A stretch of 64,000 nucleotides of DNA from Pirellulales bacterium. GTDB taxonomy: Bacteria > Planctomycetota > Planctomycetia > Pirellulales > S012-138. The stretch covers positions 37,526-101,525 of the forward strand of contig JALCBR010000006.1 in NCBI GenBank assembly GCA_028066245.1. The letters are read 5' to 3'. The stretch's first letter is position 1. Each line of letters starts with the position of its first letter. Position numbers and translations under genes: made by a program. This document shows positions 1-64,000 of this stretch, piece after piece. Below the pieces are notes generated by a model that had not been told where the DNA came from, searched no databases, and saw only the letters and a list, made by a program, of their open reading frames with translations.

Positions 1-2754
1 AAATCCGTGCTGAACGCCATCGTACTCGGAGCTTGCCATCCGGTTGATGCTGGCGAACTGGATGTATCGGTTGACGGTGTACTCATCGTAGCCAACCGAT
101 CCGGCGAACAGAAAGTGTCCCAGGACATCGTACCCTTCGATGAAACCGCCGAGTGCATAGCTGCGCGACTTGGCGTGAGCGATGGGAACAAACGAGTTCA
201 CTGACGGCGCGGTATAGTTGCCAAAGAAACCGACTCGCGGACCACCCAGGCAACGCGCGGCGCCAAAGGTCGTACCACCGACTGTGTAATCAATCCCCGC
301 AGCATTGCCGTCGTAGTCGACATCGCCGCCACGGCCATATCCCAGAATCCATCCATCCCAAGTTCCGTCACACCCGCAGCAAGCGCCTTGCATTTGGCGG
401 CTGAGGATTCCGTACATTTGGCTGGTGTTCTGCATGCTCACCAAAGCCATTGTTCCGTGGATGTCGCCAACCATTTGGTCAAGCGCCGCAAGAATACTCT
501 CCACGTTCGGATCGGCGTCCAAGATGTCACGCACTCTTTGAAAGTCCGGGTTGGGATTGTTGCGGACAAGATCCAAATACGTTCCCAAGGCGACCTGATT
601 GAACGTACGGCCAAGCAATCCCGTGACCCCGTCACGGCCAATCGTGATGCCAAACGTGAAGGGCGTTTGGAATTGAACTGCACGGAAGCCAGGGATGTTG
701 TCCATCACTGTGGGTGGCGTTCCAACTGTGACGCCGCCCCCGGTGATAATGAATGTGTAGCGCTCGCCGATGTTATAGATACCTGGAGCGGCATCGACGT
801 TGACGGTGCCACCCTGCAGATTGGCAAACCCACTAACAACAATCAGGTCGTTATCAACGCCGGCAACGGGATTGGGCCCGCCGGGTTGGATTTCAATGTT
901 GTACGCACCGCCGACAGAATTCAAATCTCCGTTGATGGTCAACGTTCCAATGCTGTTGCCGGGCGCGATGGTTCCCATCTGTTGTATGGGTGCAGCAGAG
1001 GTGATCATGCCCGCACCGCCTAAGGTAGCGCCAGACCGAATCATCAGGTTCTGGAAGATGACTGAACCGTTGAATCTGGTTTCCCCTCCGACAAGATCAC
1101 CATTAAGGTTTGGTCCAACACCGGTGATGTTGTGGACGTAGTCGAAGAAGAAGGTGCCGTCGGGTGTCGCGGTCGCCTCGCCATTGGCATCCGCAGTTCG
1201 TCCAAAGGTCAGCGTCGGTGCGTTGAGCCCCGCTGTTGAGAGAGCGCTACTGACGATGTTTCCGTTGATCACGGCGCCTTGCATAATGTTGATCTCGCCA
1301 ACTGCTGCCGTTGGACCAATTTCAATCGCCGTGCCCGTACCCCCGAGCGTGTTAATTGTGCCCGTCAGGTCAAATCGACTGACCAGCGCACTCTGATAGT
1401 CTTCCGAGGTGATCTGAAGTCCTGGAAAGTTCAGCAAACCTCGAGTGAAGTCAATCAAAACACCTCGTCCATTCGCTCCTGTGGCGTTGATTGTGCCACG
1501 ATGAACGAGGACATGATTGGCCCCCGCGCTTGCAAACAAGCCGACTCCCGAGGTGCCATTGGCGCTGACTGAGGTTCCCGGCGCGATGGTCACCTTGTTG
1601 CCATTCATGGTATTGCCAGGCTCTTGGCCTCCATTGAGCCGAATGCCGGTACTCGCGAAGCCATTGGCACTGACGTTGGCATTGACGAGCAGATTGCGGT
1701 TGTCCGCTTGGACATAAACTCCATTCGCAAATTCTTGCGTCGGTGCAAATCCACCTGTCGCGGCTTGTATTCCGTTTCCGTTGGTGTAAAAGGCCGCCCC
1801 AAAGTGATCAGCCAGGTTGACGGTGTATCCCATGTCAACAAACGCCGCCAACTCCAACGGCGACATATGCCCCTGGTTGCGGAAGTCCTTGCCGAACGGC
1901 GTTGATCGAGTCAAGTTGGCGAAGTCAAGCAGTAGGTGCGTATCTGGGTTCTGGATTGGCAACGGACCGCCGAAGAGCCCCTGGACGGTGGCTCCTGTAA
2001 AAACGCTGGTAGGTGCATTGGGATCGACGACATTATCGACCCAGGCTTGGTTGAGCTCGACCGACATCAGGGCCTGATCTTGGTCGAAGACCGGCACAGT
2101 ATTCACCATCCCCAAAAGGTGGCCGATTTCATGAATGGCGATCGCTTCCATGGAGTTCAATGTTGGAATCTGCGTCATCACGGAAGTATCGAATGCGTCT
2201 GTGCCGGGGATAAACGCGATCGCTCCATCAATACCGGTTTCCGTTGCTCCGACCGTGTCGGCACGTTGTGGAGTATTACCATTGACGAGCCGGTCAAAGG
2301 TGTTGGTTTGGAACATACCTCCCCCGACATCCGCACCCTGCGAAGCGGCAAAGGCATTGAAAGCGGGCGTCGCGGCATCGATGGCAAAGCGAATCACCGG
2401 TGAATTCGCGTTCGCGGCCGGGAGGCCAAGACGGTCTGACCAATACTGCAAAGCACGTTCGACGGCAGCGATTTGATCCGCTGAAAATACCCCTAGATCG
2501 CCATCGGCAATGACTCCACCACCGAGCATAAACGCACCGCCAGCGGCGTTGTCGCCCGCGTTCCAGAATTGGACGTTGAATCCACCAACCTGGGTAATCG
2601 CCGGATGCTGGGCATGAGCCCGTTCCGAACCAATCGTGGTCGCGATGAGCAGGGCAAACGTGGCCAGGCACAGCGCCTTAGCCACAGTCCGGCGCCACCG
2701 ACCGAAAAGGGGGCTCTTGCGAACAGGCATCTTGGATTTGTCGAGGCAGGACAT
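1..2754 (-). CDS. Autotransporter-domain protein with metalloprotease-like N-terminal region (partial, C-terminus outside window)
   Basis: This frame has no stop codon from base 2754 to base 1, which I checked triplet by triplet; the ORF track omits it because its end lies outside the window. 918 residues are visible. Residues 1-48 form a long signal peptide ending ERAHA. Residues about 50-290 resemble a metzincin-type zinc protease and carry HEIGHLLGM at 208-216; the third-ligand position is Asn218, so activity is uncertain. Residues about 300-780 are Gly/Asn/Thr-rich and low in Cys, as in a beta-helical autotransporter passenger. After a CCGC cluster near 793, a segment beginning GWILGYGRGGDVD looks like the start of an autotransporter beta-barrel, so the protein is probably exported to the outer membrane. 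A later start at Met9 (2730) is possible. Family placement is from motifs only. Confidence 0.8.
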   Translation of the reverse strand, partial: MSCLDKSKMPVRKSPLFGRWRRTVAKALCLATFALLIATTIGSERAHAQHPAITQVGGFNVQFWNAGDNAAGGAFMLGGGVIADGDLGVFSADQIAAVERALQYWSDRLGLPAANANSPVIRFAIDAATPAFNAFAASQGADVGGGMFQTNTFDRLVNGNTPQRADTVGATETGIDGAIAFIPGTDAFDTSVMTQIPTLNSMEAIAIHEIGHLLGMVNTVPVFDQDQALMSVELNQAWVDNVVDPNAPTSVFTGATVQGLFGGPLPIQNPDTHLLLDFANLTRSTPFGKDFRNQGHMSPLELAAFVDMGYTVNLADHFGAAFYTNGNGIQAATGGFAPTQEFANGVYVQADNRNLLVNANVSANGFASTGIRLNGGQEPGNTMNGNKVTIAPGTSVSANGTSGVGLFASAGANHVLVHRGTINATGANGRGVLIDFTRGLLNFPGLQITSEDYQSALVSRFDLTGTINTLGGTGTAIEIGPTAAVGEINIMQGAVINGNIVSSALSTAGLNAPTLTFGRTADANGEATATPDGTFFFDYVHNITGVGPNLNGDLVGGETRFNGSVIFQNLMIRSGATLGGAGMITSAAPIQQMGTIAPGNSIGTLTINGDLNSVGGAYNIEIQPGGPNPVAGVDNDLIVVSGFANLQGGTVNVDAAPGIYNIGERYTFIITGGGVTVGTPPTVMDNIPGFRAVQFQTPFTFGITIGRDGVTGLLGRTFNQVALGTYLDLVRNNPNPDFQRVRDILDADPNVESILAALDQMVGDIHGTMALVSMQNTSQMYGILSRQMQGACCGCDGTWDGWILGYGRGGDVDYDGNAAGIDYTVGGTTFGAARCLGGPRVGFFGNYTAPSVNSFVPIAHAKSRSYALGGFIEGYDVLGHFLFAGSVGYDEYTVNRYIQFASINRMASSEYDGVQHGF

Positions 2755-3946
2755 GTTCGCTCTCTTCGAAAGGAATCTTTTTTCGGTTGTTCGCAGGTAA
2801 ATCGTCCGATGGTGCAGACTCTCGGCACCTAGCGCATCCGGCTTATCATTTGGTCGGCGGGTCTAACCGTTGTCTTTGGCACGACCGAAATCTGCGGAAA
2901 ACTCAACCTAAGCCCCCTAATTTTCCATTGCGCATTTATGCCATAAGTCATTCTCAAACAATGCATTACGTCAAGAAGGTTATCGAGTCTGGCTTGTCAC
3001 AATCGCAGACACCTGAATGCACAAACGGAGCATTCGATTGAATCGACACAACCCCAACGCCATAAAGCATCAATGCAAATAGATGAATTGGTGGTGTACT
3101 GTAAAAGGCTTGAATGCGGCACTAGATTTGCTAGCGGGGCCACTTTTCAAGCGACAATTGCAAGATGACAAGCCCAGCCCTGAAGACACCAGGCAATGTG
3201 ATTCTGAGCAGGCATTGCGACACGGGGACTTTTCTGCAAGATTTGTAAACCAATCTGCGTTAATCACGTAGCGTACGGAGATTGAACGCGCGATTCTCCA
3301 GCTTCATTGCCATTCACTACCTAGCGGTCATCCGCTTCGCCGATGTTCTTGCGACTTGCCGTGACATTCAGCGTGCTGGCTTTGAAAGCAGAGCTGGCGA
3401 TCCTTTTTTTCTCGCTGAGTGGCGGTGTTAGTGAATACTCGCATGCAGAGATTCAAGAGATCTGTGAGCGCGAAGTCGAAGCGACATCCAGCCTCGGCAA
3501 CCGTCAGCGTCAGCGCAAAAACCTGGTGACCACGCGCACTCGCCCGGAATTGCATCCCGGCACTCACTTCCAGCCTGATGGTAGTCACCAGCCGGCGGTT
3601 TCCGGTCATCGCCTGAGTGACAGCTTGCTAGCCCCACTTCGCTGCTAGGCGCGTTGTGCTGCGCTGGCGTCGCATGCGCTATTGGATCGTCGCTTAGTCT
3701 AGCGCGGCCGGTGCGTATTTTTGTGACGCCCCCACAGTCTTTGGCGAACTCTTCGTTGGCCGTCCGCTGGCATTGCGGATTGGTCATCCAGGCGCAAAGC
3801 GGTCTGGCAGACGAATCTGCAACTACCGCAAGCAATACGCAAGCCCGAGGCATTGGAAACGCTCAGCAATGATAGCGTTTCAATGCGAGTTGTGGCGATC
3901 GATCCCCACCATTTGATTTGCAACGGTCATTTGTACGCAGCGAGCG
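2755..3946. other. Gene-poor spacer, 1.2 kb
   Basis: This spacer separates two divergently transcribed genes. It holds only short ORFs on both strands (for example 3343-3648 plus and 3428-3853 minus) with no recognisable domain, Shine-Dalgarno or compositional support. It must carry the promoters of both flanking genes, but I cannot place them with confidence. Confidence 0.5.
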
Positions 3947-6250
3947 ATGGAAATGAATCAAGACGTGAATACATCTCACAGCGACAACTCGGTCTCCATG
4001 CTGAACCCGAAAGTTGTCGGCAAGGATTTGGTCTCCGGCGTCGTCGTTTTTCTTGTCGCCCTGCCACTTTGCCTGGGGATTGCACTGGCATCAGGTGCGC
4101 CGCTGATCTCTGGTCTAATTGCCGGCATCGCTGGCGGCTTGGTAGTTGGAATTCTCAGCGGTTCACACACCAGCGTCAGCGGGCCCGCAGCCGGGTTGAC
4201 AGCTATTGTCGCTGCTCAGATTACGGCGCTAGAGAGTTTTGAAGCGTTTTTAGTGGCTGTCATTTTTGCAGGCGTGATTCAGATCGTCCTCGGTTTGCTC
4301 AAGGCTGGCGGATTGAACGCCTTCTTTCCCAGTAGCGTCATCAAAGGACTTCTGGCAGCTATTGGGGTGATCTTGATTCTCAAACAGATTCCCCATCTTG
4401 TTGGGCACGACTCCGACCCTGAAGGGGCAATGTCATTCCAGCAACCCGATGCGGAAACGAATACGTTTACTGAGTTGCTGAACGTCTTCGGTGATCTGCA
4501 GTTGGGTTCGCTGGTCATTGGACTTGGCTCTGTGGTGCTCTTGCTCGTGTGGGACCGAATTAAGCCCCTCAAGCGGAGCCTGGTCCCAGCGCCGCTGATT
4601 GTCGTTGCGTTGGGTGTTGGCTTAGGATCATGGTTCGGACAGGTCGGCGGAAGATGGGTGATTGGCGCAAGCCATATGGTTGAAGTGCCCGTCTCTGAAT
4701 CCCTTTCGGGGTTTTTTTCTTCGCTTGCTTCGCCTGACTTTTCCGCCGTGTTGAATCCGGCGGTCTATCTGGCCGCGGTCACGATCGCCATTGTTGCGTC
4801 GCTGGAGACGCTCCTGAACTTGGAAGCAGTTGACCGGCTTGATCCGCGGCACAGGCATTCGCCGCCCAACCGCGAACTGATTGCCCAAGGAGTTGGCAAT
4901 ATCACTGCGGGCATGCTGGGCGGTTTGCCCATGACTTCCGTGATCGTCCGCAGTTCTGTCAACATCAGCACTGGGGCCTATACGCGGATCTCCGCCATCT
5001 TCCACGGGTTGCTGCTAGTGGTCAGCGTGATCATGTTCCCGGCCTGGCTGAATATGATCCCTCTCTCCTGCCTGGCCGCGATTTTGATCGTCACGGGATT
5101 CAAACTTGCCAGTCCCAAACTGTTTGTCCAAATGTGGAAGGGCGGCAGATACCAATTCATTCCTTTCGTCACGACCGTAAGTGTCATTGTGCTGAGGGAT
5201 TTGCTTGTCGGAATCATGGTCGGCCTGGGAGTCAGTCTGACATTCATCCTGATGAGCAATCTGCGCCGCCCTGTGCGCAAAGTCGTGGAAGGTCACGTTG
5301 GCGGCGAGGTCGTTCGCATTGAACTGGGTAATCAGGTCAGCTTCCTCAACAAAGCCGCGTTGGAACGCTCGTTGCGAGAGGTTCCAGACGGTGGGCACGT
5401 GTTGCTGGACGCTCACGGCTCGGACTACATCGATCCCGATGTATTGAGCTTGATCCGAGAATTTAAGGAAGAGGTTGGTCCGGCGCGAAACGTCCAAGTC
5501 AGCCTGCGCGGCTTCCGCGATAAGTATGAACTGGAGGATGAGGTCCTGTTCGTTGACTACACCACGCGAGAGCTCCAGCAGCAGCTGACGCCTGCCAAAG
5601 CTCTCCAGTTTCTCATGGATGGCAATGAGCGATTCCGTTCCGGAAAACGGTTGTCGCGAGACCTCGGCCGACAGTTGCGCGCCACATCGCACGGCCAACA
5701 TCCCATGGCCGTGATCCTCAGTTGCATCGACTCACGCACGCCGGCCGAAGTCATCTTTGACTTGGGCCTGGGCGATGTCCTCAGCGTGCGTGTCGCTGGC
5801 AACCTCATCAGCCCCATGATCCTGGGCAGCATTGAGTATGGTTGCAAAGTGGCTGGGGCAAAACTTGTCATGGTGTTGGGCAATACGCAGTGCGGAGTCG
5901 TGGCCACAGCCTGCGAGCACGCCGCGGCCAAGAAAGATCTTTCCCAGGACGGTTCGGCCAATGTTGCTTCCGTTATTCACGAGATCCAAGCCTCGATCGA
6001 TGGTGCGGAGTGCCACTCCGCAATGCAGGGAAGCAAGAATGAGCAAGCCGAGTTTGTTAATGGCGTCGCGACGAACAACGTTCAGCACGTTGTTGACTCA
6101 ATCCTTGAACAAAGTTCAACGATCAAACAAATGACCGAAGAGGGCGAGGTCGCTGTCGTTGGCGGAATGTACGATGTCAGCACCGGCAAGATTGACTTCT
6201 TCGTCGAGAATGGCTTGGTCAACGAAGAAGAGGTCGACGCGATGGCTTGA
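3947..6250 (+). CDS. SulP-family anion transporter fused to a beta-carbonic anhydrase
   Basis: The protein has 767 residues. Residues about 20-430 form a SulP permease with many hydrophobic helices, including the early stretch VALPLCLGIALASGAP. Residues about 450-540 resemble a STAS domain, and about 545-760 are a beta-class carbonic anhydrase. Fusions of this kind are known and are thought to couple bicarbonate or other anion uptake to CO2/bicarbonate interconversion at the inner membrane. In the anhydrase, Cys593, Asp595, Arg597 (CIDSRT) and Cys649 are present, but the usual GHTxCG histidine is Asn646 (GNTQCG, codon aat). That residue is normally the third protein zinc ligand, so activity may be lost or altered. 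Two ATGs lie six bases apart (3947, 3953); the ribosome site is weak. The gene stands alone. Confidence 0.93.
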   Translation: MEMNQDVNTSHSDNSVSMLNPKVVGKDLVSGVVVFLVALPLCLGIALASGAPLISGLIAGIAGGLVVGILSGSHTSVSGPAAGLTAIVAAQITALESFEAFLVAVIFAGVIQIVLGLLKAGGLNAFFPSSVIKGLLAAIGVILILKQIPHLVGHDSDPEGAMSFQQPDAETNTFTELLNVFGDLQLGSLVIGLGSVVLLLVWDRIKPLKRSLVPAPLIVVALGVGLGSWFGQVGGRWVIGASHMVEVPVSESLSGFFSSLASPDFSAVLNPAVYLAAVTIAIVASLETLLNLEAVDRLDPRHRHSPPNRELIAQGVGNITAGMLGGLPMTSVIVRSSVNISTGAYTRISAIFHGLLLVVSVIMFPAWLNMIPLSCLAAILIVTGFKLASPKLFVQMWKGGRYQFIPFVTTVSVIVLRDLLVGIMVGLGVSLTFILMSNLRRPVRKVVEGHVGGEVVRIELGNQVSFLNKAALERSLREVPDGGHVLLDAHGSDYIDPDVLSLIREFKEEVGPARNVQVSLRGFRDKYELEDEVLFVDYTTRELQQQLTPAKALQFLMDGNERFRSGKRLSRDLGRQLRATSHGQHPMAVILSCIDSRTPAEVIFDLGLGDVLSVRVAGNLISPMILGSIEYGCKVAGAKLVMVLGNTQCGVVATACEHAAAKKDLSQDGSANVASVIHEIQASIDGAECHSAMQGSKNEQAEFVNGVATNNVQHVVDSILEQSSTIKQMTEEGEVAVVGGMYDVSTGKIDFFVENGLVNEEEVDAMA

Positions 6251-6424
6251 GAGTGGACTGCCCACATCAACGTGGCGCGAAATCTTGCTCCTCGTCAATC
6301 AGAATAGCCACCGTCCCAGGAACGGTTGGCGCCCCTCCTGGCACCACTCCCGGAAACACTGGTGGCGCGCCCGTTGGAACTCCTGTCGACACCCCTGTTA
6401 GAACTCTGGTCCAAACCACCCGTT

Positions 6425-6494
6425 GGGGGGAGTGCACAGTACCCCCTTTCGAGGTGTATTGACGAGCGAGAAAGCGGCTGAAAATCGCTTTCTC
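6425..6494. terminator. Hairpins between convergent genes
   Basis: A 9-bp perfect stem (GAGAAAGCG / CGCTTTCTC, 6468-6476 with 6486-6494) lies between the 3' ends of the SulP fusion and accC, with a GGGGG/CCCCC pairing just upstream. There is no strong T-run, so a role as a bidirectional terminator is an inference. The rest of 6251-6515 holds a short Gly-Thr-Pro-rich reading frame that I do not call as a gene. Confidence 0.45.
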
Positions 6495-6515
6495 TCAAGC
6501 ACTGATTGACAGCTA

Positions 6516-7865
6516 CTAGTCCCGCTTCTTCCACGTCCGTTCGACGAACGTGGTATCCATCCGCATTTCATGGAACGCGGTGTGGTTGAGGATTTCCCGG
6601 AGGATCGGCTTGGTGGTCTTCAGCCCGTCCACGCGGAGTTCTGTAAGAGCCCGGAGCATACACGCGATGGCTTCATCCCGCGTTGGCTGGTGGACCAACA
6701 GTTTGCCGATCATGGAATCATAATATGGCGGTACGGAATAGCCGCTATGCGCGTGCGAATCAAACCGGACGCCAAACCCGCCGGGTGCAATCAACCGATC
6801 GATCTTGCCTGGGTTAGGGCGGAAGCCATGGTTTGGGTCTTCTGCGTTGATGCGGCATTCCATCGCCGCGCCGCTGGGTTTGATGTTTTCTTGCGTGAAG
6901 GGGAGTTCCTCTCCCGCAGCCACGCGGATCATGGTCTTAATGAGATCAATATTGGTGACGAGTTCTGTGACCGGATGCTCCACCTGAATCCGCGTGTTAA
7001 CTTCAATGAAGTAGAAGTTGTTTTCGCGGTCGAGAATGAACTCGACTGTGCCGGCGTTGGTGTAGTTGGCCGCGCGGGCAATGCGGACCGCAGCATCACA
7101 AATCTCCGCCCGTAGCTCGTCGCTGAGGTTGGGGGCCGGGCTTTCTTCAATCAGCTTTTGATGCCGCCGCTGCGTGGTGCAATCTCGCTCGAACAAATGG
7201 CAGACGTTGCCGTGTTGGTCCGCGATGAGCTGCACCTCAATGTGCCTGGGGAACTGGACGTACTTCTCCAGGTAGACGCTAGGGTCGCCGAATGCAGCCC
7301 CGGCTTCCGCTTGAGCCTGGGCAAGTTCTGACTTGAACTTGAGATCATTTTGGGCCACCCGCATCCCGCGGCCACCACCACCGGCGACCGCTTTGATCAA
7401 CACGGGGAAGCCAAGCTCGTGGGCAGTACGCAAAGCCGCGTCTTCAGACTCGACAATTCCATCACTGCCGGGCACGACGGGCACATCGGCCTTCTTGGCG
7501 AGACGGCGTGCTTTTTCCTTGTCGCCCAGCAACATCATCGCTTCCGGGGTTGGTCCAATGAAATCGATCTGGCAACTGCGGCACACATCGGCAAAGCCAG
7601 GGTTCTCCGCCAAGAACCCGTAGCCTGGGTGAATGGCTTGTACGTTGCCAATCTCCGCCGCCGCGATAATGCTGGCTTGCTTAAGATAGCTATCTCCACC
7701 GCGCGGTCCGCCGATGCAGATTGCTTGATCGGCCAGATCCAGATAAGCCGCACCTCGATCGGCCTCGCTGAAGACGGCGACCGTCTCGATTCCCATCTCG
7801 CGGCATGCACGCAGGATCCTTAGTGCAATTTCGCCGCGGTTCGCTACCAGGATTCGCGTGTACAT
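6516..7865 (-). CDS. accC: Acetyl-CoA carboxylase, biotin carboxylase subunit
   Basis: At 449 residues this is the usual length for AccC. It carboxylates biotin on AccB using ATP and bicarbonate, the first half-reaction of malonyl-CoA formation for fatty acid synthesis in the cytoplasm. It opens with the typical [13 protein letters not shown]. The biotin-carboxylase N domain is followed by an ATP-grasp fold with the glycine-rich loop [12 protein letters not shown] and the signature [13 protein letters not shown], then the C-terminal domain. It lies 168 bp downstream of accB on the same strand, so the two probably form one transcript. No defect is visible. Confidence 0.97.
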
Positions 7866-8033
7866 AACCAGCTGGAACTTCGGATTCTGCTAAGGGGATG
7901 GGAGAGTGGCCTACGGGGCCGGCAATTGAGCCGCTACGGCGAAAGTTCATCTTTGGGAGTTGCAGCGGTGATCGTCCAGCGCAGCTGCGGACAGAACTGG
8001 GTGACCTGATTGGTCTGCGCGTTGCAAGAATAG

Positions 8034-8519
8034 TTAGGCAGGCTCAATCGCAAACAGGGCTTGATTGTATTCCACCGCCTGTTCGTTTTGGACCAGGGCT
8101 CGCACGATCGTTCCGGAGACGCCGGCGGGGATTTCATTGAAGACCTTCATGGCTTCAATAATGCAAACCGTGGTCTCTGGTTCGACTTTATCGCCTGGTT
8201 TGACGAATGGGGGTTCACCGGGCTTGGCCGAGAGAAAGAACGTGCCTACCACGGGCGCTTTGATGGTATGCAGCTTGCTTTCGTCTTTCTTTGCTGCCGC
8301 AGTTGGATCAGCAGCGGGGGCAGCCGCTTGTGGGATTTGTGCCGGGGGCGCGCTGTGGATTACCTGCGGCGCTGTCTCTGCTCCGCGGCGCAACGAAATG
8401 CGGTCCTCTCCCGAACGCAGGTCGATCGCGGAGAGATCGTGCTCTTGCATGAGTTTCACAAGCTTGCGGATCTGTCCTAAGTCAAAGGGGTCACCGGCTT
8501 TGGACGCCGAGTCAGCCAT
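8034..8519 (-). CDS. accB: Biotin carboxyl carrier protein of acetyl-CoA carboxylase
   Basis: At 161 residues this is a normal AccB. Residues 10-45 form the N-terminal segment typical of BCCP, about 50-80 are an Ala/Pro-rich linker, and 84-161 are the biotinyl domain. Lys125 in EAMKVFNEI is the expected biotinylation site. It carries the biotin group between AccC and the carboxyltransferase. It is followed by accC and preceded on the same strand by a Xaa-Pro aminopeptidase. The start is taken at 8519 because the N-terminal sequence matches family length. Confidence 0.96.
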   Translation of the reverse strand: MADSASKAGDPFDLGQIRKLVKLMQEHDLSAIDLRSGEDRISLRRGAETAPQVIHSAPPAQIPQAAAPAADPTAAAKKDESKLHTIKAPVVGTFFLSAKPGEPPFVKPGDKVEPETTVCIIEAMKVFNEIPAGVSGTIVRALVQNEQAVEYNQALFAIEPA

Positions 8520-9002
8520 GCCATCTAGCTCCAGTTGTCAATATTTCGCGGCGCGCCAACGTCGCTCGGGTGCGCATTCGCGCGCACAGCGAGCCGTCTC
8601 AGGCACCCCTGGTCCCGGCTCAGCCGATCTTGCGGCCGGATTTTTCCTAACTTGTTCTGAATACCCTAGTTGAAGTCAACGCCAAGCGGAAGCCGGCAAT
8701 TTCCGCGACAAGATCATTCGCGGAGAAATTTCGCGGAGAGAATATGGCGTCGTGTCAATTCGATCGACCATTCCATGCTCGACCTGGAATCTGATCCCCT
8801 AGAGAGATTTTCTTGTTGGCGTTCCGTCGCCGCCATGGGCGAACTCGGATTGCCGAGGTGTTGGACGACATCCGACTGGGAGCAGAGCGGAATCAACAAA
8901 GCGCTCGAAAACATCTTCTTGATCGGTGTTCTGTTCGTCGCCAGTTTCATCGCTTCGCGGACCCGCGATTGAATTGCCGCGGCGTTCTCGCACGCCCTGC
9001 TC
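8520..9002. other. Spacer upstream of accB, with homology to the flank of element copy 3
   Basis: No gene can be supported here. The reverse complement of about 8915-9002 is clearly similar to 51332-51420 beside copy 3; both contain CGACGAACAGAAC and CGGCAATTC. The repeated unit is therefore longer than its inverted repeats. The remainder, up to accB, should hold the accB promoter if the element insulates it from the upstream gene. Confidence 0.6.
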
Positions 9003-9237
9003 TCACGCGTACGGGCGAAATTGACATTGGTCAAATTTTTCCATCCTCCAGGGGGGTGGCGCAAACGCTTCACGCCCGTGCAATGGGCCAGCAACGGGAC
9101 CGCAAACATCACCGACAACCTTGACGTTACGTTCAGTAGCATGTTAACCGTCAACCTCTTATGGCGCTCGGCAGCGCGCAGGGCAGCACGAAACACCCCT
9201 CAAATTTGACCAATGTCAATTTCGCCCGTACGCCTGA
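9003..9237. repeat. Inverted-repeat (MITE-like) element, copy 1
   Basis: A 235-bp unit is bounded by 36-bp terminal inverted repeats (9003-9038 and 9202-9237) that differ at one position. Each arm contains GGGCGAAATTGACATTGG and the inner palindrome TTGACATTGGTCAA. The outward flanks CGCCCTGCT / AGCAGGGCG continue the pairing. Two further copies, both in the opposite orientation, lie at 33129 and 51097. No transposase is encoded, so a non-autonomous mobile element or large REP-like structure is the likely reading. It sits between the aminopeptidase gene and accB. Confidence 0.85.
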
Positions 9238-9355
9238 AAGCAGGGCGCGTAGGCTTCCATCGGGGGATGATTTGACAGGGCCATCCGCTCGGCGGAACAG
9301 TAATCCGGCAGGTGCTCTAGGTTTCAGATATGCCGCTGAGAACACAGCCTGCGCG

Positions 9356-10450
9356 CTAACTCACTATCGTATCGCTCAACTCTTTGGGCACGCTGGTCAG
9401 GATTTCGAACCCGTTTTTGGTGACCAGCACGTCATCCTCAATCCGGATGCCGAACTTGCCGGGGAAATAAACGCCTGGCTCCACCGTGACCACCATCCCG
9501 GCTTGGAGAGTGCCGGTTTGGCCGGGACCCAGGCGCGGCGCTTCGTGCAGGCCGAGGCCGATGCCGTGCCCTACGGCATGGGTAAAGTTCTTGCCCATCC
9601 CAGCCTTCTCAATCACTTTCCTGGCGGCCGTGTCAATTTGTTCGAACCGCACGCCAGGCTTGATCCGCTCGATGCTGGTGATCTGAGCTTTCAGCACAGC
9701 GTTGTAAGCTTTCTCCAGTTTGGCTGGGATTTTGCCTACGTTCAGGATTCGCGTCAGATCGCTACGATATCCACCTGCCTCCCGCGCTCCCCAATCGACG
9801 AGGATCGTGCTTGCCTCATCGAACCGACGGTCAGTCAGCATCGCATGAGGCAACGCTCCGTGATCTCCCACGCCAATAATCGGTTCGAAGGCACAGCCAA
9901 GTCCTCCGCGTTGGCGAATCTCGTGTTCCAGGTCCGCGGCCACACCTCGCTCCGTCCAGTCGCCGCGGTAGCCGGCCTTGAAGCGATTGAACACTTTCTC
10001 GGCAATCTCAACTGCTCTCCGGATTGCGGCGATCTCGTCTGCGTCTTTGATTTCGCGCAGTTCCTCGACCAGCCCCTCTGTGGCAACGAGTTCCGTTTTC
10101 GGCAACGTCCGGTCCAGAGTTCCGTGCATGCTGACCGTCAGGGAACCAGACTCAAATCCCAGTGAAGGTAGCTTGCGCTTTGCGGCGATTTCGGCCGCGG
10201 CTTGAATGGTCGTTTTGCTCGGCCCTCGAATTTCGGCTTTCATGTCAGGGCAGAGATTGCTCAAATCCGTCTCATAGCGGGTATCACTGATCAGGATTTC
10301 ATCATCGCCCGTTATCAGCAGGAAGGTATCGCCGCCAGCAAACCCCGTCAGGTACTGCACGTTGGTAAAGTTCGTGACCAGCAAGCCCGGCAGTCGGTCA
10401 CGCTTTAGCAGTCGGCGAAGTTTGCTACGTCGAGCGGACGGACGGTCCAT
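9356..10450 (-). CDS. Xaa-Pro aminopeptidase (M24 family)
   Basis: The protein has 364 residues. An N-terminal creatinase-like domain (about 1-130) precedes a pita-bread M24 metallopeptidase domain. Metal ligands are visible: the Asp of VDWGA, the Asp of RSDLTR, the His of HAVGHGIGLGLHE and the two Glu of VEPGVYF and IRIEDD. It removes an N-terminal residue preceding proline in the cytoplasm. The short form resembles the YqhT type, which in Bacillus lies near accB-accC; here too it lies upstream of accB-accC, but separated by 836 bp that contain a repeat element. Confidence 0.93.
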   Translation of the reverse strand: MDRPSARRSKLRRLLKRDRLPGLLVTNFTNVQYLTGFAGGDTFLLITGDDEILISDTRYETDLSNLCPDMKAEIRGPSKTTIQAAAEIAAKRKLPSLGFESGSLTVSMHGTLDRTLPKTELVATEGLVEELREIKDADEIAAIRRAVEIAEKVFNRFKAGYRGDWTERGVAADLEHEIRQRGGLGCAFEPIIGVGDHGALPHAMLTDRRFDEASTILVDWGAREAGGYRSDLTRILNVGKIPAKLEKAYNAVLKAQITSIERIKPGVRFEQIDTAARKVIEKAGMGKNFTHAVGHGIGLGLHEAPRLGPGQTGTLQAGMVVTVEPGVYFPGKFGIRIEDDVLVTKNGFEILTSVPKELSDTIVS

Positions 10451-10888
10451 GGAAGCCTCTCACTTTTCACTGTGGCGGAATAGGAAAACGCCCATTGAAC
10501 TGTGGTCGTCACTCGGTTTCAAGCGGCGAAGGCAGCGGGACGTATGGGCTAGCCGGATTTGACTCCAACGTACAACGTCCGTCACGCGATTCGCAGCACC
10601 AGGTCAGTCCGCACCGGTGCACCACGAGACGGGGCAAGCAGGCGCCCACAGAAAATGGACGCGCCGGACGGCACGCGGCGCTGATCAGTTTGAGGGCAAC
10701 ATTGGCTTCACCTATCGCTAGCAGCGCCAGTGACGCTCAATCGGCATAGGCTCTCCGCCTGGCATTCGCTAAACTTCCTCGCCGTGCGCCGGCGGAGCCT
10801 GCGCATGGTCCGGCTGAGAGGACGTGATCGAGACCCGCATGGTCACTCCCGCGCCGGCTAGAATCTCGCGAGGCAAGGAGGCTGACCC
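10451..10888. other. Spacer between divergent genes
   Basis: I see no gene here. The only clear signal is a strong ribosome binding site, AAGGAGG at 10875-10881, seven bases ahead of the GTG start at 10889. Promoters for both flanking genes must lie here but are not identifiable by eye. Confidence 0.5.
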
Positions 10889-12130
10889 GTGCGCCCTGGA
10901 AATGCGTTTGGACGAGCGTTTTCATTCTTACACGCCAGCAACTTTCACCTGGAGCAAATGCCGCGAGGGCTGGATGAAATTCCGGTCCCCTTGAGCGCAG
11001 CGTTTCTGGAAGCTCCCTACGCAGCGGCAACGGCCGTGTTTGACGCGGCGCTGGCCCGCGAGGTGGATTTCGTGGTCCTTTCCGGTGATCTCGTTGATTG
11101 CCGTTTGTCCGGTCCGCGCGGACCTGTCTTTTTGGCGGAGCAGTTCGCGCGGCTGAACGAAGCAAACATTGAAGTCTATTGGGCTTCTGGGGGAGTTGAT
11201 TTCCTTGGCGATTGGCCCGCCCGCGTCGCATTGCCGGAGAACGTCCATCGGTTTGCCGTGGGCAATGTGGAAGAGCTTATCTTGCATCGCGATGGGGAAC
11301 CGCTGGTCTGTCTGGCTGGCATCTCTCGACCGGCCGAGCAACACGTTCCCACGGCTGAGTTTCGGCCTGATCCCGCTGGGCTCTACACGGTCGCCGCAGT
11401 TCACGGCGCTGGCGATGTCCGCGCGCTGGGATCCTCCCGTATTCACTACTGGGCCTTGGGCGGTCGCGCGAATCCGGAAACCCGCGAACACCGTGGACGT
11501 GTAATCCACTTCAGCGGGAGTCCGCAAGGTCGAGAACCGGGACACGCCGGACCTCATGGTGCGACGATCGTCCGTGTTGACGAGAACTACCGGACAGTCA
11601 CAGAAACCGTTCACGCAGACGCGGTCCGCTGGTTGTGGGAATCCATCCGCTGTGAGGATGGCTGGGTTATGGATGACCTGGAGCTGGCCATGCATGAACG
11701 TGTGAACGAACTTCGCGATGCGCACCCTTCGTGCCACCTTTGCATTTCGTGGCGCGTGGCGGGCGACGCTCCTGTGGTTGAAAGTCTCAGGCAAGTTGCA
11801 GGTCGCGACGAGATCTTGCTCCGTCTGCGATCCGAGTTTGGCGAGAACGACCCGGTAGCTTGGAGTGTCAGTGTGGAGTCAGAGCGTTCGCGTGTTTACG
11901 CGGACGAAGAGTTGGCGGAGTCGACATTCCTAGGCGAGTATCTTCGTGAAGCGCACGAATTTTCCGCGGATCACAGCCGCGACATTGATCTGCTTTCGCA
12001 GGTTGACCCAAGTTTCCGCGAAACCTGGCGGCAACTGGCCGCCGCAGATAGCCCTCGCAAACGGCGGCGCGTGTTGGACGAAGTAGCAGCAACAGGTGGC
12101 GAACTGTTGCATGGTAGAACGTCGCGCTAA
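10889..12130 (+). CDS. YhaO/SbcD-like metallophosphoesterase with degenerate metal sites
   Basis: The protein has 413 residues, with a GTG start supported by AAGGAGG. The fold and gene order match YhaO/SbcD-type DNA exonuclease subunits that pair with an SbcC-like ATPase, encoded 19 bp downstream. The metallophosphoesterase motifs are eroded: DxH reads N18-F-H20, GDxxD is kept at 66-70, GNH[D/E] reads GGVD at 101-104, a lone His remains at 172, and GHxH reads GGRA at 191-194. Several metal ligands are therefore missing, and the subunit may bind rather than cut DNA. Alternatively a lineage-specific set of ligands is used. Residues after about 300 form an unassigned C-terminal region. Confidence 0.8.
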   Translation: MRPGNAFGRAFSFLHASNFHLEQMPRGLDEIPVPLSAAFLEAPYAAATAVFDAALAREVDFVVLSGDLVDCRLSGPRGPVFLAEQFARLNEANIEVYWASGGVDFLGDWPARVALPENVHRFAVGNVEELILHRDGEPLVCLAGISRPAEQHVPTAEFRPDPAGLYTVAAVHGAGDVRALGSSRIHYWALGGRANPETREHRGRVIHFSGSPQGREPGHAGPHGATIVRVDENYRTVTETVHADAVRWLWESIRCEDGWVMDDLELAMHERVNELRDAHPSCHLCISWRVAGDAPVVESLRQVAGRDEILLRLRSEFGENDPVAWSVSVESERSRVYADEELAESTFLGEYLREAHEFSADHSRDIDLLSQVDPSFRETWRQLAAADSPRKRRRVLDEVAATGGELLHGRTSR

Positions 12131-12149
12131 GTGCTGAAGGATACAACGC

Positions 12150-15100
12150 ATGAAAATTGAAGAACTGGAAATCCGTGGTCGTGGGCCGTGGGAAGAACTC
12201 TCTTTGACGGGATTAGAAAGTCGCGTCAACGTGATCTATGGCCGCAATGAAGCCGGCAAGACGTCTCTGTTGGCAGCGCTCCGCGGACTGTTACACGGTG
12301 GTCAGACCGGGCTGCCGGTTACGAGCGGTCCGCTGGAGGAACGCACATGCGGCGGTGCGTTCCGCGCAGCGTACGCCGGTGGCAGGTTCGCCGTCTTTCG
12401 CACGTTGGACGGTGGCGAACAAGAATCGCACACGGCGGGAAGCGATCGGGATGAACCGGCCTTTGCCATGGTTGATGGCGAGGGAAACCGCATCGGCCAG
12501 TCTCGTTATGAAGACCTGCTCTCGGGCATTGATGCGGCCACGTTCGACAATATCTTCGCCTGCGGGCTTAGGGAGTTGCAGCAGCTCGCCTCGCTGGAGG
12601 ATGGCGAAGCGGCGCGAATGCTGCATGACCTGACCGCCGGACTAGATCGTGTAAATCTTTCGCAGTTGCTGCGTGCGGTTCGCGAAGATCGTGACCGGCT
12701 GATGGACGCTCAGGGAGCTCCGTCAGAGATCTCCCGGCTGCTGGATGAGCACCGCGAGTTGACCAGCGAAATCGATCGTTTGTCCGATAGCACGCAAGAA
12801 TACAACCGGCGCCTCAACGAGCGTGATTCGCTGGCCGCGAAGATCGGTGAAATGGAAGCGGACCTCGCCGCTGCCGATCACCGCATTGCGTTGCTCCGTT
12901 CCACTGAAGGTGTGCAGAACGCGTGGACTGAGCAAACCTCGCTGCGCGCGGAGTTGGACGCGTTGGATGAATACCGCACCGTGCCAGCAGATGGACCGCG
13001 GCGGATGAAAGCCGCCAATGATCGCATCGCCAAGCTAGCTCGTCGGCTGCGCGATCTCCGCGCCAAGCGGCGGAAACTGCAAGAAGAATTTGAGCAGTTC
13101 CCGGACGCGGGACGTTTGGAACAGAGAGCGCCGGAGATTGAAGCCCTGGCGGAACAGGGTGAGTTTATCGCTGCCATGGAACAGCAGGCGGCCACGCAGC
13201 GGGCGGCTGTGAAAGATCTGGAGCGGCAGTTGGACGCCCTGCTTGAACAATGCGGGCTGAGCCAAAGTTCATGGAAGACGTTGGCGACTTCTTGCGATCG
13301 TGCCAGTTTTGACAAGCTTCGCACTCTGGTGAAAAACCTGGAGTCTGACCGCGCAGCGGTTGAATCCGCCCGCGAGGAAGCGATTGAAGCGAAGCGGCTA
13401 GCTGCGGAGGTATCGCGAAAAGCGCAGTCCGGTGGACCTGGTGAGCAACAACGCGCCAAGCTTCGCTCTCAGGCAGAAGAAGAGATCGCTCAGCTTCGCC
13501 GTCGGCTGGAACTTGATGAGCGTCTGGAAAAGCTCGAAGAGGAAGCCGCCGAGCTCGAAGAGCAAGCCACCGGCTTGGCCGAACAGGGCGGCCTTTCCAC
13601 CAAGCAGGAATGGTCCGTCGGCGGCGCATGTGCCGTGGGCTTCGTTTTGGCAGGCGGCTCTCTCGCTGGCGTCTTAGGTGCCAGCTGGTGGCCGTTCTGG
13701 TTGGGCATTGCCATCATCGGCGGAGCTTTTGGCGCCAAGAAGTTGTTTGAACGGCGCAATAGCCTGGCACTGGAAGAGTCGGAGAACGAGCTCGACGAAT
13801 TGCAGCAAGAGATCGAGCAGGCGGCCAAACAACGAGAGGCCTTTGACCGTGACTTGGCGGAGGGTGGTGGCTCAGTTGCGGAGCGTCTGGCCACAGCGGA
13901 AGCGCAAATCAAAGAGCTTGATAACGCCCGAGCGTTGGAGGCCGATCGTGCATCGATCGAACAGGCGGCCACCAATGCAGAAGAACAACTGGACGAAGCA
14001 CAGCGCCGGCTCACGCGGCGAAAAGAAACGTGGCGAAAGGCGCTGCGGACTTTTGGATTGCCTGAAGGCCTTTCCCCCAAACAGGTCGGTCGGCTGCGAA
14101 ACCAATGGGACCACACGCGCGATCTCGCGGACCGGTTGGACAACGCGCAATCTCAATGGCGTCAGGGAGAATCCTCGCGAAAAGCGCTGCGGCAGCGGAT
14201 CCAAGATTTGGCCGCCGATTTGGAAATCAGTCTCACCGAGAACGACGCGCAAGAGCAGTTAGCAAGTTTGCGTCGCGAGCTAGAGCGGCAACGCGGAACC
14301 CTGCGGCGACGCTCAAGCTTAAAGCTGCAACTCAAAAAACTCAGTCGATCACGGAAGAAGGTCAAGTCGCAACTTTCGCTGTGGCGCCGGCGCCGGCGCA
14401 GCGTGCTCACGTTGGCCGGTGCTGAAGACGAAGCCGACTTGCGACGCCGCTGTGAGGAAGCAAAACGCCGCGTCGAGTTAACGACCCGACTGGCCGAACT
14501 CAAGGAGAGAATTGACTCCTCGTTGACCCAGGTTTCCCGTGATGAAGTTCTCTCGCGGTTGCGAGAGTTTGGTGTGACCGGCGTAACTGCGGAATTGGAT
14601 GAGTTGCAGAGCCGCGCGGACCGCCTCCGCGGCGAGTTGCAGGCGATGTACGATCGCCGTGGTTGGTTGACGCAAGTCTTGCCAGAGATGCTTGAAGATC
14701 AAACGTTGCCACAAGCACTGTTGCGAAAGGAATCGGTCGATCAGCAGATCCGCGGATTGCTGCGACAGTGGCGCGTGTTGGCGACCGTTCATTTTCTGCT
14801 CGCGCGGATTCGCTCCCGCTATGAACGCGAACGTCAGCCTGAAACGCTTCGCGAAGCGAGCGGCTACTTCCGCACAATCACTCAGGGCGCCTATGTCCGC
14901 GTGTGGACACCTTTGGATGAAGATGTGCTGTATGTGGAGAACGACTGCGACGAAACCATTCCCTTGGACCAACTTTCCGGTGGAACCAGGGAGCAGCTAT
15001 TTCTTTGCTTGAGATTGGCGTTGGTCAGCGGCTACGCAAAGCGAGGGATTCGATTGCCGATCATCCTGGATGACGTACTCGTCAACTTCGATGCTCGCCG

Positions 15101-15620
15101 GGCTCGAGCGACAACCGAAGTGCTGCGTGACTTTGCCGAACGTGGGCATCAGGTCTTTTTATTTACGTGTCACGAGCACATTGCCCGGATGTTCGCTGAG
15201 GTCAAGGTTCGCGTGTGGCGAATTTCCCGCCATGTCAATGCGCGGCGAGATCGATCGTTGATTCACGAAGTGTTGGGAGCCGCTTCGGCGGAAGTGATCG
15301 AGATTCCGCAGATCGAGATGCCGCCACCGCCGATTGTGATGGAAGAGACCGAACCACCGCTGGTGATCTTGGATGAAGCCCCTGCTGCTCCGGAACCCGA
15401 GCAACCGTTGGCGGATGAGCCGATCTTTACCGGCTTTATTGTTGATCCAACCTCTGCGCGGCACGCGTTCGATGCGGAAGAGTTTGATGGGGAACTGCAA
15501 GATGCAGTGTTTAACACGACGGACGATTCTCCATCGCGCACACACCTGCCGATTGAGCAGCCCACACCGGATCGAACAAGTCATTCCAGCGATGACGGCA
15601 TTCAATCGGAAGCGGCCTAA
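12150..15620 (+). CDS. YhaN/SbcC-like AAA ATPase with coiled coils and central membrane segments
   Basis: The protein has 1156 residues. The N-terminus carries Walker A GRNEAGKT (31-38). Long charged, Gln/Glu/Arg-rich coiled-coil stretches occupy about 180-480 and 535-900. The ABC-type signature LSGGTREQ is near 940 and the Walker B LPIILDDV near 970. Two hydrophobic segments at about 490-532 interrupt the coiled coil, a feature of YhaN rather than classical SbcC, suggesting membrane anchoring. Such ATPases work with an SbcD/YhaO phosphoesterase in DNA-end processing. A Pro/Glu-rich tail of about 120 residues follows the ATPase core. It forms one unit with the preceding gene and overlaps the next start by one base. 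Confidence 0.9.
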   Translation: MKIEELEIRGRGPWEELSLTGLESRVNVIYGRNEAGKTSLLAALRGLLHGGQTGLPVTSGPLEERTCGGAFRAAYAGGRFAVFRTLDGGEQESHTAGSDRDEPAFAMVDGEGNRIGQSRYEDLLSGIDAATFDNIFACGLRELQQLASLEDGEAARMLHDLTAGLDRVNLSQLLRAVREDRDRLMDAQGAPSEISRLLDEHRELTSEIDRLSDSTQEYNRRLNERDSLAAKIGEMEADLAAADHRIALLRSTEGVQNAWTEQTSLRAELDALDEYRTVPADGPRRMKAANDRIAKLARRLRDLRAKRRKLQEEFEQFPDAGRLEQRAPEIEALAEQGEFIAAMEQQAATQRAAVKDLERQLDALLEQCGLSQSSWKTLATSCDRASFDKLRTLVKNLESDRAAVESAREEAIEAKRLAAEVSRKAQSGGPGEQQRAKLRSQAEEEIAQLRRRLELDERLEKLEEEAAELEEQATGLAEQGGLSTKQEWSVGGACAVGFVLAGGSLAGVLGASWWPFWLGIAIIGGAFGAKKLFERRNSLALEESENELDELQQEIEQAAKQREAFDRDLAEGGGSVAERLATAEAQIKELDNARALEADRASIEQAATNAEEQLDEAQRRLTRRKETWRKALRTFGLPEGLSPKQVGRLRNQWDHTRDLADRLDNAQSQWRQGESSRKALRQRIQDLAADLEISLTENDAQEQLASLRRELERQRGTLRRRSSLKLQLKKLSRSRKKVKSQLSLWRRRRRSVLTLAGAEDEADLRRRCEEAKRRVELTTRLAELKERIDSSLTQVSRDEVLSRLREFGVTGVTAELDELQSRADRLRGELQAMYDRRGWLTQVLPEMLEDQTLPQALLRKESVDQQIRGLLRQWRVLATVHFLLARIRSRYERERQPETLREASGYFRTITQGAYVRVWTPLDEDVLYVENDCDETIPLDQLSGGTREQLFLCLRLALVSGYAKRGIRLPIILDDVLVNFDARRARATTEVLRDFAERGHQVFLFTCHEHIARMFAEVKVRVWRISRHVNARRDRSLIHEVLGAASAEVIEIPQIEMPPPPIVMEETEPPLVILDEAPAAPEPEQPLADEPIFTGFIVDPTSARHAFDAEEFDGELQDAVFNTTDDSPSRTHLPIEQPTPDRTSHSSDDGIQSEAA

Positions 15621-16147
15621 TGCCTAGCGAACTTCGCATCCGCAAACCCAGCCACCGGCAACGCGAGACCGACATGAGCATCAATGGCATCAGTGGCGCA
15701 TTGAAGATTGCTTCTCTGGTTGGCAGCGTGTTGCGTTCCGGCGGCAGCTCGCAGCAAGCGGAAAGTTCCGTTACCAGTCCTGCGCAACCGACAATTGCGG
15801 AAATCGGCAAGCGACTTTCACCTGACGGACTGCAATCGGTTGAGCCAGGGCAGTTTGCCGCGTTTGCGCGAGAGCTTCACGAGCGGGGCGCGATCTCAGA
15901 CGCGGAATTCAACGATCTGGCCGCCATTCGTTTGGAATTGGAACTCTCCGGAGCGGCGCCGGACAAGCCGGTTGATCTGATCGCATTTCTCCAGGACCGC
16001 ATTGCCCGGCTGGAGAGTCAATACGAAGCACCAGAGGGCAACACACAATTTTCACTGGCGCAAACGCTTGATGTGGCCCGCCGCCGGTTGGAGCTCGTCC
16101 AACAACTCGATGCCGCGGCGCAGCACGGAGTCAACGCCGTGGCGTGA
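15620..16147 (+). CDS. Small conserved-context protein coupled to the YhaN-like ATPase
   Basis: The protein has 175 residues. Its ATG overlaps the TAA of the ATPase gene (TAATG), so translation is probably coupled. An alternative start, MSINGISG, lies at 15674. No signal peptide or known domain is recognised. Residues about 70-175 look helical, with Leu/Glu/Arg heptad-like spacing, and the region around 40-50 is Ser/Gly-rich. Its position suggests an accessory to the YhaO/YhaN-like pair, but nothing in its sequence shows a function. Confidence 0.65.
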   Translation: MPSELRIRKPSHRQRETDMSINGISGALKIASLVGSVLRSGGSSQQAESSVTSPAQPTIAEIGKRLSPDGLQSVEPGQFAAFARELHERGAISDAEFNDLAAIRLELELSGAAPDKPVDLIAFLQDRIARLESQYEAPEGNTQFSLAQTLDVARRRLELVQQLDAAAQHGVNAVA

Positions 16148-16195
16148 GTGCTGCCCCAGCTCTCTACAGGCTAGCAACGTTGTACGGTCATGTCG

Positions 16196-17479
16196 TTAGC
16201 TATCCGTTAGTGCATCCTGCGCTGCCGCAATCGTTTTGGCGATGTCTTCGTCAGAGTGTGCCGCAGAGAGGAAAAGCGCCTCGTACTGGCTGCAGGGGAG
16301 ATAGACGCCGCGGCCAATCATCCGCCAAAAGTAACGCCCGTAGGCAGTCGTGTTTGACTTGGCGGCCGTGTCCCAATCTCTGACTGGGTTGGGATTGAAG
16401 AAGAGCGTCATCATGCTGCCGCACCGCGCGAGGGTGTGGGGAACGCCGGCGGATTTCGCGGCCGCACTGAGACCAGAGGCCAAAGTCTGTCCACGTAATT
16501 CCAGTTGCTCATACGGTGGGTTGTCTCGCAGTTCTGTCAGCATCGCAATGCCTGCCGCTGTGGCCAAGGGGTTACCGGACAGCGTGCCTGCCTGAAAGAC
16601 TTTTCCGGCTGGTAGGACATGGTCCATGATCTCTGCGCGCCCTGCATAGGCGCCCACCGGCAGCCCCCCGCCAACGATCTTTCCCAATGTGGTGATATCG
16701 GGATCAATGTCGAACACGGATTGAGCACCGCCGTACGCGACGCGGAAGCCTGTCATGACTTCGTCGCAGATGAGTAGCGCCCCGTGTTTGCGTGTGAGTT
16801 CGCGCAGGACAAGCAGAAACTCCGGATCTGGCAAAACGCAGCCCATGTTTCCAACGACAGGCTCAAAGATCACGCCAGCAATCTTGTCTCCGTGAGCAGC
16901 GAAGGTGTCCGCCAGTTGTTGCGGATTGTTGTACGGCAAGACCAAAGTATCTTGGCTGACGCCAGGTGTGACGCCGGGAGAATCTGGCACGGCTAATGTC
17001 GCAGCGGAACTGCCGGCTGCGACCAGCAGGCTATCGACATGACCGTGATAGTTTCCGGCGAATTTGACGATCAGATCACGATCAGTGTACCCGCGAGCCA
17101 GGCGGATCGCGCTCATCGTGGCTTCCGTGCCGGAGTTGACCAGGCGGACTTTTTCAATGCTGGGCACGGCAGCGACAATCAAAGCCGCCAAGGCGCTCTC
17201 TGCTTCCGTCGGCGCTCCAAAGCTTGTCCCCCGCCGAGCCGCCTCCTCAACTGCGGCGATGACGCTCGCGTGCGCATGGCCAAGGATCATCGGACCCCAC
17301 GATCCAATGTAGTCGATGTATTGGTTCCCATCGATATCCCACAGGAAAGCGCCCTGGCCGCGTTCAAAAAACAACGGCGTTCCGCCAACAGCTCCAAAAG
17401 CTCGGGCGGGACTATTGACCCCGCCAGGCATGACAGACTTGGCTCGTTCAAACGCCGAGCCACTACATGGATAAGGCAT
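16196..17479 (-). CDS. hemL: Glutamate-1-semialdehyde 2,1-aminomutase
   Basis: The protein has 427 residues, normal for HemL. It converts glutamate-1-semialdehyde to 5-aminolevulinate, the last step of the C5 route to tetrapyrroles, using PLP or PMP in the cytoplasm. A class-III aminotransferase fold is evident: SGTEATMSAIRLARG, the cofactor Asp in LICDEVMTGFR, and the PLP lysine in TTLGKIVGGGLPVGAY. It is convergent with the preceding operon and 48 bp from it. hemH, the last haem step, also lies in this window at 51459. Confidence 0.96.
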   Translation of the reverse strand: MPYPCSGSAFERAKSVMPGGVNSPARAFGAVGGTPLFFERGQGAFLWDIDGNQYIDYIGSWGPMILGHAHASVIAAVEEAARRGTSFGAPTEAESALAALIVAAVPSIEKVRLVNSGTEATMSAIRLARGYTDRDLIVKFAGNYHGHVDSLLVAAGSSAATLAVPDSPGVTPGVSQDTLVLPYNNPQQLADTFAAHGDKIAGVIFEPVVGNMGCVLPDPEFLLVLRELTRKHGALLICDEVMTGFRVAYGGAQSVFDIDPDITTLGKIVGGGLPVGAYAGRAEIMDHVLPAGKVFQAGTLSGNPLATAAGIAMLTELRDNPPYEQLELRGQTLASGLSAAAKSAGVPHTLARCGSMMTLFFNPNPVRDWDTAAKSNTTAYGRYFWRMIGRGVYLPCSQYEALFLSAAHSDEDIAKTIAAAQDALTDS

Positions 17480-17955
17480 GATAGATACTTGGGAATTGGT
17501 TTGACTTGGTCAGTGCCACATCACGCACAACTTAACATTGTCACGCGCAGAATCCTTCCCCGGGTGCATCGATCAACCCGCCATTGTTGTTCCAACACGA
17601 AACCTCATGTTTTGCATGTTGAGACGCTCTACTGGTTGCCCATGAGTTGCGAAATATCTCCAGCCGATAAAATTTTCCTATTTTCCATATTTTGCATGAT
17701 GCTTGTTGACAGCATAGATGGCATTGGTAGGCTATCGGCCAGCGTTAGCGGCCCTTCCTAGGCTCCCTAAACGGAAAACTCACCCGCCAAGAGCCTATCC
17801 GCATTGAGCCTGCTGCATTCCTATGTGGCACCAGAAGGGTATTGGTACCTGATATTTTTGGGCCGCTGCAAGTGTCTGTCGCGTGTCGTAGAAATATCTT
17901 GCAAGCACGGTTTTGCAACAAACGGCACATTGACCGGATTTTTGATTATCCTTTT
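17480..17955. other. Spacer between hemL and the Cys-His-Gly protein gene
   Basis: No gene is supported. The plus ORF 17039-17761 overlapping it is mostly antisense to hemL. The region must hold divergent promoters; I cannot place them with confidence. Confidence 0.5.
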
Positions 17956-17964
17956 GAGGAGGAG
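17956..17964 (+). promoter_or_regulatory. Strong ribosome binding site of the Cys-His-Gly protein
   Basis: GAGGAGGAG ends five bases before the ATG at 17970. It is one of the strongest Shine-Dalgarno matches in the window, suggesting high expression. Confidence 0.8.
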
Positions 17965-17969
17965 CCAGA

Positions 17970-18395
17970 ATGAATCGCGCTTTGATTTTGGGCGTGGCTG
18001 TGTTCCTGGCAGTCGTCGGCCTGTCGCTGGTGACGACTGGTAGTGATACCGCCAACGCTGGCCATGGTGGATGCCATGGTGCTTGTCACGGATGCCACGG
18101 TTGCCATGGCGATTGCCACGGTTGCCACGGTGGCTGTCATGGATATTGTCATGGTCGCTGCCACGGCCGTTGCCATGGCCGTTGCCATGGTCGTCGTTGC
18201 CATGGCCGTCGTCATTGCTACCAGTGCTATGACTGCTACACCCCGTGCCATGGCGTCCCTGCTGGTGGTCACGAAGCTGGTGGCGATGTCCCTCCCCCGC
18301 CTCCGGTTGATGGCGCTGGCGCTCCTGTTCCGGATACCGTCCAGACTTTCAATCGCGTTCCCATGAACTTCCGCACGGTTTCTTTCCGCGGTTAA
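17970..18395 (+). CDS. Secreted Cys-His-Gly repeat protein
   Basis: The protein has 141 residues. Residues 1-30 form a signal peptide ending TANA. Residues 35-95 hold thirteen Cys-His-Gly units and sixteen cysteines, spaced three to five residues apart; the later units have Arg spacers (CHGR). A Tyr/Cys stretch and a Pro/Gly-rich tail follow. The composition suggests dense metal binding (Cu, Zn, Fe) or redox chemistry outside the cytoplasm. CxxCH occurs three times (39-43, 42-46, 49-53), but two of these overlap, which argues against ordinary c-type haem attachment. The DNA shows the same unit as repeated TGCCAYGG-like words. A strong ribosome site and a terminator frame it as a single-gene unit. 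Confidence 0.85.
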   Translation: MNRALILGVAVFLAVVGLSLVTTGSDTANAGHGGCHGACHGCHGCHGDCHGCHGGCHGYCHGRCHGRCHGRCHGRRCHGRRHCYQCYDCYTPCHGVPAGGHEAGGDVPPPPPVDGAGAPVPDTVQTFNRVPMNFRTVSFRG

Positions 18396-18404
18396 TCCGC
18401 AGTG

Positions 18405-18438
18405 AAACCGCGTGAGTAATTCACGCAAAGCGGTTTTT
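18405..18438 (+). terminator. Intrinsic terminator after the Cys-His-Gly protein gene
   Basis: AAACCGC pairs with GCGGTTT, with an inner CGTGA/TCACG stem, followed by a run of six T. It starts 9 bases after the stop codon. Confidence 0.8.
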
Positions 18439-18500
18439 TCGAGACCGAGATCGTTTTGAGGTACCACTGGCTCCTCACCTCGTCTTGAATATTTGAAGCG

Positions 18501-18537
18501 AAAAAAGCGGACCCCGTCAAACTGGCGGGGTCCGTTT
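18501..18537 (-). terminator. Intrinsic terminator of the esterase gene
   Basis: A 9-bp perfect stem, CGGACCCCG / CGGGGTCCG, has a 9-base loop. Read on the minus strand it is followed by a run of six T, so it ends the transcript of the gene at 18600-19364. It may also back up the plus-strand terminator. Confidence 0.8.
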
Positions 18538-18599
18538 CATTTTGCCGTTGCTTATCCCGTGCTGCCGGCATCGTGGCGCATTCACGGTCGCACGGCAAA

Positions 18600-19364
18600 T
18601 CAGTCACCGTTGGGGGACAGGCGTCGCTGCTCGCTCTGTAGTCCCCGTACGACGAATTCGAGCGCAGGGGCAAACATCTGGTTGTAGTAATCCCAACCGT
18701 GCCCTCCGGCGGACGTTTCCAAATCACACTCGTAGGGGACACCCATGCTGGAGAGTTTCATGGCGAGCTTGTCGCTGCTGTCCCACCAGCGGTCGTCCTC
18801 CGGATCACAGCAAAACCACAAATGCCGGGGCCAATTGAGTGGTTGAATCTGCAACAAAGCCGTTTCTTGCCGGGCGGCTTCGACCGATTCAAACATCGCA
18901 CCCAAGATCGGGTCGCCATCGGCCATCCAAGTGTGAAAATCCACGGCAGGGGCCAGTCCCGCCGCCACGGGAAAGTCCTGTGGAGATTTCAGCGCCAAGC
19001 GGATTGCTCCTTGACCACCCATACTGGTGCCAATCAGACCCACCAGCGGCGGTTTTTGGCCAAAGTTCAGCTTGATCCAGGGTAATACGTTCTTCCGCAA
19101 ATGCGCCTCAGGCGTCTGCTCAGCATCAAACGCCGGACAGACCACATCCAGCCACCAACTCGGCCCTGTCATAGGCGCAACGCACGCCAGACCGGTGCTG
19201 CGAAGCAACTCAGTCACTGGCCCATTCCCCCGCAGTCGTCCCAAGTGGACGCCGTGCAGATAAATCACGACATGTCCACTCGAGTGTGGCCGGTCCGGTT
19301 GAAACACATCAGTCTGGTGACCGCCGATCTCGATTGTTTCCCAACCTAGCTGCACTTCACCCAT
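18600..19364 (-). CDS. Alpha/beta-hydrolase (esterase-like)
   Basis: The protein has 254 residues from the ATG at 19364 (MGEVQLGW); the track's GTG start at 19397 adds 11 residues. Catalytic residues of a serine hydrolase can be seen: the nucleophile elbow GTSMGG, a likely Asp in CDPEDDRWW, and a His in AGGHGWDYY near the C-terminus. YLHGVH is the oxyanion region. There is no signal peptide, so it is probably cytoplasmic. It resembles the esterase D/prolyl-oligopeptidase-like group; the substrate is unknown. It is monocistronic with its own terminator. Confidence 0.85.
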   Translation of the reverse strand: MGEVQLGWETIEIGGHQTDVFQPDRPHSSGHVVIYLHGVHLGRLRGNGPVTELLRSTGLACVAPMTGPSWWLDVVCPAFDAEQTPEAHLRKNVLPWIKLNFGQKPPLVGLIGTSMGGQGAIRLALKSPQDFPVAAGLAPAVDFHTWMADGDPILGAMFESVEAARQETALLQIQPLNWPRHLWFCCDPEDDRWWDSSDKLAMKLSSMGVPYECDLETSAGGHGWDYYNQMFAPALEFVVRGLQSEQRRLSPNGD

Positions 19365-19768
19365 TGCGTTTCTTAATTGATAGACGAGGAATGTCACCGC
19401 GAAGCCTGCATTATCGAGCTGTTAGCAACACGATCAATGAGGCCTTAGGAAACTGGTAATCGCGGTGGGGCTGCCCATTGGCGCGATCTCAGGGCGGAGC
19501 CCCGGCCACACGTGACTTCAAAAGAGGCAATTTCCGCCTCCAACATCGCATGCGGCATTTTCCACCAGGGCCTTCATTTTTCTCACGTCATGTATTTTGT
19601 TTATTCACCCTTTTTTCGCTGAACTTACAAATAGGAGTTTCCCTGTATCAGGTAGTTGACAGCGTTCTGCAACTGGCCAAGATCACACTCTACCTGAACC
19701 GCAAAGTCGGTCCAGGACTTCTATTTTGCGTGAACGCATCACGCGAGATTTTCTCTTGCTCTTGTCAT

Positions 19769-19775
19769 GGAGGAG
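19769..19775 (+). promoter_or_regulatory. Ribosome binding site deciding the start at 19781
   Basis: GGAGGAG lies five bases before ATG 19781. It shows that the 220-codon ORF from 19478 starts too early. Confidence 0.75.
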
Positions 19776-19780
19776 TGCTC

Positions 19781-20140
19781 ATGAGAAATGCTCTGGTCGT
19801 TTGCTTGGCACTGTTTGCGTTCTTGGGAGCCGCCCCTGCTTTCGCAGAAGACGGCGGTGTGTCGCGCGCACAATTGACGTCACTTGGATTGGGGAACATC
19901 CAACCTGTTTCTGATGACGAGGGGCTGAAAGTTCGCGGCAGGGCATCGTTCGCGTCGACAGATGGAAACAGTGTGGCTTTTGTAAACATCTTCCCGTTCG
20001 TTGATTTTGCCGTCGGGGCAGATGTTGCTGCCAGTCCGGTGGGGCCATCGTTTGCGTCTCAAGCAAATTCTGCCACGTTTGCTCCTCTCCCCTTTGCATT
20101 TTCCAGCGCCAGTGGCGGCAGCTTCGCTTTTGCCTGGTAG
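19781..20140 (+). CDS. Small secreted protein, unknown function
   Basis: The protein has 119 residues from the supported start. A clear signal peptide ends PAFAE (about residue 23). A short motif region, LTSLGLGNIQPVSDDEG then KVRG, follows, and the rest is Ala/Ser/Phe/Gly-rich and ends in Trp. The motif block looks like a conserved leader of small planctomycete secreted proteins, from memory and not verified. The hydrophobic, low-charge C-terminal half could be surface-exposed or self-assembling. Function is unknown. A 13-bp hairpin follows. Confidence 0.7.
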   Translation: MRNALVVCLALFAFLGAAPAFAEDGGVSRAQLTSLGLGNIQPVSDDEGLKVRGRASFASTDGNSVAFVNIFPFVDFAVGADVAASPVGPSFASQANSATFAPLPFAFSSASGGSFAFAW

Positions 20141-20184
20141 CGTGTCGGCGCCAGTCGATTGGAGCCAGAGCAATAACACAAGAC

Positions 20185-20220
20185 AACGGCCATCGCGGAG
20201 TGCGCGATGGCCGTTGCGTT
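20185..20220 (+). terminator. Strong hairpin after the small secreted protein gene
   Basis: A perfect 13-bp stem (AACGGCCATCGCG / CGCGATGGCCGTT) with a 5-base loop is followed by GCGTTTCT. It probably terminates the plus-strand gene and could act in both directions, since the minus-strand PDZ gene ends at 20255. Confidence 0.7.
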
Positions 20221-20254
20221 TCTAGGGAAAGAAGATTGCGTCGCTTCATGTCAC

Positions 20255-20962
20255 TTAGCGAGCGCGGCGAAGCAAGTCAGCGCTAACCGTGAACCCTTGC
20301 ACTGCTTGGCCAGCGGATTGTTGCTGGGGGACAATTTGCTGCCCAAAAGTTTGCTGTCCTTGTTGCAACCGTCCTGGGAACTGCTGCACAGGAACCTGTT
20401 GACCTTGCTGCGGCAAGCCTTGGAATTGTTGACCAGGAATCTGTTGGCCGGGCTGCGGGATTCCCCGGAGTTGTTGACCCTGAAAACCCTGGATCGCCCC
20501 TGCCTGCTGGCCCTGGAACCCATGAACTGGTGCCGTGGCAACAACACCGCCATGACCAATCATCTGGGGATGTAAATTTGCTTTGACAAACGCGGCGCGG
20601 AGTTGTCCACAATGGCTGCGGCGGTAGACTCCCATCTTGAGGAAGCCGCGATCAAGGAAGACGGCTTTGTGTAGGCCTTTGAAGTAGTCGTCAGTGCAGC
20701 GGATCTTGATGCGGTTGATGGCGAAAATAACGTCACCGGGCTTCAGACCTAGTTGGCACGCGAACGCCCCAGGCTGCACAAAGGTCAATTGCATGCCGCG
20801 ATGGCACATTCGCCCCTTAAGGCCAAGACGAATTGGTTGAACCGCTGGGATTCGCGCGGTGTGACATCCGGAACCGCCAGCTTGCGTTTCAGCTACAGAA
20901 ACGCCGGCAAGCACGGTCAGTGCCAGCACGCCGGCGGTCAGCTTGGAATGAATGGAAGACAT
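20255..20962 (-). CDS. Secreted PDZ-domain protein with Gln-rich repeat tail
   Basis: The protein has 235 residues from ATG 20962, which has AAGGA seven bases upstream; the track start at 21019 is 19 codons earlier. A signal peptide (MSSIHSKLTAGVLAL...) is followed by a PDZ-like domain at about 45-110, with GAFACQLGLKPGDVIFAINR as its core. The C-terminal 100 residues are Gln/Gly/Pro-rich with repeated QGQQ, QQGQQ and PGQQ units. PDZ domains bind peptide C-termini; with no protease domain, this may be an envelope scaffold or adaptor. The partner is unknown. Confidence 0.75.
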   Translation of the reverse strand: MSSIHSKLTAGVLALTVLAGVSVAETQAGGSGCHTARIPAVQPIRLGLKGRMCHRGMQLTFVQPGAFACQLGLKPGDVIFAINRIKIRCTDDYFKGLHKAVFLDRGFLKMGVYRRSHCGQLRAAFVKANLHPQMIGHGGVVATAPVHGFQGQQAGAIQGFQGQQLRGIPQPGQQIPGQQFQGLPQQGQQVPVQQFPGRLQQGQQTFGQQIVPQQQSAGQAVQGFTVSADLLRRAR

Positions 20963-21420
20963 CGGTATTTCCTTGTGGCTAGGTTGTGTGTTGAATTGTT
21001 CCCTCACTGATTGTTCCAAGCGGGGGATGCCACACGGCGTTACCGGAATTCTGGAATCTTTGCGGTCGATCTGACTGTTGAGTCGCCCCCGTGGGCGTTT
21101 CTATCCTGAGCCACGCGTGAGAGCGAATCTTGCACGGCCCGCAAGTTGCGGCAGGTTTGTACCATGGTTTGGAGTCCCATCCTTGGGATTCACGCCGACA
21201 GCCGATAGATCAACAGCCTGCCAACTCGGCGAAGAAGAGTGTCGCAAAGCCTGTTTGGTCGAGAGCAGCGAAGCGCCGCGGCTTCAAACGGCGGAACTGA
21301 GACATGGTGACGACAACCGCGACATCGGCAAACATGCATCGCCTGGGAAGCTTCTCAGGCTCAGCCAGAGCGAACTCTGTCGCTCATTGTTGAGAGCTTG
21401 TAGCCGCGGTGTCACCGTTG
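20963..21420. other. Spacer upstream of the PDZ gene
   Basis: No gene or strong structure is seen. The plus ORF 21078-21509 lacks a recognisable product and runs into the antisense of the permease gene. Confidence 0.45.
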
Positions 21421-22749
21421 CTACTCATGGCGCAGTGCGTCGACTGGATCCATGCTGGCGGCGCGACGGGCAGGGTATAAGCCAAAGACAACACCAATGG
21501 CCACGCTGATTCCAAACGCCAGCGGGATGGACCAAGGAATAATGATTGGCTCGACATCGCGCATCACTTCCGGCAGCGTACTGATGGCGTTGGGGAAGAA
21601 TCGCTCCAAACCAGCACGCGCAAGTGAGACGACCGGTCCGCAGAGAAAACCGCCGATGACTCCGGTCGCTCCGCCGGCGACCGAAAGAACAATGGTTTCC
21701 ACAAGGAATTGCCGAGTGATATCTCGCTGTTTCGCTCCCAACGCTCGGCGGATTCCGATCTCTCGGGTTCGCTCGGTGACGGTCGCCAGCATGATGTTCA
21801 TGATGCCAATCCCGCCCACCAGCAAAGAGATGGCCGCGATCAAGCCCATAAAGACCATGAACATGATCCGCGTTGTTCTAGCTTGTTCCAACAGTTCCAA
21901 CGGCACGACGACGGCGTAGTCTTCCATCTTTGTGTGGCGGCGTGCCAGCGTTTCTTCGATCAAGGCGGCCGTGCGCATGACGTTGTCAACATCGTCAACC
22001 CGCAGCGTGAGTTGACTCAGCTCCACGATTTCCGTGTTGAGATTGCCCGCGCCGCGCTGAGCGACGAAGTCACCAACATACTGCCACAAAGACTCGATCG
22101 GGATGTAGATATCGAGATTGAAGTCTTGCGCGGCCAGTGAACCGCCAATGCCCCCGGAGGCGGCCCGAGGTTGCATGACGCCGATCACGCGGAAGCGGAG
22201 TTCCTCAACCTTGACGGTCTCGCCCAGCGGGTCCATGTAGCCAAAGAGCCGTTGAGCTGTGGTCGCGGCGAGGACGCAGACGTTATCTTGGTTGCCATTG
22301 TGGTAGTCGGAGATGAATTCACCCTTGTCGACCTTCAATTGGTTAATCTCAGCGAACTCAGGATCGCAACCGACCAGGCGACCTTCAAAACTCCGCGTTG
22401 AATAGCTGAAGCGTTGGCGGACTTCCCGGATACGCACTGTGCGTTCGAGCGTGGGGACCGACTTCTTGATCGTGGAAAAATCTTCGCGCGTTAATCCGTA
22501 GGGAAGCGGACCTTCAATGCCTTGGGTGGCGTCATTGGAGGGGCGCACTGTCCGCACAATGACGTTATCCGCGCCAAGGCTGGCGATTTGCTCCTGGGCT
22601 TTGACGCTGATTCCTTCCCCAATGGCCAACAGCCAGATCACGCTGGAGACGCCCACCAGGATCCCCAAGACCGTCAACAGCGATCTCATGGGATGGAGCA
22701 TCACGCTCTTAGTCCCAAGCTTCCAGGTTCTCAACCAGGCAAAGGTCAT
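21421..22749 (-). CDS. MacB/FtsX-type ABC transporter permease
   Basis: The protein has 442 residues. One membrane helix lies near the N-terminus (RSLLTVLGILVGVSSVIWL), followed by a large periplasmic MacB-type domain (about 50-270) and three C-terminal helices beginning FMVFMGLIAAISLLVGGIG. The motif ATVTERTREIGIRRALGAK is typical of this group. Here the ATPase is a separate gene 39 bp upstream and a HlyD-type adaptor lies further upstream, so the three form an envelope efflux or lipid/lipoprotein-handling system. The substrate is unknown. Confidence 0.92.
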   Translation of the reverse strand: MTFAWLRTWKLGTKSVMLHPMRSLLTVLGILVGVSSVIWLLAIGEGISVKAQEQIASLGADNVIVRTVRPSNDATQGIEGPLPYGLTREDFSTIKKSVPTLERTVRIREVRQRFSYSTRSFEGRLVGCDPEFAEINQLKVDKGEFISDYHNGNQDNVCVLAATTAQRLFGYMDPLGETVKVEELRFRVIGVMQPRAASGGIGGSLAAQDFNLDIYIPIESLWQYVGDFVAQRGAGNLNTEIVELSQLTLRVDDVDNVMRTAALIEETLARRHTKMEDYAVVVPLELLEQARTTRIMFMVFMGLIAAISLLVGGIGIMNIMLATVTERTREIGIRRALGAKQRDITRQFLVETIVLSVAGGATGVIGGFLCGPVVSLARAGLERFFPNAISTLPEVMRDVEPIIIPWSIPLAFGISVAIGVVFGLYPARRAASMDPVDALRHE

Positions 22750-22788
22750 GAATACAGAATCAACAGGAGTGGTTGTGCGAAGATACGG

Positions 22789-23739
22789 TCAAAGCGGGCG
22801 AATCCGTTTGTCGACTTGAATTTGCCCGTCCTTGAGCCGAATGATTCGCTTCGACTGCTCGGCAACGTCGTCTTCGTGAGTGACCATAATGATGGTCTTG
22901 CCTTGATTGTTGAGTTTCTGGAGAAGATCCAGGATCGTTTTGGTGGTGACAGAATCGAGGTTCCCCGTGGGTTCGTCCGCCAACATGAAGTAAGGATCGT
23001 TGATCAAGCTGCGCGCGATGGCCGCTCTCTGCTGCTGTCCACCGGACAATTGCATAGGCCGGTGATCCAGCCGACTTTCCAGCCCCACCATGCCGGCCAG
23101 ATCAAGTGCCCGTTTGTGGTCGGTGGCGGTTATGTTTCCGCGGTAGTACAGTGGCACTTCAATGTTTTCGACAACAGTCAGTTGCTGGATCAGATTGTAC
23201 GACTGAAAAACGAACCCAATTCTCGACGCGCGAATTTCCGAGAGCTGGTCATCGCTCATTTGTGCGATGTCATCCGCGCCCAAAAAGAAGTTGCCTGATG
23301 TTGGCCGATCAAGACAGCCCAACAGATTGAGCAGCGTTGACTTGCCAGATCCGGATGGACCCATGATGGCGATGTAGTCTCCCACCGGCACATCAAAGGA
23401 GACCCCTCGCAACGCTTTGACGGTTTCTCCGCCGAGCTGATAGTGCTTTTGCAGGTTGACGACTCGAACCGCGTAGCCTTTTGGGCCGGGCTGCGACACG
23501 GAGGCGAGTGCGGTATCAGGCGCAGTGGCCATCAGCACCGGCTCATTTGGGGATGCTTCACTTGCCGAGCTGGAGGTCCGTTGCGCATGATCGTGGTCTC
23601 CATCGGAAGCGCGTGGCTCGCCACTGCCATCTTCCGCACTAAGGGCAGGCCTCTGATCATCGTCCTCAATGAGACCAGAAGTCTCTTCCCCCCACTCTTC
23701 CTGATGGTCTCTCTGCGGGTTGTCCAGGTTCTCACTCAC
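22789..23739 (-). CDS. MacB/LolD-type ABC transporter ATPase
   Basis: The protein has 316 residues. An acidic, disordered N-terminal extension of about 85 residues precedes the ATPase. Walker A is GPSGSGKST, the Q-loop is FVFQSYNL, the signature is LSGGQQQRAAIA and Walker B is YFMLADEPTGN, with the switch His in VTHE. It powers the permease encoded immediately downstream. The extension is unusual for this family and could mediate regulation. It is 195 bp downstream of the adaptor gene, and that gap holds a palindrome related to the window's inverted-repeat element. Confidence 0.94.
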   Translation of the reverse strand: MSENLDNPQRDHQEEWGEETSGLIEDDDQRPALSAEDGSGEPRASDGDHDHAQRTSSSASEASPNEPVLMATAPDTALASVSQPGPKGYAVRVVNLQKHYQLGGETVKALRGVSFDVPVGDYIAIMGPSGSGKSTLLNLLGCLDRPTSGNFFLGADDIAQMSDDQLSEIRASRIGFVFQSYNLIQQLTVVENIEVPLYYRGNITATDHKRALDLAGMVGLESRLDHRPMQLSGGQQQRAAIARSLINDPYFMLADEPTGNLDSVTTKTILDLLQKLNNQGKTIIMVTHEDDVAEQSKRIIRLKDGQIQVDKRIRPL

Positions 23740-23881
23740 AGTTGATCCCGCGTGGCGACAATTCTAAAAGTGAAGAGCTCAAGGAAGCCAAACCTTGCTG
23801 ATTCCGCCACGAAGCGGCAATAGGAATGGCCGGCCCCTGGCATGAACGGGGTCACGGATATTAACATTCCGCAAGGCAAGG

Positions 23882-23915
23882 GGGCGTTGACCAAAGTCAA
23901 TTCGCCCCGTGCAAA
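23882..23915. repeat. Intergenic palindrome related to the inverted-repeat element
   Basis: GGGGCGTTGACCAAAGTCAATTCGCCCC (positions about 23882-23909) forms a hairpin with stems GGGGCG/CGCCCC and TTGAC/GTCAA. Its reverse complement resembles one arm of the 235-bp element (GGGCGAA-TTGAC-GGTCAA), continuing into GCACG. Only one end is present, so it may be a relic or an independent REP-like unit. Confidence 0.5.
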
Positions 23916-23934
23916 GCCAACACGCGGGCTTGGC

Positions 23935-25560
23935 CTAATGGGCGGCACTGTTGCCAGACGACTCATCCTGTGCCGAGCCCGAGGCGGCGTTGCGTCTTTC
24001 CCCACTGTCAGCAACAACTTGCTCACCAGGTTGAGCCACGGCTTCGGCAGATTGATCTTCGCCACTTGCCAAGGTTTCGGCCTCAATAACGGGAGGAAGC
24101 TCTTCCTGAGCGATGGCCTCTCTTTGGTTTTGGGCGACGACCTCGCCTTCTTTCAACCCGGATGAAATCACAACGCTTAAATCATTACTCGTGGTGATTT
24201 CGATTTCACGTAGATCAAAGCCACCGCTATCATTCTGCACCGCGCAGAAATGTTTCGTGCCATGCTGAAGTACCGACAGCATGGGGATTTGTAGAACGTC
24301 ATCAAGTTGCTTGACTTTGATGGCGACTTCGGCGGAAAGCCCTGGCCGCAGATCAAGCGGTGCGTTCCTGATATCGACATAGACGTAATACTCTCGCACA
24401 TTGGATGCTGACCAATGTTGCGGAACAGGGTAGGTATCAACGCGCGTCACTTCACCAAAGAGGACTTCACCCCACCGCGCATCAATGTCAATTTTGACCG
24501 GCATGCCGGATTCGATGTACCCGATCCGGGATTCATTGACCTTGGCACGCACTTGCATTTGGGTTTTGTCTGGCAGCCAAAACAAAGGCTGATTTTCCCA
24601 TACGGTTCCCAGCTCTTCGATCACCTTGTCCGACTTGCCACGACGATCTTGCTCATTGGCGTAAACAAGCTCTCCGGGAGCAGGTGCATAAATTTTGCAC
24701 TTTTCGATTTGCTCTTCCAGGGATTCCAACTTCTTGAGTTCCAGGTCATAACTCTCCTTATCCGCCAACATTTTGGCTTCGGCGGAGCGGATTTCACTCT
24801 TCAGCGTCATGACCATTTTGGTCTGGGTGTAATTCTCCAGCACGGAGAGTTTGGTTTTGGCCGTATCGAGTTCTTTCTGCGTTTTATCAACTGCAAAACG
24901 GTCCGCTTGCAGTTGCACCTCTGTGACGTAGCCAAGGGCATTGAGCTTCTTGCTGTACTTGTGGTATTCCTCAGCGCGCTTGAGGTTCTCTTCTGCAACG
25001 AAGATTTCGCTCTCGATCAGTTCGCGCTCTTGGCGGAAAGTGCCGTCCTGGTATTCCTCAAGAGCAATCTTGGCGGTCTCGAAAATATTCTGTGACTGGA
25101 TGTACGTTGCATGCGCAGTGTTCACTTCGATCTGCTGTTCGCTGAGATCGTTTTCCTGTTCTGACGAATCGAGAACTGCGATGAGGTCGCCTTTTTCCAC
25201 GTACTCCCCTTCACCAAAGGGGAGTTGGACGATGGTGACACCATCTCGTCCGGTCTCAACTTCACACTTGATTTCCAGACGGTTGGCGCTCTGCAAAGTT
25301 CCGTTGGCCGAAATCTCTTGCACAAACCTTGAGCGGACGACTTCCTTCACCATCAAATCGTTGTTGGCGACGTCCTCTCGATCAAAGTAAATCCAGGCCG
25401 CCAAGCTGCCGCCACCAATGGCTACCATCGCAAGAATGATTGGCAGCAAATTCACTCCGCGTCGTTGTTGCCCGACCGAACGACCTCGGCTGCGGGAGAC
25501 CCCGTGCCGAGACCCCGGCGCGCATTTGGCAATTGCTGGCTGATCACCTTCAATTCGCAT
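23935..25560 (-). CDS. HlyD/MacA-type periplasmic adaptor protein
   Basis: The protein has 541 residues, long for the family. One N-terminal membrane anchor (LLPIILAMVAIGGGSLAAW, about 37-60) is followed by a lipoyl-like half-motif, a long coiled-coil hairpin (about 140-290), a beta-barrel domain (KVNESRIGYIESGMPVKI) and a C-terminal membrane-proximal domain. The last 60 residues are Glu/Ala/Ser-rich and look disordered. Adaptors of this type link an inner-membrane transporter to an outer-membrane channel. It is first in the three-gene cluster with the ATPase and permease; no outer-membrane channel gene is adjacent. Confidence 0.92.
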   Translation of the reverse strand: MRIEGDQPAIAKCAPGSRHGVSRSRGRSVGQQRRGVNLLPIILAMVAIGGGSLAAWIYFDREDVANNDLMVKEVVRSRFVQEISANGTLQSANRLEIKCEVETGRDGVTIVQLPFGEGEYVEKGDLIAVLDSSEQENDLSEQQIEVNTAHATYIQSQNIFETAKIALEEYQDGTFRQERELIESEIFVAEENLKRAEEYHKYSKKLNALGYVTEVQLQADRFAVDKTQKELDTAKTKLSVLENYTQTKMVMTLKSEIRSAEAKMLADKESYDLELKKLESLEEQIEKCKIYAPAPGELVYANEQDRRGKSDKVIEELGTVWENQPLFWLPDKTQMQVRAKVNESRIGYIESGMPVKIDIDARWGEVLFGEVTRVDTYPVPQHWSASNVREYYVYVDIRNAPLDLRPGLSAEVAIKVKQLDDVLQIPMLSVLQHGTKHFCAVQNDSGGFDLREIEITTSNDLSVVISSGLKEGEVVAQNQREAIAQEELPPVIEAETLASGEDQSAEAVAQPGEQVVADSGERRNAASGSAQDESSGNSAAH

Positions 25561-26198
25561 TTCTATTCCCGTCTCTGATTATGTGGGGTGCCTGGGTAGG
25601 AGGGAGAGGCACAGGGGAGGGATGGCCATTGCGGTTTTACCTGGGTCGGCCATTTTCGCGTTCGGCTGTCTAGCGCCGCCGTGCTCAAAGAATCCGCGCG
25701 CGAAAAACCCACGAAGAGTTTACCCGATCAAAGGCGTCATGTCACCTAAGTTATTGGATTATCACGAGATAAGATGGCTGTCTGTATCGGCTGGAGAACG
25801 ACGAGTTATCATTCTCTTTTTGCGGGGCACACAGCTTTCCCAACCGTTTGCGATTCGACGGTGCCACTCCGTAGGACTCATCAAAGTTCACGTTTCGTGA
25901 GATTCATCAAAAGCACTATCATGCGAGGTTCCGTCTTTTCTTCCCGCACAGAGCTCGTGGCATCCGCATATCAGCGAATTCCGCTGAAGAGGACCTAGGC
26001 GGGGAATCCCGCAAAGCTCGACCAAGTTGCCAAACTGGCATCCGAATATCCCGCTGCCATGCCCACTTATGAGCCTGACCTCACACTTATTAATGGTCAA
26101 GAATAACATGGCCTAAGCCGGGTCACTTGCAAATGGGTCTCAGCGGGCGAAAATGGGCGTGTCATGGTGATGGCGATCTGAAGAAATGAGATGGCCAT
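25561..26198. other. Spacer between adaptor gene and tRNA-Gly
   Basis: The region is 638 bases long. No gene, repeat or clear hairpin is supported; short ORFs on both strands show no domain. It should contain the promoter of the adaptor operon and of the tRNA. Confidence 0.45.
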
Positions 26199-26270
26199 GC
26201 GGGCGTAGCTCAGTGGCAGAGCCTCGGCTTCCCAAGCCGATTGTCGGGGGTTCGAATCCCCTCGCCCGCT
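26199..26270 (+). tRNA. tRNA-Gly (anticodon CCC)
   Basis: 72 nt. The acceptor stem is GCGGGCG/CGCCCGC, the D-arm GCTC...GAGC, the anticodon stem TCGGC/GCCGA with loop TTCCCAA (anticodon CCC, reading GGG), and the T-arm GGGGGTTCGAATCCCC. CCA is not encoded. A decayed tyrosine integrase begins 128 bp downstream in the same direction, the arrangement left by integration into a tRNA 3' end. Confidence 0.97.
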
Positions 26271-26337
26271 CTGTTGTAAGTATAGCCGAGGCAAAGGATT
26301 GCCTCCCGGGACGCGAAGCGTCGCCGCGTGGCTCCCA

Positions 26338-26370
26338 GGCTTAAAGGGGTAAATCCATACCCCTTTAAGG
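26338..26370. terminator. Hairpin between tRNA and integrase relic
   Basis: CTTAAAGGGGT pairs perfectly with ACCCCTTTAAG around the loop AAATCCAT. It could terminate the tRNA transcript, although no T-run follows. Confidence 0.5.
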
Positions 26371-26398
26371 CCCTACCCTCACTTGGGAGAGCCCGCGC

Positions 26399-26910
26399 AT
26401 GCGCTGTCGCATTCCGAAGATCCGCTTGCACAAAGCGAGCGGCAACGCCTTCATGCAGTGGAAAGGCCGCCGCATCTATCTTGGCCGATTCGGCACGTCA
26501 ACGGCCGAGGCCAAGTATCACGAGGTTCTGGCCGCCTGCTTAGCTGGGGACGCCACAAGGGCGAAGCCCACAGCCCAGAAGGCATCAAAACCAGCCGCGG
26601 CGTCGGTCGCGGAGCTAATCTTGGCTTTCTTATCCTACGCGGAGCCGCGTTAACGGAGATGGCCTTAGCGAAATTGACACGCTCCGCCGGCCGGCCGGCT
26701 AAATGAGTACCACGGCCGTAAACCGGTAGCCGAATTCGACGTATTCGCGCTCTGCAGGGCCAGTTGATTGATCGCGATCTGAGAAGAGCGACGATCAACA
26801 AATTGACAAGCCGCGTCCGCCGTATCTTCTACTGGGGCAGTCGTCGTCTCGTCCCGGCGGATGTTACCGCAGCTCTACGCAACTTCGAACCGTTGGGAAG
26901 CGGGCCGTAG
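26399..26910 (+). pseudogene. Decayed tyrosine-recombinase integrase, N-terminal part only
   Basis: The first frame (26399-26653, 84 codons) reads PKIRLHKASGNAF, QWKGRRIYLGRFGT and AEAKYHEVLAACLAG, the N-terminal pattern of planctomycete phage-type integrases. After a TAA and more stops, the same frame resumes with YHGRKPVAEFDVFAL at 26705. A frameshift near 26755 then leads to IDRDLRRATINKLTSRVRRI and VPADVTAALRNFEPLG, ending at TAG 26908. This is the core-binding domain; the catalytic domain (R-H-R-Y) is absent. At least three stops and one frameshift mark it as dead. Its place beside tRNA-Gly suggests a former island. Confidence 0.8.
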
Positions 26911-26934
26911 CCGGGCCCGATTACAATTGACCGC

Positions 26935-28659
26935 ATGTCGCACACGATCTCACACGCTACTGGTGGCGAGGGCTCGGCCCTTACGCGTAATTCCTGGGAA
27001 TCGGCAGCGCGATTTGCGTTGCTGGAAGTTTTCTTCATCTTTGTGGTCTTCTTTGTCCACGCCGGATGGCCGGCGCCGGACGAAAGCGAAGCTCATTATC
27101 TTGCGATCGCCAAGCACGCCTGGAATCCCAACTGGATTCCCGATGACGTGCTGCTCAATTCTACCAACGTGCATGTTGTCTTTAGTTTCACGGTTGGATG
27201 GATCTCACTGTTTGCACCGCTGCCGGTCTTTGCGTGGATTGGACGCGTGATCACGTGGGTGTTGCTGGCTTGGGCCTGGCGCAGGCTTGCCGTGGCGATC
27301 ACACCCCGACGACTATTTTCCGTGCTTTCGGCAGCACTGTTTGTCACGCTTTCCCAGCACTTGCATGTATCTCGGGAGTGGTCCGTGGGGGGGCTTGAGG
27401 CCAAGGGACTGGCTTACGCATTTATGCTGTTCGCCCTGGAACGGCTCGTCCGCAGTCGCTGGAATCAAGCACTGGCGTTCTTTGGTGTCTCAACGAGCTT
27501 TCACGTCATCGTGGGTGGCTGGGCAACCTTGGCCGCAGGAGGATGCTGGTTGTTCTCAAAATCAACTCGTCCTCCGCTTAAGCACCTGATCCCCGGATTG
27601 GCTTGGGCGAGTGCACTCGCCCTACCCGGTTTGATCCCGGCTTTGACGATGTTGCTTACGGCTGATCCGGCGGAAACTGCAACAGCCAACAAAGTCTATG
27701 TCTTCTACCGCCTACCTCATCACCTTTGGCCGCCAGCGATGGAATGGTGGTTGATCGCCCGGCATGCGTTGCTGATCGCTTTTGTGGTAATGTCTTTCCG
27801 CTACTTCACTCGGCGCTCTGCCAAAGCAAATACCTCTGCGCTCGTGCAATCTGAAGACATCAACATCGCAGAGCAAAGTCCAGAATTGGCTACTCTCCTT
27901 CGCGTCACCTTAAGCGCAGTGGCGTTCTTGACGATAGGTTTCACATTTGCATTCGTGTGCTATTGGACGCAATCGTTGAATTGGATCAGCAACGCCACAG
28001 TAGCTGGTGTGATGAAATTTTATTGGTTCCGTCTTTCCGACGTACTCTGCCCGGCTACGGCGGCACTGCTCACAACGCATGGCATCGTGACCGCCTTGGA
28101 GAAAAACTCCAAATGGAGTAGAGCTGGCTTGGCCATGGCTCTGGTTTTGGTCAGCGCTCATCTAGGGTATCTCATGCTCTACCATCAGGCGGTGACCGTT
28201 CCGCGCGCCGATGGGACGGCGATGGTCCAGAACTTCAAGGATTGGCGCGAGATCGCCCGCACAGCCTCTTCTTTGCCCGGCGTTGATGGCCCGGCCCACT
28301 TTATCACGCCGTGGAATTCTCAAACCTTCAAGTGGTATTCGTCTCGCAGTGAAGTTGCCAGCCGCAAGGATATCCCGCAGGATGCCCGCAGCATCGTAGA
28401 GTGGTGGGAGCGGATCAGGAGGATCTATTTGCGGTTCAACGGTAAGGACTACGTTCCGCGCGGGTCATTCACGCAATATCCCGTCGATGAATTGCGAAGC
28501 TTCGCCACAGAATACAACGTGGATTATCTAATCACCGAGTCCGCACCAGCAATTGTCGGATTACGGCGTGTCGCCCGTAACCGAACCTATGCGATCTATC
28601 AACTCAGGCAGCCCCCAGCGCTCGGTGGAACAGCAAGTGATAACGCACCAGCCAAGTGA
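26935..28659 (+). CDS. Polytopic membrane protein, GT-C glycosyltransferase-like
   Basis: The protein has 574 residues with about ten hydrophobic helices between 25 and 420, then a soluble C-terminal part. An acidic motif, PAPDESEAHYLA, in the first periplasmic loop resembles the DE-type motif of GT-C fold glycosyltransferases. The C-terminal region (about 430-560) has FITPWNSQTFKWYS and DYLITE, as seen in large membrane proteins with extracytoplasmic sugar-handling tails. No substrate can be named. The next gene is convergent, and their coding regions overlap by 61 bp. Confidence 0.7.
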   Translation: MSHTISHATGGEGSALTRNSWESAARFALLEVFFIFVVFFVHAGWPAPDESEAHYLAIAKHAWNPNWIPDDVLLNSTNVHVVFSFTVGWISLFAPLPVFAWIGRVITWVLLAWAWRRLAVAITPRRLFSVLSAALFVTLSQHLHVSREWSVGGLEAKGLAYAFMLFALERLVRSRWNQALAFFGVSTSFHVIVGGWATLAAGGCWLFSKSTRPPLKHLIPGLAWASALALPGLIPALTMLLTADPAETATANKVYVFYRLPHHLWPPAMEWWLIARHALLIAFVVMSFRYFTRRSAKANTSALVQSEDINIAEQSPELATLLRVTLSAVAFLTIGFTFAFVCYWTQSLNWISNATVAGVMKFYWFRLSDVLCPATAALLTTHGIVTALEKNSKWSRAGLAMALVLVSAHLGYLMLYHQAVTVPRADGTAMVQNFKDWREIARTASSLPGVDGPAHFITPWNSQTFKWYSSRSEVASRKDIPQDARSIVEWWERIRRIYLRFNGKDYVPRGSFTQYPVDELRSFATEYNVDYLITESAPAIVGLRRVARNRTYAIYQLRQPPALGGTASDNAPAK

Positions 28660-29519
28660 TTCAGCACGTCGCACGCCGTCATGCTAACTTCGCTGATTTC
28701 CCTCGTGGCTAGATCCGCCGCCGCACCATGCAGCCAGGCACCCAGCCGCGCCGCGTCAAACGGCTCCATTTGCTGAGCAAGGAGCGCGGCAAGCAAACCA
28801 GTTAGCACATCCCCTGTGCCGCCGGTTGCCATGCCAGGGTTACCGGTTTCGTTGACGGTAAGCTGATCTGCCTGGGCAACAATGGTCCGGTGCCCCTTAA
28901 GCACAAGCGTGACATTACTCTTGCCGCCATTTGCCAGCGACTGAGCAAACTGATTCGCGAGTTGTTCTCGGTTGTGCTGGACCTCGCGCGTGGACGTATT
29001 CATCAGTCGGGCGAATTCGCCAGGATGCGGCGTCAAGATGCGCGGTTGCTCACAGGACAAATCAACTCCCCCAGCGGCCAGTGCATTCAGCGCATCAGCG
29101 TCCACCACAAGTGGTTTTCTGGCCGTTTGGTAAACGGTGGAGACGAGTTGATCCAGTTCTTTGCTTCGCCCCAAACCCGGTCCAATCGCTGCGGATGTGG
29201 CGTGGGTTATGGAATCGTTGATCCGTGAGATCGCTGCCGCACTGATCTGCCCCAGCGGATCTTCACCAAGTGCCGTGGTGAGATAACATGGATCAAACGC
29301 AGCCACGACTGGCTGTGCGGAGCGTGACGTGGCAACTTCAACCAACCCGGCTCCCCCTCTCAGTGCGGCCATGGCAGCAAGACCCGCGGCTCCGCTCATT
29401 CCCGCGGAACCGCCGATGATCAGCGCCCGGCCGTAAGTCCCCTTGTGCCCATCAGGCGTGCGACGCAACGTTTGCGCGATTGCTAGCACATCCGCCGGCA
29501 GTTGAACGTTTGCATGCAT
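28599..29519 (-). CDS. nnrD: ADP/ATP-dependent NAD(P)H-hydrate dehydratase
   Basis: The protein has 306 residues and matches the C-terminal (CARKD) half of YjeF; no epimerase domain is attached. It repairs hydrated NAD(P)H. Visible motifs are the ribokinase-like GGSAGMSGAAGLA, LTPHPGEFARL, and the anion-hole/catalytic segment NPGMATGGTGDVLTG. It probably works in the cytoplasm with a separate epimerase encoded elsewhere. Its last 20 codons are antisense to the end of the preceding membrane protein gene. Confidence 0.92.
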   Translation of the reverse strand: MHANVQLPADVLAIAQTLRRTPDGHKGTYGRALIIGGSAGMSGAAGLAAMAALRGGAGLVEVATSRSAQPVVAAFDPCYLTTALGEDPLGQISAAAISRINDSITHATSAAIGPGLGRSKELDQLVSTVYQTARKPLVVDADALNALAAGGVDLSCEQPRILTPHPGEFARLMNTSTREVQHNREQLANQFAQSLANGGKSNVTLVLKGHRTIVAQADQLTVNETGNPGMATGGTGDVLTGLLAALLAQQMEPFDAARLGAWLHGAAADLATREISEVSMTACDVLNHLAGALSLAVPPSAGGCLS

Positions 29520-29763
29520 GGTTCATTGAGTCTAATTCATTAGCAGTTGATTGGAATGTCGGCTTCGGACGATCAGCGCCGGTCATCGAGTGATGGAAAC
29601 CTCACTTGAGAAGCGATGGGCCCTTCGTGCTAGCACGATCACCGCTCCGACCGACGCAAACGACGTGGGTTGTGGGTGAATCATCGATTAGAATCCTGGC
29701 TCTCCCGTCCGCGCAACGGAAGCGCTGAGATTGTCGCCACGTCAAGGAAGGATGCCATAACCA

Positions 29764-32700
29764 ATGATGAATCACTGGGCTAACGTGGCGCGTTCGCGAG
29801 CACGCGTTCTGACCGTGCTGGTCATTGTCACAGCCAGTTTCGGGATATGGTCTTTAAGCGATGATCCTTCTGCCGGCCAGTCCCCAAACCTGAGTGTTCA
29901 TACCTCCGATAGCCGCCCGGCACCGTTTGGGTTACAGGGGCGATCTACACCAATTTCTCTGGCGACGAATAGCGAGTTTACCGGGCAGCATTCCACGCCA
30001 GCGATGTTTGACGACGCCCGTCTGAACGACGTTTGTTTTGTCGATCCCCAAGTTGGCTGGGCAGTGGGAGACCGCGGTGTCATCTGGTCCACGACGGATG
30101 CGGGCGGATCATGGAATCTACAGCGCTCCGAGTTTGATTGCACGCTCTGCTCCGCGGCGTTCTTGGATCATCAAAACGGCTGGATTGCCGGGGGATGTTA
30201 CGATCCGTACACCAAGACATCGTCTGCCGTGGTTCTTTGGACGCGAGATGGCGGGAAAAGCTGGCGGCGTGAAGAGAGTGCAAGGCTGTTGCCATTCGCT
30301 CGGCAAATCAAATTCTTCAATCGGGACGAAGGTTGGCTGAGAACTGACTCTTCGGCCATGTTTCCTTCCGGCCTATTCCATACCAAGGACGGCGGGCGAA
30401 GTTGGAATCCCGTCATGGGCTCTGGTGGCTGGCGCGCGGCCGATTTCCTCGACATGACAAGCGGGGCGCTTGCTGGAATGCATGGCGCCGCGGCCACCAT
30501 TCGGCGACAGAACATTCGCCTGGCGACGTCGCTCTCACTGGGGCTGAGAGAAGCACACCGCATGCAATTGGAGCCCGGCGGCGGTGGTTGGCTGGTTGGC
30601 GACGGCGGACTGATTATGTTGACCGGAACCGGAGGCAACGATTGGCAATACCCAGCCGGTCGCGTTGGAGATAAGCTTGCTGAACTTTTTGATTTCCGCG
30701 CCGTGAGTGTGTTGGGAACACAAGCATGGATCGCAGGTGCGCCAGGCAGTTGCGTTTTCCACACGCCGGACGCAGGGCATTCTTGGCGCGTCTTGCCGAC
30801 CGGCCAGACGCGACCGCTTCACAGCGTCCAATTTATTGATCCACAGCGCGGGTGGGCTGTCGGCGACCTTGGCGTGATCCTCTCCACCGTGGACGGTGGA
30901 CAAAGCTGGCAAACACAGCACAGCGGTGGCGCACGTGCAGCTGCGCTTGGCGTTTTTTCCAGCAACGAGCAAGTGCCTTGGGAAGCTTTTTCAGCACTCG
31001 CCGCCAAAGATGGATTTCTCACTGTCGCACACGTGATTGGACGACGTGACATGGCCGGTGGGTCAGAGAAGTTCCGCGAAGACTTCGATCGATTTCATGA
31101 CGCACTGGTTCGCGTTGGTGGCACCAGCTCCCAAGTCGATTGGCAGTTTCCACTTGATCAACAAGGCATTGCCCGAGAAGCACAGCATGTGTTGGAAACA
31201 TGGGACACGGCGAATGACGACCGCGGCTTGCCGGCCTTGCAAGAGCGGCTGGTCCGGCTCATCCGTACGTGGCGACCAGAAGTGATCATTGAGACTGACA
31301 CAAATAACCCCACCGATCCCGCTTCGGAGTTGATCTCGCAGATGGTTTCGCAGGCGGTGATTGTTGCCGCAGACGTGAATAGATTTCCGGAACATGTACA
31401 GGCTGGATTGCCGCCCTGGCAAGTCAAGAAGGTTATCGGCGTCCTGCCGCCGGGAAATCGTGGCCAAATTAACATCGACACCAGTTCATTTGCGCCGCGG
31501 CTCGAAGGGTCGCTTTCTCAGCACTCTCAAACGGCGTATGCAGTGACCGCCCCACTGGAGATGGCTCCAAATGGTCCGGATAACTGGGGATTTCGTATCG
31601 TTGCCGACCAAACGGGATCAGACGCGGCAGACCGTGGAATCATGGGTGGCATCATGCTTCACCCTGGCGGAGACGCGCGACGAACAATGACCGAAGTCGC
31701 GGATAATGCTACGGCACTGCAATCCGCAGCACAGAAATTCCGCAACGTCAAGGCAATCTTGGCGAGGTCCGAAAACTCCCCGGAGTTGCAATCCCGTTTG
31801 ATGGGGCAGGTCGGGGATTTGACCGCAGGCTTGGATGCTCCACTGGCTGGTCGCGTGCTTTTCAATTTGGCCGTCTCTTATCACCGTAAGGGGCAGGCCT
31901 CGCTGGCAGCTCAAATATACGAAGCCCTCGTCAAGCGTTACCCACAACATCCGCTGGCGCCGGCCGGCGCCACGTGGTTAATTCAGTACTACGCCAGCGC
32001 GGAGATGTCGCATCGCACTCAACAGCGCGAGGCCACTGGGCGTTTCTCCGGCGCATCGACTCTGGGTGTCGATCCGACGAAGCCCGGTGATCGCGTCATT
32101 GACACGGCCAGCGCCATCGAAAACCACGGGACAGAAGTTCGTGTCGTCGACCTTCGCCAGAAGAACTCTCGTGCGGCCGAAGCAACAACCGTCGGGAGAA
32201 TGCTGGAAGAACTCTCACCACAATTGCTTGCCAAGCCCCGCTTACAGTTCCCATTGGCCGCTGCCTACACCAATCAAGGCCTGGTCAACAATGCGGAGCA
32301 GCTGTTGTTCCGCGTACTGAGACGTTCCACGGATGTCGCCTGGCGAGACTGCGCAGCAGCCGAAACTTGGTTAACTCACCGAGATGGCCCGCCGCCCAAG
32401 CCACTCGTGCGATGCGCGACCGCGATGGATAAGCCCTATTTGGATGGATCCCTCGATGATGCTCTGTGGCGAAACGCAACCAGCGTACGATTGCGCGAAG
32501 AATCTCAACCCGAAGGCGAATTTGGTTCTGAAGCGTTAGTAGCAACTGATGGAGAATTTCTCTATCTCGCCGTTCGCTGCGTCAAAAGTCCCACTCTGGA
32601 TTATGAACCCAGCGGCGCGGCTCGTCCGCGCGATGCTAACTTGGAAGATCATGATCGCGTCGAGTTCTTGATCGATATTGATCGTGATTATGCAACGTAC

Positions 32701-32985
32701 TACCGATTGACCGTTGATCATCGCGGCTGGACGTCCGAGAGATGTTTTGACGACCAAACTTGGAATCCAACGTGGTATGTTGCCTCTGGAGGCGACGAAA
32801 GTCACTGGATCGCGGAGATCGCCATTCCCATCACCGAACTCACGCCCCGCTTGGTCCCGGGAAGCACCGTTTGGGCGCTCGGCGTACAGCGAGTCATTCC
32901 CGGAGTTGGCTTGGAAAGCTGGACCACTCCTGCATCCACTAACATCCAGCCAGAAGGCTTTGGTCTGCTCAGCTTCCCAGAATGA
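29764..32985 (+). CDS. Large exported protein: Ycf48/BNR-type repeats, TPR-like region and C-terminal CBM9-like domain
   Basis: The protein has 1073 residues with an N-terminal signal anchor (VLTVLVIVTASFGIWSL). Residues about 85-390 carry repeated WAVGDRGVIWSTTDAGGSW-type units of the photosystem assembly factor/BNR propeller class. Residues about 395-610 form an alpha/beta region that faintly recalls PIG-L deacetylases (LTVAHVIGRRDMAGG, RTWRPEVI) but lacks a clear HPDD motif. About 690-760 are TPR-like (FNLAVSYHRKGQASLAAQIY). About 890-1073 resemble a family-9 carbohydrate-binding module (YLDGSLDDALW, FLYLAVRC). The mix suggests an envelope protein binding polysaccharide or a protein partner. 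Monocistronic; function unknown. Confidence 0.75.
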   Translation: MMNHWANVARSRARVLTVLVIVTASFGIWSLSDDPSAGQSPNLSVHTSDSRPAPFGLQGRSTPISLATNSEFTGQHSTPAMFDDARLNDVCFVDPQVGWAVGDRGVIWSTTDAGGSWNLQRSEFDCTLCSAAFLDHQNGWIAGGCYDPYTKTSSAVVLWTRDGGKSWRREESARLLPFARQIKFFNRDEGWLRTDSSAMFPSGLFHTKDGGRSWNPVMGSGGWRAADFLDMTSGALAGMHGAAATIRRQNIRLATSLSLGLREAHRMQLEPGGGGWLVGDGGLIMLTGTGGNDWQYPAGRVGDKLAELFDFRAVSVLGTQAWIAGAPGSCVFHTPDAGHSWRVLPTGQTRPLHSVQFIDPQRGWAVGDLGVILSTVDGGQSWQTQHSGGARAAALGVFSSNEQVPWEAFSALAAKDGFLTVAHVIGRRDMAGGSEKFREDFDRFHDALVRVGGTSSQVDWQFPLDQQGIAREAQHVLETWDTANDDRGLPALQERLVRLIRTWRPEVIIETDTNNPTDPASELISQMVSQAVIVAADVNRFPEHVQAGLPPWQVKKVIGVLPPGNRGQINIDTSSFAPRLEGSLSQHSQTAYAVTAPLEMAPNGPDNWGFRIVADQTGSDAADRGIMGGIMLHPGGDARRTMTEVADNATALQSAAQKFRNVKAILARSENSPELQSRLMGQVGDLTAGLDAPLAGRVLFNLAVSYHRKGQASLAAQIYEALVKRYPQHPLAPAGATWLIQYYASAEMSHRTQQREATGRFSGASTLGVDPTKPGDRVIDTASAIENHGTEVRVVDLRQKNSRAAEATTVGRMLEELSPQLLAKPRLQFPLAAAYTNQGLVNNAEQLLFRVLRRSTDVAWRDCAAAETWLTHRDGPPPKPLVRCATAMDKPYLDGSLDDALWRNATSVRLREESQPEGEFGSEALVATDGEFLYLAVRCVKSPTLDYEPSGAARPRDANLEDHDRVEFLIDIDRDYATYYRLTVDHRGWTSERCFDDQTWNPTWYVASGGDESHWIAEIAIPITELTPRLVPGSTVWALGVQRVIPGVGLESWTTPASTNIQPEGFGLLSFPE

Positions 32986-33128
32986 AGCTAGTCAAAGAAA
33001 GTTCTTCAGGGCAAGGCTTGGAGCTGGGCCCTGCTGGAACTCTCTCGGCTCCACTGAACGAACGCTTGCGCGCCGCTTGCCCCGACGCCGTCAAGTCCAT
33101 CCCTCGTGGGAGCCCACACGCCATCCCC

Positions 33129-33362
33129 TCAGGCGTACGGCCGAAATTGTCATTGGTCAAATGTGGAAGGTGTTTCGGGTCTCCATGCGCGCTGCTGAGC
33201 GCCATAGGAGGTTGACGGTTAACATGCTACTGAACTTAACGTCAGGATTGTCGGCGATGTTTGCGGTCCCGTTGCTGGTCCATTGCATGGGTGTGAAGCG
33301 TTTGCGCCACCCCTTGGAAGTGGGAAAAACTTGACCGATGTTAATTTCGCCCGTACGCATGA
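33129..33362. repeat. Inverted-repeat (MITE-like) element, copy 2
   Basis: 234 bp, inverted relative to copy 1. The arms read TCAGGCGTACGGCCGAAATT and, on the other strand, TCATGCGTACGGGCGAAATT; they have diverged from each other at several positions, so this copy looks older. Homology continues outside the left arm for about 50 bp (a GGCGTGTGGGCT-like stretch before GGGATGGACTTGAC, read on the minus strand). It sits between the 3' ends of two convergent genes. Confidence 0.85.
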
Positions 33363-33390
33363 GAACCCGGCGCGCCAGGAACGCTGTGCC

Positions 33391-35214
33391 TCAATACCCG
33401 GCCGCTTTGCCGTCCAATCGCTTGTCTGCGGCGCCGCGGAGTTGGCCGGTCGCAGCATCATAGAAAATGGAGTGCGCGTCGCCCTGTCCGCGAACCGTTG
33501 TGACCCTGTGTCCCATACTGCGGAGAGCCTCAATCGTCGAAGTCAGGTCCTCTCCGACGTTGCCGAATCGATGTGTTTCGACTCGGAGTTGATCAGGGAA
33601 CCACTGGTGGTGGATTCGCGGCGCGTCAACGGCTGCACCGATCTCCATTTCATATTCCAACACATTGACCACAATGCAGAGTACCGTGTTGATGATCGTT
33701 CGCCCGCCGGGGCTACCGGTGACCAACACCAGTTCGCCGTCACGTTTGACGATAGTGGGTGACATGCTAGAGAGCATCCGCTTGCCTGGGGCGATCACGT
33801 TGGCCGGAGTGCCGATGTTACCCCGCTCATCGGTATGACCTGGCTTCTGGTTGAAATCTCCCATCTCATTATTGAGGAAAAACCCACCGCCGTTCACAAC
33901 CACGCGCGAACCGAAGCTGTGCTCAAGTGTGTAGGTGTTTGACACGGCCATGCCGTCGTCATCAACGACAGAAAAGTGGGTCGTGTTTTCGCCGCCGTCG
34001 AGGATCTCCATTTCCTCGGCCAGGCTTCGGCTAGGTGTGGCACGCTCATGAAGTGAGGCAGCCAACTCGGAAGCGAATTCCTTGGACGTCAGATACTCTG
34101 GGACTTCAACAAAGTCGGCATCGCCCAAGTGCATGGCACGCTGGTGGAACGCACGTCGCATCGCCTCGGCCATCACGTGCAGCGTCCGTGGCGCGAAACG
34201 ATCCTCGCGCTTGAGGTTCAGCCCTTCAAGCATGTTAAGCGCCAATGCGTTGGCGATCCCGCCGGAACTAGGGGGCGGTGCTCCATAGATATCGTAGCCG
34301 CGATACGTCGAGTGAATTGGAGTTCTCTCTTTGGCTTCATAGTTGGTTAAGTCGGCAGCCGTGATCAAGCCGCCACTACGGCGCATCTCGGCGACAAAGA
34401 GTTCAGCCGTCCTTCCGGTGTAGAACCCAGCGGCTCCTTGCTCCATGATGCGTTCCAACGTTGCTGCTAACTCAGGCTGAAGCAATCGGTCGCCATTCCG
34501 CCAAAGCCGTCCTTCCGGATGATCGAACACCCGATGCATCTCCGCGTTGTTCACTGAGCGTCTGTCACGCAAAACGCCATTGAGCGAGCGAGCCAACGCC
34601 GTGTTGACCTCAAAGCCGTCTCTGGCCAATGCCACAGCCGGCTTAACTAAGTCAGGCCAGGAGAGCTTGCCGAACTTCTTGTGGGCCAACTCCAATCCGC
34701 GAACAGTACCTGGCGTGCCGACAAATCTGGCAGTCAGCCGGCTTTCACCGAGTGCGAACATGTCAGGCGTTGCGGCCGCCGGTGCCGTTTCGCGATAGTC
34801 AAAGAACGTTGGTGATTTGTCTTCTGCGCTACGTCCCGGGGCGACCAGCATGAATCCGCCACCCCCGATGTTACCAGCTTCCGGCCAAGTCACGGCTTCA
34901 GCAAAGGCAACCGCCACAGCCGCGTCGACCGCATTCCCGCCCGCTTTAAGGATTTCCACGCCTACGTCCACCGCCGGCGGCGAAACGGCCGCCACCATGC
35001 CATGCTTGCCATCGGCAACACGTTGACTTTGGACGGTGCTCGCGGTCCGACGCTGGAAGGTTGTCGGCGTTTGAGCAACGGCAGTCCTCGCAGGACCGTA
35101 ACACCACCATGAGATAGTGACCGTCACGATCAAGACCAGACAAGAGATGCGGTGTTGCGTGCTGCGTTCTTTGCAGGTCGTGGTAAAAAGATTGGGCATG
35201 TTCTTCGGTCTCAA
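33391..35214 (-). CDS. ggt: Gamma-glutamyltransferase
   Basis: The protein has 607 residues. An N-terminal hydrophobic segment (ISCLVLIVTVTISWWCYG) serves as signal or anchor for the periplasm. The precursor self-cleaves before the catalytic threonine, here Thr411 in TTHFSVVD, into large and small subunits. ILKAGGNAVDAAVA and PEAGNIGGGGFML are typical of the large subunit, and GSPGGRTIINTV of the small subunit. It cleaves gamma-glutamyl bonds, such as in glutathione. A second start, MPNLF, is possible at residue 6. No defect is visible. Confidence 0.95.
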   Translation of the reverse strand: MRPKNMPNLFTTTCKERSTQHRISCLVLIVTVTISWWCYGPARTAVAQTPTTFQRRTASTVQSQRVADGKHGMVAAVSPPAVDVGVEILKAGGNAVDAAVAVAFAEAVTWPEAGNIGGGGFMLVAPGRSAEDKSPTFFDYRETAPAAATPDMFALGESRLTARFVGTPGTVRGLELAHKKFGKLSWPDLVKPAVALARDGFEVNTALARSLNGVLRDRRSVNNAEMHRVFDHPEGRLWRNGDRLLQPELAATLERIMEQGAAGFYTGRTAELFVAEMRRSGGLITAADLTNYEAKERTPIHSTYRGYDIYGAPPPSSGGIANALALNMLEGLNLKREDRFAPRTLHVMAEAMRRAFHQRAMHLGDADFVEVPEYLTSKEFASELAASLHERATPSRSLAEEMEILDGGENTTHFSVVDDDGMAVSNTYTLEHSFGSRVVVNGGGFFLNNEMGDFNQKPGHTDERGNIGTPANVIAPGKRMLSSMSPTIVKRDGELVLVTGSPGGRTIINTVLCIVVNVLEYEMEIGAAVDAPRIHHQWFPDQLRVETHRFGNVGEDLTSTIEALRSMGHRVTTVRGQGDAHSIFYDAATGQLRGAADKRLDGKAAGY

Positions 35215-35455
35215 CTATCCGGACTCAGAGAAGGAGCACGACAAAACGTCGCTAGAAAAGACACGCGGATAAACCGCCTGCGGCAGGTCCCTTATCTTAG
35301 ACCGCCCAAGATCGCTGGGAAAGTAATTCGTACCGACACCGGCTTTGTGGCATGGAGAATCTGCCACGCAGGCCATCAACTAAGCGCGGCGACCGTGCAT
35401 GGGCCACATAAGACTATATCTATCGCCGGTCCGTTGCGAGAAGCGGCTGTTGAGC

Positions 35456-36433
35456 CTATTCCACTCGCGCTATCTGCTGCACATGGAAGGTTGGTGCGAA
35501 GCCGCCGCGTTCAATCTCTTGGTTGTCGAGCTGTCCGTGGACGGTGACAAACTCACCGTCACGGAAATCACTCATCGCGGCATCGGCGAGAATGACGCTG
35601 CCGCCGAATTCATCGGTTTCACCGGTGATGGGGATGTACCGCAATTTCCAGCGACGGTCTGACTGCGAATATTCCAATTGGCCACGCAACCAAGCGTAGT
35701 TGTCATCACGACCGTAGCTACCCCGCGATGAAGACGAGGACCGGTCCGGCGCGGTGAACTGCCGCGAATAGCTGACCGGCTGAACTTTGGAATCGGTCAG
35801 AGCCGCCGTGTTGCCTGGCGGAACAAATCGCGCTGGCGCTGTACCGGCCTGATCGCCTGGCTGTACGTCTCTTGGCGCGTAGCGGTCGCCTGAAGCATTG
35901 GGAGTTGTTTGTCCCGAAGTTCCGGGAAGGCTACCGGGCACGTTTCGCGGTGTAACGCGGCCGTCATCCGGAAAAGTCCGCGGTGGCGGCGAGGTTGTCG
36001 AGCGGGACGTTGAGGAGCGGGAGGTCCCGAACGGATCAGCAGTCGTGGACGAGTTAGTGCCGGGATTTCCGGCGGCCGAACTGTTGCTGACGGGTTGGAA
36101 GCCAGCGCTGCCATTTCCGCGACGAGATTGGCCGCGGTAGTCGAGCGAACCATCTGGGGGAGAGTAGTTGCCAGGGCTGGATGTCCCCGAGCCGCCGGTG
36201 CCTGCTCCACCGGGAGTGACGCCACCGGATCCTCCGGAGCCTGTTCCTGTTGGCGTTTGGTCATAATAGGACGAGTCTGGCGGTTGCTGTCCGCCGCCCG
36301 TTGGCGTGCCCGTGGCGCTCGCTGTCGATGGCGGTGGAATCAACTGAGGTCCATAGAGCAAGTCGACCTTCGGGGGAGGATAAGCGCAACCAGCCACCAA
36401 ACACATCGTCATGCAGATGCCAATTCGCCTCAT
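35456..36433 (-). CDS. Lipoprotein with disordered linker and C-terminal beta domain
   Basis: The preferred start is the ATG at 36433 (MRRIGICMTM), which puts the lipobox LVAGC at the right distance; the track start at 36484 is too early. After the lipidated Cys come about 220 residues rich in Gly, Ser, Thr and Pro, then a compact C-terminal domain (about 250-325) beginning WLRGQLEYSQSDRRWKLRYI and ending FHVQQI, with the feel of a small OB-like beta barrel. This is probably an envelope lipoprotein with a flexible tether. No function can be assigned. Confidence 0.75.
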   Translation of the reverse strand: MRRIGICMTMCLVAGCAYPPPKVDLLYGPQLIPPPSTASATGTPTGGGQQPPDSSYYDQTPTGTGSGGSGGVTPGGAGTGGSGTSSPGNYSPPDGSLDYRGQSRRGNGSAGFQPVSNSSAAGNPGTNSSTTADPFGTSRSSTSRSTTSPPPRTFPDDGRVTPRNVPGSLPGTSGQTTPNASGDRYAPRDVQPGDQAGTAPARFVPPGNTAALTDSKVQPVSYSRQFTAPDRSSSSSRGSYGRDDNYAWLRGQLEYSQSDRRWKLRYIPITGETDEFGGSVILADAAMSDFRDGEFVTVHGQLDNQEIERGGFAPTFHVQQIARVE

Positions 36434-36644
36434 GACCGATTCCCGCAATTGTGATGATTCCAGTGAAAGACGTTGGCTCGCCAACGGGTCGAGCGTGTTG
36501 CAAATGCCATCTCATCGAACCACAATCCCAGGCGCAATGCGCGCATCCTCAGGGCGAAATGGCGGCGGACTATGCGGTATCTGGGCGGACTTGTCTAGAG
36601 CGGTTTGGTCTTTCTGCTAGCAAGCAGCTAGATGTGCAAGGAAC

Positions 36645-37859
36645 TCAGTCGTTTTCCGACGATTGTTCCTTTGTGAAAGCGGTGAAACTCGCTTCACCGT
36701 TACCCTGCGCGATGGCGGCTTTGATCTCACCCCGAACATCTTTAGTGGTTTCGACATGCCGGCGATTGCGTAACGCTTGTAATGCGCTTTGTCCTCCAAT
36801 TTGCCCCAGCGCCCAAGCCGCTGCGGCACGGATCAGCGGCTCTTCGTCATCAAGAGCTTGGGTAAGCACTGGTACCGCCGCAGCATGCCGTTGATTGCCC
36901 AGCACAATCGCAGCATTGCGCAACAATCCGCGCCGTTTTGCCCGCCAAAGCGGCGTGCCGCGAAACCGCTCACGGAACTCGACTTCGCTCAGTTGTAGCA
37001 GTTCGCAGAGATCACTTGTTGCACCTGTCCGTTCCAGCCGAAGTGTGTCTTCGCGTGATGCTGGCGCATGATTGTTCCACGGACAAACCTCCTGACAGAC
37101 ATCACAGCCAAAAATCCAATCTTCCATGCCGGAACGCAACTCTACCGGAATTGTCGACCGGTGTTCGATCGTTAAGTAGCTGATGCACTTCCGCGCATCC
37201 AGGACATACGGAGCCACGAACGCATCTGTAGGACAAGCCTCCAGACAGGCTGTGCAGGTGCCACAGTGGTCAACTTCGGTGGGAGCATCATATTGCAACT
37301 CAAGGTCAGTCAGGAGCACGGCCAGAAAGAACCAGCTTCCCAGACGCCGGTTAAGCAGTAGCGTGTTTTTCCCGATCCAGCCCAGCCCGGCAAGTTGCGC
37401 GAATTCTCGTTCCATGAGCGGAGCGGAATCAACGACGCCACGCACCGCCGCTCCCGGAGCATGCTCGTGAAGCCAATCTCGAAGTTGTTTCAGGCGGTCA
37501 TGGATGACATCGTGATAGTCTGCGCCCACCGCATAGTTGGCGACGCGCCCTTCGCCTGCTTGGGCCGCAATGCTCGAACCACGCGATGGGTTGTAGTTCA
37601 TCGCCAAGATCACCAGGCTGCGAGCCCCATCAAGCACGTAGCCGGGAGTTTCGTGCGCATGTGCAAGCTCGTCCAGGAATTTCATTTCGCCCGCATAGCC
37701 GGCATCCAACCATTTGGCGAAGCGGTGCAAACCACCGGGAGTGAGCGCCGGACAAACACCACACAGATCGAACCCCAAATCCTGGGCCCGCTGTCTGAGC
37801 CGGGATGTCAGCTCCACAATGTTCAAAGCGCGCTGAGGTGGTGAGACAGACGCCGGCAT
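36645..37859 (-). CDS. queG: Epoxyqueuosine reductase
   Basis: The protein has 404 residues. It reduces epoxyqueuosine to queuosine in tRNA using a cobalamin and two 4Fe-4S clusters. The ferredoxin-like clusters are visible in CGTCTACLEACPTDAF and CDVCQEVCPWN; the catalytic Asp region is DSAPLMERE. A C-terminal HEAT-like stretch (IRAAAAWALGQIGG, residues about 340-385) is usual in this family. The flanking spacers give no sign of an operon. Confidence 0.96.
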   Translation of the reverse strand: MPASVSPPQRALNIVELTSRLRQRAQDLGFDLCGVCPALTPGGLHRFAKWLDAGYAGEMKFLDELAHAHETPGYVLDGARSLVILAMNYNPSRGSSIAAQAGEGRVANYAVGADYHDVIHDRLKQLRDWLHEHAPGAAVRGVVDSAPLMEREFAQLAGLGWIGKNTLLLNRRLGSWFFLAVLLTDLELQYDAPTEVDHCGTCTACLEACPTDAFVAPYVLDARKCISYLTIEHRSTIPVELRSGMEDWIFGCDVCQEVCPWNNHAPASREDTLRLERTGATSDLCELLQLSEVEFRERFRGTPLWRAKRRGLLRNAAIVLGNQRHAAAVPVLTQALDDEEPLIRAAAAWALGQIGGQSALQALRNRRHVETTKDVRGEIKAAIAQGNGEASFTAFTKEQSSEND

Positions 37860-38251
37860 TAGATCTGTGTGAAGTGGGACCGAGAAAGCCCAAGGAGGCG
37901 CGGCGGCGAGCTTTCAATAGGACGAACTAAGTCTTTAACATATCACGGCTTGTAGCGTGCGTCATTCCGTCAGCCTGTTCACATGGCGTCTCCGCTATCG
38001 CTGTGAATTTGTTCACAGGTCATGGGACGATTTCTTGCTTGCAACGTTTGCGCCTTCGATTAGCGTGGAATTCATACGGTCTTCGATCCCCGTAGGCCTG
38101 AAACGGCAAGCGGGGGTCGAGCCGTTCTTCGGAGCTTGAGTCCGTTTGTCCCCCATCATTACGGATTGCTCGCGAGCTTATCTCTACTCCTCCACCCGAG
38201 CACTGCTCCACGCTGGCGGTGACGCATCCTGCTGATCTTTTGAGGCCCACT
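37860..38251. other. Divergent spacer between queG and a small secreted protein gene
   Basis: I see no gene or clear structure here. It must contain promoters for both flanking genes. Confidence 0.45.
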
Positions 38252-38650
38252 ATGAAGCGAGTTTTGTTGATTGCTGCTTGCGCTGCATTGTTCATTTCGA
38301 CTGGCGTTCCAACCGCGCAAGCCAATGACGGCTACGGATTTGGTTTTTATCCACAGTATGGACGGGATCACATTCCTTATTACGCGCTTCATCCGCCGGT
38401 TTACTACAGCTATCCGGTTCCGCGCCCATACGGCTGGTCTCCCTTCGCCTATCCTCCGAGCGTGATGACGCCGGAAGTCGACCTCAGTGCAGCAATTGCC
38501 CCCAAAACAATTGATAACCCTTACGTAAAGATCAAACAGGTGCCACGTAAGCCTGCAGAGAGCCACACGACAGCGATTGAGCCGGTCCGAATCTCCAACC
38601 CGTTTGTTGCGGAGACGAAGTTGGCCAGCGAACTCCGTGGAGCTCGTTAA
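38252..38650 (+). CDS. Small secreted protein rich in Tyr and Pro
   Basis: The protein has 132 residues from ATG 38252 (MKRVLLIAACAALF); the track start is 11 codons earlier and lacks support. A signal peptide ends AQAN. Residues about 26-75 are dominated by Tyr, Pro and Gly (YYALHPPVYYSYPVP), followed by a short charged tail. The composition resembles small envelope proteins of planctomycetes, but no family is recognised. A strong terminator follows. Confidence 0.75.
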   Translation: MKRVLLIAACAALFISTGVPTAQANDGYGFGFYPQYGRDHIPYYALHPPVYYSYPVPRPYGWSPFAYPPSVMTPEVDLSAAIAPKTIDNPYVKIKQVPRKPAESHTTAIEPVRISNPFVAETKLASELRGAR

Positions 38651-38741
38651 TCCATACTCCTTGATGTGACGATGCTCTCGGTACAACACCTCTAGCATGG
38701 CTAGCAGGCAACGTCCCCCAGGTGTCGCTTGATAGCACCAC

Positions 38742-38784
38742 AATCCCGCCCGGCCGATCGTTCGGTTCGTGGCGGGATTTTTTT
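38742..38784 (+). terminator. Intrinsic terminator
   Basis: AATCCCGCC pairs with GGCGGGATT across a 20-base loop and is followed by a run of seven T. It lies about 90 bases after the small secreted protein gene. Confidence 0.8.
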
Positions 38785-39580
38785 GCACTAAGAGTCTGTG
38801 AATTCCTTTGCTCCGTCGCCCGGTGTGGCGTGCTGTTGGTTGACGATGGCGGTCTTCATAAATGCCACGTCTGAAGTAAGCGCTACAATCCCTACATCAG
38901 GACAAGCATGTTCTACGAGCGTCGCGCGGAGTCGACAGGCCTTTCCCTGCGGCAAATCCCGTCGTGTCGCAGGTGACGGAGTATCCGGCGAGCGCGGCGC
39001 GACCGCGCTGATCGCTGCGCCTGTGTGATTCGGTCTAAAGTCGCGCCCCTGATTTTCTCGACATAACATTTCGGACGGTATCTCGGCCTTGCGCGGAATT
39101 CGTGCTTATGGCCGGGGTCAATGGCCCAGGGGGGTTCGCTAATCTGTCCTCGCGCCACGGGTGTAAGCCCGCGGTGTGTCATGACAGGCTTCGCGCTCTC
39201 TCTTGCGCGATTGTTCCGTCCTCGCAGTGTACAGGTCGACGTTCGCAGTGAACGTGCGTTGTGGAAGGGCTAGCCAAAGCCTCTCCAATTTACGGATTTT
39301 CACTGTGCTTCCGACGCTTGCACGTCCGATGGATTTACTAGGCGCGGCGAAAGACGGAGCTGATCCGCGACCAAGGAGAAGCGAGAAGACAAGAGTAGCC
39401 CCGACCCAGATGTGTTGTCGATGGCGGGTCCCAGAGATGGTGACGAAGGATCGCATTCCCGCCAAAGACTAACGCAAGGGGCAAAGTGCCGAGGCGTGAA
39501 ATCGTGCCGTTGGGTCCAGAATGACGGCCACTCGCGAATTCGGCTGAGTTCCAAACCAAGCGAAGAATGGAGAGCCTGCA
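38785..39580. other. Gene-poor spacer with a REP-like palindrome
   Basis: Nearly 800 bases have no supported gene; short ORFs occur in several frames but none has a domain or ribosome site. At 39155-39174 CCACGGGTGTAAGCCCGCGG forms a REP-like imperfect palindrome. Confidence 0.4.
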
Positions 39581-40153
39581 ATGAAGGTCTTCACAACTGG
39601 CCAAGTCGCCAAGATTTGTAAAGTGGCGCCGCGCACTGTCAGCAAGTGGTTCGACTCGGGCCGCCTGAAGGGTTACCGGATCCCCGGTTCCCAAGACCGA
39701 AGAATTCCCCGTGAGTATCTAATTCGCTTCCTCAAAGAGCATGGAATGCCTTTGGGCGAATTGGAAGATGAGACAATGGCCAAGGTTTTGATCGTGGCCC
39801 AGGATCAGGTCCTGATGGAAAACCTGAAGCGTGAATTGCCGGAAAACAAAGCCTTCAAGGTGGCCACGGCTGCCAGTGGCTTTGACGCCGGGATTCAAGC
39901 GGAGAGCTTCCACCCCGACGCAATTATCGTCGACTTCTCGATTGGCAAAACGGAAGCCTTGCAGATTTGTCAAAATCTGCGCCGCAATAATGAGTTTGCC
40001 GAGATCGTTCTGATCGCTTTGTTGCCGGATGACGGTAGCTCGACCAGTTTCGATCGCTCAACCATCAACGAAACGTTCAAGAAGCCGTTTGATGCCGCGC
40101 TCCTCGCCCAGCGACTGCAAACGCTCGTGGGCTCCCGCAAGGAACTCGTCTAG
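39581..40153 (+). CDS. HTH-receiver regulator (MerR/excisionase-like HTH plus REC domain)
   Basis: The protein has 190 residues. Residues 1-55 are an excisionase/MerR-like helix-turn-helix (TTGQVAKICKVAPRTVSKWF, then RRIPREYLIRFL). Residues 66-185 are a response-regulator receiver domain, with Asp118 in IIVDFSIGK as the likely phosphorylation site and Lys in FKKPFD near the end. The acidic pair at the start of the domain is reduced to one Asp (VAQD), so phosphorylation may be weak or absent. DNA binding is N-terminal, the reverse of most response regulators. No kinase gene is adjacent. A hairpin at 40184 follows. Confidence 0.85.
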   Translation: MKVFTTGQVAKICKVAPRTVSKWFDSGRLKGYRIPGSQDRRIPREYLIRFLKEHGMPLGELEDETMAKVLIVAQDQVLMENLKRELPENKAFKVATAASGFDAGIQAESFHPDAIIVDFSIGKTEALQICQNLRRNNEFAEIVLIALLPDDGSSTSFDRSTINETFKKPFDAALLAQRLQTLVGSRKELV

Positions 40154-40183
40154 AACGCTCGCTTCTCGCCGCAGTCAAAGATC

Positions 40184-40206
40184 CGTCGCGGTGGACCCCC
40201 GCGACG
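40184..40206. terminator. Hairpin between convergent genes
   Basis: CGTCGCGG pairs perfectly with CCGCGACG around a 7-base loop, 30 bases after the HTH-receiver gene. No T-run follows. The rest of 40207-40487 shows nothing I can support. Confidence 0.45.
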
Positions 40207-40487
40207 ACGCCAAGTGCGGCACTCGCATCTCGCCAATGCGAATGGCCGCCGGCAACGACCCTGGAACGCCACGCCCCACTAACACGCGTTCCACTTTGCT
40301 TGAATCAGATGGCGCAATCGAAGGAATCGATTGCCTGGAACGCCAGGCGCCCGGGCCTGGCTCTCCCCATCGACAGCAATTCGCTTGGCGACGCTGTCAG
40401 CTCTTTCCCTCACCTGACAGCTCCACGTCACAAATTGGTGATGTTGGCATTTATACCAATCGTCGGTGAAACCCCGTTGTTGCCTGC

Positions 40488-41111
40488 CTACTTGGATGAA
40501 CAGGTCGCACTGAGCGAGCACGTGACCGAACATGATCCGCAGCCGCCGCCTTCAGCTGCATCTGTTCCACAGTCTGGCCCGCAGCCCACGGCAACCGCCT
40601 CGGCAAATTCACGGAAGCGGACTTTGGTGTCGTAGAGTTCGGCAAGCTCGCGGGTCATCCGCTCCAGCTCGGGCGTGACGTCACCCAGGAAATAAAAGAA
40701 CAGCGATTCGCCATCAAAAAGGTGTTCCACGTCCATCAGCACCACCGGCAGCTTGAGTTCGGCAATGCGATCGGCACACGCCTGGTAAGCTTCATCCCGG
40801 TTCTTCTTCAGCCTCGCTTCCAGTAGATCATCTTCCACAGTCATCTTTCGTAAGATGACGCCGTCAGCCTGGCTGCGTGACATTTCATCCAGCGACGAAA
40901 GCGTCTCGCCAGTTTCCAACCCTCGATCTGTCCGGACGACGACTCTCGCGCCGCGCGGATAAGCAACTCCCTCGGGCGACCAGAAGCGGCCGATGTTGGC
41001 GACGGCGCCGAGCCGGACTGCGTGAAAACGAGACATGCCGCGAGCTTGAAGAAGTGGTCTTAATCGGAAAGATAGATTACCCATTGTCGTGGACTTGGCG
41101 GTTGCTGCCAA
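40488..41111 (-). CDS. PSP1-domain protein with Cys-rich tail
   Basis: The protein has 207 residues. Residues about 25-170 match the PSP1 C-terminal domain (YaaT/RicT type), with VVRTDRGLETGE and HLFDGESLFFYFLGDV. In Bacillus the homologue helps assemble a complex affecting RNA processing and sporulation. The tail after 175 carries seven cysteines (CGPDCG, GCGSCSVTC), suggesting metal or Fe-S binding as reported for some relatives. The start could be internal at MGNLSFRLR or MSRFHAVR. Divergent from the next gene with a 65-bp gap. Confidence 0.85.
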   Translation of the reverse strand: MAATAKSTTMGNLSFRLRPLLQARGMSRFHAVRLGAVANIGRFWSPEGVAYPRGARVVVRTDRGLETGETLSSLDEMSRSQADGVILRKMTVEDDLLEARLKKNRDEAYQACADRIAELKLPVVLMDVEHLFDGESLFFYFLGDVTPELERMTRELAELYDTKVRFREFAEAVAVGCGPDCGTDAAEGGGCGSCSVTCSLSATCSSK

Positions 41112-41176
41112 GTCCGACGAGGTTGATGAGCGCCAGATCGTTCGTCGAAGTCTGGGTCAACTGATAAGATTGCCGT

Positions 41177-41992
41177 ATGCCGCTTTGTCTTTCCATCCCT
41201 GACGCCACGTCGCCCGCTGGTGCAGCCGCGTTGCGGGCATTGGAGCAAGCCCAGACATCCTCACCGGCATTGCCGTGGAAATTCGTATCGCTACGTTTAG
41301 CTGCCGCTGATGCGCCGTTCTCGAAGGATGAGGCCTCGGCCGGCAGTATTAACTGGCGAACTTCCCGCCTCTCCTGTGGCGCCGTTGAACTGGTTTGTCC
41401 AGCCAATCGCAGTTTGCTTGACAAAGCGTTACCGGCAGCTGCCTACATTATGAACTCGTGCAACACTGCTCAAATCATTATCGAGTTTGTCTCGCCACAC
41501 GAGGAACAATTGAGTGAGAAGGAATTGCAGCGTTTGCACCAGCTTGCACATGACCTGAGTTTACAAGTCTCCGTGGACGTGGCCGCCCCGCGAGATGTTA
41601 TGCGGCAGCGGATGGAAAACATCTTATCTCTGCCAGATCGACGGTTGGGCGTCGCCATCGATACAGGAAACTATTTGGTTGCCAATCCAACATCCAGCGT
41701 TGAGGTCATGCTGCAACGAAATATTCATCAGTTGGATGCCATCTTGTTGCGTGATGCGCCGGCCGAAGTCTCCGGAAATTCTCCGGAAACAAGATTGCCT
41801 TTGGGCGGAGATGGACTGATTGACTACGCCCGCGCGGCACAGATCATTCAGAGCGTTGAATTCTCCGGCCCCTGCGTGTTTGACCTTTCGAGCAACGTGG
41901 ACGGTAGCAGTGACAGCGCCTGCTGGATCGAGCATCCCCATGTCGCAGACGCGGCGGAGCACCTAAAGATTTGCGGATGGTTCCCTCAATGA
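41177..41992 (+). CDS. TIM-barrel protein, sugar phosphate isomerase/epimerase-like
   Basis: The protein has 271 residues. The central motif LGVAIDTGNYLVA and the late segment PLGGDGLIDYARAAQIIQ match the xylose-isomerase-like TIM barrel group. The N-terminal third is poorly conserved, and not all metal-binding acids of the family are evident, so activity is uncertain. There is no signal peptide. The MaoC gene follows 134 bp downstream in the same direction. Confidence 0.65.
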   Translation: MPLCLSIPDATSPAGAAALRALEQAQTSSPALPWKFVSLRLAAADAPFSKDEASAGSINWRTSRLSCGAVELVCPANRSLLDKALPAAAYIMNSCNTAQIIIEFVSPHEEQLSEKELQRLHQLAHDLSLQVSVDVAAPRDVMRQRMENILSLPDRRLGVAIDTGNYLVANPTSSVEVMLQRNIHQLDAILLRDAPAEVSGNSPETRLPLGGDGLIDYARAAQIIQSVEFSGPCVFDLSSNVDGSSDSACWIEHPHVADAAEHLKICGWFPQ

Positions 41993-42126
41993 CATTAAGC
42001 CGAAAATGTCAGCGAGAGTTTGGTTTCCCCCAAGGAAGGATTTCCGTATAACTCTGTCGTTGAATCGCTGGGGCGGCAGACGCTTTGCCGGTGCTCGGCT
42101 CGATAGACCGCGTGGAGTTTCTAGGA

Positions 42127-42588
42127 ATGACCGTATTGTCCGTCGAACGTCCGGAAGACTTGGAAGAGTATATCGGGCGAGAGATCGGCGCAACCAGTTG
42201 GACTGAAGTAACACAACAGCAAGTGGACGCATTTGCGGACGCCACCGGGGATCGGCAGTGGATTCATTGTGATCCTAAGCGGGCCAAGCAAGAGTCTCCC
42301 TACGGTGCCACTATCGCACATGGCTTCTTCACGCTCTCACTGATTCCCCGGTTCTTGATGGAACTGGTCTCGATCAAGGACTTGAAGATGGCCATCAACT
42401 ATGGCCTCAACCGGCTACGGTTTCCCAACGCCGTGCCCGTGGGAGCGCACGTGCGAATGGTCGCTCGTGTGGCCGACGTCTTGACATTGACGGGGGCTGT
42501 TCAAGCGGTCTTTCGCGTGAACATCGAAGTCAAAGGGCAACAGAAACCAGCTTGTGTCGCGGAAATGGTGATGCGGTTCTGCGGGTAG
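42127..42588 (+). CDS. MaoC-family dehydratase
   Basis: The protein has 153 residues from ATG 42127 (MTVLSVERPED); the track start is 14 codons earlier. It has the hot-dog fold hydratase signature: DAFADATGDRQWIHCDP with the catalytic Asp and His, and YGATIAHGFFTLSL. Such enzymes hydrate enoyl-CoA or similar thioesters; the substrate is unknown. It sits upstream of holB with a 60-bp gap, possibly on the same transcript. Confidence 0.9.
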   Translation: MTVLSVERPEDLEEYIGREIGATSWTEVTQQQVDAFADATGDRQWIHCDPKRAKQESPYGATIAHGFFTLSLIPRFLMELVSIKDLKMAINYGLNRLRFPNAVPVGAHVRMVARVADVLTLTGAVQAVFRVNIEVKGQQKPACVAEMVMRFCG

Positions 42589-42648
42589 CTATAACTCCTC
42601 GCTTATTCTATCGTGCTTGATGCGGGCTTCTTAGAATCGAACCTACCA

Positions 42649-43749
42649 ATGACCTGGCAAGGCATCTCCGGACACAACGTTGTGGCTGAGCGGTTTGCTC
42701 GCATCGCCGCACATGGCCGTTTGCCTTGTGCCTTCCTGTTCGTTGGACCTCCGGGGACCGGCAAACGTTCATTTGCCATCGAGGTTGCACGTGTCCTGCT
42801 GTGCAGCGGTCGTGATGCAACCAGTATCAGCAACGGCACTCTCGCAGGTTTCACCGCTTGCGGCCATTGTCCAGACTGCCTGCAAGTCACTGAAGGCGTG
42901 CATCCCGACCTGATGTGCATCTCGCGCCCGGAGGGAAAGAGCACGATTCCCGTCGAACTATTGATCGGCGCGCAAGACAAGCGAATGCGGACGGGGCTTT
43001 TGCACGATCTCTCGCTCAAATCGTTTCGCGGGCGCTGGAAGATCGCCATCATTGATGACGCAGATGACCTGGCCGCAGAGGGTGCCAACGCGCTTTTGAA
43101 AACTCTGGAAGAGCCGCCGCCGCAGGCGATGCTGATTCTGATCGGCACGAGCGCTGACAAGCAGTTGCCAACCATTCGCTCCCGCTGCCAAATCATGCGT
43201 TTTACACCCTTGGCTGATGATGTGATGCGACGATTGGTGATTGAACAACAGATTGCCGAAAACACGGAACAAGCCGAGACCATGACCGCGTTCTCCGGAG
43301 GAAGCCTGACCAAAGCCAGGCAACTGGCTGACCCAGATGTCTTCTCTTTCCGCGAGCAACTGCTAAGACTTCTCGCCCAGGCCGATTTTAATCCAGACGA
43401 GCTGGCTTCGGGGGTCCAGGCGTTTGCAGATGCTGCCGGCAAGGAGGCGCCGCCGCGACGCGCTCGGACCAAACTTGCCCTTGATTTCGCACTGGAACTC
43501 TTCCGGCAGATAGCTCGCGTCGCCAGCGGAAGTGAAGTTCAAGCGGATTCGGAACTGCAATCCTGCGTGGCAGCGCGGTTGGGAAGTGCACCGATAGGCG
43601 CCGAAACCTGCGTCCGTGTGGCCGAGCGCACGCTTGATGCCTGGGAAGAGGTTGACCGCAATGCAAATCTGGCCAACGTCATTGCCTGTTGGGCCGATGA
43701 AGTCTGGCGGATGAGCCGGGCGACCGTACAGCGCGCAGCGGCAAGGTAG
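42649..43749 (+). CDS. holB: DNA polymerase III delta' subunit
   Basis: The protein has 366 residues from ATG 42649 (MTWQGISGH); an earlier ATG at 42613 is possible. It is part of the clamp loader. Visible are FLFVGPPGTGKRSF (P-loop), the zinc module CGHCPDC, IDDADDLAAEGANALLKTLEEPP and RSRCQ (sensor/SRC motif). A complete P-loop is present, whereas E. coli HolB has lost it. Its C-terminal domain is short and variable, as usual. Confidence 0.92.
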   Translation: MTWQGISGHNVVAERFARIAAHGRLPCAFLFVGPPGTGKRSFAIEVARVLLCSGRDATSISNGTLAGFTACGHCPDCLQVTEGVHPDLMCISRPEGKSTIPVELLIGAQDKRMRTGLLHDLSLKSFRGRWKIAIIDDADDLAAEGANALLKTLEEPPPQAMLILIGTSADKQLPTIRSRCQIMRFTPLADDVMRRLVIEQQIAENTEQAETMTAFSGGSLTKARQLADPDVFSFREQLLRLLAQADFNPDELASGVQAFADAAGKEAPPRRARTKLALDFALELFRQIARVASGSEVQADSELQSCVAARLGSAPIGAETCVRVAERTLDAWEEVDRNANLANVIACWADEVWRMSRATVQRAAAR

Positions 43750-43876
43750 CATTTGAGGAACGACAGCCTCTGGATTGACTTCGCGCCAACCGAAGAGGCA
43801 TTCAAGTGCCCAGCGGAAGGCGAGTTCTTTCGCGGCGATGTCTGCTTTTTTTGCGTCAATCAAGAGCTGACGGTTC

Positions 43877-44416
43877 TCAGTCCGCCCCGGCCGATCCCTC
43901 AGGCAGCCGCGGCTTCACGACTGAACAACTCTTGGCGTAGCCCATTACGCGTTTGACGATCGGAAAGACCTGCGACCCGGCAATGGCGAGTGCCAGCTCG
44001 ATCACTGCTTCTTCGCTCCAGCGATTACGGATAGCGATACGGAGATCCCCTTCATCGCCTGTCATACGAACGACATGGTCAGTGAACAGATACACCTCGG
44101 CCAGCTCTTTCGGCAAATCGTCCGGACGACCGTCCAGGATGGCTTGAATCCACTCCGGGTTCATTCCTTCAGCAGAAGCTAAATTGACCGAAATCTGCAC
44201 ACATGGCCCACAATCTTGACTTCGCGCGGCGACCATGCGCGCGACATGAGCTGCATCTGTCGGCAACTTGCGTCGATACGATGCGAACGACAGGATCTTG
44301 GTAAACCTCAAAAACGCTCGCAGCGATGTGCGCACCATGTGACGGAGGTAGTCCATGGACTCACCCAAGATGGCTTCCTGAACGTCTAGTTTGCGTAGAA
44401 TGAGCCGTCGAATCAT
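43877..44416 (-). CDS. Carboxymuconolactone decarboxylase-like (AhpD-type) protein
   Basis: The protein has 179 residues. It is all-helical, with CGPC in the pattern SQDCGPCVQISVNLA, the redox pair of the CMD/AhpD family. These proteins act as peroxidase partners or decarboxylases. The His usually found near the motif is not obvious. Convergent with holB across a 127-bp gap. Confidence 0.8.
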   Translation of the reverse strand: MIRRLILRKLDVQEAILGESMDYLRHMVRTSLRAFLRFTKILSFASYRRKLPTDAAHVARMVAARSQDCGPCVQISVNLASAEGMNPEWIQAILDGRPDDLPKELAEVYLFTDHVVRMTGDEGDLRIAIRNRWSEEAVIELALAIAGSQVFPIVKRVMGYAKSCSVVKPRLPEGSAGAD

Positions 44417-44677
44417 ATCGTTGGTCCCTTCTCGCTGCCTATGGGCGGTTTGGGCACTTCTTTGGCGTGCGAATTCCTTCTGACGATCATTCTAGCGCTC
44501 TTCTGCGAACGGGAGAAGAGAGCGCAGTTCAAACGAGCACAACCTCCCTGGGGCTCCCAGAATGACCACCGTCACAATGCAATGCCTGTCCTATCGGCCC
44601 AGGAGCGGATGAATTAGACTCAGCGGTTTGGCCTTGAGCCGGTCTCTCACCATCCTTCCGACCGCGAGATTTGTTCG

Positions 44678-45559
44678 TTGCAAGACGCGATTGCCAAAGC
44701 TGATGTATTGATTGAAGCCCTGCACTGGATCCGTCGCTTCCGTGACAAAGTCACAGTGATCAAGATCGGCGGTCGCGTGATTGACGATGCCGACGCCCTG
44801 CGGCATCTCCTGCTGGACGTTGTGTTCATGGAGACCGTGGGTATGCGGCCGGTGATTGTCCACGGCGGCGGCGCGGCCATCACCCGAGGTATGGAAGAAG
44901 CCGGATTGCAGCCGCGATTCATCGAAGGGCGTCGCTACACTGATGACAAGACGTTGGAGATTGTCGAGCGAGTGTTGGCCTACGAAACCAACACGGCCAT
45001 CGCTGACAAGATCGAGGAACTAGGAGGGCGGGCCGCGCCGCTGAACTTCCGCACGACTTGCGCGCTGCAAGGTGAACCCCTCAAGCTGAAGGACGATGGC
45101 GGAAAAGAGATTGACTTGGGGCACGTTGGCACCGTGACTCAGGTCGATCGCTCAACGATTGAAAACCTCTGCTATGCCAATATCGTTCCTGTCATTCCCT
45201 CCATGTGTTGGGGCCCCGACCGCACGAAGCTCAACGTCAACGCGGACACCGCTGCCACCGCCATCGCGCAGTCGATCGGCGCGGAGAAGATGGTCTACGT
45301 AAGCGATGTCAACGGAGTCCGCCGTGACAAGGAAGACCCAGACTCGCTCATCGCCAGCCTAAGTGCCAGTGAAGCTCGTCAGTTGATGGCTGATGGCATT
45401 ACCGATGCCGGCATGATTCCCAAACTGGAAGCCTGCTTGGCAACACTGGATTACGGCGTGAAGAAAGTCCACATCGTGGACGGTCGCCTGCGGCATTCGC
45501 TCTTGCTGGAAATCTATACAACCAGTGGCGTGGGAACGGAGATTGCGCGGGACGAGTAA
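44678..45559 (+). CDS. argB: Acetylglutamate kinase
   Basis: The protein has 293 residues. It phosphorylates N-acetylglutamate, the second step of arginine synthesis, in the cytoplasm. Visible are [35 protein letters not shown] and the substrate region near [10 protein letters not shown]. The start is a TTG at 44678: the only in-frame ATG upstream (44609) runs straight into TAG. The ribosome site is weak, so translation may be modest. Confidence 0.95.
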
Positions 45560-45832
45560 GGCGTAGAGCTGCGAGTCGACCTCGGTTCTAAGCCGGGAAT
45601 CGGTGTGAGACGTCATAAAGGAACTCTGGTCGCTTTGCACCAACTGTGATCCAGCGATGGACGAATGTTCGCTGGGCTCGCACTGCGTTGGAGTTGTCCA
45701 TCTGCTAGCACACTTGTTCCATGCTCAACTCGCGTTGACGCTGGCACGGTCCCTGGATACCGTACTCGCCCAATCGTTTGACGGACGGTGGCGTCCCTGT
45801 GCGCGCCGACCTTGGTTGACGGCGGCGAATGC

Positions 45833-46726
45833 ATGCGAGCAAATTCCGGCATCCTGATTTTGAGTTTGGCGCTAGCGGTTTGCGTGGCTGGCTGCACTCC
45901 GAAAAAAGGCGATCTTTCGCCCGATAATCCGCTCAGCCCGCCGCGGATTGCGCCCAATTCGATGGATCTAGACGTCTTCTTCATTACCCTGCCGGAGCAG
46001 ACCGCGGAAACAACATTTGCATCCGTTTGGCGGGATGCCGATGCTCAGCAAATCACCCCTGAGATCCGCCAACGACAATTGGCCAATGGTCTACGAGCGG
46101 CCGTGTTGGGATGGCGCTTGCCACCGGAGATTCAGCATCTGATTGAGGAGCGGAGTCAACCGTTAACCGGCGGGCACGCGCAGACCGCAGAGACCTCACT
46201 TCCAGGAAATATCATGGCGCCGGCGGATCTGGAGAAAATGGAACGCATTTCCATTCGACGAGTTCCGTTGCCGCCGAGCAAGCGTACGGAGATTGTGGTC
46301 TCACGGGAATTTGACAGCTTTCCTCTCTTGCTGGTTGAAGATGGCCAAGTTTCCGGAGGCGCCAAAGAAAACGCCCAAGGCGTGTTGGGCCTGCGAGCCA
46401 AGCCGGTCGCTGGCGGCAAAGTCAAGCTTGAGATCGATCCCGAATTGCAATATGGCCAGAGCGAGCAGAAATACAACAACAGCATCACCGGCGTTTGGAA
46501 GCTAACTCACTCCAAGCAGAAAGTTTCACTGGAGATGCTGGCTTTTTCCTGCGAGCTCTCGCCAGGGGAATTCGTGGCAATCGGCAGTGCATCGGGGCGA
46601 CCAGGAAGCATCGGCGACCGCTTCTTTGAAGACAATTCAATGCCCGAGCCGCGGCGCAAACTGCTACTGATTCGCCTCGCTCGCTCGCCAGGTAGCGAAC
46701 TCTTTGGCGGCCTCAACAAGGATTGA
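45833..46726 (+). CDS. Lipoprotein with C-terminal secretin-like beta domain
   Basis: The protein has 297 residues from ATG 45833 (MRANSGILIL), which positions a lipobox CVAGC correctly; the track start is 15 codons earlier. The middle is unassigned. The C-terminal part (about 185-285) contains LGLRAKPVAGGKVKLEIDPE and CELSPGEFVAIGSASG, which recall the beta-strand/turn pattern of secretin-type domains; this match is weak. It probably sits in the inner or outer membrane. Function unknown. Confidence 0.65.
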   Translation: MRANSGILILSLALAVCVAGCTPKKGDLSPDNPLSPPRIAPNSMDLDVFFITLPEQTAETTFASVWRDADAQQITPEIRQRQLANGLRAAVLGWRLPPEIQHLIEERSQPLTGGHAQTAETSLPGNIMAPADLEKMERISIRRVPLPPSKRTEIVVSREFDSFPLLLVEDGQVSGGAKENAQGVLGLRAKPVAGGKVKLEIDPELQYGQSEQKYNNSITGVWKLTHSKQKVSLEMLAFSCELSPGEFVAIGSASGRPGSIGDRFFEDNSMPEPRRKLLLIRLARSPGSELFGGLNKD

Positions 46727-46877
46727 GTGCGTGCCAGATCTGTGCTTGGCAAGGACAACGGAAAGCCCAATCGCTACTTCTTCAAGCAGCTCTCGGCTTG
46801 TTGTCAGTGCTCCGGCGGTGTGTGCATAGAACCACGACAACCGGCGGTTGACAGCACAAGCCCAACTTATCCGCCAA

Positions 46878-47933
46878 TCATCCAGCTTTGGCCAAACGGG
46901 CGCGGGACGTTTGTGCCACGCTACTGGGTTTGGTTGAGGGGCTGGAGCTTCTGGTGGTAAGTGAATGAACGCTCGCTCTGGCAAAGCTGACGAAAAATGC
47001 TGCCAACGCACGACTTCTTCGATGACCTAATCGGAAACTCTCGAAATAAGCTCTGGCAGCACTTCCAAAACGCTGCCGACATGACTCAGCGTAGGCAAAT
47101 TCAAATGAGCGTTTGCCCGTTCGCACTTGAAGAGTCCGCTTGACCAGAGGATTCGAGGCGTGGTGCGACCGAAGCTTCTGATAGCCAAACAATGCGTTGC
47201 CGGCATGAGCAGAACTCACAACGGAGTTATCGCCATGAATTCGATAGTACGACAGAACCTCTTCGACACAACGAAACTCTTCAGCGCGGGCGAGCCGAAG
47301 CCAAAGGTCGTAATCTTCGGCCGATTTGATTGCGGGATCAAACAAGCCAGAAACCGCCAGCGCGGATCGTCGAACGAGAGTCGCAGACATATGGACAAAA
47401 TTGCCTGCGGCGAGCCGTTCATAAACCTGCGCTTCAGGGCGGGCAGGTAACTCGTTCAGTCGAGAGCCACGAACCTCGCCTTCGACCATGTAGGCGAAAT
47501 CAGAATAGAAACAGCCGGCTTCAGGGTGGTTCCTAGCCGCCATGACCATCTTGCTTAAGAAGTCGCTGTGCCAAAGATCGTCAGAATCCAGAAAGGCAAT
47601 CAACTCCCCTGTCGCTGCAAGGATGCCACGATTCCTCGCACTCGAAACCCCACCGTTCTCCTGTGCGATAACCTTCGCATCCGGTGCGATGGACCGTACG
47701 ATATTGGCGCCACCGTCAGTGGAGCCGTCATCGACAACGATGATTTCGATGTTGGAGTACGCTTGCGCGAGTACGGACTTCAATGTCTCGCGAATGAACC
47801 TGGCGCCGTTGTACAGCGGAATGACGACCGAAACGAGCGGTTCAGCAGTCGTGGGAGCGTTCGCAGGTAGAGACTTGAGCGAGGCAGAAAGCTCAAACGG
47901 CGAAACGGTTGGCGCAGAGAAAACGGTACTCAC
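46878..47933 (-). CDS. Family 2 glycosyltransferase
   Basis: The protein has 351 residues. A GT-A catalytic domain (about 30-260) shows VSVVIPLYNGARFIRETL, IIVVDDGSTDGG and the metal-binding DSDD in AFLDSDDLW. The last 90 residues are basic and poorly defined. It transfers a sugar from a nucleotide donor, probably for surface polysaccharide. No other sugar genes are adjacent. Confidence 0.92.
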   Translation of the reverse strand: MSTVFSAPTVSPFELSASLKSLPANAPTTAEPLVSVVIPLYNGARFIRETLKSVLAQAYSNIEIIVVDDGSTDGGANIVRSIAPDAKVIAQENGGVSSARNRGILAATGELIAFLDSDDLWHSDFLSKMVMAARNHPEAGCFYSDFAYMVEGEVRGSRLNELPARPEAQVYERLAAGNFVHMSATLVRRSALAVSGLFDPAIKSAEDYDLWLRLARAEEFRCVEEVLSYYRIHGDNSVVSSAHAGNALFGYQKLRSHHASNPLVKRTLQVRTGKRSFEFAYAESCRQRFGSAARAYFESFRLGHRRSRALAAFFVSFARASVHSLTTRSSSPSTKPSSVAQTSRARLAKAG

Positions 47934-48418
47934 AGACTTTCCTCGCTGATCATACGAGGTTGCGCGATTATCCTGCTAGGCAGACATCGACCACGCCAAG
48001 CGTCCCTGACGGAGCCGTTTCCCAGCCGGATCATCGACAAAATGTTTACGCAGAACGAGCCGGTAGCTTACCCCGGCATGCTAGCAATGTCACGTAATTT
48101 GCCAGATATTCCATAGCCAACGCAGGTTGCCAGCCGTATATGGCGGAACGGGTCCATTGTGAGCCTGAGGCATTGAGTCAATCTGCGGAAGCCGAATCAC
48201 TCGGTCGGCTCGCTAGCATGCGAGGGCAATTTCCTCTAAGTGACTATTTTCAATTAGGTTATGGCGTGTTGAACAACAGAGGAGTTCCGCAGTCTCCGGA
48301 AAAGAGTGCTCAGCGGATTGCGTCAGCCGACCAGCAAGTGACAATCCTCACAGTCTAGACAGGCACACCGCTGGAGAATGTGGCCTGTCATTTAGGCCGA
48401 CAGCTCCGAGAATTTCCA
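47934..48418. other. Divergent spacer between the glycosyltransferase and hydrolase genes
   Basis: I see no gene or structure I can support. A 72-codon ORF (48140-48358) has no recognisable features. Confidence 0.4.
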
Positions 48419-49429
48419 ATGAGCCCACGACGTATTCAGCATTTCTCAACTTTGATGCGGTCGCATGGCTCTGCTCTTGTCTGCGTATTGCTTTTGTTCT
48501 TTGCCGGCGCCGAAAGCTCATCGGCGAATACGGCAGAAGTTTCGTCACCCGTCGTCGCACAAGATCCGCAGTCGCCAGAGTTGGCAGAGCTGCCAGGTGC
48601 CACGGAGGGTTTTGTCGACTCGGGTGGCGTTAAGATCCACTACGTGACAATGGGCAATGGCCCGCTGTTGGTCATGATCCACGGATTTCCGGACTATTGG
48701 TACTCCTGGCGAAAGCAGATGCCAGCTTTGGCGGAACATTTCCAGGTCGTGGCCGTAGATCAGCGGGGTTACAACCTTAGCGACAAGCCGGAAGGAGTCA
48801 GTGAATACGCAATGCCCAAACTTGTCGGTGATCTGGTCGCGGTGGTTGAGCACTTCCCCCAAGAACGGGCAACGATTGTCGGACACGATTGGGGCGGAGC
48901 CGTCGCTTGGCAGTTCGCTATGAGCGTGCCGCAATTGACGGAGCGGCTGGTGATTCTCAATTTGCCACACCCCAACGGATTGCGGCGCGAGTTGGCGAAT
49001 AATCCCCAGCAGCAGGCCAACAGTCAGTACGCGCGAGACTTCCAAGCGGAAGACGCCGCGTCAAAGCTGGATGCCAAGCAATTGGCTGGCTGGGTGACCG
49101 ATGCCGACGCCAGATCGTACTATGTGGCGGCCTTCCAGCGGTCATCTTTCAAAGGAATGCTCAATTACTACAAGGCCAACTATCCACGTCAAACCGGAAA
49201 CGCCAACACGGCGGCAGATCCGACGCCTTCGCCCAAAGTGAAATGTCCTGTGCTGATGTTCCACGGGCTTGAAGATCAAGCATTGCTGCCGAGCGGACTC
49301 AATAATACCTGGGAATGGGTGGAGAACGACTTGACCATCATGACAATCCCAGGCGCCGGCCATTTTGTGCAGCAAGATGCTGGAGACAAAGTCACCAAGC
49401 ACATGGTTCGCTGGCTGACCACGGACTGA
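48419..49429 (+). CDS. Exported alpha/beta-hydrolase, epoxide hydrolase-like
   Basis: The protein has 336 residues from ATG 48419; the track start adds 13 codons. A signal peptide ([14 protein letters not shown]) targets it outside the cytoplasm. The fold shows the oxyanion [21 protein letters not shown], the nucleophile Asp in [11 protein letters not shown], and the catalytic His in GAGHFVQ. An Asp nucleophile in GHDWGG indicates an epoxide hydrolase or haloalkane dehalogenase-type enzyme; the tyrosines usual for epoxide hydrolases are plausible but not certain. Confidence 0.9.
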
Positions 49430-49498
49430 AGCAGGCCAGAAGAATTCTCTCGCGACTTCCATCACATGTGGCGCCCGAAAACGCCAAGGAGAAACTGA

Positions 49499-50110
49499 AT
49501 GCGTTTACTTACGGCTCTTGCGTTGACAACCATTGTGATCTTCAGCGGATGCGATACGGCCAAGGATGACACCACCAAGAATGACGACGGTGGCAACGGA
49601 GCAGCTCCTGCCACCACTCCCGAAGGGGCATATGCGCTCTCGCAAGATAACATGTCGGTCACGTTCGTCGGTGAGAAACCAAATGGTGAGTCACACAGGG
49701 GCCGCTTTGAAACCCTTAGCGGGCACATGAAATTCAACGCGGACAATTTGGACGAGTGCAGCGTACAAGTCACGATCGATATGGACTCGTTGTGGTCAGA
49801 CGCGCAAGGCCTAACAAATCATCTCAAGCAAAACGACTTCTTCAACGTCGTGGAGTATCCGGAATCCAAGTTTGTCTCGACGCAGTTCACGCATGTTGAA
49901 GAGGACACGTACAACATCCTCGGCAACCTCACAATTCGCGATGTGACCAAAGAAGTCACCTTTCCGGCCATAATCACCCAGAAAGACGATGCCTTGAATT
50001 TGACGATCGAATACTCACTCAAGCGCACGGATTTCAACGTCAACTTCAAGCCGGATCAGGTCAATGACATGGTCCCACTTAAGATCGCAATCAACGCAAA
50101 GCAGGAATGA
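49499..50110 (+). CDS. YceI-family lipoprotein
   Basis: The protein has 203 residues. The lipobox IFSGC makes this a lipoprotein; an acidic linker follows. Residues about 45-200 form the YceI lipocalin-like beta barrel, with SGHMKFNADNLDECSVQVTI and FKRTDFNV-like repeats. YceI proteins bind isoprenoid lipids in a periplasmic barrel. The hydrolase gene lies 69 bp upstream on the same strand. Confidence 0.9.
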   Translation: MRLLTALALTTIVIFSGCDTAKDDTTKNDDGGNGAAPATTPEGAYALSQDNMSVTFVGEKPNGESHRGRFETLSGHMKFNADNLDECSVQVTIDMDSLWSDAQGLTNHLKQNDFFNVVEYPESKFVSTQFTHVEEDTYNILGNLTIRDVTKEVTFPAIITQKDDALNLTIEYSLKRTDFNVNFKPDQVNDMVPLKIAINAKQE

Positions 50111-50150
50111 TTCTGCCATGTCTGCCCTCAAGGCACTTGTTTGATCGCTC

Positions 50151-51020
50151 ATGCCTTTTGACACGTCGCAATTCTTGCTGGCATTTGTCATCCCCGGGGT
50201 CGCCGCCGCCATTGCCGGCGCGTTGTGGCGATGGCCACCCCGCGAGGAGCCGGGTTTGGGCAGCTTTCTCACCGGCCTGGTCCTGGCAGGTGGTTTTGTC
50301 TTTGGCTGCTGGGCACTGGGAAGATTGGAATGGATGCCGGAGCCATTTGGCAGCGGTTGGGTTCCGTACGCTGCAGTGAGTGCCGTGCTGGTCAGCGGGT
50401 TCAATGTCTTGCTCGGTGGCGTCGCCGGGCGGGTATTGCAAGCGTTGCTTACGCTTGCCTTCGTGGTGGCGGCCGCATGGTTGATGGTTCGTGATTCTGC
50501 AAGTCAGGCAGACTTCCGTTGGTGGGCAGTCGGAGCGCTGGCGGGAGCAATGGCTCTGACATGGTGGACGGGTGAGTTTGCTTGGCGACGACAGAACGGC
50601 CGCTTTCCCGTGTTGTTGAGCCCAATTCTGCTTGGCATGATTGCCGTGGTGACAATGTTCAACCTGGCGAGCACTTCATCATTAGAAATGTGCAGCGTGG
50701 CTGTCGCCGTCATGACCGGTGGAGCGCTGTTCGCCGGTGCGAACCAGAAATCTGTGGCCAAGCCAGCGATGGCAATCTTCTCCGTTGCTTACTGCGGGTT
50801 GTTGTACGCTGCTTATGCCGGACTAACCAACGCGTACAAGAGCGAATACGTCTACCGCAACCTGGCAACGCTGCTGGCGGCCGTTTCGCCGTGGCTGATC
50901 TTGCTGTATGGCTTTTGGCGGGATGAAGAAAAGCGCTTGCCATGGAAACGAGGATTGTTGCTGACTGCCGTGATCATCACACCAGCTTTGGCCGGAATGG
51001 GATTGAGTTTTCTCGGCTAG
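50151..51020 (+). CDS. Hypothetical polytopic membrane protein
   Basis: The protein has 289 residues with about eight hydrophobic helices covering nearly the whole length (e.g. FLLAFVIPGVAAAIAGALW, AVSAVLVSGFNVLLGGVAG). No catalytic motif is recognised. It starts 40 bp after the YceI gene and could be co-transcribed. Role unknown. Confidence 0.75.
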   Translation: MPFDTSQFLLAFVIPGVAAAIAGALWRWPPREEPGLGSFLTGLVLAGGFVFGCWALGRLEWMPEPFGSGWVPYAAVSAVLVSGFNVLLGGVAGRVLQALLTLAFVVAAAWLMVRDSASQADFRWWAVGALAGAMALTWWTGEFAWRRQNGRFPVLLSPILLGMIAVVTMFNLASTSSLEMCSVAVAVMTGGALFAGANQKSVAKPAMAIFSVAYCGLLYAAYAGLTNAYKSEYVYRNLATLLAAVSPWLILLYGFWRDEEKRLPWKRGLLLTAVIITPALAGMGLSFLG

Positions 51021-51096
51021 CGCCTATTGCTTGTATTCCGCTCGCCCAGACGGACGTTGTGAAGTCATCCCGCAAAGGAAGCCGCGCGCCAGACTC

Positions 51097-51331
51097 TCAC
51101 GCGTACGGGCGAAATTGACATTGGTCAAATTTGGGGGGTGTTTTGTGCCGCCCTGCGCGCTGCCGAGCGCCATAGGGGGTTGACGGTAGACATGCTACTG
51201 AACTTAACGTCAAGGTTGTCGGTGATGTTTGCGGTCTCGTTGCTGGTTAATTGTTGGGCATGACGCGTTTGCGCCACCCCCCTGGAGGCTGGAAAAATTT
51301 GACCAATGTCAATTTTGCCCGTACGCCTTGA
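51097..51331. repeat. Inverted-repeat (MITE-like) element, copy 3
   Basis: 235 bp, same orientation as copy 2. The left arm begins TCACGCGTACGGGCGAAATT; the right arm reads TCAAGGCGTACGGGCAAAAT on the other strand. Its right flank matches the flank of copy 1 for about 90 bp, and its left flank shares GGCTTCC and GGGATGACTT with the others. It lies between convergent genes. Confidence 0.85.
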
Positions 51332-51458
51332 GGCATGGCGCGGGGGTAGCGCCACGGCAATTCCATCACGCGCCCGCAAAAGCGATGGAACTGCCGACGA
51401 ACAGAACGCCAAGAAGGTAGGACAAGCCGTTGGCAGCCGCACGATCAGGTATGACTGA

Positions 51459-52550
51459 TTAACCATTTGTGGCCGGGCGCCCTCGGGGAACATACCGGCA
51501 GCAGTCGGTTGGGCATACATCGTGGCTTGGCGGATGATCTCCAATCGCAACTCGTGGCCGGTCATAGAACCGCTCTTCAACGAGCTCTCGGATCATCTTC
51601 ACGAACCGTGGATGCGTACCAGCGGTCGCAGCGCGGACCATGTTCAGACCGATTTCCTTGCCGACCTCGGCCGCTTCGGTATCCAGGTCGAAAAGCACTT
51701 CCATGTGATCGGAAAGAAAACCGATCGGCACAACCACCGCGTCCGTCCCGCCTTGCTGGCGAAACGCGCGTAGGTCATCGCAAACATCCGGTTCCAACCA
51801 TGGCTGGCTCGGCGGACCGCTGCGACTTTGATACACCAGCCGCCAAGAGCTGGAATCTTGTTGGGCCATCAACTGGCGAACGTGCTCCACAACCAGACGG
51901 CATGATTCCTCCAGTTGAGAAACATAGGCACAGTTGTCCGCCATGCTCTGCGGAATGCTGTGCGCGGTGAAAACCAACATGGCGTTGGCGCGCCGTTCTG
52001 GCGGAATCTGATGAAGCGCGTTCACTGCCGACTCGGCCATCACTTCCACAAAGCCGGGATGATTATAGAACATGCGCAGCTTGTCGATCGCCGGAGCTTG
52101 TGAGCCAACTTCAGTCTGCGCGGCTTCTATGTTTTCCCGATATTGACGGCAACCGGAATAGCTGGAAAACGCGGACGTGACAAAGCCCAAGGCTTGCGTG
52201 ACATTGTCTTTGGCCATTTGGCGCAGAGTATCAGGCAGCAACGGATGCCAGTTGCGGTTTCCCCAATAGATGGGAAGCTGGAGTCCGCTCGTGGAAAACT
52301 CTTGCCGCAGCGCGGCAATCAACTCTCGCACCTGGGCGTTGATAGGACTGACGCCACCAAACGCCTGATAGTGTTCGGCCACTTCCAGCATTCGCTCGCG
52401 AGGAACATTCCGTCCCCGCAGCACATTCTCCAAGAATGGCAACACGTCATCGGGACCCTCCGGACCACCGAAGGAGACGACGAGCAGAGCATCGTAGGTG
52501 TTTGTCGGCTCCGGCATGGCTTTGAGTTGGATCTGGGGACGGTCGGGCAA
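51459..52550 (-). CDS. hemH: Ferrochelatase
   Basis: The protein has 363 residues. It inserts iron into protoporphyrin IX as the last step of haem formation. The conserved His is seen in FTAHSIPQSM; VSFGGPEGPDDV opens the protein, and VYQSRSGPPSQPWLEP and PIGFLSDHMEVLFDLD are typical. The last 30 residues carry Cys-rich CPTDCCRY, as in ferrochelatases that hold a 2Fe-2S cluster, although the usual spacing is not shown. It lies 75 bp downstream of dapL on the same strand. Confidence 0.95.
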   Translation of the reverse strand: MPDRPQIQLKAMPEPTNTYDALLVVSFGGPEGPDDVLPFLENVLRGRNVPRERMLEVAEHYQAFGGVSPINAQVRELIAALRQEFSTSGLQLPIYWGNRNWHPLLPDTLRQMAKDNVTQALGFVTSAFSSYSGCRQYRENIEAAQTEVGSQAPAIDKLRMFYNHPGFVEVMAESAVNALHQIPPERRANAMLVFTAHSIPQSMADNCAYVSQLEESCRLVVEHVRQLMAQQDSSSWRLVYQSRSGPPSQPWLEPDVCDDLRAFRQQGGTDAVVVPIGFLSDHMEVLFDLDTEAAEVGKEIGLNMVRAATAGTHPRFVKMIRELVEERFYDRPRVAIGDHPPSHDVCPTDCCRYVPRGRPATNG

Positions 52551-52625
52551 TCAGACGAACAGAAGCTTCATACTCAATTGGCTCCGTCATTACATTCGTT
52601 CGTAGCAATCAGCGGATTCGCAGGG

Positions 52626-53855
52626 CTAAAACTTCGGATTCAAGCTCTGCAGTCGACGTCGGGTCTCATCCATCAATCGATCTTCATCCGCCTCCGAGGG
52701 TGCAACGTATGTGACGGAGAATCGCAAGAATGCTCCGGCGTCGTCCCAGGGAACCGTGCAAATGGAGTGCTTACGAATTAAGAACTGGCTGGCCGCTTCC
52801 GCATTCTCAAACATCTCGCCGTCAGCCGACGTAGGCGATTTGGTGTAGAGAAAGTACGAGCCACCTGGCATCTGGCAATCAAACCCGCATGAACGCAGGG
52901 TTTCGACCAGCTTTGCCAATCGCCGGCGATACTTCTCCCGCACCTGGTCGGGGATCGCGTCGTCGTCCAATGCGGCAACGGCGGCCTTCTGAATGGCAAT
53001 GAACTGCCCGGAATCATAGTTGTCTTTGACATCGGCAAATGCGCTGACGATCCGTTCCGCACCACAGACCCATCCCAACCGCCAGCCGATCATGTGGAAA
53101 CCCTTGGATAGAGAGTGGACCTCCACGCCGACATCTTTTGCACCATCGACTGCCAGAAAACTCAACGGCTCGCCCTGGAAAGTCAGCAGCAAGTGCGCTG
53201 CGTCTTGCACAACCACCACGTTGTTTGTGTGGGCAAAATCAACGACCCGTTCGTAGAACTCGCGCGTTGTTAGCGCACCAGTTGGACTGTTGGGATAGTT
53301 CAGCACCAACAACTTGGCCCGTTGTTTGATGTCCGCGGGAATTCCAGCTAGGTCCGGCAGGAAGCCATTCTCCTGCAGCAACGGAAGCTGGTGAACTTCA
53401 CCACCGTAATATCGCGTATGCGTTCCGGCGACTGGATACCCCGGCACCGTCATCAGGGTAACATCCCCCGGGTTGATGAACGCCGCAGGCAGCATGGCCA
53501 GCGCCGGCTTGGAACCAATGGAATGGTTCACTTCCGTCTGGGGATTCAGTTCGACGGCAAAACGCCGCCGCATAAACCGAGCCACGGCTTCCTTGAACTC
53601 AGCGATTCCGTTATCGGCATAACCGCGGTTGGCGGGCTCGTTGATCTCTCGCGCCATGGCCTGCCGCACGGCCTCGGGTGCCATCTCGTCATTCTCGCCA
53701 ATGCCGAAGTCAATCAACTCGCGGTCTGGGTGATCGGCCAGAGCCTGCCGCTTGGCGCGCTTGATCTTTTCAAACTTGTAGATCTCGTTGCTTTTGCCGT
53801 AATTAACGCCGCCGATTCTCTCGGCGAAGAGTTGTTGGAAGTACGGATCGCTCAT
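52626..53855 (-). CDS. dapL: LL-diaminopimelate aminotransferase
   Basis: The protein has 409 residues from ATG 53855 (MSDPYFQQLFAERIGG), the usual family start; the track start is 25 codons earlier. A PLP class-I fold with the lysine in HSLSKGFHMIGWRLGW, FGIGENDEMAPEAVR and NYPNSPTGA marks the DapL pathway, which makes LL-diaminopimelate directly from tetrahydrodipicolinate for lysine and peptidoglycan. DapL occurs in planctomycetes and chlamydiae, which fits the organism. Confidence 0.94.
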   Translation of the reverse strand: MSDPYFQQLFAERIGGVNYGKSNEIYKFEKIKRAKRQALADHPDRELIDFGIGENDEMAPEAVRQAMAREINEPANRGYADNGIAEFKEAVARFMRRRFAVELNPQTEVNHSIGSKPALAMLPAAFINPGDVTLMTVPGYPVAGTHTRYYGGEVHQLPLLQENGFLPDLAGIPADIKQRAKLLVLNYPNSPTGALTTREFYERVVDFAHTNNVVVVQDAAHLLLTFQGEPLSFLAVDGAKDVGVEVHSLSKGFHMIGWRLGWVCGAERIVSAFADVKDNYDSGQFIAIQKAAVAALDDDAIPDQVREKYRRRLAKLVETLRSCGFDCQMPGGSYFLYTKSPTSADGEMFENAEAASQFLIRKHSICTVPWDDAGAFLRFSVTYVAPSEADEDRLMDETRRRLQSLNPKF

Positions 53856-54000
53856 GAATTGCGTTTTCAAGCTGACGCCGCTGCTCAATCGCTCGACCGT
53901 TCCTGTCGAAAATAAGCGATCTACAGCCACGCCCGGTAACCTAGCGAAGCGATCTCAAGTTCACAAGCGGGGGTCGAGCATGTACGTGTTCGAGCGCTCT

Positions 54001-54411
54001 TCAACCGTCCTCTTCGCCCACTCTTTGTGCGAAGAGGATCACGCAGCCGCCGGGAGCGCGGACGCCGATCTCCCGCATGCCGTAAAACGTGGTTCGGTCA
54101 GGCACGATGATCTCGCACCCCTCAACGGCAGAGATGATCTCTTCCAGATCTTCCACTTTCACAAACAGCATGACGCCCCCGCCCTGAAAACCCAGAGCAG
54201 CAACCTGTGGCAGATCATCCTTGATGCTGGCCTTGGTTTGAAGCATGACCTCGACATCGCCGCGTTGTAAGGCGCAAAAGTTGAGACCGTTCTCGCCAGG
54301 TGCTTCAATGGTCTTGGTGAACTTCAGCCGCTCTGTCCAGAACGGCAAACTATCTTCGATGTTGTTGACGGACAGGACAGGCGTGAGATTTTTCATGATA
54401 GCGATTGTCAT
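54001..54411 (-). CDS. VOC-family (glyoxalase-like) protein
   Basis: The protein has 136 residues from ATG 54411 (or 54396, MKNLTPVLSV); the ORF track starts 49 codons too early. A single VOC domain with beta-alpha-beta-beta-beta repeats is visible: LSVNNIEDSLPFWTERLKF and GGGVMLFVKVEDL. Metal-ligand residues are not all clear. The function could be a lyase, resistance or binding protein; it cannot be decided here. Confidence 0.85.
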   Translation of the reverse strand: MTIAIMKNLTPVLSVNNIEDSLPFWTERLKFTKTIEAPGENGLNFCALQRGDVEVMLQTKASIKDDLPQVAALGFQGGGVMLFVKVEDLEEIISAVEGCEIIVPDRTTFYGMREIGVRAPGGCVILFAQRVGEEDG

Positions 54412-54567
54412 TCGATGTCTTTTGATGGGCCAAACGTCCAGGTACGATATCGAACAATCTATCGCCGCGTGCGAATGACGTCTTGGAAACGGACCAGAAT
54501 ACGAACTCATTGCGGAACAGGCTGGCCGAGGTGAGCGATAGCCTGCGGACGTCGTCATTCGTGCCTC

Positions 54568-55419
54568 TTATCCGCCATAGCCGCTATATCGCTTGACGCC
54601 TCGATAGAACGCAAACCGGCACAGGAAGATGAAGAACACCAACCAGGCAAGTTGCGTCCACAATCCGATCGTAAGCTCCGTCCCTTCAATCTTCCCCAAG
54701 AAGACGGCCGCCGGGAAATAGGCCAAATATTTGAGCGGCACAAGTTCCACAATCGATTGCCATGGCTCTGGCAACATATCTAAGGGGAACATATGCCCGG
54801 AGAAGAAAAAGTTGAACAACATATAGACGAACAATAACGAGCTGACTTCCAGAAACCAGAAGCTAATCATGCCGATGGTAGCTTCCAGGAAGAATCCCAG
54901 CAGGAAGGCCATGATCAATGAGGCAAGGTAAGCCAGGAACGTTTGCCATGGCGGGAAGCTGGGGAAGTAATCGCGACAAAGGAAGAACACCAGTGCAAAT
55001 GGTGCGGCGGCCACCACGTAGTACACCAGCTTGTGGGCCACGCGAGACAGCAGCATGAATCCAATCATGTCAATCGGCTGGATCAAGTACTTCTTGATCT
55101 CGCCTTGCCGCACCTGGAGGGCAATGCCGGAAGCCAACCCCGGCATGCTGGAGAAGGCACGCGTAATCATCGTCAGCAAGTAATAGGCGACAAAGTCTCC
55201 ATAGGCGTAGCCAACGATGCTCTTCTCCTGTGTGGCTGCGAAGACTGCCGCCCACAGAAAAATCTGCGTCACGATCGGGAGGAAACGCATCAACGTCCCC
55301 AGCGCAAAATCTCCACGATAGACCAGCCGCTCTTCAATGCAGATGCGGAGAATGGTCCACCAAGTCGCGGCGCGAGCGAACATAACAGCAGGAACGATGA
55401 TTTTTGTGGTGATTCCCAA
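54568..55419 (-). CDS. ABC-2 family transporter permease
   Basis: The protein has 283 residues with six hydrophobic helices ([37 protein letters not shown], others). [16 protein letters not shown] is typical of ABC-2 membrane subunits of the COG4587 kind. No ATPase gene is adjacent, so the partner must be elsewhere. Substrate unknown. Confidence 0.85.
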
Positions 55420-55503
55420 CCATGAACTGGCACGAGTTCCGATTATAGGCCCTCATGACATCTGTCCCAGGGGCACGCATCGAGTTGCCCGCCAGATGAT
55501 TGT

Positions 55504-56520
55504 TCACTCAGCCGCCTCTTCAGCCAACACGGCGACGGCCAATGCTGTTGCACTGCGCGAAATCTCCGCGTTATCAAACTGTTCCGCCAGCGAGATGACT
55601 TGGACGTCTTTCAGCCGTAGTTTGGCAACGAGCTTTCTGGCCAGAAACTCACCGCTGCCGGAAAGGATGATTGTGCGTGGTGGTTGCGACAAACCTCGCA
55701 TCACGCCGACGGCGGCAAGGCCCAACTTGGCAAGCTGAGCCTTCTCAATCGCTTGAGCGGCAGCCAACGCATCGTCTACATCAAACATCTCCCGGTCGGC
55801 GCAGATGCATCGTGCCAGCCGGTCGTGCGCAGCGTCCTTGGTAGCGGGGCGTCCATCGGCTGTTGTTGCCGCATCGGGCTCTTCCGGCAACTCGTCCAGT
55901 ACCAAATAGGCATCCCAGGTGGTGGCGAACAACTCCTGAGCCACGCCACATTGTTTGCCTTTCCAGGGGAGCGTGTTCGTCACCGCGCAAACTGGACTCC
56001 GCCGCACTCCTGTATAGACGAGCTCGCCCGATGCCAGGCGGTTAGGGTCGGTCAGCCCGTCTGGACACGGCCCACCGGCATCAAGTGGAATGATGTCCGC
56101 GGTCGTTGAACCGATATCGATCAAGAGTGCCGAGCTGTTCTCCGTAAGGCGGGTGCAGTACTTCGCTAACGCGTGCCAGTTGGCCGCGGCTGCTTGTAGG
56201 TGCCGGTCTCGCGCTTCGTCTGGACTGACGAAAGTCCCGTCCGTCAAATACACAGAAATATCTCGTCCCGCAGCGGCGGATTCCACAGATTTCAAAATGC
56301 GGTCAACGCCTTCACGCTTGGTGCGATAGCAATCGGCCAGTTCACCGGTCATTGTGACAGCCAATGATGCGTCTGGGATTTGTCCATCCAGCAACTCCTG
56401 CAGCAAATCGGCGAGGGCATCCGGTCGGCGCCAGAGCGGAAAACTCCGCGAGATGGCCAACTGAGACCCGTTAGAGAGTTTCGTCTGTGCGCCGCCAATA
56501 TCCAATCCGATCCAAGACAT
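55504..56520 (-). CDS. MfnF-like H4MPT-linked C1-pathway protein (ASKHA fold)
   Basis: The protein has 338 residues. It opens with IGLDIGGAQTKLS, an ASKHA phosphate-binding motif, and has LLIDIGSTTADIIPLD, a hydantoinase-like second motif. It matches the H4MPT-linked C1 transfer pathway protein group, to which the archaeal methanofuran enzyme MfnF belongs, as I recall. It probably joins the aryl-glutamyl part of the cofactor to the furan ring. The MfnD-like ligase gene lies 49 bp upstream on the same strand, which supports the pathway call. Confidence 0.85.
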   Translation of the reverse strand: MSWIGLDIGGAQTKLSNGSQLAISRSFPLWRRPDALADLLQELLDGQIPDASLAVTMTGELADCYRTKREGVDRILKSVESAAAGRDISVYLTDGTFVSPDEARDRHLQAAAANWHALAKYCTRLTENSSALLIDIGSTTADIIPLDAGGPCPDGLTDPNRLASGELVYTGVRRSPVCAVTNTLPWKGKQCGVAQELFATTWDAYLVLDELPEEPDAATTADGRPATKDAAHDRLARCICADREMFDVDDALAAAQAIEKAQLAKLGLAAVGVMRGLSQPPRTIILSGSGEFLARKLVAKLRLKDVQVISLAEQFDNAEISRSATALAVAVLAEEAAE

Positions 56521-56569
56521 CTGCTACTCGTAGAAACGTATTCTTGAAGGCTACCTTGCGAACGTCAGG

Positions 56570-57694
56570 CTAACGCTCCGCGGGAAATGCACAAGCCTGT
56601 GTCGCGGACTGAAGCATGGCTTCCGCCAAATTGCCTGCCGGCAAGGTCATGTGGTCCTGGCAGCGCAGCCACACATACGATGAGGTCACGCGCGGGTTGA
56701 CCTCTAGGATCACATCTCGGGAACGAACGTGGGAACCAGCAACTCCAGGCATGTCGTGGAGTGTTTGCTCTGCGAGGATCATGTCGATCCCCAACCAGCC
56801 AATGGAAGGAGAGTTTTCTCCAAGCGCACGGAGGGCCGTGACGGTTCGTTCGGCCATCTCCTTCGCTCGCGCCGCAAGTGCGTCCTCGGCGATAATTGAA
56901 CTGTACTGGAACTCAAATCCCCGTCTTCCCCCCAAGTGTTGGCGACACGGCGGGAGGATTGTTTCTTCAACTTCGCCAAGAACTACGGACACGCTCACGA
57001 GCGTTCCGAGAATTTCTTCTTCTAATCTCCATTGCGAAGTCGCATTCAGCTCATCTGTGCATTCGATTCCCGCTAACAGCTCTGGCCGAGCGATTCGTCG
57101 CACGCCCACCGAGCCGCAGCCATCATCCGGCTTCAAGATGGCAGGAAACAACGACACTGACTCGGTGTGTCGCCAACCCACGGCATCCGTATTGACCGTG
57201 TCTCGCTTCCTTTGACCTAACGTCAATTGCATACCGCGCGGCGAGGGCAGGCCGTGCTGCGTCAAGAACTCGGACGTGGCAGTTTTGGATGTAGCAAGAG
57301 TGCACAGTTCATTACTGACGCCTAGGAGCCGCCCGTCACAATCTCGCACACTCTGATTCAGTTTGCTCAGTGTCCCATTGGTTTCCGGAGCGATGACGAG
57401 CGACCAGTCCGCGGCTGACGCCAACGCAGCGAACTTGCGGTCGCGAGCTGTAGGACCAGAGACGGAGTGCAATGTCAAGTTGCCGCCGGAACGGGCGTTC
57501 TCCAGCACTGGCGTCGCCAGCACGTTTTGCAACCGCGCGTCAAGCAGCACGTCAACGCTGCACTTCGCTTTGACAAAATCCTCGGTCACGGCGCGGATCA
57601 TTGCCGAACCCTCCCGCAACAAAGACTCCGCCGGCGCGCTTTCCTCTAGCAGTCCACCTCCGGTCAAGTGTTCGAAAAGAAAGACTTGCGTCAT
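56570..57694 (-). CDS. ATP-grasp ligase, MfnD-like (tyramine-glutamate ligase family)
   Basis: The protein has 374 residues. The N-terminus FEHLTGGG with LREGSAMIRAV matches MfnD-like ATP-grasp proteins. ATP-grasp elements are visible as FPAILKPDDGCGSVGVRRI and, at the end, ILEVNPRVTSSYVWL with the metal-binding Glu and Asn. MfnD adds glutamate to tyramine in methanofuran synthesis; methylotrophs use a related methylofuran. Its start overlaps the uvrC stop by four bases, so the two are translationally coupled. Confidence 0.8.
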   Translation of the reverse strand: MTQVFLFEHLTGGGLLEESAPAESLLREGSAMIRAVTEDFVKAKCSVDVLLDARLQNVLATPVLENARSGGNLTLHSVSGPTARDRKFAALASAADWSLVIAPETNGTLSKLNQSVRDCDGRLLGVSNELCTLATSKTATSEFLTQHGLPSPRGMQLTLGQRKRDTVNTDAVGWRHTESVSLFPAILKPDDGCGSVGVRRIARPELLAGIECTDELNATSQWRLEEEILGTLVSVSVVLGEVEETILPPCRQHLGGRRGFEFQYSSIIAEDALAARAKEMAERTVTALRALGENSPSIGWLGIDMILAEQTLHDMPGVAGSHVRSRDVILEVNPRVTSSYVWLRCQDHMTLPAGNLAEAMLQSATQACAFPAER

Positions 57695-59067
57695 TGGCCC
57701 AGCGTCGATTTACGCCGCAAAATGTGATGGTAGTGCTGGGCGAAGCGATGAGCTTCATCACGTACATATTGCAGTAGACGCAACGCGTAGGAATCCCGGC
57801 TCAAACGCAATGGCTCGCTCTCGCCTGGGAGGAAGACCTCCTCTTCACGCTTGGCAAGCGAGAGAACAACCGGCGGTGTCAAGTTCAGCTCCCTGAACGC
57901 GGCCATCCCGGCGCTGAGTTGTCCTTTGCCGCCGTCAATCAACAGAATGTCAGGAAAGGCTTCCGCCTCATCGGAGAGTCGCTTGAAACGTCGAGCGACA
58001 ACCTCATGGATGCTGGCGAAGTCGTCAATTCCGGAAACTGTACGGATCTTATAACGTTTGTAGCCTGGTTTGAACGGGAGTCCATCCAGGAACTGCACCA
58101 GGCTGGCGACCGTCTCGCCGCCGCCCAAGTGGGCGATGTCCACGCCTTCAATTGTCCGCGGTTCCTGATCGAGCTTGAGCACGCGACGCAGTCCTGCGAG
58201 CCCTTTCTTGGGATCAATATAGAAAACCTCTGGCTGTTCATGCGTGTCCAACTCTCCGCGGTCGTCCAACGTCTCCAGCAGCTGGATTTCATCTCGCAGA
58301 CGGGCCGCTTTCTCAAACTTCAATTCCTTGGAGACGGCCAGCATTTCCTGCCGCATCTCTTTGATGAGTCGCTTCTTGTTCCCTTCCAGGAACATTCTCA
58401 GCCGTGCGATATCGCGTTTATAGTCTTCCTTGCTGATCCGCAGGTTGCAGGGAGCGGTGCATTGGCCAATCGAAGCCAACAAGCAAGGGCGGAACCAACG
58501 CCACTTCTCGTCTCCCTCTTCAATATCCAAACTACATGTGCGGAATTTGAAGATCTTTTGCAACACCTGGATCGCCCCACGAAGCCCCGAGGCGCTGGCG
58601 AAAGGGCCGTAGAGCCGTGTGCCACGGTCGCGTGGCTCGCGTGTGAACTCTACGCGGGGAAAGTCTTCGCGCGTCGTGATTTCCAAATAGGGGAAAGACT
58701 TGTCGTCCTTGAGTTCAATGTTAAACCGAGGGCGAATATCCTTGATCAGCCGGGCTTCCATCAACAAAGCATCGACTTCGCTCTCCGTCTCCACAAAATC
58801 GATATCCGCGATCTCACGAACCAGTTCCGCCGTGCGGCGCTCTTCGGCTGCGGCCTTGAGAAAGTAGCTACCCGCCCGGTTGCGCAGATCCTTCGCTTTG
58901 CCGACGTAGATCACGCGGCCAGCGCCGTCCTTCATCAAGTAAACACCGGGCGAGTGAGGGAACTCGCGAACTTTGGCTGCCGCGCGACGAATACCAAACT
59001 CATCGGCCGCGCCGCCGGAACGTGCTTCCGCCTGTTGCGATTGAGAAGAGGCTTGGTCTTCGCTCAT
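57691..59067 (-). CDS. uvrC: Excinuclease ABC subunit C, short form
   Basis: The protein has 458 residues against about 600 in E. coli. It has the GIY-YIG nuclease domain (about 38-115, GVYLMKDGAGRVIYVGKAKDLR), a Cys cluster near 200 (CLLASIGQCTAPC), a UVR motif (LKFEKAARLRDEI) and an RNase H-like nuclease with GVDIAHLGGGE, DILLIDGGKGQLS and DEAHRFAQHYH. The C-terminal helix-hairpin-helix pair is missing, which would weaken damage-site binding or be replaced elsewhere. The family otherwise fits. It is the first gene of the uvrC-mfnD-mfnF run. Confidence 0.93.
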   Translation of the reverse strand: MSEDQASSQSQQAEARSGGAADEFGIRRAAAKVREFPHSPGVYLMKDGAGRVIYVGKAKDLRNRAGSYFLKAAAEERRTAELVREIADIDFVETESEVDALLMEARLIKDIRPRFNIELKDDKSFPYLEITTREDFPRVEFTREPRDRGTRLYGPFASASGLRGAIQVLQKIFKFRTCSLDIEEGDEKWRWFRPCLLASIGQCTAPCNLRISKEDYKRDIARLRMFLEGNKKRLIKEMRQEMLAVSKELKFEKAARLRDEIQLLETLDDRGELDTHEQPEVFYIDPKKGLAGLRRVLKLDQEPRTIEGVDIAHLGGGETVASLVQFLDGLPFKPGYKRYKIRTVSGIDDFASIHEVVARRFKRLSDEAEAFPDILLIDGGKGQLSAGMAAFRELNLTPPVVLSLAKREEEVFLPGESEPLRLSRDSYALRLLQYVRDEAHRFAQHYHHILRRKSTLGQ

Positions 59068-59247
59068 CTAGAGCTGAGGGACTGAGAAAAGTTGAAGCTT
59101 GCGACAGAGCTTCATTATCTGTCGAATGGCCAATCGAGACCAGAGCAGAGGAGTCACGTCCCCTGGAGGCACGGTGATCGTGACGGTTCGTCACCGTTCA
59201 TCGTAGACAGTGACTGGTCGCCAGTATCTGGCATAGAACGCTGCCCG

Positions 59248-61470
59248 CTAGGTTGCTCGATCTCGCCCGGTGCGAACCCAATTGACGATGCAGAGGGCAA
59301 CCAGCACGGACATGGCCGTGATGTTTGTCGACAAACCAAGATCGTGTTCACCAAGTACGATGTCAGGCGAAAGCAGCATCGCAGCAACAAAAAACATGCC
59401 AATTCGGACAGGCAACAAGAGTGGTCCCCGCAGGAACCCTGCCAGGCCAACCGCCAAGGAGAAGACGCCGGCTAAGGCGATGCTGATTGACCACACCGCG
59501 CCGTTCCAGGTCAACGGGAAATCCGGCGTGTCCAACAGCAGCAACTCTGGTCGATAGACAAACATGTACGGCAGCGTAAAGCCGACCAACGCAAAGCGAA
59601 ACGCCGCGAACGCCGTGGGCATGATCTTGGCATTGGCGATCGAAGCGCTGGCATAAGCGGCCAAAGCCACTGGTGGCGTCACCATGGACATCAACCCGAA
59701 GTAAAAGATGAACATGTGCGCGGCCAGCGGATCTGTCCCCAGTTCCGTCAGCACTGGGCCCATCAATGTGGCTAACAGTAAATAACAAACGACGCTGGGA
59801 ACCCCCATCCCAAGAATGAGGGACAAGAACATGATTCCAATCAGGGCAAGAATCTTGCTGTCCTGGACAACTTCGCCTACCGCATCAGCGAAATCATTCG
59901 TGATGCCAGTCTGCCCTAGAACACCGATAATAATTCCTACACAGGCACTGGCAGCGACGAGCGGGACGCCTTGCCGGGCGGCTTTCGAGAGAGCTCCCAA
60001 GATCGAAGCCCGCCATTGGGAATGGATGAGCCCAAACGCAATCAAGGCCAACATGCCTAGGATCGCGGCCTTCATCGCCGCTTGAATGTTGGAGTTGATG
60101 GAGTTGGCAGTAAAGTCAACTTGGTGGACAAAGATCGCAATAACAACATAGAGAGCAAAAAACGCAGCGAACACGGCAAGCGCCAAGCCACGTGCCGAAC
60201 CGCTTAACGGCAACTTAGGACGCAACGCCGCGAGCACCAGAATGACGGCCAGCGCTCCCGTCACGGCCAGGTTGGGGCTTGAGCCGATGGCAAGCATCGC
60301 GATCAAAGCTCCCAATGCGGAGGCAAACACCACGCCTTCAAAGAGGGGAACTTGAACTTTGGCAGCCTCACCTCCGTCTGAATGCTTTCCGTCCGAACCA
60401 ACTCGCCGCGAATAGAAATGGACAAAAAGCAAGATGGAGAGATAGTACAAGACGGCTGGAATGATCGCCGCAATTGCGATCTCAGCAAACTGGACAGGCA
60501 CGGAATCGTTTGTCTCCGGGTTTGTCCGTTGACAGAACTGCATCATCATATAAGCGCCCGCACCCATAATCGGCGGCACCAGGGCGCCTCCGCTGGCGGC
60601 TGCGGCGGTGATCCCGCCGGCGATATGCGAGCCAAATCCGGACGAGCGCATCATGGGGATGGTGAACGTCCCCGTTGTCATGGCGTTGGCGACGGCGCTT
60701 CCGGAGAGTGAACCCAGCAATCCGCTCCCCAGCACAGCGACCTTAGCGGGGCCCCCGGGGGATCGTCCAAAAATCCGCTCTGCGAATCGGATAATGAAGT
60801 CCGTGGCGCCTGTCATCTCCAGGAAACACCCGAAGACAGCAAACAGAAATACGAATTTGAACATCACATCTGCTGCCGCTCCAAACACGCCTGTCGATTG
60901 CAGGAACGTTGTTTCGACGAGTTCGGCAATCGATTGACCGTTATGCGGGAACAGCCAAGCCGGCAATTGAACCCACCTATAGGTTTCGCTCAAGTGGCAG
61001 TAGTAAGACTGCACCAAGAACAAGGTCGCGAGAAGGGGGACAATCCAGCCGATTGTCCGCCGTGTGGCTTCCAGCACGAGCACGATGCCGACGACGCCAA
61101 CGACGAAGTCTATCGTCGGCATCGTCTCGATCCCGGCCCGGTCGCCCAAATTCCGACCGCCAAGCCACATTGCTTTAAGCGACGGCTCCAATTGCGTGAC
61201 CAGGTAGGCACAGCAGCAAAGCGAGAGAACTGCCAAGATGCTGTCAAGCATCATCAATGGCGTTTTGAATGCCGGTCGTTCAGCGAGAGCCTTGCTTACC
61301 GGTTGCGTAATAAAGCACAAGCACAATCCAATCCCGATGAAGATGGCCAGCGCGGACTGAGGCTGCAGGTACGCATAATTCACCTCCACCAGCGTGAATG
61401 CGCACAGCACCACGGAGAGGAGGCCGATCGTAGCTTGCTTCATGGGAGAAGGAATCGGTGACCGCGACAC
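59248..61470 (-). CDS. TRAP transporter fused permease (TAXI type)
   Basis: The protein has 740 residues. The small (DctQ-like) and large (DctM-like) permease subunits are fused: about 17-20 hydrophobic helices span it, with signature stretches GLLGSLSGSAVANAMTTGTFTIP and LILGMGVPSVVCYLLLATL. With the binding lipoprotein upstream (142-bp gap, same strand) it forms a secondary transporter driven by an ion gradient. TAXI systems usually carry C4-dicarboxylates, glutamate or similar; the substrate is not decidable. Confidence 0.93.
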   Translation of the reverse strand: MSRSPIPSPMKQATIGLLSVVLCAFTLVEVNYAYLQPQSALAIFIGIGLCLCFITQPVSKALAERPAFKTPLMMLDSILAVLSLCCCAYLVTQLEPSLKAMWLGGRNLGDRAGIETMPTIDFVVGVVGIVLVLEATRRTIGWIVPLLATLFLVQSYYCHLSETYRWVQLPAWLFPHNGQSIAELVETTFLQSTGVFGAAADVMFKFVFLFAVFGCFLEMTGATDFIIRFAERIFGRSPGGPAKVAVLGSGLLGSLSGSAVANAMTTGTFTIPMMRSSGFGSHIAGGITAAAASGGALVPPIMGAGAYMMMQFCQRTNPETNDSVPVQFAEIAIAAIIPAVLYYLSILLFVHFYSRRVGSDGKHSDGGEAAKVQVPLFEGVVFASALGALIAMLAIGSSPNLAVTGALAVILVLAALRPKLPLSGSARGLALAVFAAFFALYVVIAIFVHQVDFTANSINSNIQAAMKAAILGMLALIAFGLIHSQWRASILGALSKAARQGVPLVAASACVGIIIGVLGQTGITNDFADAVGEVVQDSKILALIGIMFLSLILGMGVPSVVCYLLLATLMGPVLTELGTDPLAAHMFIFYFGLMSMVTPPVALAAYASASIANAKIMPTAFAAFRFALVGFTLPYMFVYRPELLLLDTPDFPLTWNGAVWSISIALAGVFSLAVGLAGFLRGPLLLPVRIGMFFVAAMLLSPDIVLGEHDLGLSTNITAMSVLVALCIVNWVRTGRDRAT

Positions 61471-61612
61471 GTTAAAGACCGACTACAAGGGACCGTCATG
61501 AGATGAGAGCCGCCATTCACTCTATGAATAGCACACGATGCGCGAAGTCTGACTAAACACTCCTGCTGTCATTTACGCTGACTTCACTCGATTCAAGGAG
61601 AAACCGTGCCAT

Positions 61613-62626
61613 TCAGTTCGGCCAGATCTCCTGCTCCTTGTAAAAACGAATGGCGCCAGGGTGAAACTCCACACCCGTGTCAAGTGTCACATCCTTCTCC
61701 TTATTAATCATCTTGAGAGAAGCATGGCCTCCGGCGAATTCGTCGAATCTTTCATAGATTGTCTTCGTCATTTGATAGACCAGCTCCTCGTCCGCGGATT
61801 CGCTGGTGATCAAATGCATGGCGCCAACATTCAGCGCTTTGAATGTGCCACTGATGTCCGAGTAATCATCAGCCGTAAGATCTCGGTGCTCATGGAACGA
61901 AGGGTACTTCGCAACCAGTCGCGAATAGGCGTCATCGTCAAACGGGATGAAATGCACATCCATGGTTGAACAAGCCTGAGTGATGGATGACACGGGCACG
62001 GATCCACCCAAGAATGCCGCGTCGACCGTGCCGTCTCCCAAGGCGCTGACTGCTGGTCCTTGTCCCAGATGCTTGACAGTAAAGTCTTCAAAACTCAGAC
62101 CGTGCTCTTCCAGGATGGGGCCCACAAATTGTTCAAAACCTGCTCCGGGAGGACCGATGACAACATTCTTGCCTTTGAGTTGATCCATGGTCTTAATACC
62201 GGAATCCGCACGAGTGACGAACATCGCCACATTGGGGGCCAGCGTCATCACGGTGCGGATGGGATAGGCCTTTTCCCATCCGCTTTCGCCTCGTGCGGCA
62301 AAATAGCTAATGGAACAGTTGGAGAGTGCCAATTGCAGTTCTCCTTGATCCAGCAAGCGAATGTTCTCTTGGGAACCTTTGGTTCCCTTGGCTTGCGCCT
62401 TCCAGTTGCCTCCCTCAGGCTTGTTGCCATTAAAAGTTGAGGCCATGGCTGACCCCACCGGATGAAACGAACCCGCGGCAGGAGCTGTGCCAATGTTGAC
62501 GAACTCCGTGCGTTCTCCGTCACCGCACCCTACGAACAGCACCAGCGAGAGCAATGCACCGCCGAAGAGGTGCAGCTTGCCACGTTGAGATTTTGACTTT
62601 GACTGTCGAACGCTGGACCCAAACAT
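61613..62626 (-). CDS. TAXI-family TRAP transporter solute-binding lipoprotein
   Basis: The protein has 337 residues. The lipobox LFVGC puts the lipidated Cys at position 34. The rest is a two-lobed binding protein with FVNIGTAPAAGSFHPVGSAMA, NVVIGPPGAGFE and DAAFLGGSVPVSS, the pattern of the TAXI subfamily. It delivers substrate to the fused permease encoded downstream. Confidence 0.94.
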   Translation of the reverse strand: MFGSSVRQSKSKSQRGKLHLFGGALLSLVLFVGCGDGERTEFVNIGTAPAAGSFHPVGSAMASTFNGNKPEGGNWKAQAKGTKGSQENIRLLDQGELQLALSNCSISYFAARGESGWEKAYPIRTVMTLAPNVAMFVTRADSGIKTMDQLKGKNVVIGPPGAGFEQFVGPILEEHGLSFEDFTVKHLGQGPAVSALGDGTVDAAFLGGSVPVSSITQACSTMDVHFIPFDDDAYSRLVAKYPSFHEHRDLTADDYSDISGTFKALNVGAMHLITSESADEELVYQMTKTIYERFDEFAGGHASLKMINKEKDVTLDTGVEFHPGAIRFYKEQEIWPN

Positions 62627-62692
62627 CTGAGGCTCCGAAAGGATGGATTGAACAAGAACTGAGGGGGCGGTGCTCAGAGTATCAATAACACG

Positions 62693-63685
62693 TCAATAAG
62701 CGGAACGAAATCCCGCTGCGGAGAAATCCACAGTGTCGCCACCGTGGATCGTTGCCGCGGCTTCAAACACTTTAGCGTCCATCGTCGAGTTGGCGAAATG
62801 AACAGAGCCATCAGCGAACAACAGCGTGGCCCCAAAGTCGTCGCCAAACTGACGGTTCATTCCGATATAGGGCGTATTGTCGGAGTCAAGTCCGCGGACG
62901 GTCGAGCTCCCGCCTCGTGACCACGAGCCGGAGCGATGAAATGAACTGGCCACCATCATGGTGTTGCTTAGTCCGTCGGTGACATCGGCCGCGGAAGTCT
63001 GGCGGTTGAACCCAAAGAACCCGACCGCCGGGTCAGAAATCGGAAGCGATGGAGAATTTGTACCGACACCCCCGATGCCAATCCAGTTAGTGACCGCCCC
63101 CAATGAAAAATCACGACTCGATTGATAGACATACATGGTCTGGTCAGCGAATTCCTCGTTCTGTGCAACATCGATCGGCAGGCTGGGATCAAACGTGTCC
63201 AGACCGTAGAACTCCTCAGAGATAGAGATGTAGGGGCGAATCGCAACCAACCAACTCGCCTGGCGTTCGATCGGCAATCCTTCCGGCCCCGCAACTGCCG
63301 GTGGATAAACTCCGTTGTCGTCAAAGTAAGTGGTGATTGCCTGGCCAACTTCATCCAGAGCCGCTGCGTCATCTTCGTTCATTTCGACCCATAATTGAGA
63401 TGACATTTCCGTCGACATATTCCCCATGGCGTCCGCAAATTTATCCACTGCGGAATTCACGAGGTAGAATGCCAGGCCAACGAGCGAGCCAATGATCAAC
63501 AAGACGACACCGATGATGAACAGAATCGTCCGATTGCTGGCGGATGCCGCAGGCGCTGCCGCTCCGGTTGCAAAGGGGATGTTGATCAACTGGCCGCATT
63601 GGGCACAAGGACCGCTGCTGCCGGCAAACTGTGGAGCGACCATTGTCCGATGCCCGCAGTGGGGACATGTGAAATTAATGGACAT
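62693..63685 (-). CDS. DUF1559-type protein with zinc ribbon and one membrane helix
   Basis: The protein has 330 residues. Residues 7-30 form a zinc ribbon (CPHC at 7-10, CAQC at 27-30). One membrane helix follows at about 52-75, and an extracytoplasmic domain shows the DUF1559-like DVTDGLSNTMMVASSF and GATLLFADGSVHFAN. DUF1559 proteins are hugely expanded in planctomycetes and usually start with a pilin-like helix; here a zinc ribbon replaces it. Function unknown, probably envelope-linked. Confidence 0.85.
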   Translation of the reverse strand: MSINFTCPHCGHRTMVAPQFAGSSGPCAQCGQLINIPFATGAAAPAASASNRTILFIIGVVLLIIGSLVGLAFYLVNSAVDKFADAMGNMSTEMSSQLWVEMNEDDAAALDEVGQAITTYFDDNGVYPPAVAGPEGLPIERQASWLVAIRPYISISEEFYGLDTFDPSLPIDVAQNEEFADQTMYVYQSSRDFSLGAVTNWIGIGGVGTNSPSLPISDPAVGFFGFNRQTSAADVTDGLSNTMMVASSFHRSGSWSRGGSSTVRGLDSDNTPYIGMNRQFGDDFGATLLFADGSVHFANSTMDAKVFEAAATIHGGDTVDFSAAGFRSAY

Positions 63686-64000
63686 TCGTGGCCTCGCACG
63701 AGCCTGAGGGAGGTAGGGCGTTGGCAGATCCTGATCCTTTCGCTTGACTTTGCTAGCGGCAGGAAAGGCATGGGTCAGCCGGCGCTTGGACCGCGTTGCC
63801 GACGCAGAGGTTGAGTTTACACGCGTTGGCCCCGTTCCGAAAGCGTTTCCCCAACCACGGTCGTTGCCCGGGGCGTGGCGTCATTTCCCCTCGCGTGAGA
63901 GGCAAACCTGAGGGTTCTCCTCGTGCGGCCAAGAAGATTGCGTGTAAACTGAAGTAACCACCGGCTGAAGCCGGAGGGTTCGCCGGCAGTCGGCTAAAGC
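63686..64000. other. Right-edge spacer with a GC-rich palindrome
   Basis: No gene is supported. Near the edge, CCGGCTGAAGCCGG (about 63961-63974) is a perfect 6-bp inverted repeat, followed by GCCGGCAGTCGGCTAAAGC. It may be the start of a REP-like cluster that continues outside the window. Confidence 0.4.

Follow-up and report, generated by a model that had tools for sequence, protein, structure and literature searches.

A high-copy repeat family often docked in stop codons in a Pirellulales genome, very probably an IS630-derived MITE with an invertible core

The 235-bp inverted-repeat unit that occurs three times in the window (the whole stretch of 64,000 nucleotides that was analysed) is only the middle, or core, of a larger element of about 520 bp. 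The repeats very probably constitute a MITE family that is derived from the IS630 family and targets TA/CTAG. There is good support for docking of the element in stop codons, and support also for a core that is invertible and in part conserved. An IS630-derived MITE family is of a known kind; the stop-codon docking and the flippable core go beyond a plain MITE.

The copy number and the extent of the element were determined in the 4.94-Mb draft genome, which consists of 186 contigs. At three mismatches or fewer, the centre of the core gave 66 matches genome-wide and the arm gave 209, while the reversed control gave 0 in both searches. The 209 arm matches imply about a hundred copies, and the family that the preliminary description had reported as three copies has ~100 or more. 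Profiles of the left part, the core and the right part were built from fetched copy regions, and the alignment comprised 69 complete cores with flanks (71 cores were extracted). In the complete layout, a left part of ~90 bp is followed by the 235-bp core and a right part of ~200 bp, the last being shortened in many copies. The 22 copies with both ends range from 400 to 529 bp and are mainly 513-525 bp long.

Alignment of the ends revealed sharp borders of the form C-TA-GAGC...GCTC-TA-G (CTAGAGC and GCTCTAG). The left border reads ...C-TA-GAGC(A/G)CCTGTCCGATTGCTGTTCC... and the right border ...AACGTCAACAAGAAAAGCGCTC-TA-G..., and the short terminal inverted repeat of the element is GAGC(G/A)C. 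A terminal TA was seen at 49 of the 74 left ends and 19 of the 34 right ends. The genome-wide search and alignment that had been proposed as a check thus produced many copies with defined ends. The earlier judgement that the repeat does not fit a sharp-ended MITE no longer holds, as the TA-GAGC...GCTC-TA ends sit outside the interval first inspected. The recommended search for target duplications yielded none longer than the TA, with nothing beyond 2 bp exceeding shuffled pairs.

Many contigs end inside the core (C10, C88, C101, C102, C105, C131, C161, C185 and others); the repeat limits the draft assembly and accounts for many of its breaks. Element copies also occur in pairs, either adjacent to each other or in a tail-to-tail arrangement, at L070 (C23:22.3-22.9 kb), L045 (start of C88) and L063 (end of C164). 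Two very short derivatives, L147 at ~1502-1600 (C19:45507) and L144 (C8:112309), consist of element ends only and are apparently internal deletions.

The copies within the window are as follows.

8802-9317, minus strand: copy 1, complete element GAGC...GCTC, with TA at 8800-8801 and 9318-9319 on either side
8793-8997, minus strand: right part of copy 1 (nhmmer profile match)
8999-9233, minus strand: core of copy 1, with inverted arms at ~9003-9038 and 9202-9237 (nhmmer, 275.7 bits)
9235-9324, minus strand: left part of copy 1 (nhmmer profile match)
33073-33365, plus strand: copy 2, composed of a left-part remnant (33073-33131) and the core (33133-33365) (nhmmer)
51020-51411, plus strand: copy 3, with left end CTAGCGCC and TA at 51018-51019 (nhmmer)
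51101-51329, plus strand: core of copy 3 (nhmmer, 264.1 bits)

The end sequences of copy 1 are CCCCTAGAGAG at 8796 and GGTGCTCTAGG at 9311. Copy 2 has lost its outer ends, and its right part was undetected by nhmmer. Copy 3 carries GGCTAGCGCC at 51015; its left part is followed by the core and then by a right part at 51336-51411, and a search for its outer right end did not find one. The profile matches on the minus strand for copy 1 and on the plus strand for copies 2 and 3 bear out the three homologous inverted-repeat copies at the positions originally given, copy 1 being reversed relative to the other two. The similarity of the interiors is likewise confirmed by local alignment, far above chance: copies 1 and 3 are 85% identical across 378 bp (E about 1e-100), and copies 1 and 2 are 83% identical across 322 bp, again with copy 1 reversed. 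Two further observations stood in part. The palindrome ascribed to every arm, TTGACATTGGTCAA, occurs exactly in all four arms of copies 1 and 3, whereas the two arms of copy 2 have TTGTCATTGGTCAA and TTGACCGATGTTAA in its place. Homologous flanks do exist, but their extent was understated: complete copies have ~90 bp of homologous flank to the left of the core and ~200 bp to its right, and in copy 1 these flanks span 8793-8997 and 9235-9324.

Protein coding was considered for the repeat and rejected, the forward frame giving a dN/dS-like ratio of 0.95 with no codon-position pattern; about half of the core copies contain a one-base gap. The peptides read outward through the arms had been attributed to the inverted arms alone, and the codon-position variation and dN/dS-like ratios, which carry no coding signal, agree with this. 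An RNA function was rejected too: the interior folds no better than column-shuffled alignments, and the covariation term is penalising on both strands. At Rfam gathering scores there was no match to the repeat, only one tRNA in the window.

The preliminary description had noted that no transposase is present. This is correct for the copies themselves but not for the genome, in which broken IS630-type copies with the same ends occur elsewhere. A direct search of the genome for DDE_3 (PF13358) returned two loci, both frameshifted. One of these remnants (C16:19012-19619) measures 605 bp and is bounded by CTAGAGC and GCTCTAG. Another, on contig C166 (locus L143, 1100-1541), was found by the left-end search and has a transposase C-terminus (APYSPDLNPIELALAKLK...) between element-type ends, CTAGAACGCCTGTCCGATTGCTGTTCCGCT on the left and ATGCTCTAG on the right; its match to DDE_3 in Pfam is below threshold (E 0.0014). 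Decayed IS630-type transposase copies were seen at four places, namely C166, C16:19012-19619, C60:38994-39456 and C121:14786-15007, and among them those on C166 and C16 clearly have MITE ends. The suggested search for a transposase sharing the ends of the repeat found these ends on broken DDE_3-type remnants. IS630-like elements in other genomes of the order are 1004-1033 bp long with ends CTAGAGCGCATC, CTAGAGCGCTTCTC and CTAGAGCGGTTT; those of related genomes start with CTAGAGCG, and CTAGAGCGCTTCTC resembles the right end of the present element, CTAGAGCGCTTTTC.

High copy number, a length of ~520 bp, the lack of a coding signal and terminal inverted repeats in common with a transposase-bearing remnant are the attributes of a MITE, and all were found here. 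TA targets are used by IS630-family elements (PMC2170065), and IS630 favours the TA of CTAG, according to the title of Tenzen and Ohtsubo (1991) as cited in PMC2170065. Parentage by an IS630 transposase, with TA as the duplicated target, would be consistent with these ends. The draft assembly yielded no intact transposase, only broken DDE_3 copies, and for this reason the family looks old and is probably no longer mobile in this genome, although the draft might hide an intact copy.

The position of the element relative to genes was evaluated by reading all three frames into each identifiable end, 74 left and 34 right. At left ends, 19 ORFs of at least 150 codons were in the TAG register, while the remaining two frames had 0 and 1. 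The corresponding counts for right ends were 7, 2 and 0, and the 2 off-register cases are TAG/TAA stops at which the terminus was misplaced by one base. Under the strict register, 26 of the 29 long ORFs overall end exactly at the terminal TAG. An ORF of at least 110 codons closed by a TAG or TAA composed of the target TA and the first element base was found at 30 ends, representing 29 loci. As a baseline, stop codons in the window contain 6% of the non-coding TA and 13% of the non-coding YTAR. Copy 3 closes a gene of the window in the same manner.

50151-51020, plus strand: gene ending at copy 3, with C-terminus LSFLG* and a TAG stop at 51018-51020 made up of the target TA and the initial G of the element

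Insertion thus seems to hit stop codons and to restore them. Ten of the stop-codon genes were tested, and those with strong curated matches extend almost to the end of the model; ThrC (threonine synthase), a lactate/malate dehydrogenase, HisN and a ligase-associated exonuclease are among the near full-length genes that end at the element. Judging from these near full-length homology matches, the genes are probably not truncated by the insertion. A long ORF also ends at one terminus in two IS630-like copies of relatives and in the C16 remnant. By simple ORF calling, the neighbours of 61 copies are convergent at 27, tandem at 31 and divergent at 3, a strong bias of the copies to gene 3' ends. 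A TA-targeting transposase, the initial G and selection against harmful insertions suffice for this distribution, with no special targeting of stop codons needed, and the CTAG target preference adds to the stop-codon pattern.

The core is bounded by inverted arms of 33-50 bp and is inverted between its flanks in 10 of the 69 aligned copies; as in an invertible segment, both orientations occur between inverted repeats. The original proposal, in which an inner core and an outer zone make up a mobile or recombining structure, is supported by the ~100 copies, their defined ends and a core that lies both ways round with respect to the outer zone. Descent of the inverted cores from one lineage was rejected: they have no diagnostic sites, and constraining them to a single clade gave a p-AU of 0.0165, which favours independent inversions. 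The inverted cores and the homogeneity of the family could in part be products of bubble popping or of wrong inter-arm paths in a draft of 186 contigs, many of which end inside the core. This is unlikely, as inverted copies lie in mid-contig with both flanks (e.g. C67, C83, C89 and C116) and the orientation ratio of about 85:15 is not random.

An improbable account of the two orientations is that the core is a separate MITE that inserted, either way round, into one constant position within an older IS630-derived MITE. The 10 inversions among 69 copies would fit such nesting, as would the divergence of the core interior from consensus, 10% vs 15-20% for the flanks. However, nearly all complete cores, both the 69 aligned and the 71 extracted, are joined to a recognisable outer part on one or both sides. 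Coreless copies are few (L045, L141, L144, L145 and L147) and their junctions mainly deletion-like; the junction of L045 and L145 is common to two sites only. The spacers within the core equal the flanks in divergence, which is unexpected for late insertion of the whole core. The core was also rejected as an independently mobile unit, no cores being found outside the outer element.

Conservation within the core is uneven. In the family alignment, variation is 2% in the left arm, 4% in the right arm and 8.5% in the inner 128 bp, against 19% and 14% in the two spacers, 18% in the left flank and 17% in the right flank. Sites varying in fewer than 3% of copies make up 80% of the left arm, 52% of the inner block and 1-4% of the flanks. 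The spacers beside the arms contain hypervariable stretches (core positions 43-53 and 189-191) that have three or four alleles and a variability at least that of the flanks. A neutral MITE does not account for arms and an inner block that are 2-9% variable vs flanks and spacers at 14-19%. We tentatively read this pattern of blocks as pointing to constraint rather than to conversion of the entire core or its late insertion; the spacers, however, are rich in G/C runs and may be hypermutable.

Concerted evolution, in which gene conversion through the arms copies the core between elements and thereby both homogenises and flips it, would bear on the core alone and does not conflict with a MITE; we regard it as rather doubtful. 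Many core sites have two alleles, and all four combinations occur in 189 of 190 pairs of common sites. Linkage in the core decays within tens of bases, the common two-allele sites are almost unlinked, and the inversions do not form one clade, all of which speak for conversion. Low long-range linkage is, however, found likewise in the flanks. Conversion should also have homogenised the spacers beside the arms, yet these are 19% and 14% variable with flank-like third-allele rates, an argument that hypermutable spacers would make non-decisive. A third-allele test across the whole core did not separate it from the flanks. A case for recent gene conversion built on bimodal site variation and low linkage was not established once arms, spacers and inner block were considered apart, and was weakened further by the linkage in the flanks.

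The same block-wise conservation of arms and inner block vs flanks, together with the strong gene 3'-end bias, would be in keeping with a host function, for example a protein-binding or 3'-end element of REP-like type in which selection keeps the arms and inner block. Such a function is compatible with a MITE origin and is possible, if on the unlikely side. It is opposed by an interior that has no conserved RNA fold, coding signal or Rfam match and by the absence of the element from all relatives searched, and the 3'-end bias is already covered by TA/CTAG targeting and selection against harmful insertions. The more specific proposal concerns a transposon-derived, stop-codon-docking repeat with a flippable core, in which selection would keep the core arms and the 128-bp inner block in ~100 copies as binding sites for a host protein; to this we give little weight. 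An IS630-derived MITE is the reading that we retain for the family itself.

A search of 57 relatives, among them 4 from the same family, found no copy of the element, and none of these is near enough for intergenic DNA to be aligned; for both reasons no empty orthologous site could be shown, which counts against the MITE reading. Two short matches of about 30 bp in relatives (E 4e-4 to 9e-4) seem to be due to chance. An exact 31-bp core match was absent outside this genome in a collection of genomes from 84,980 species, viral contigs had no exact arm match, and plasmids and phages had no similarity to the repeat. The closest relatives of the ferrochelatase encoded in the window are mainly from Planctomycetota, chiefly Pirellulales-type genomes, and no convincing copy of the element was seen at 80 loci around these relatives. 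At 3947-6250 the window also contains a fusion of a sulfate-permease-like transporter with a carbonic anhydrase domain.

Among known repeats, those of the REP/RAYT type are short (20-40 bp) palindromes that are GTAG/CGTC-tagged and depend on a Y1 transposase. The present element, at ~520 bp, with CTAGAGC ends and DDE-type remnants, is not of this kind. The ends and sequence of Correia/NEMIS, ERIC, BOX and other bacterial MITE-like repeats are not known to be related to those of the present element. These repeats resemble it in being short, non-coding, high-copy, hairpin-forming and intergenic (PMC2229807, PMC3049150). RUP, the repeat unit of pneumococcus, is mobilised by IS630-Spn1 (PMC3049150, PMC2229807) and is likewise a non-autonomous intergenic repeat of ~100 copies with a TA target and ends in common with an IS630-family element (PMC3049150, PMC2229807). 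However, RUP is a simple, AT-rich repeat of 107 bp, whereas the element of ~520 bp described here has a nested inverted-repeat core in both orientations and inserts in stop codons. IS630 of Shigella and ISY100 share the TA target, and IS630-like elements with CTAGAGCG ends exist in the same bacterial order; unlike these, the present element encodes no transposase.

We propose that an IS630-family transposase, a Tc1/mariner-type DDE enzyme, moved the non-autonomous element by cutting and pasting it into TA dinucleotides, with YTAR/CTAG preferred. Where the TA of a TAG or TAA was hit, the initial G of the element would restore TAG at the left end, and the right end, being symmetric, would do the same for a convergent gene. 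Stop-restoring insertions would be harmless, and because of this the copies would be found at gene 3' ends, in many cases precisely within the stop codon. In some copies the core may then have been flipped by recombination between the arms or by template switching from one to the other.

IS630-derived MITEs are already known, and what is unusually clear here is how such a family avoids harm. A TA-targeting element with an initial G would rebuild a stop codon on both strands, which suggests a rule for accumulation in compact genomes. The flippable core, with its arms and inner block conserved and its spacers free, raises the question of whether selection or gene conversion acts on dispersed repeats.
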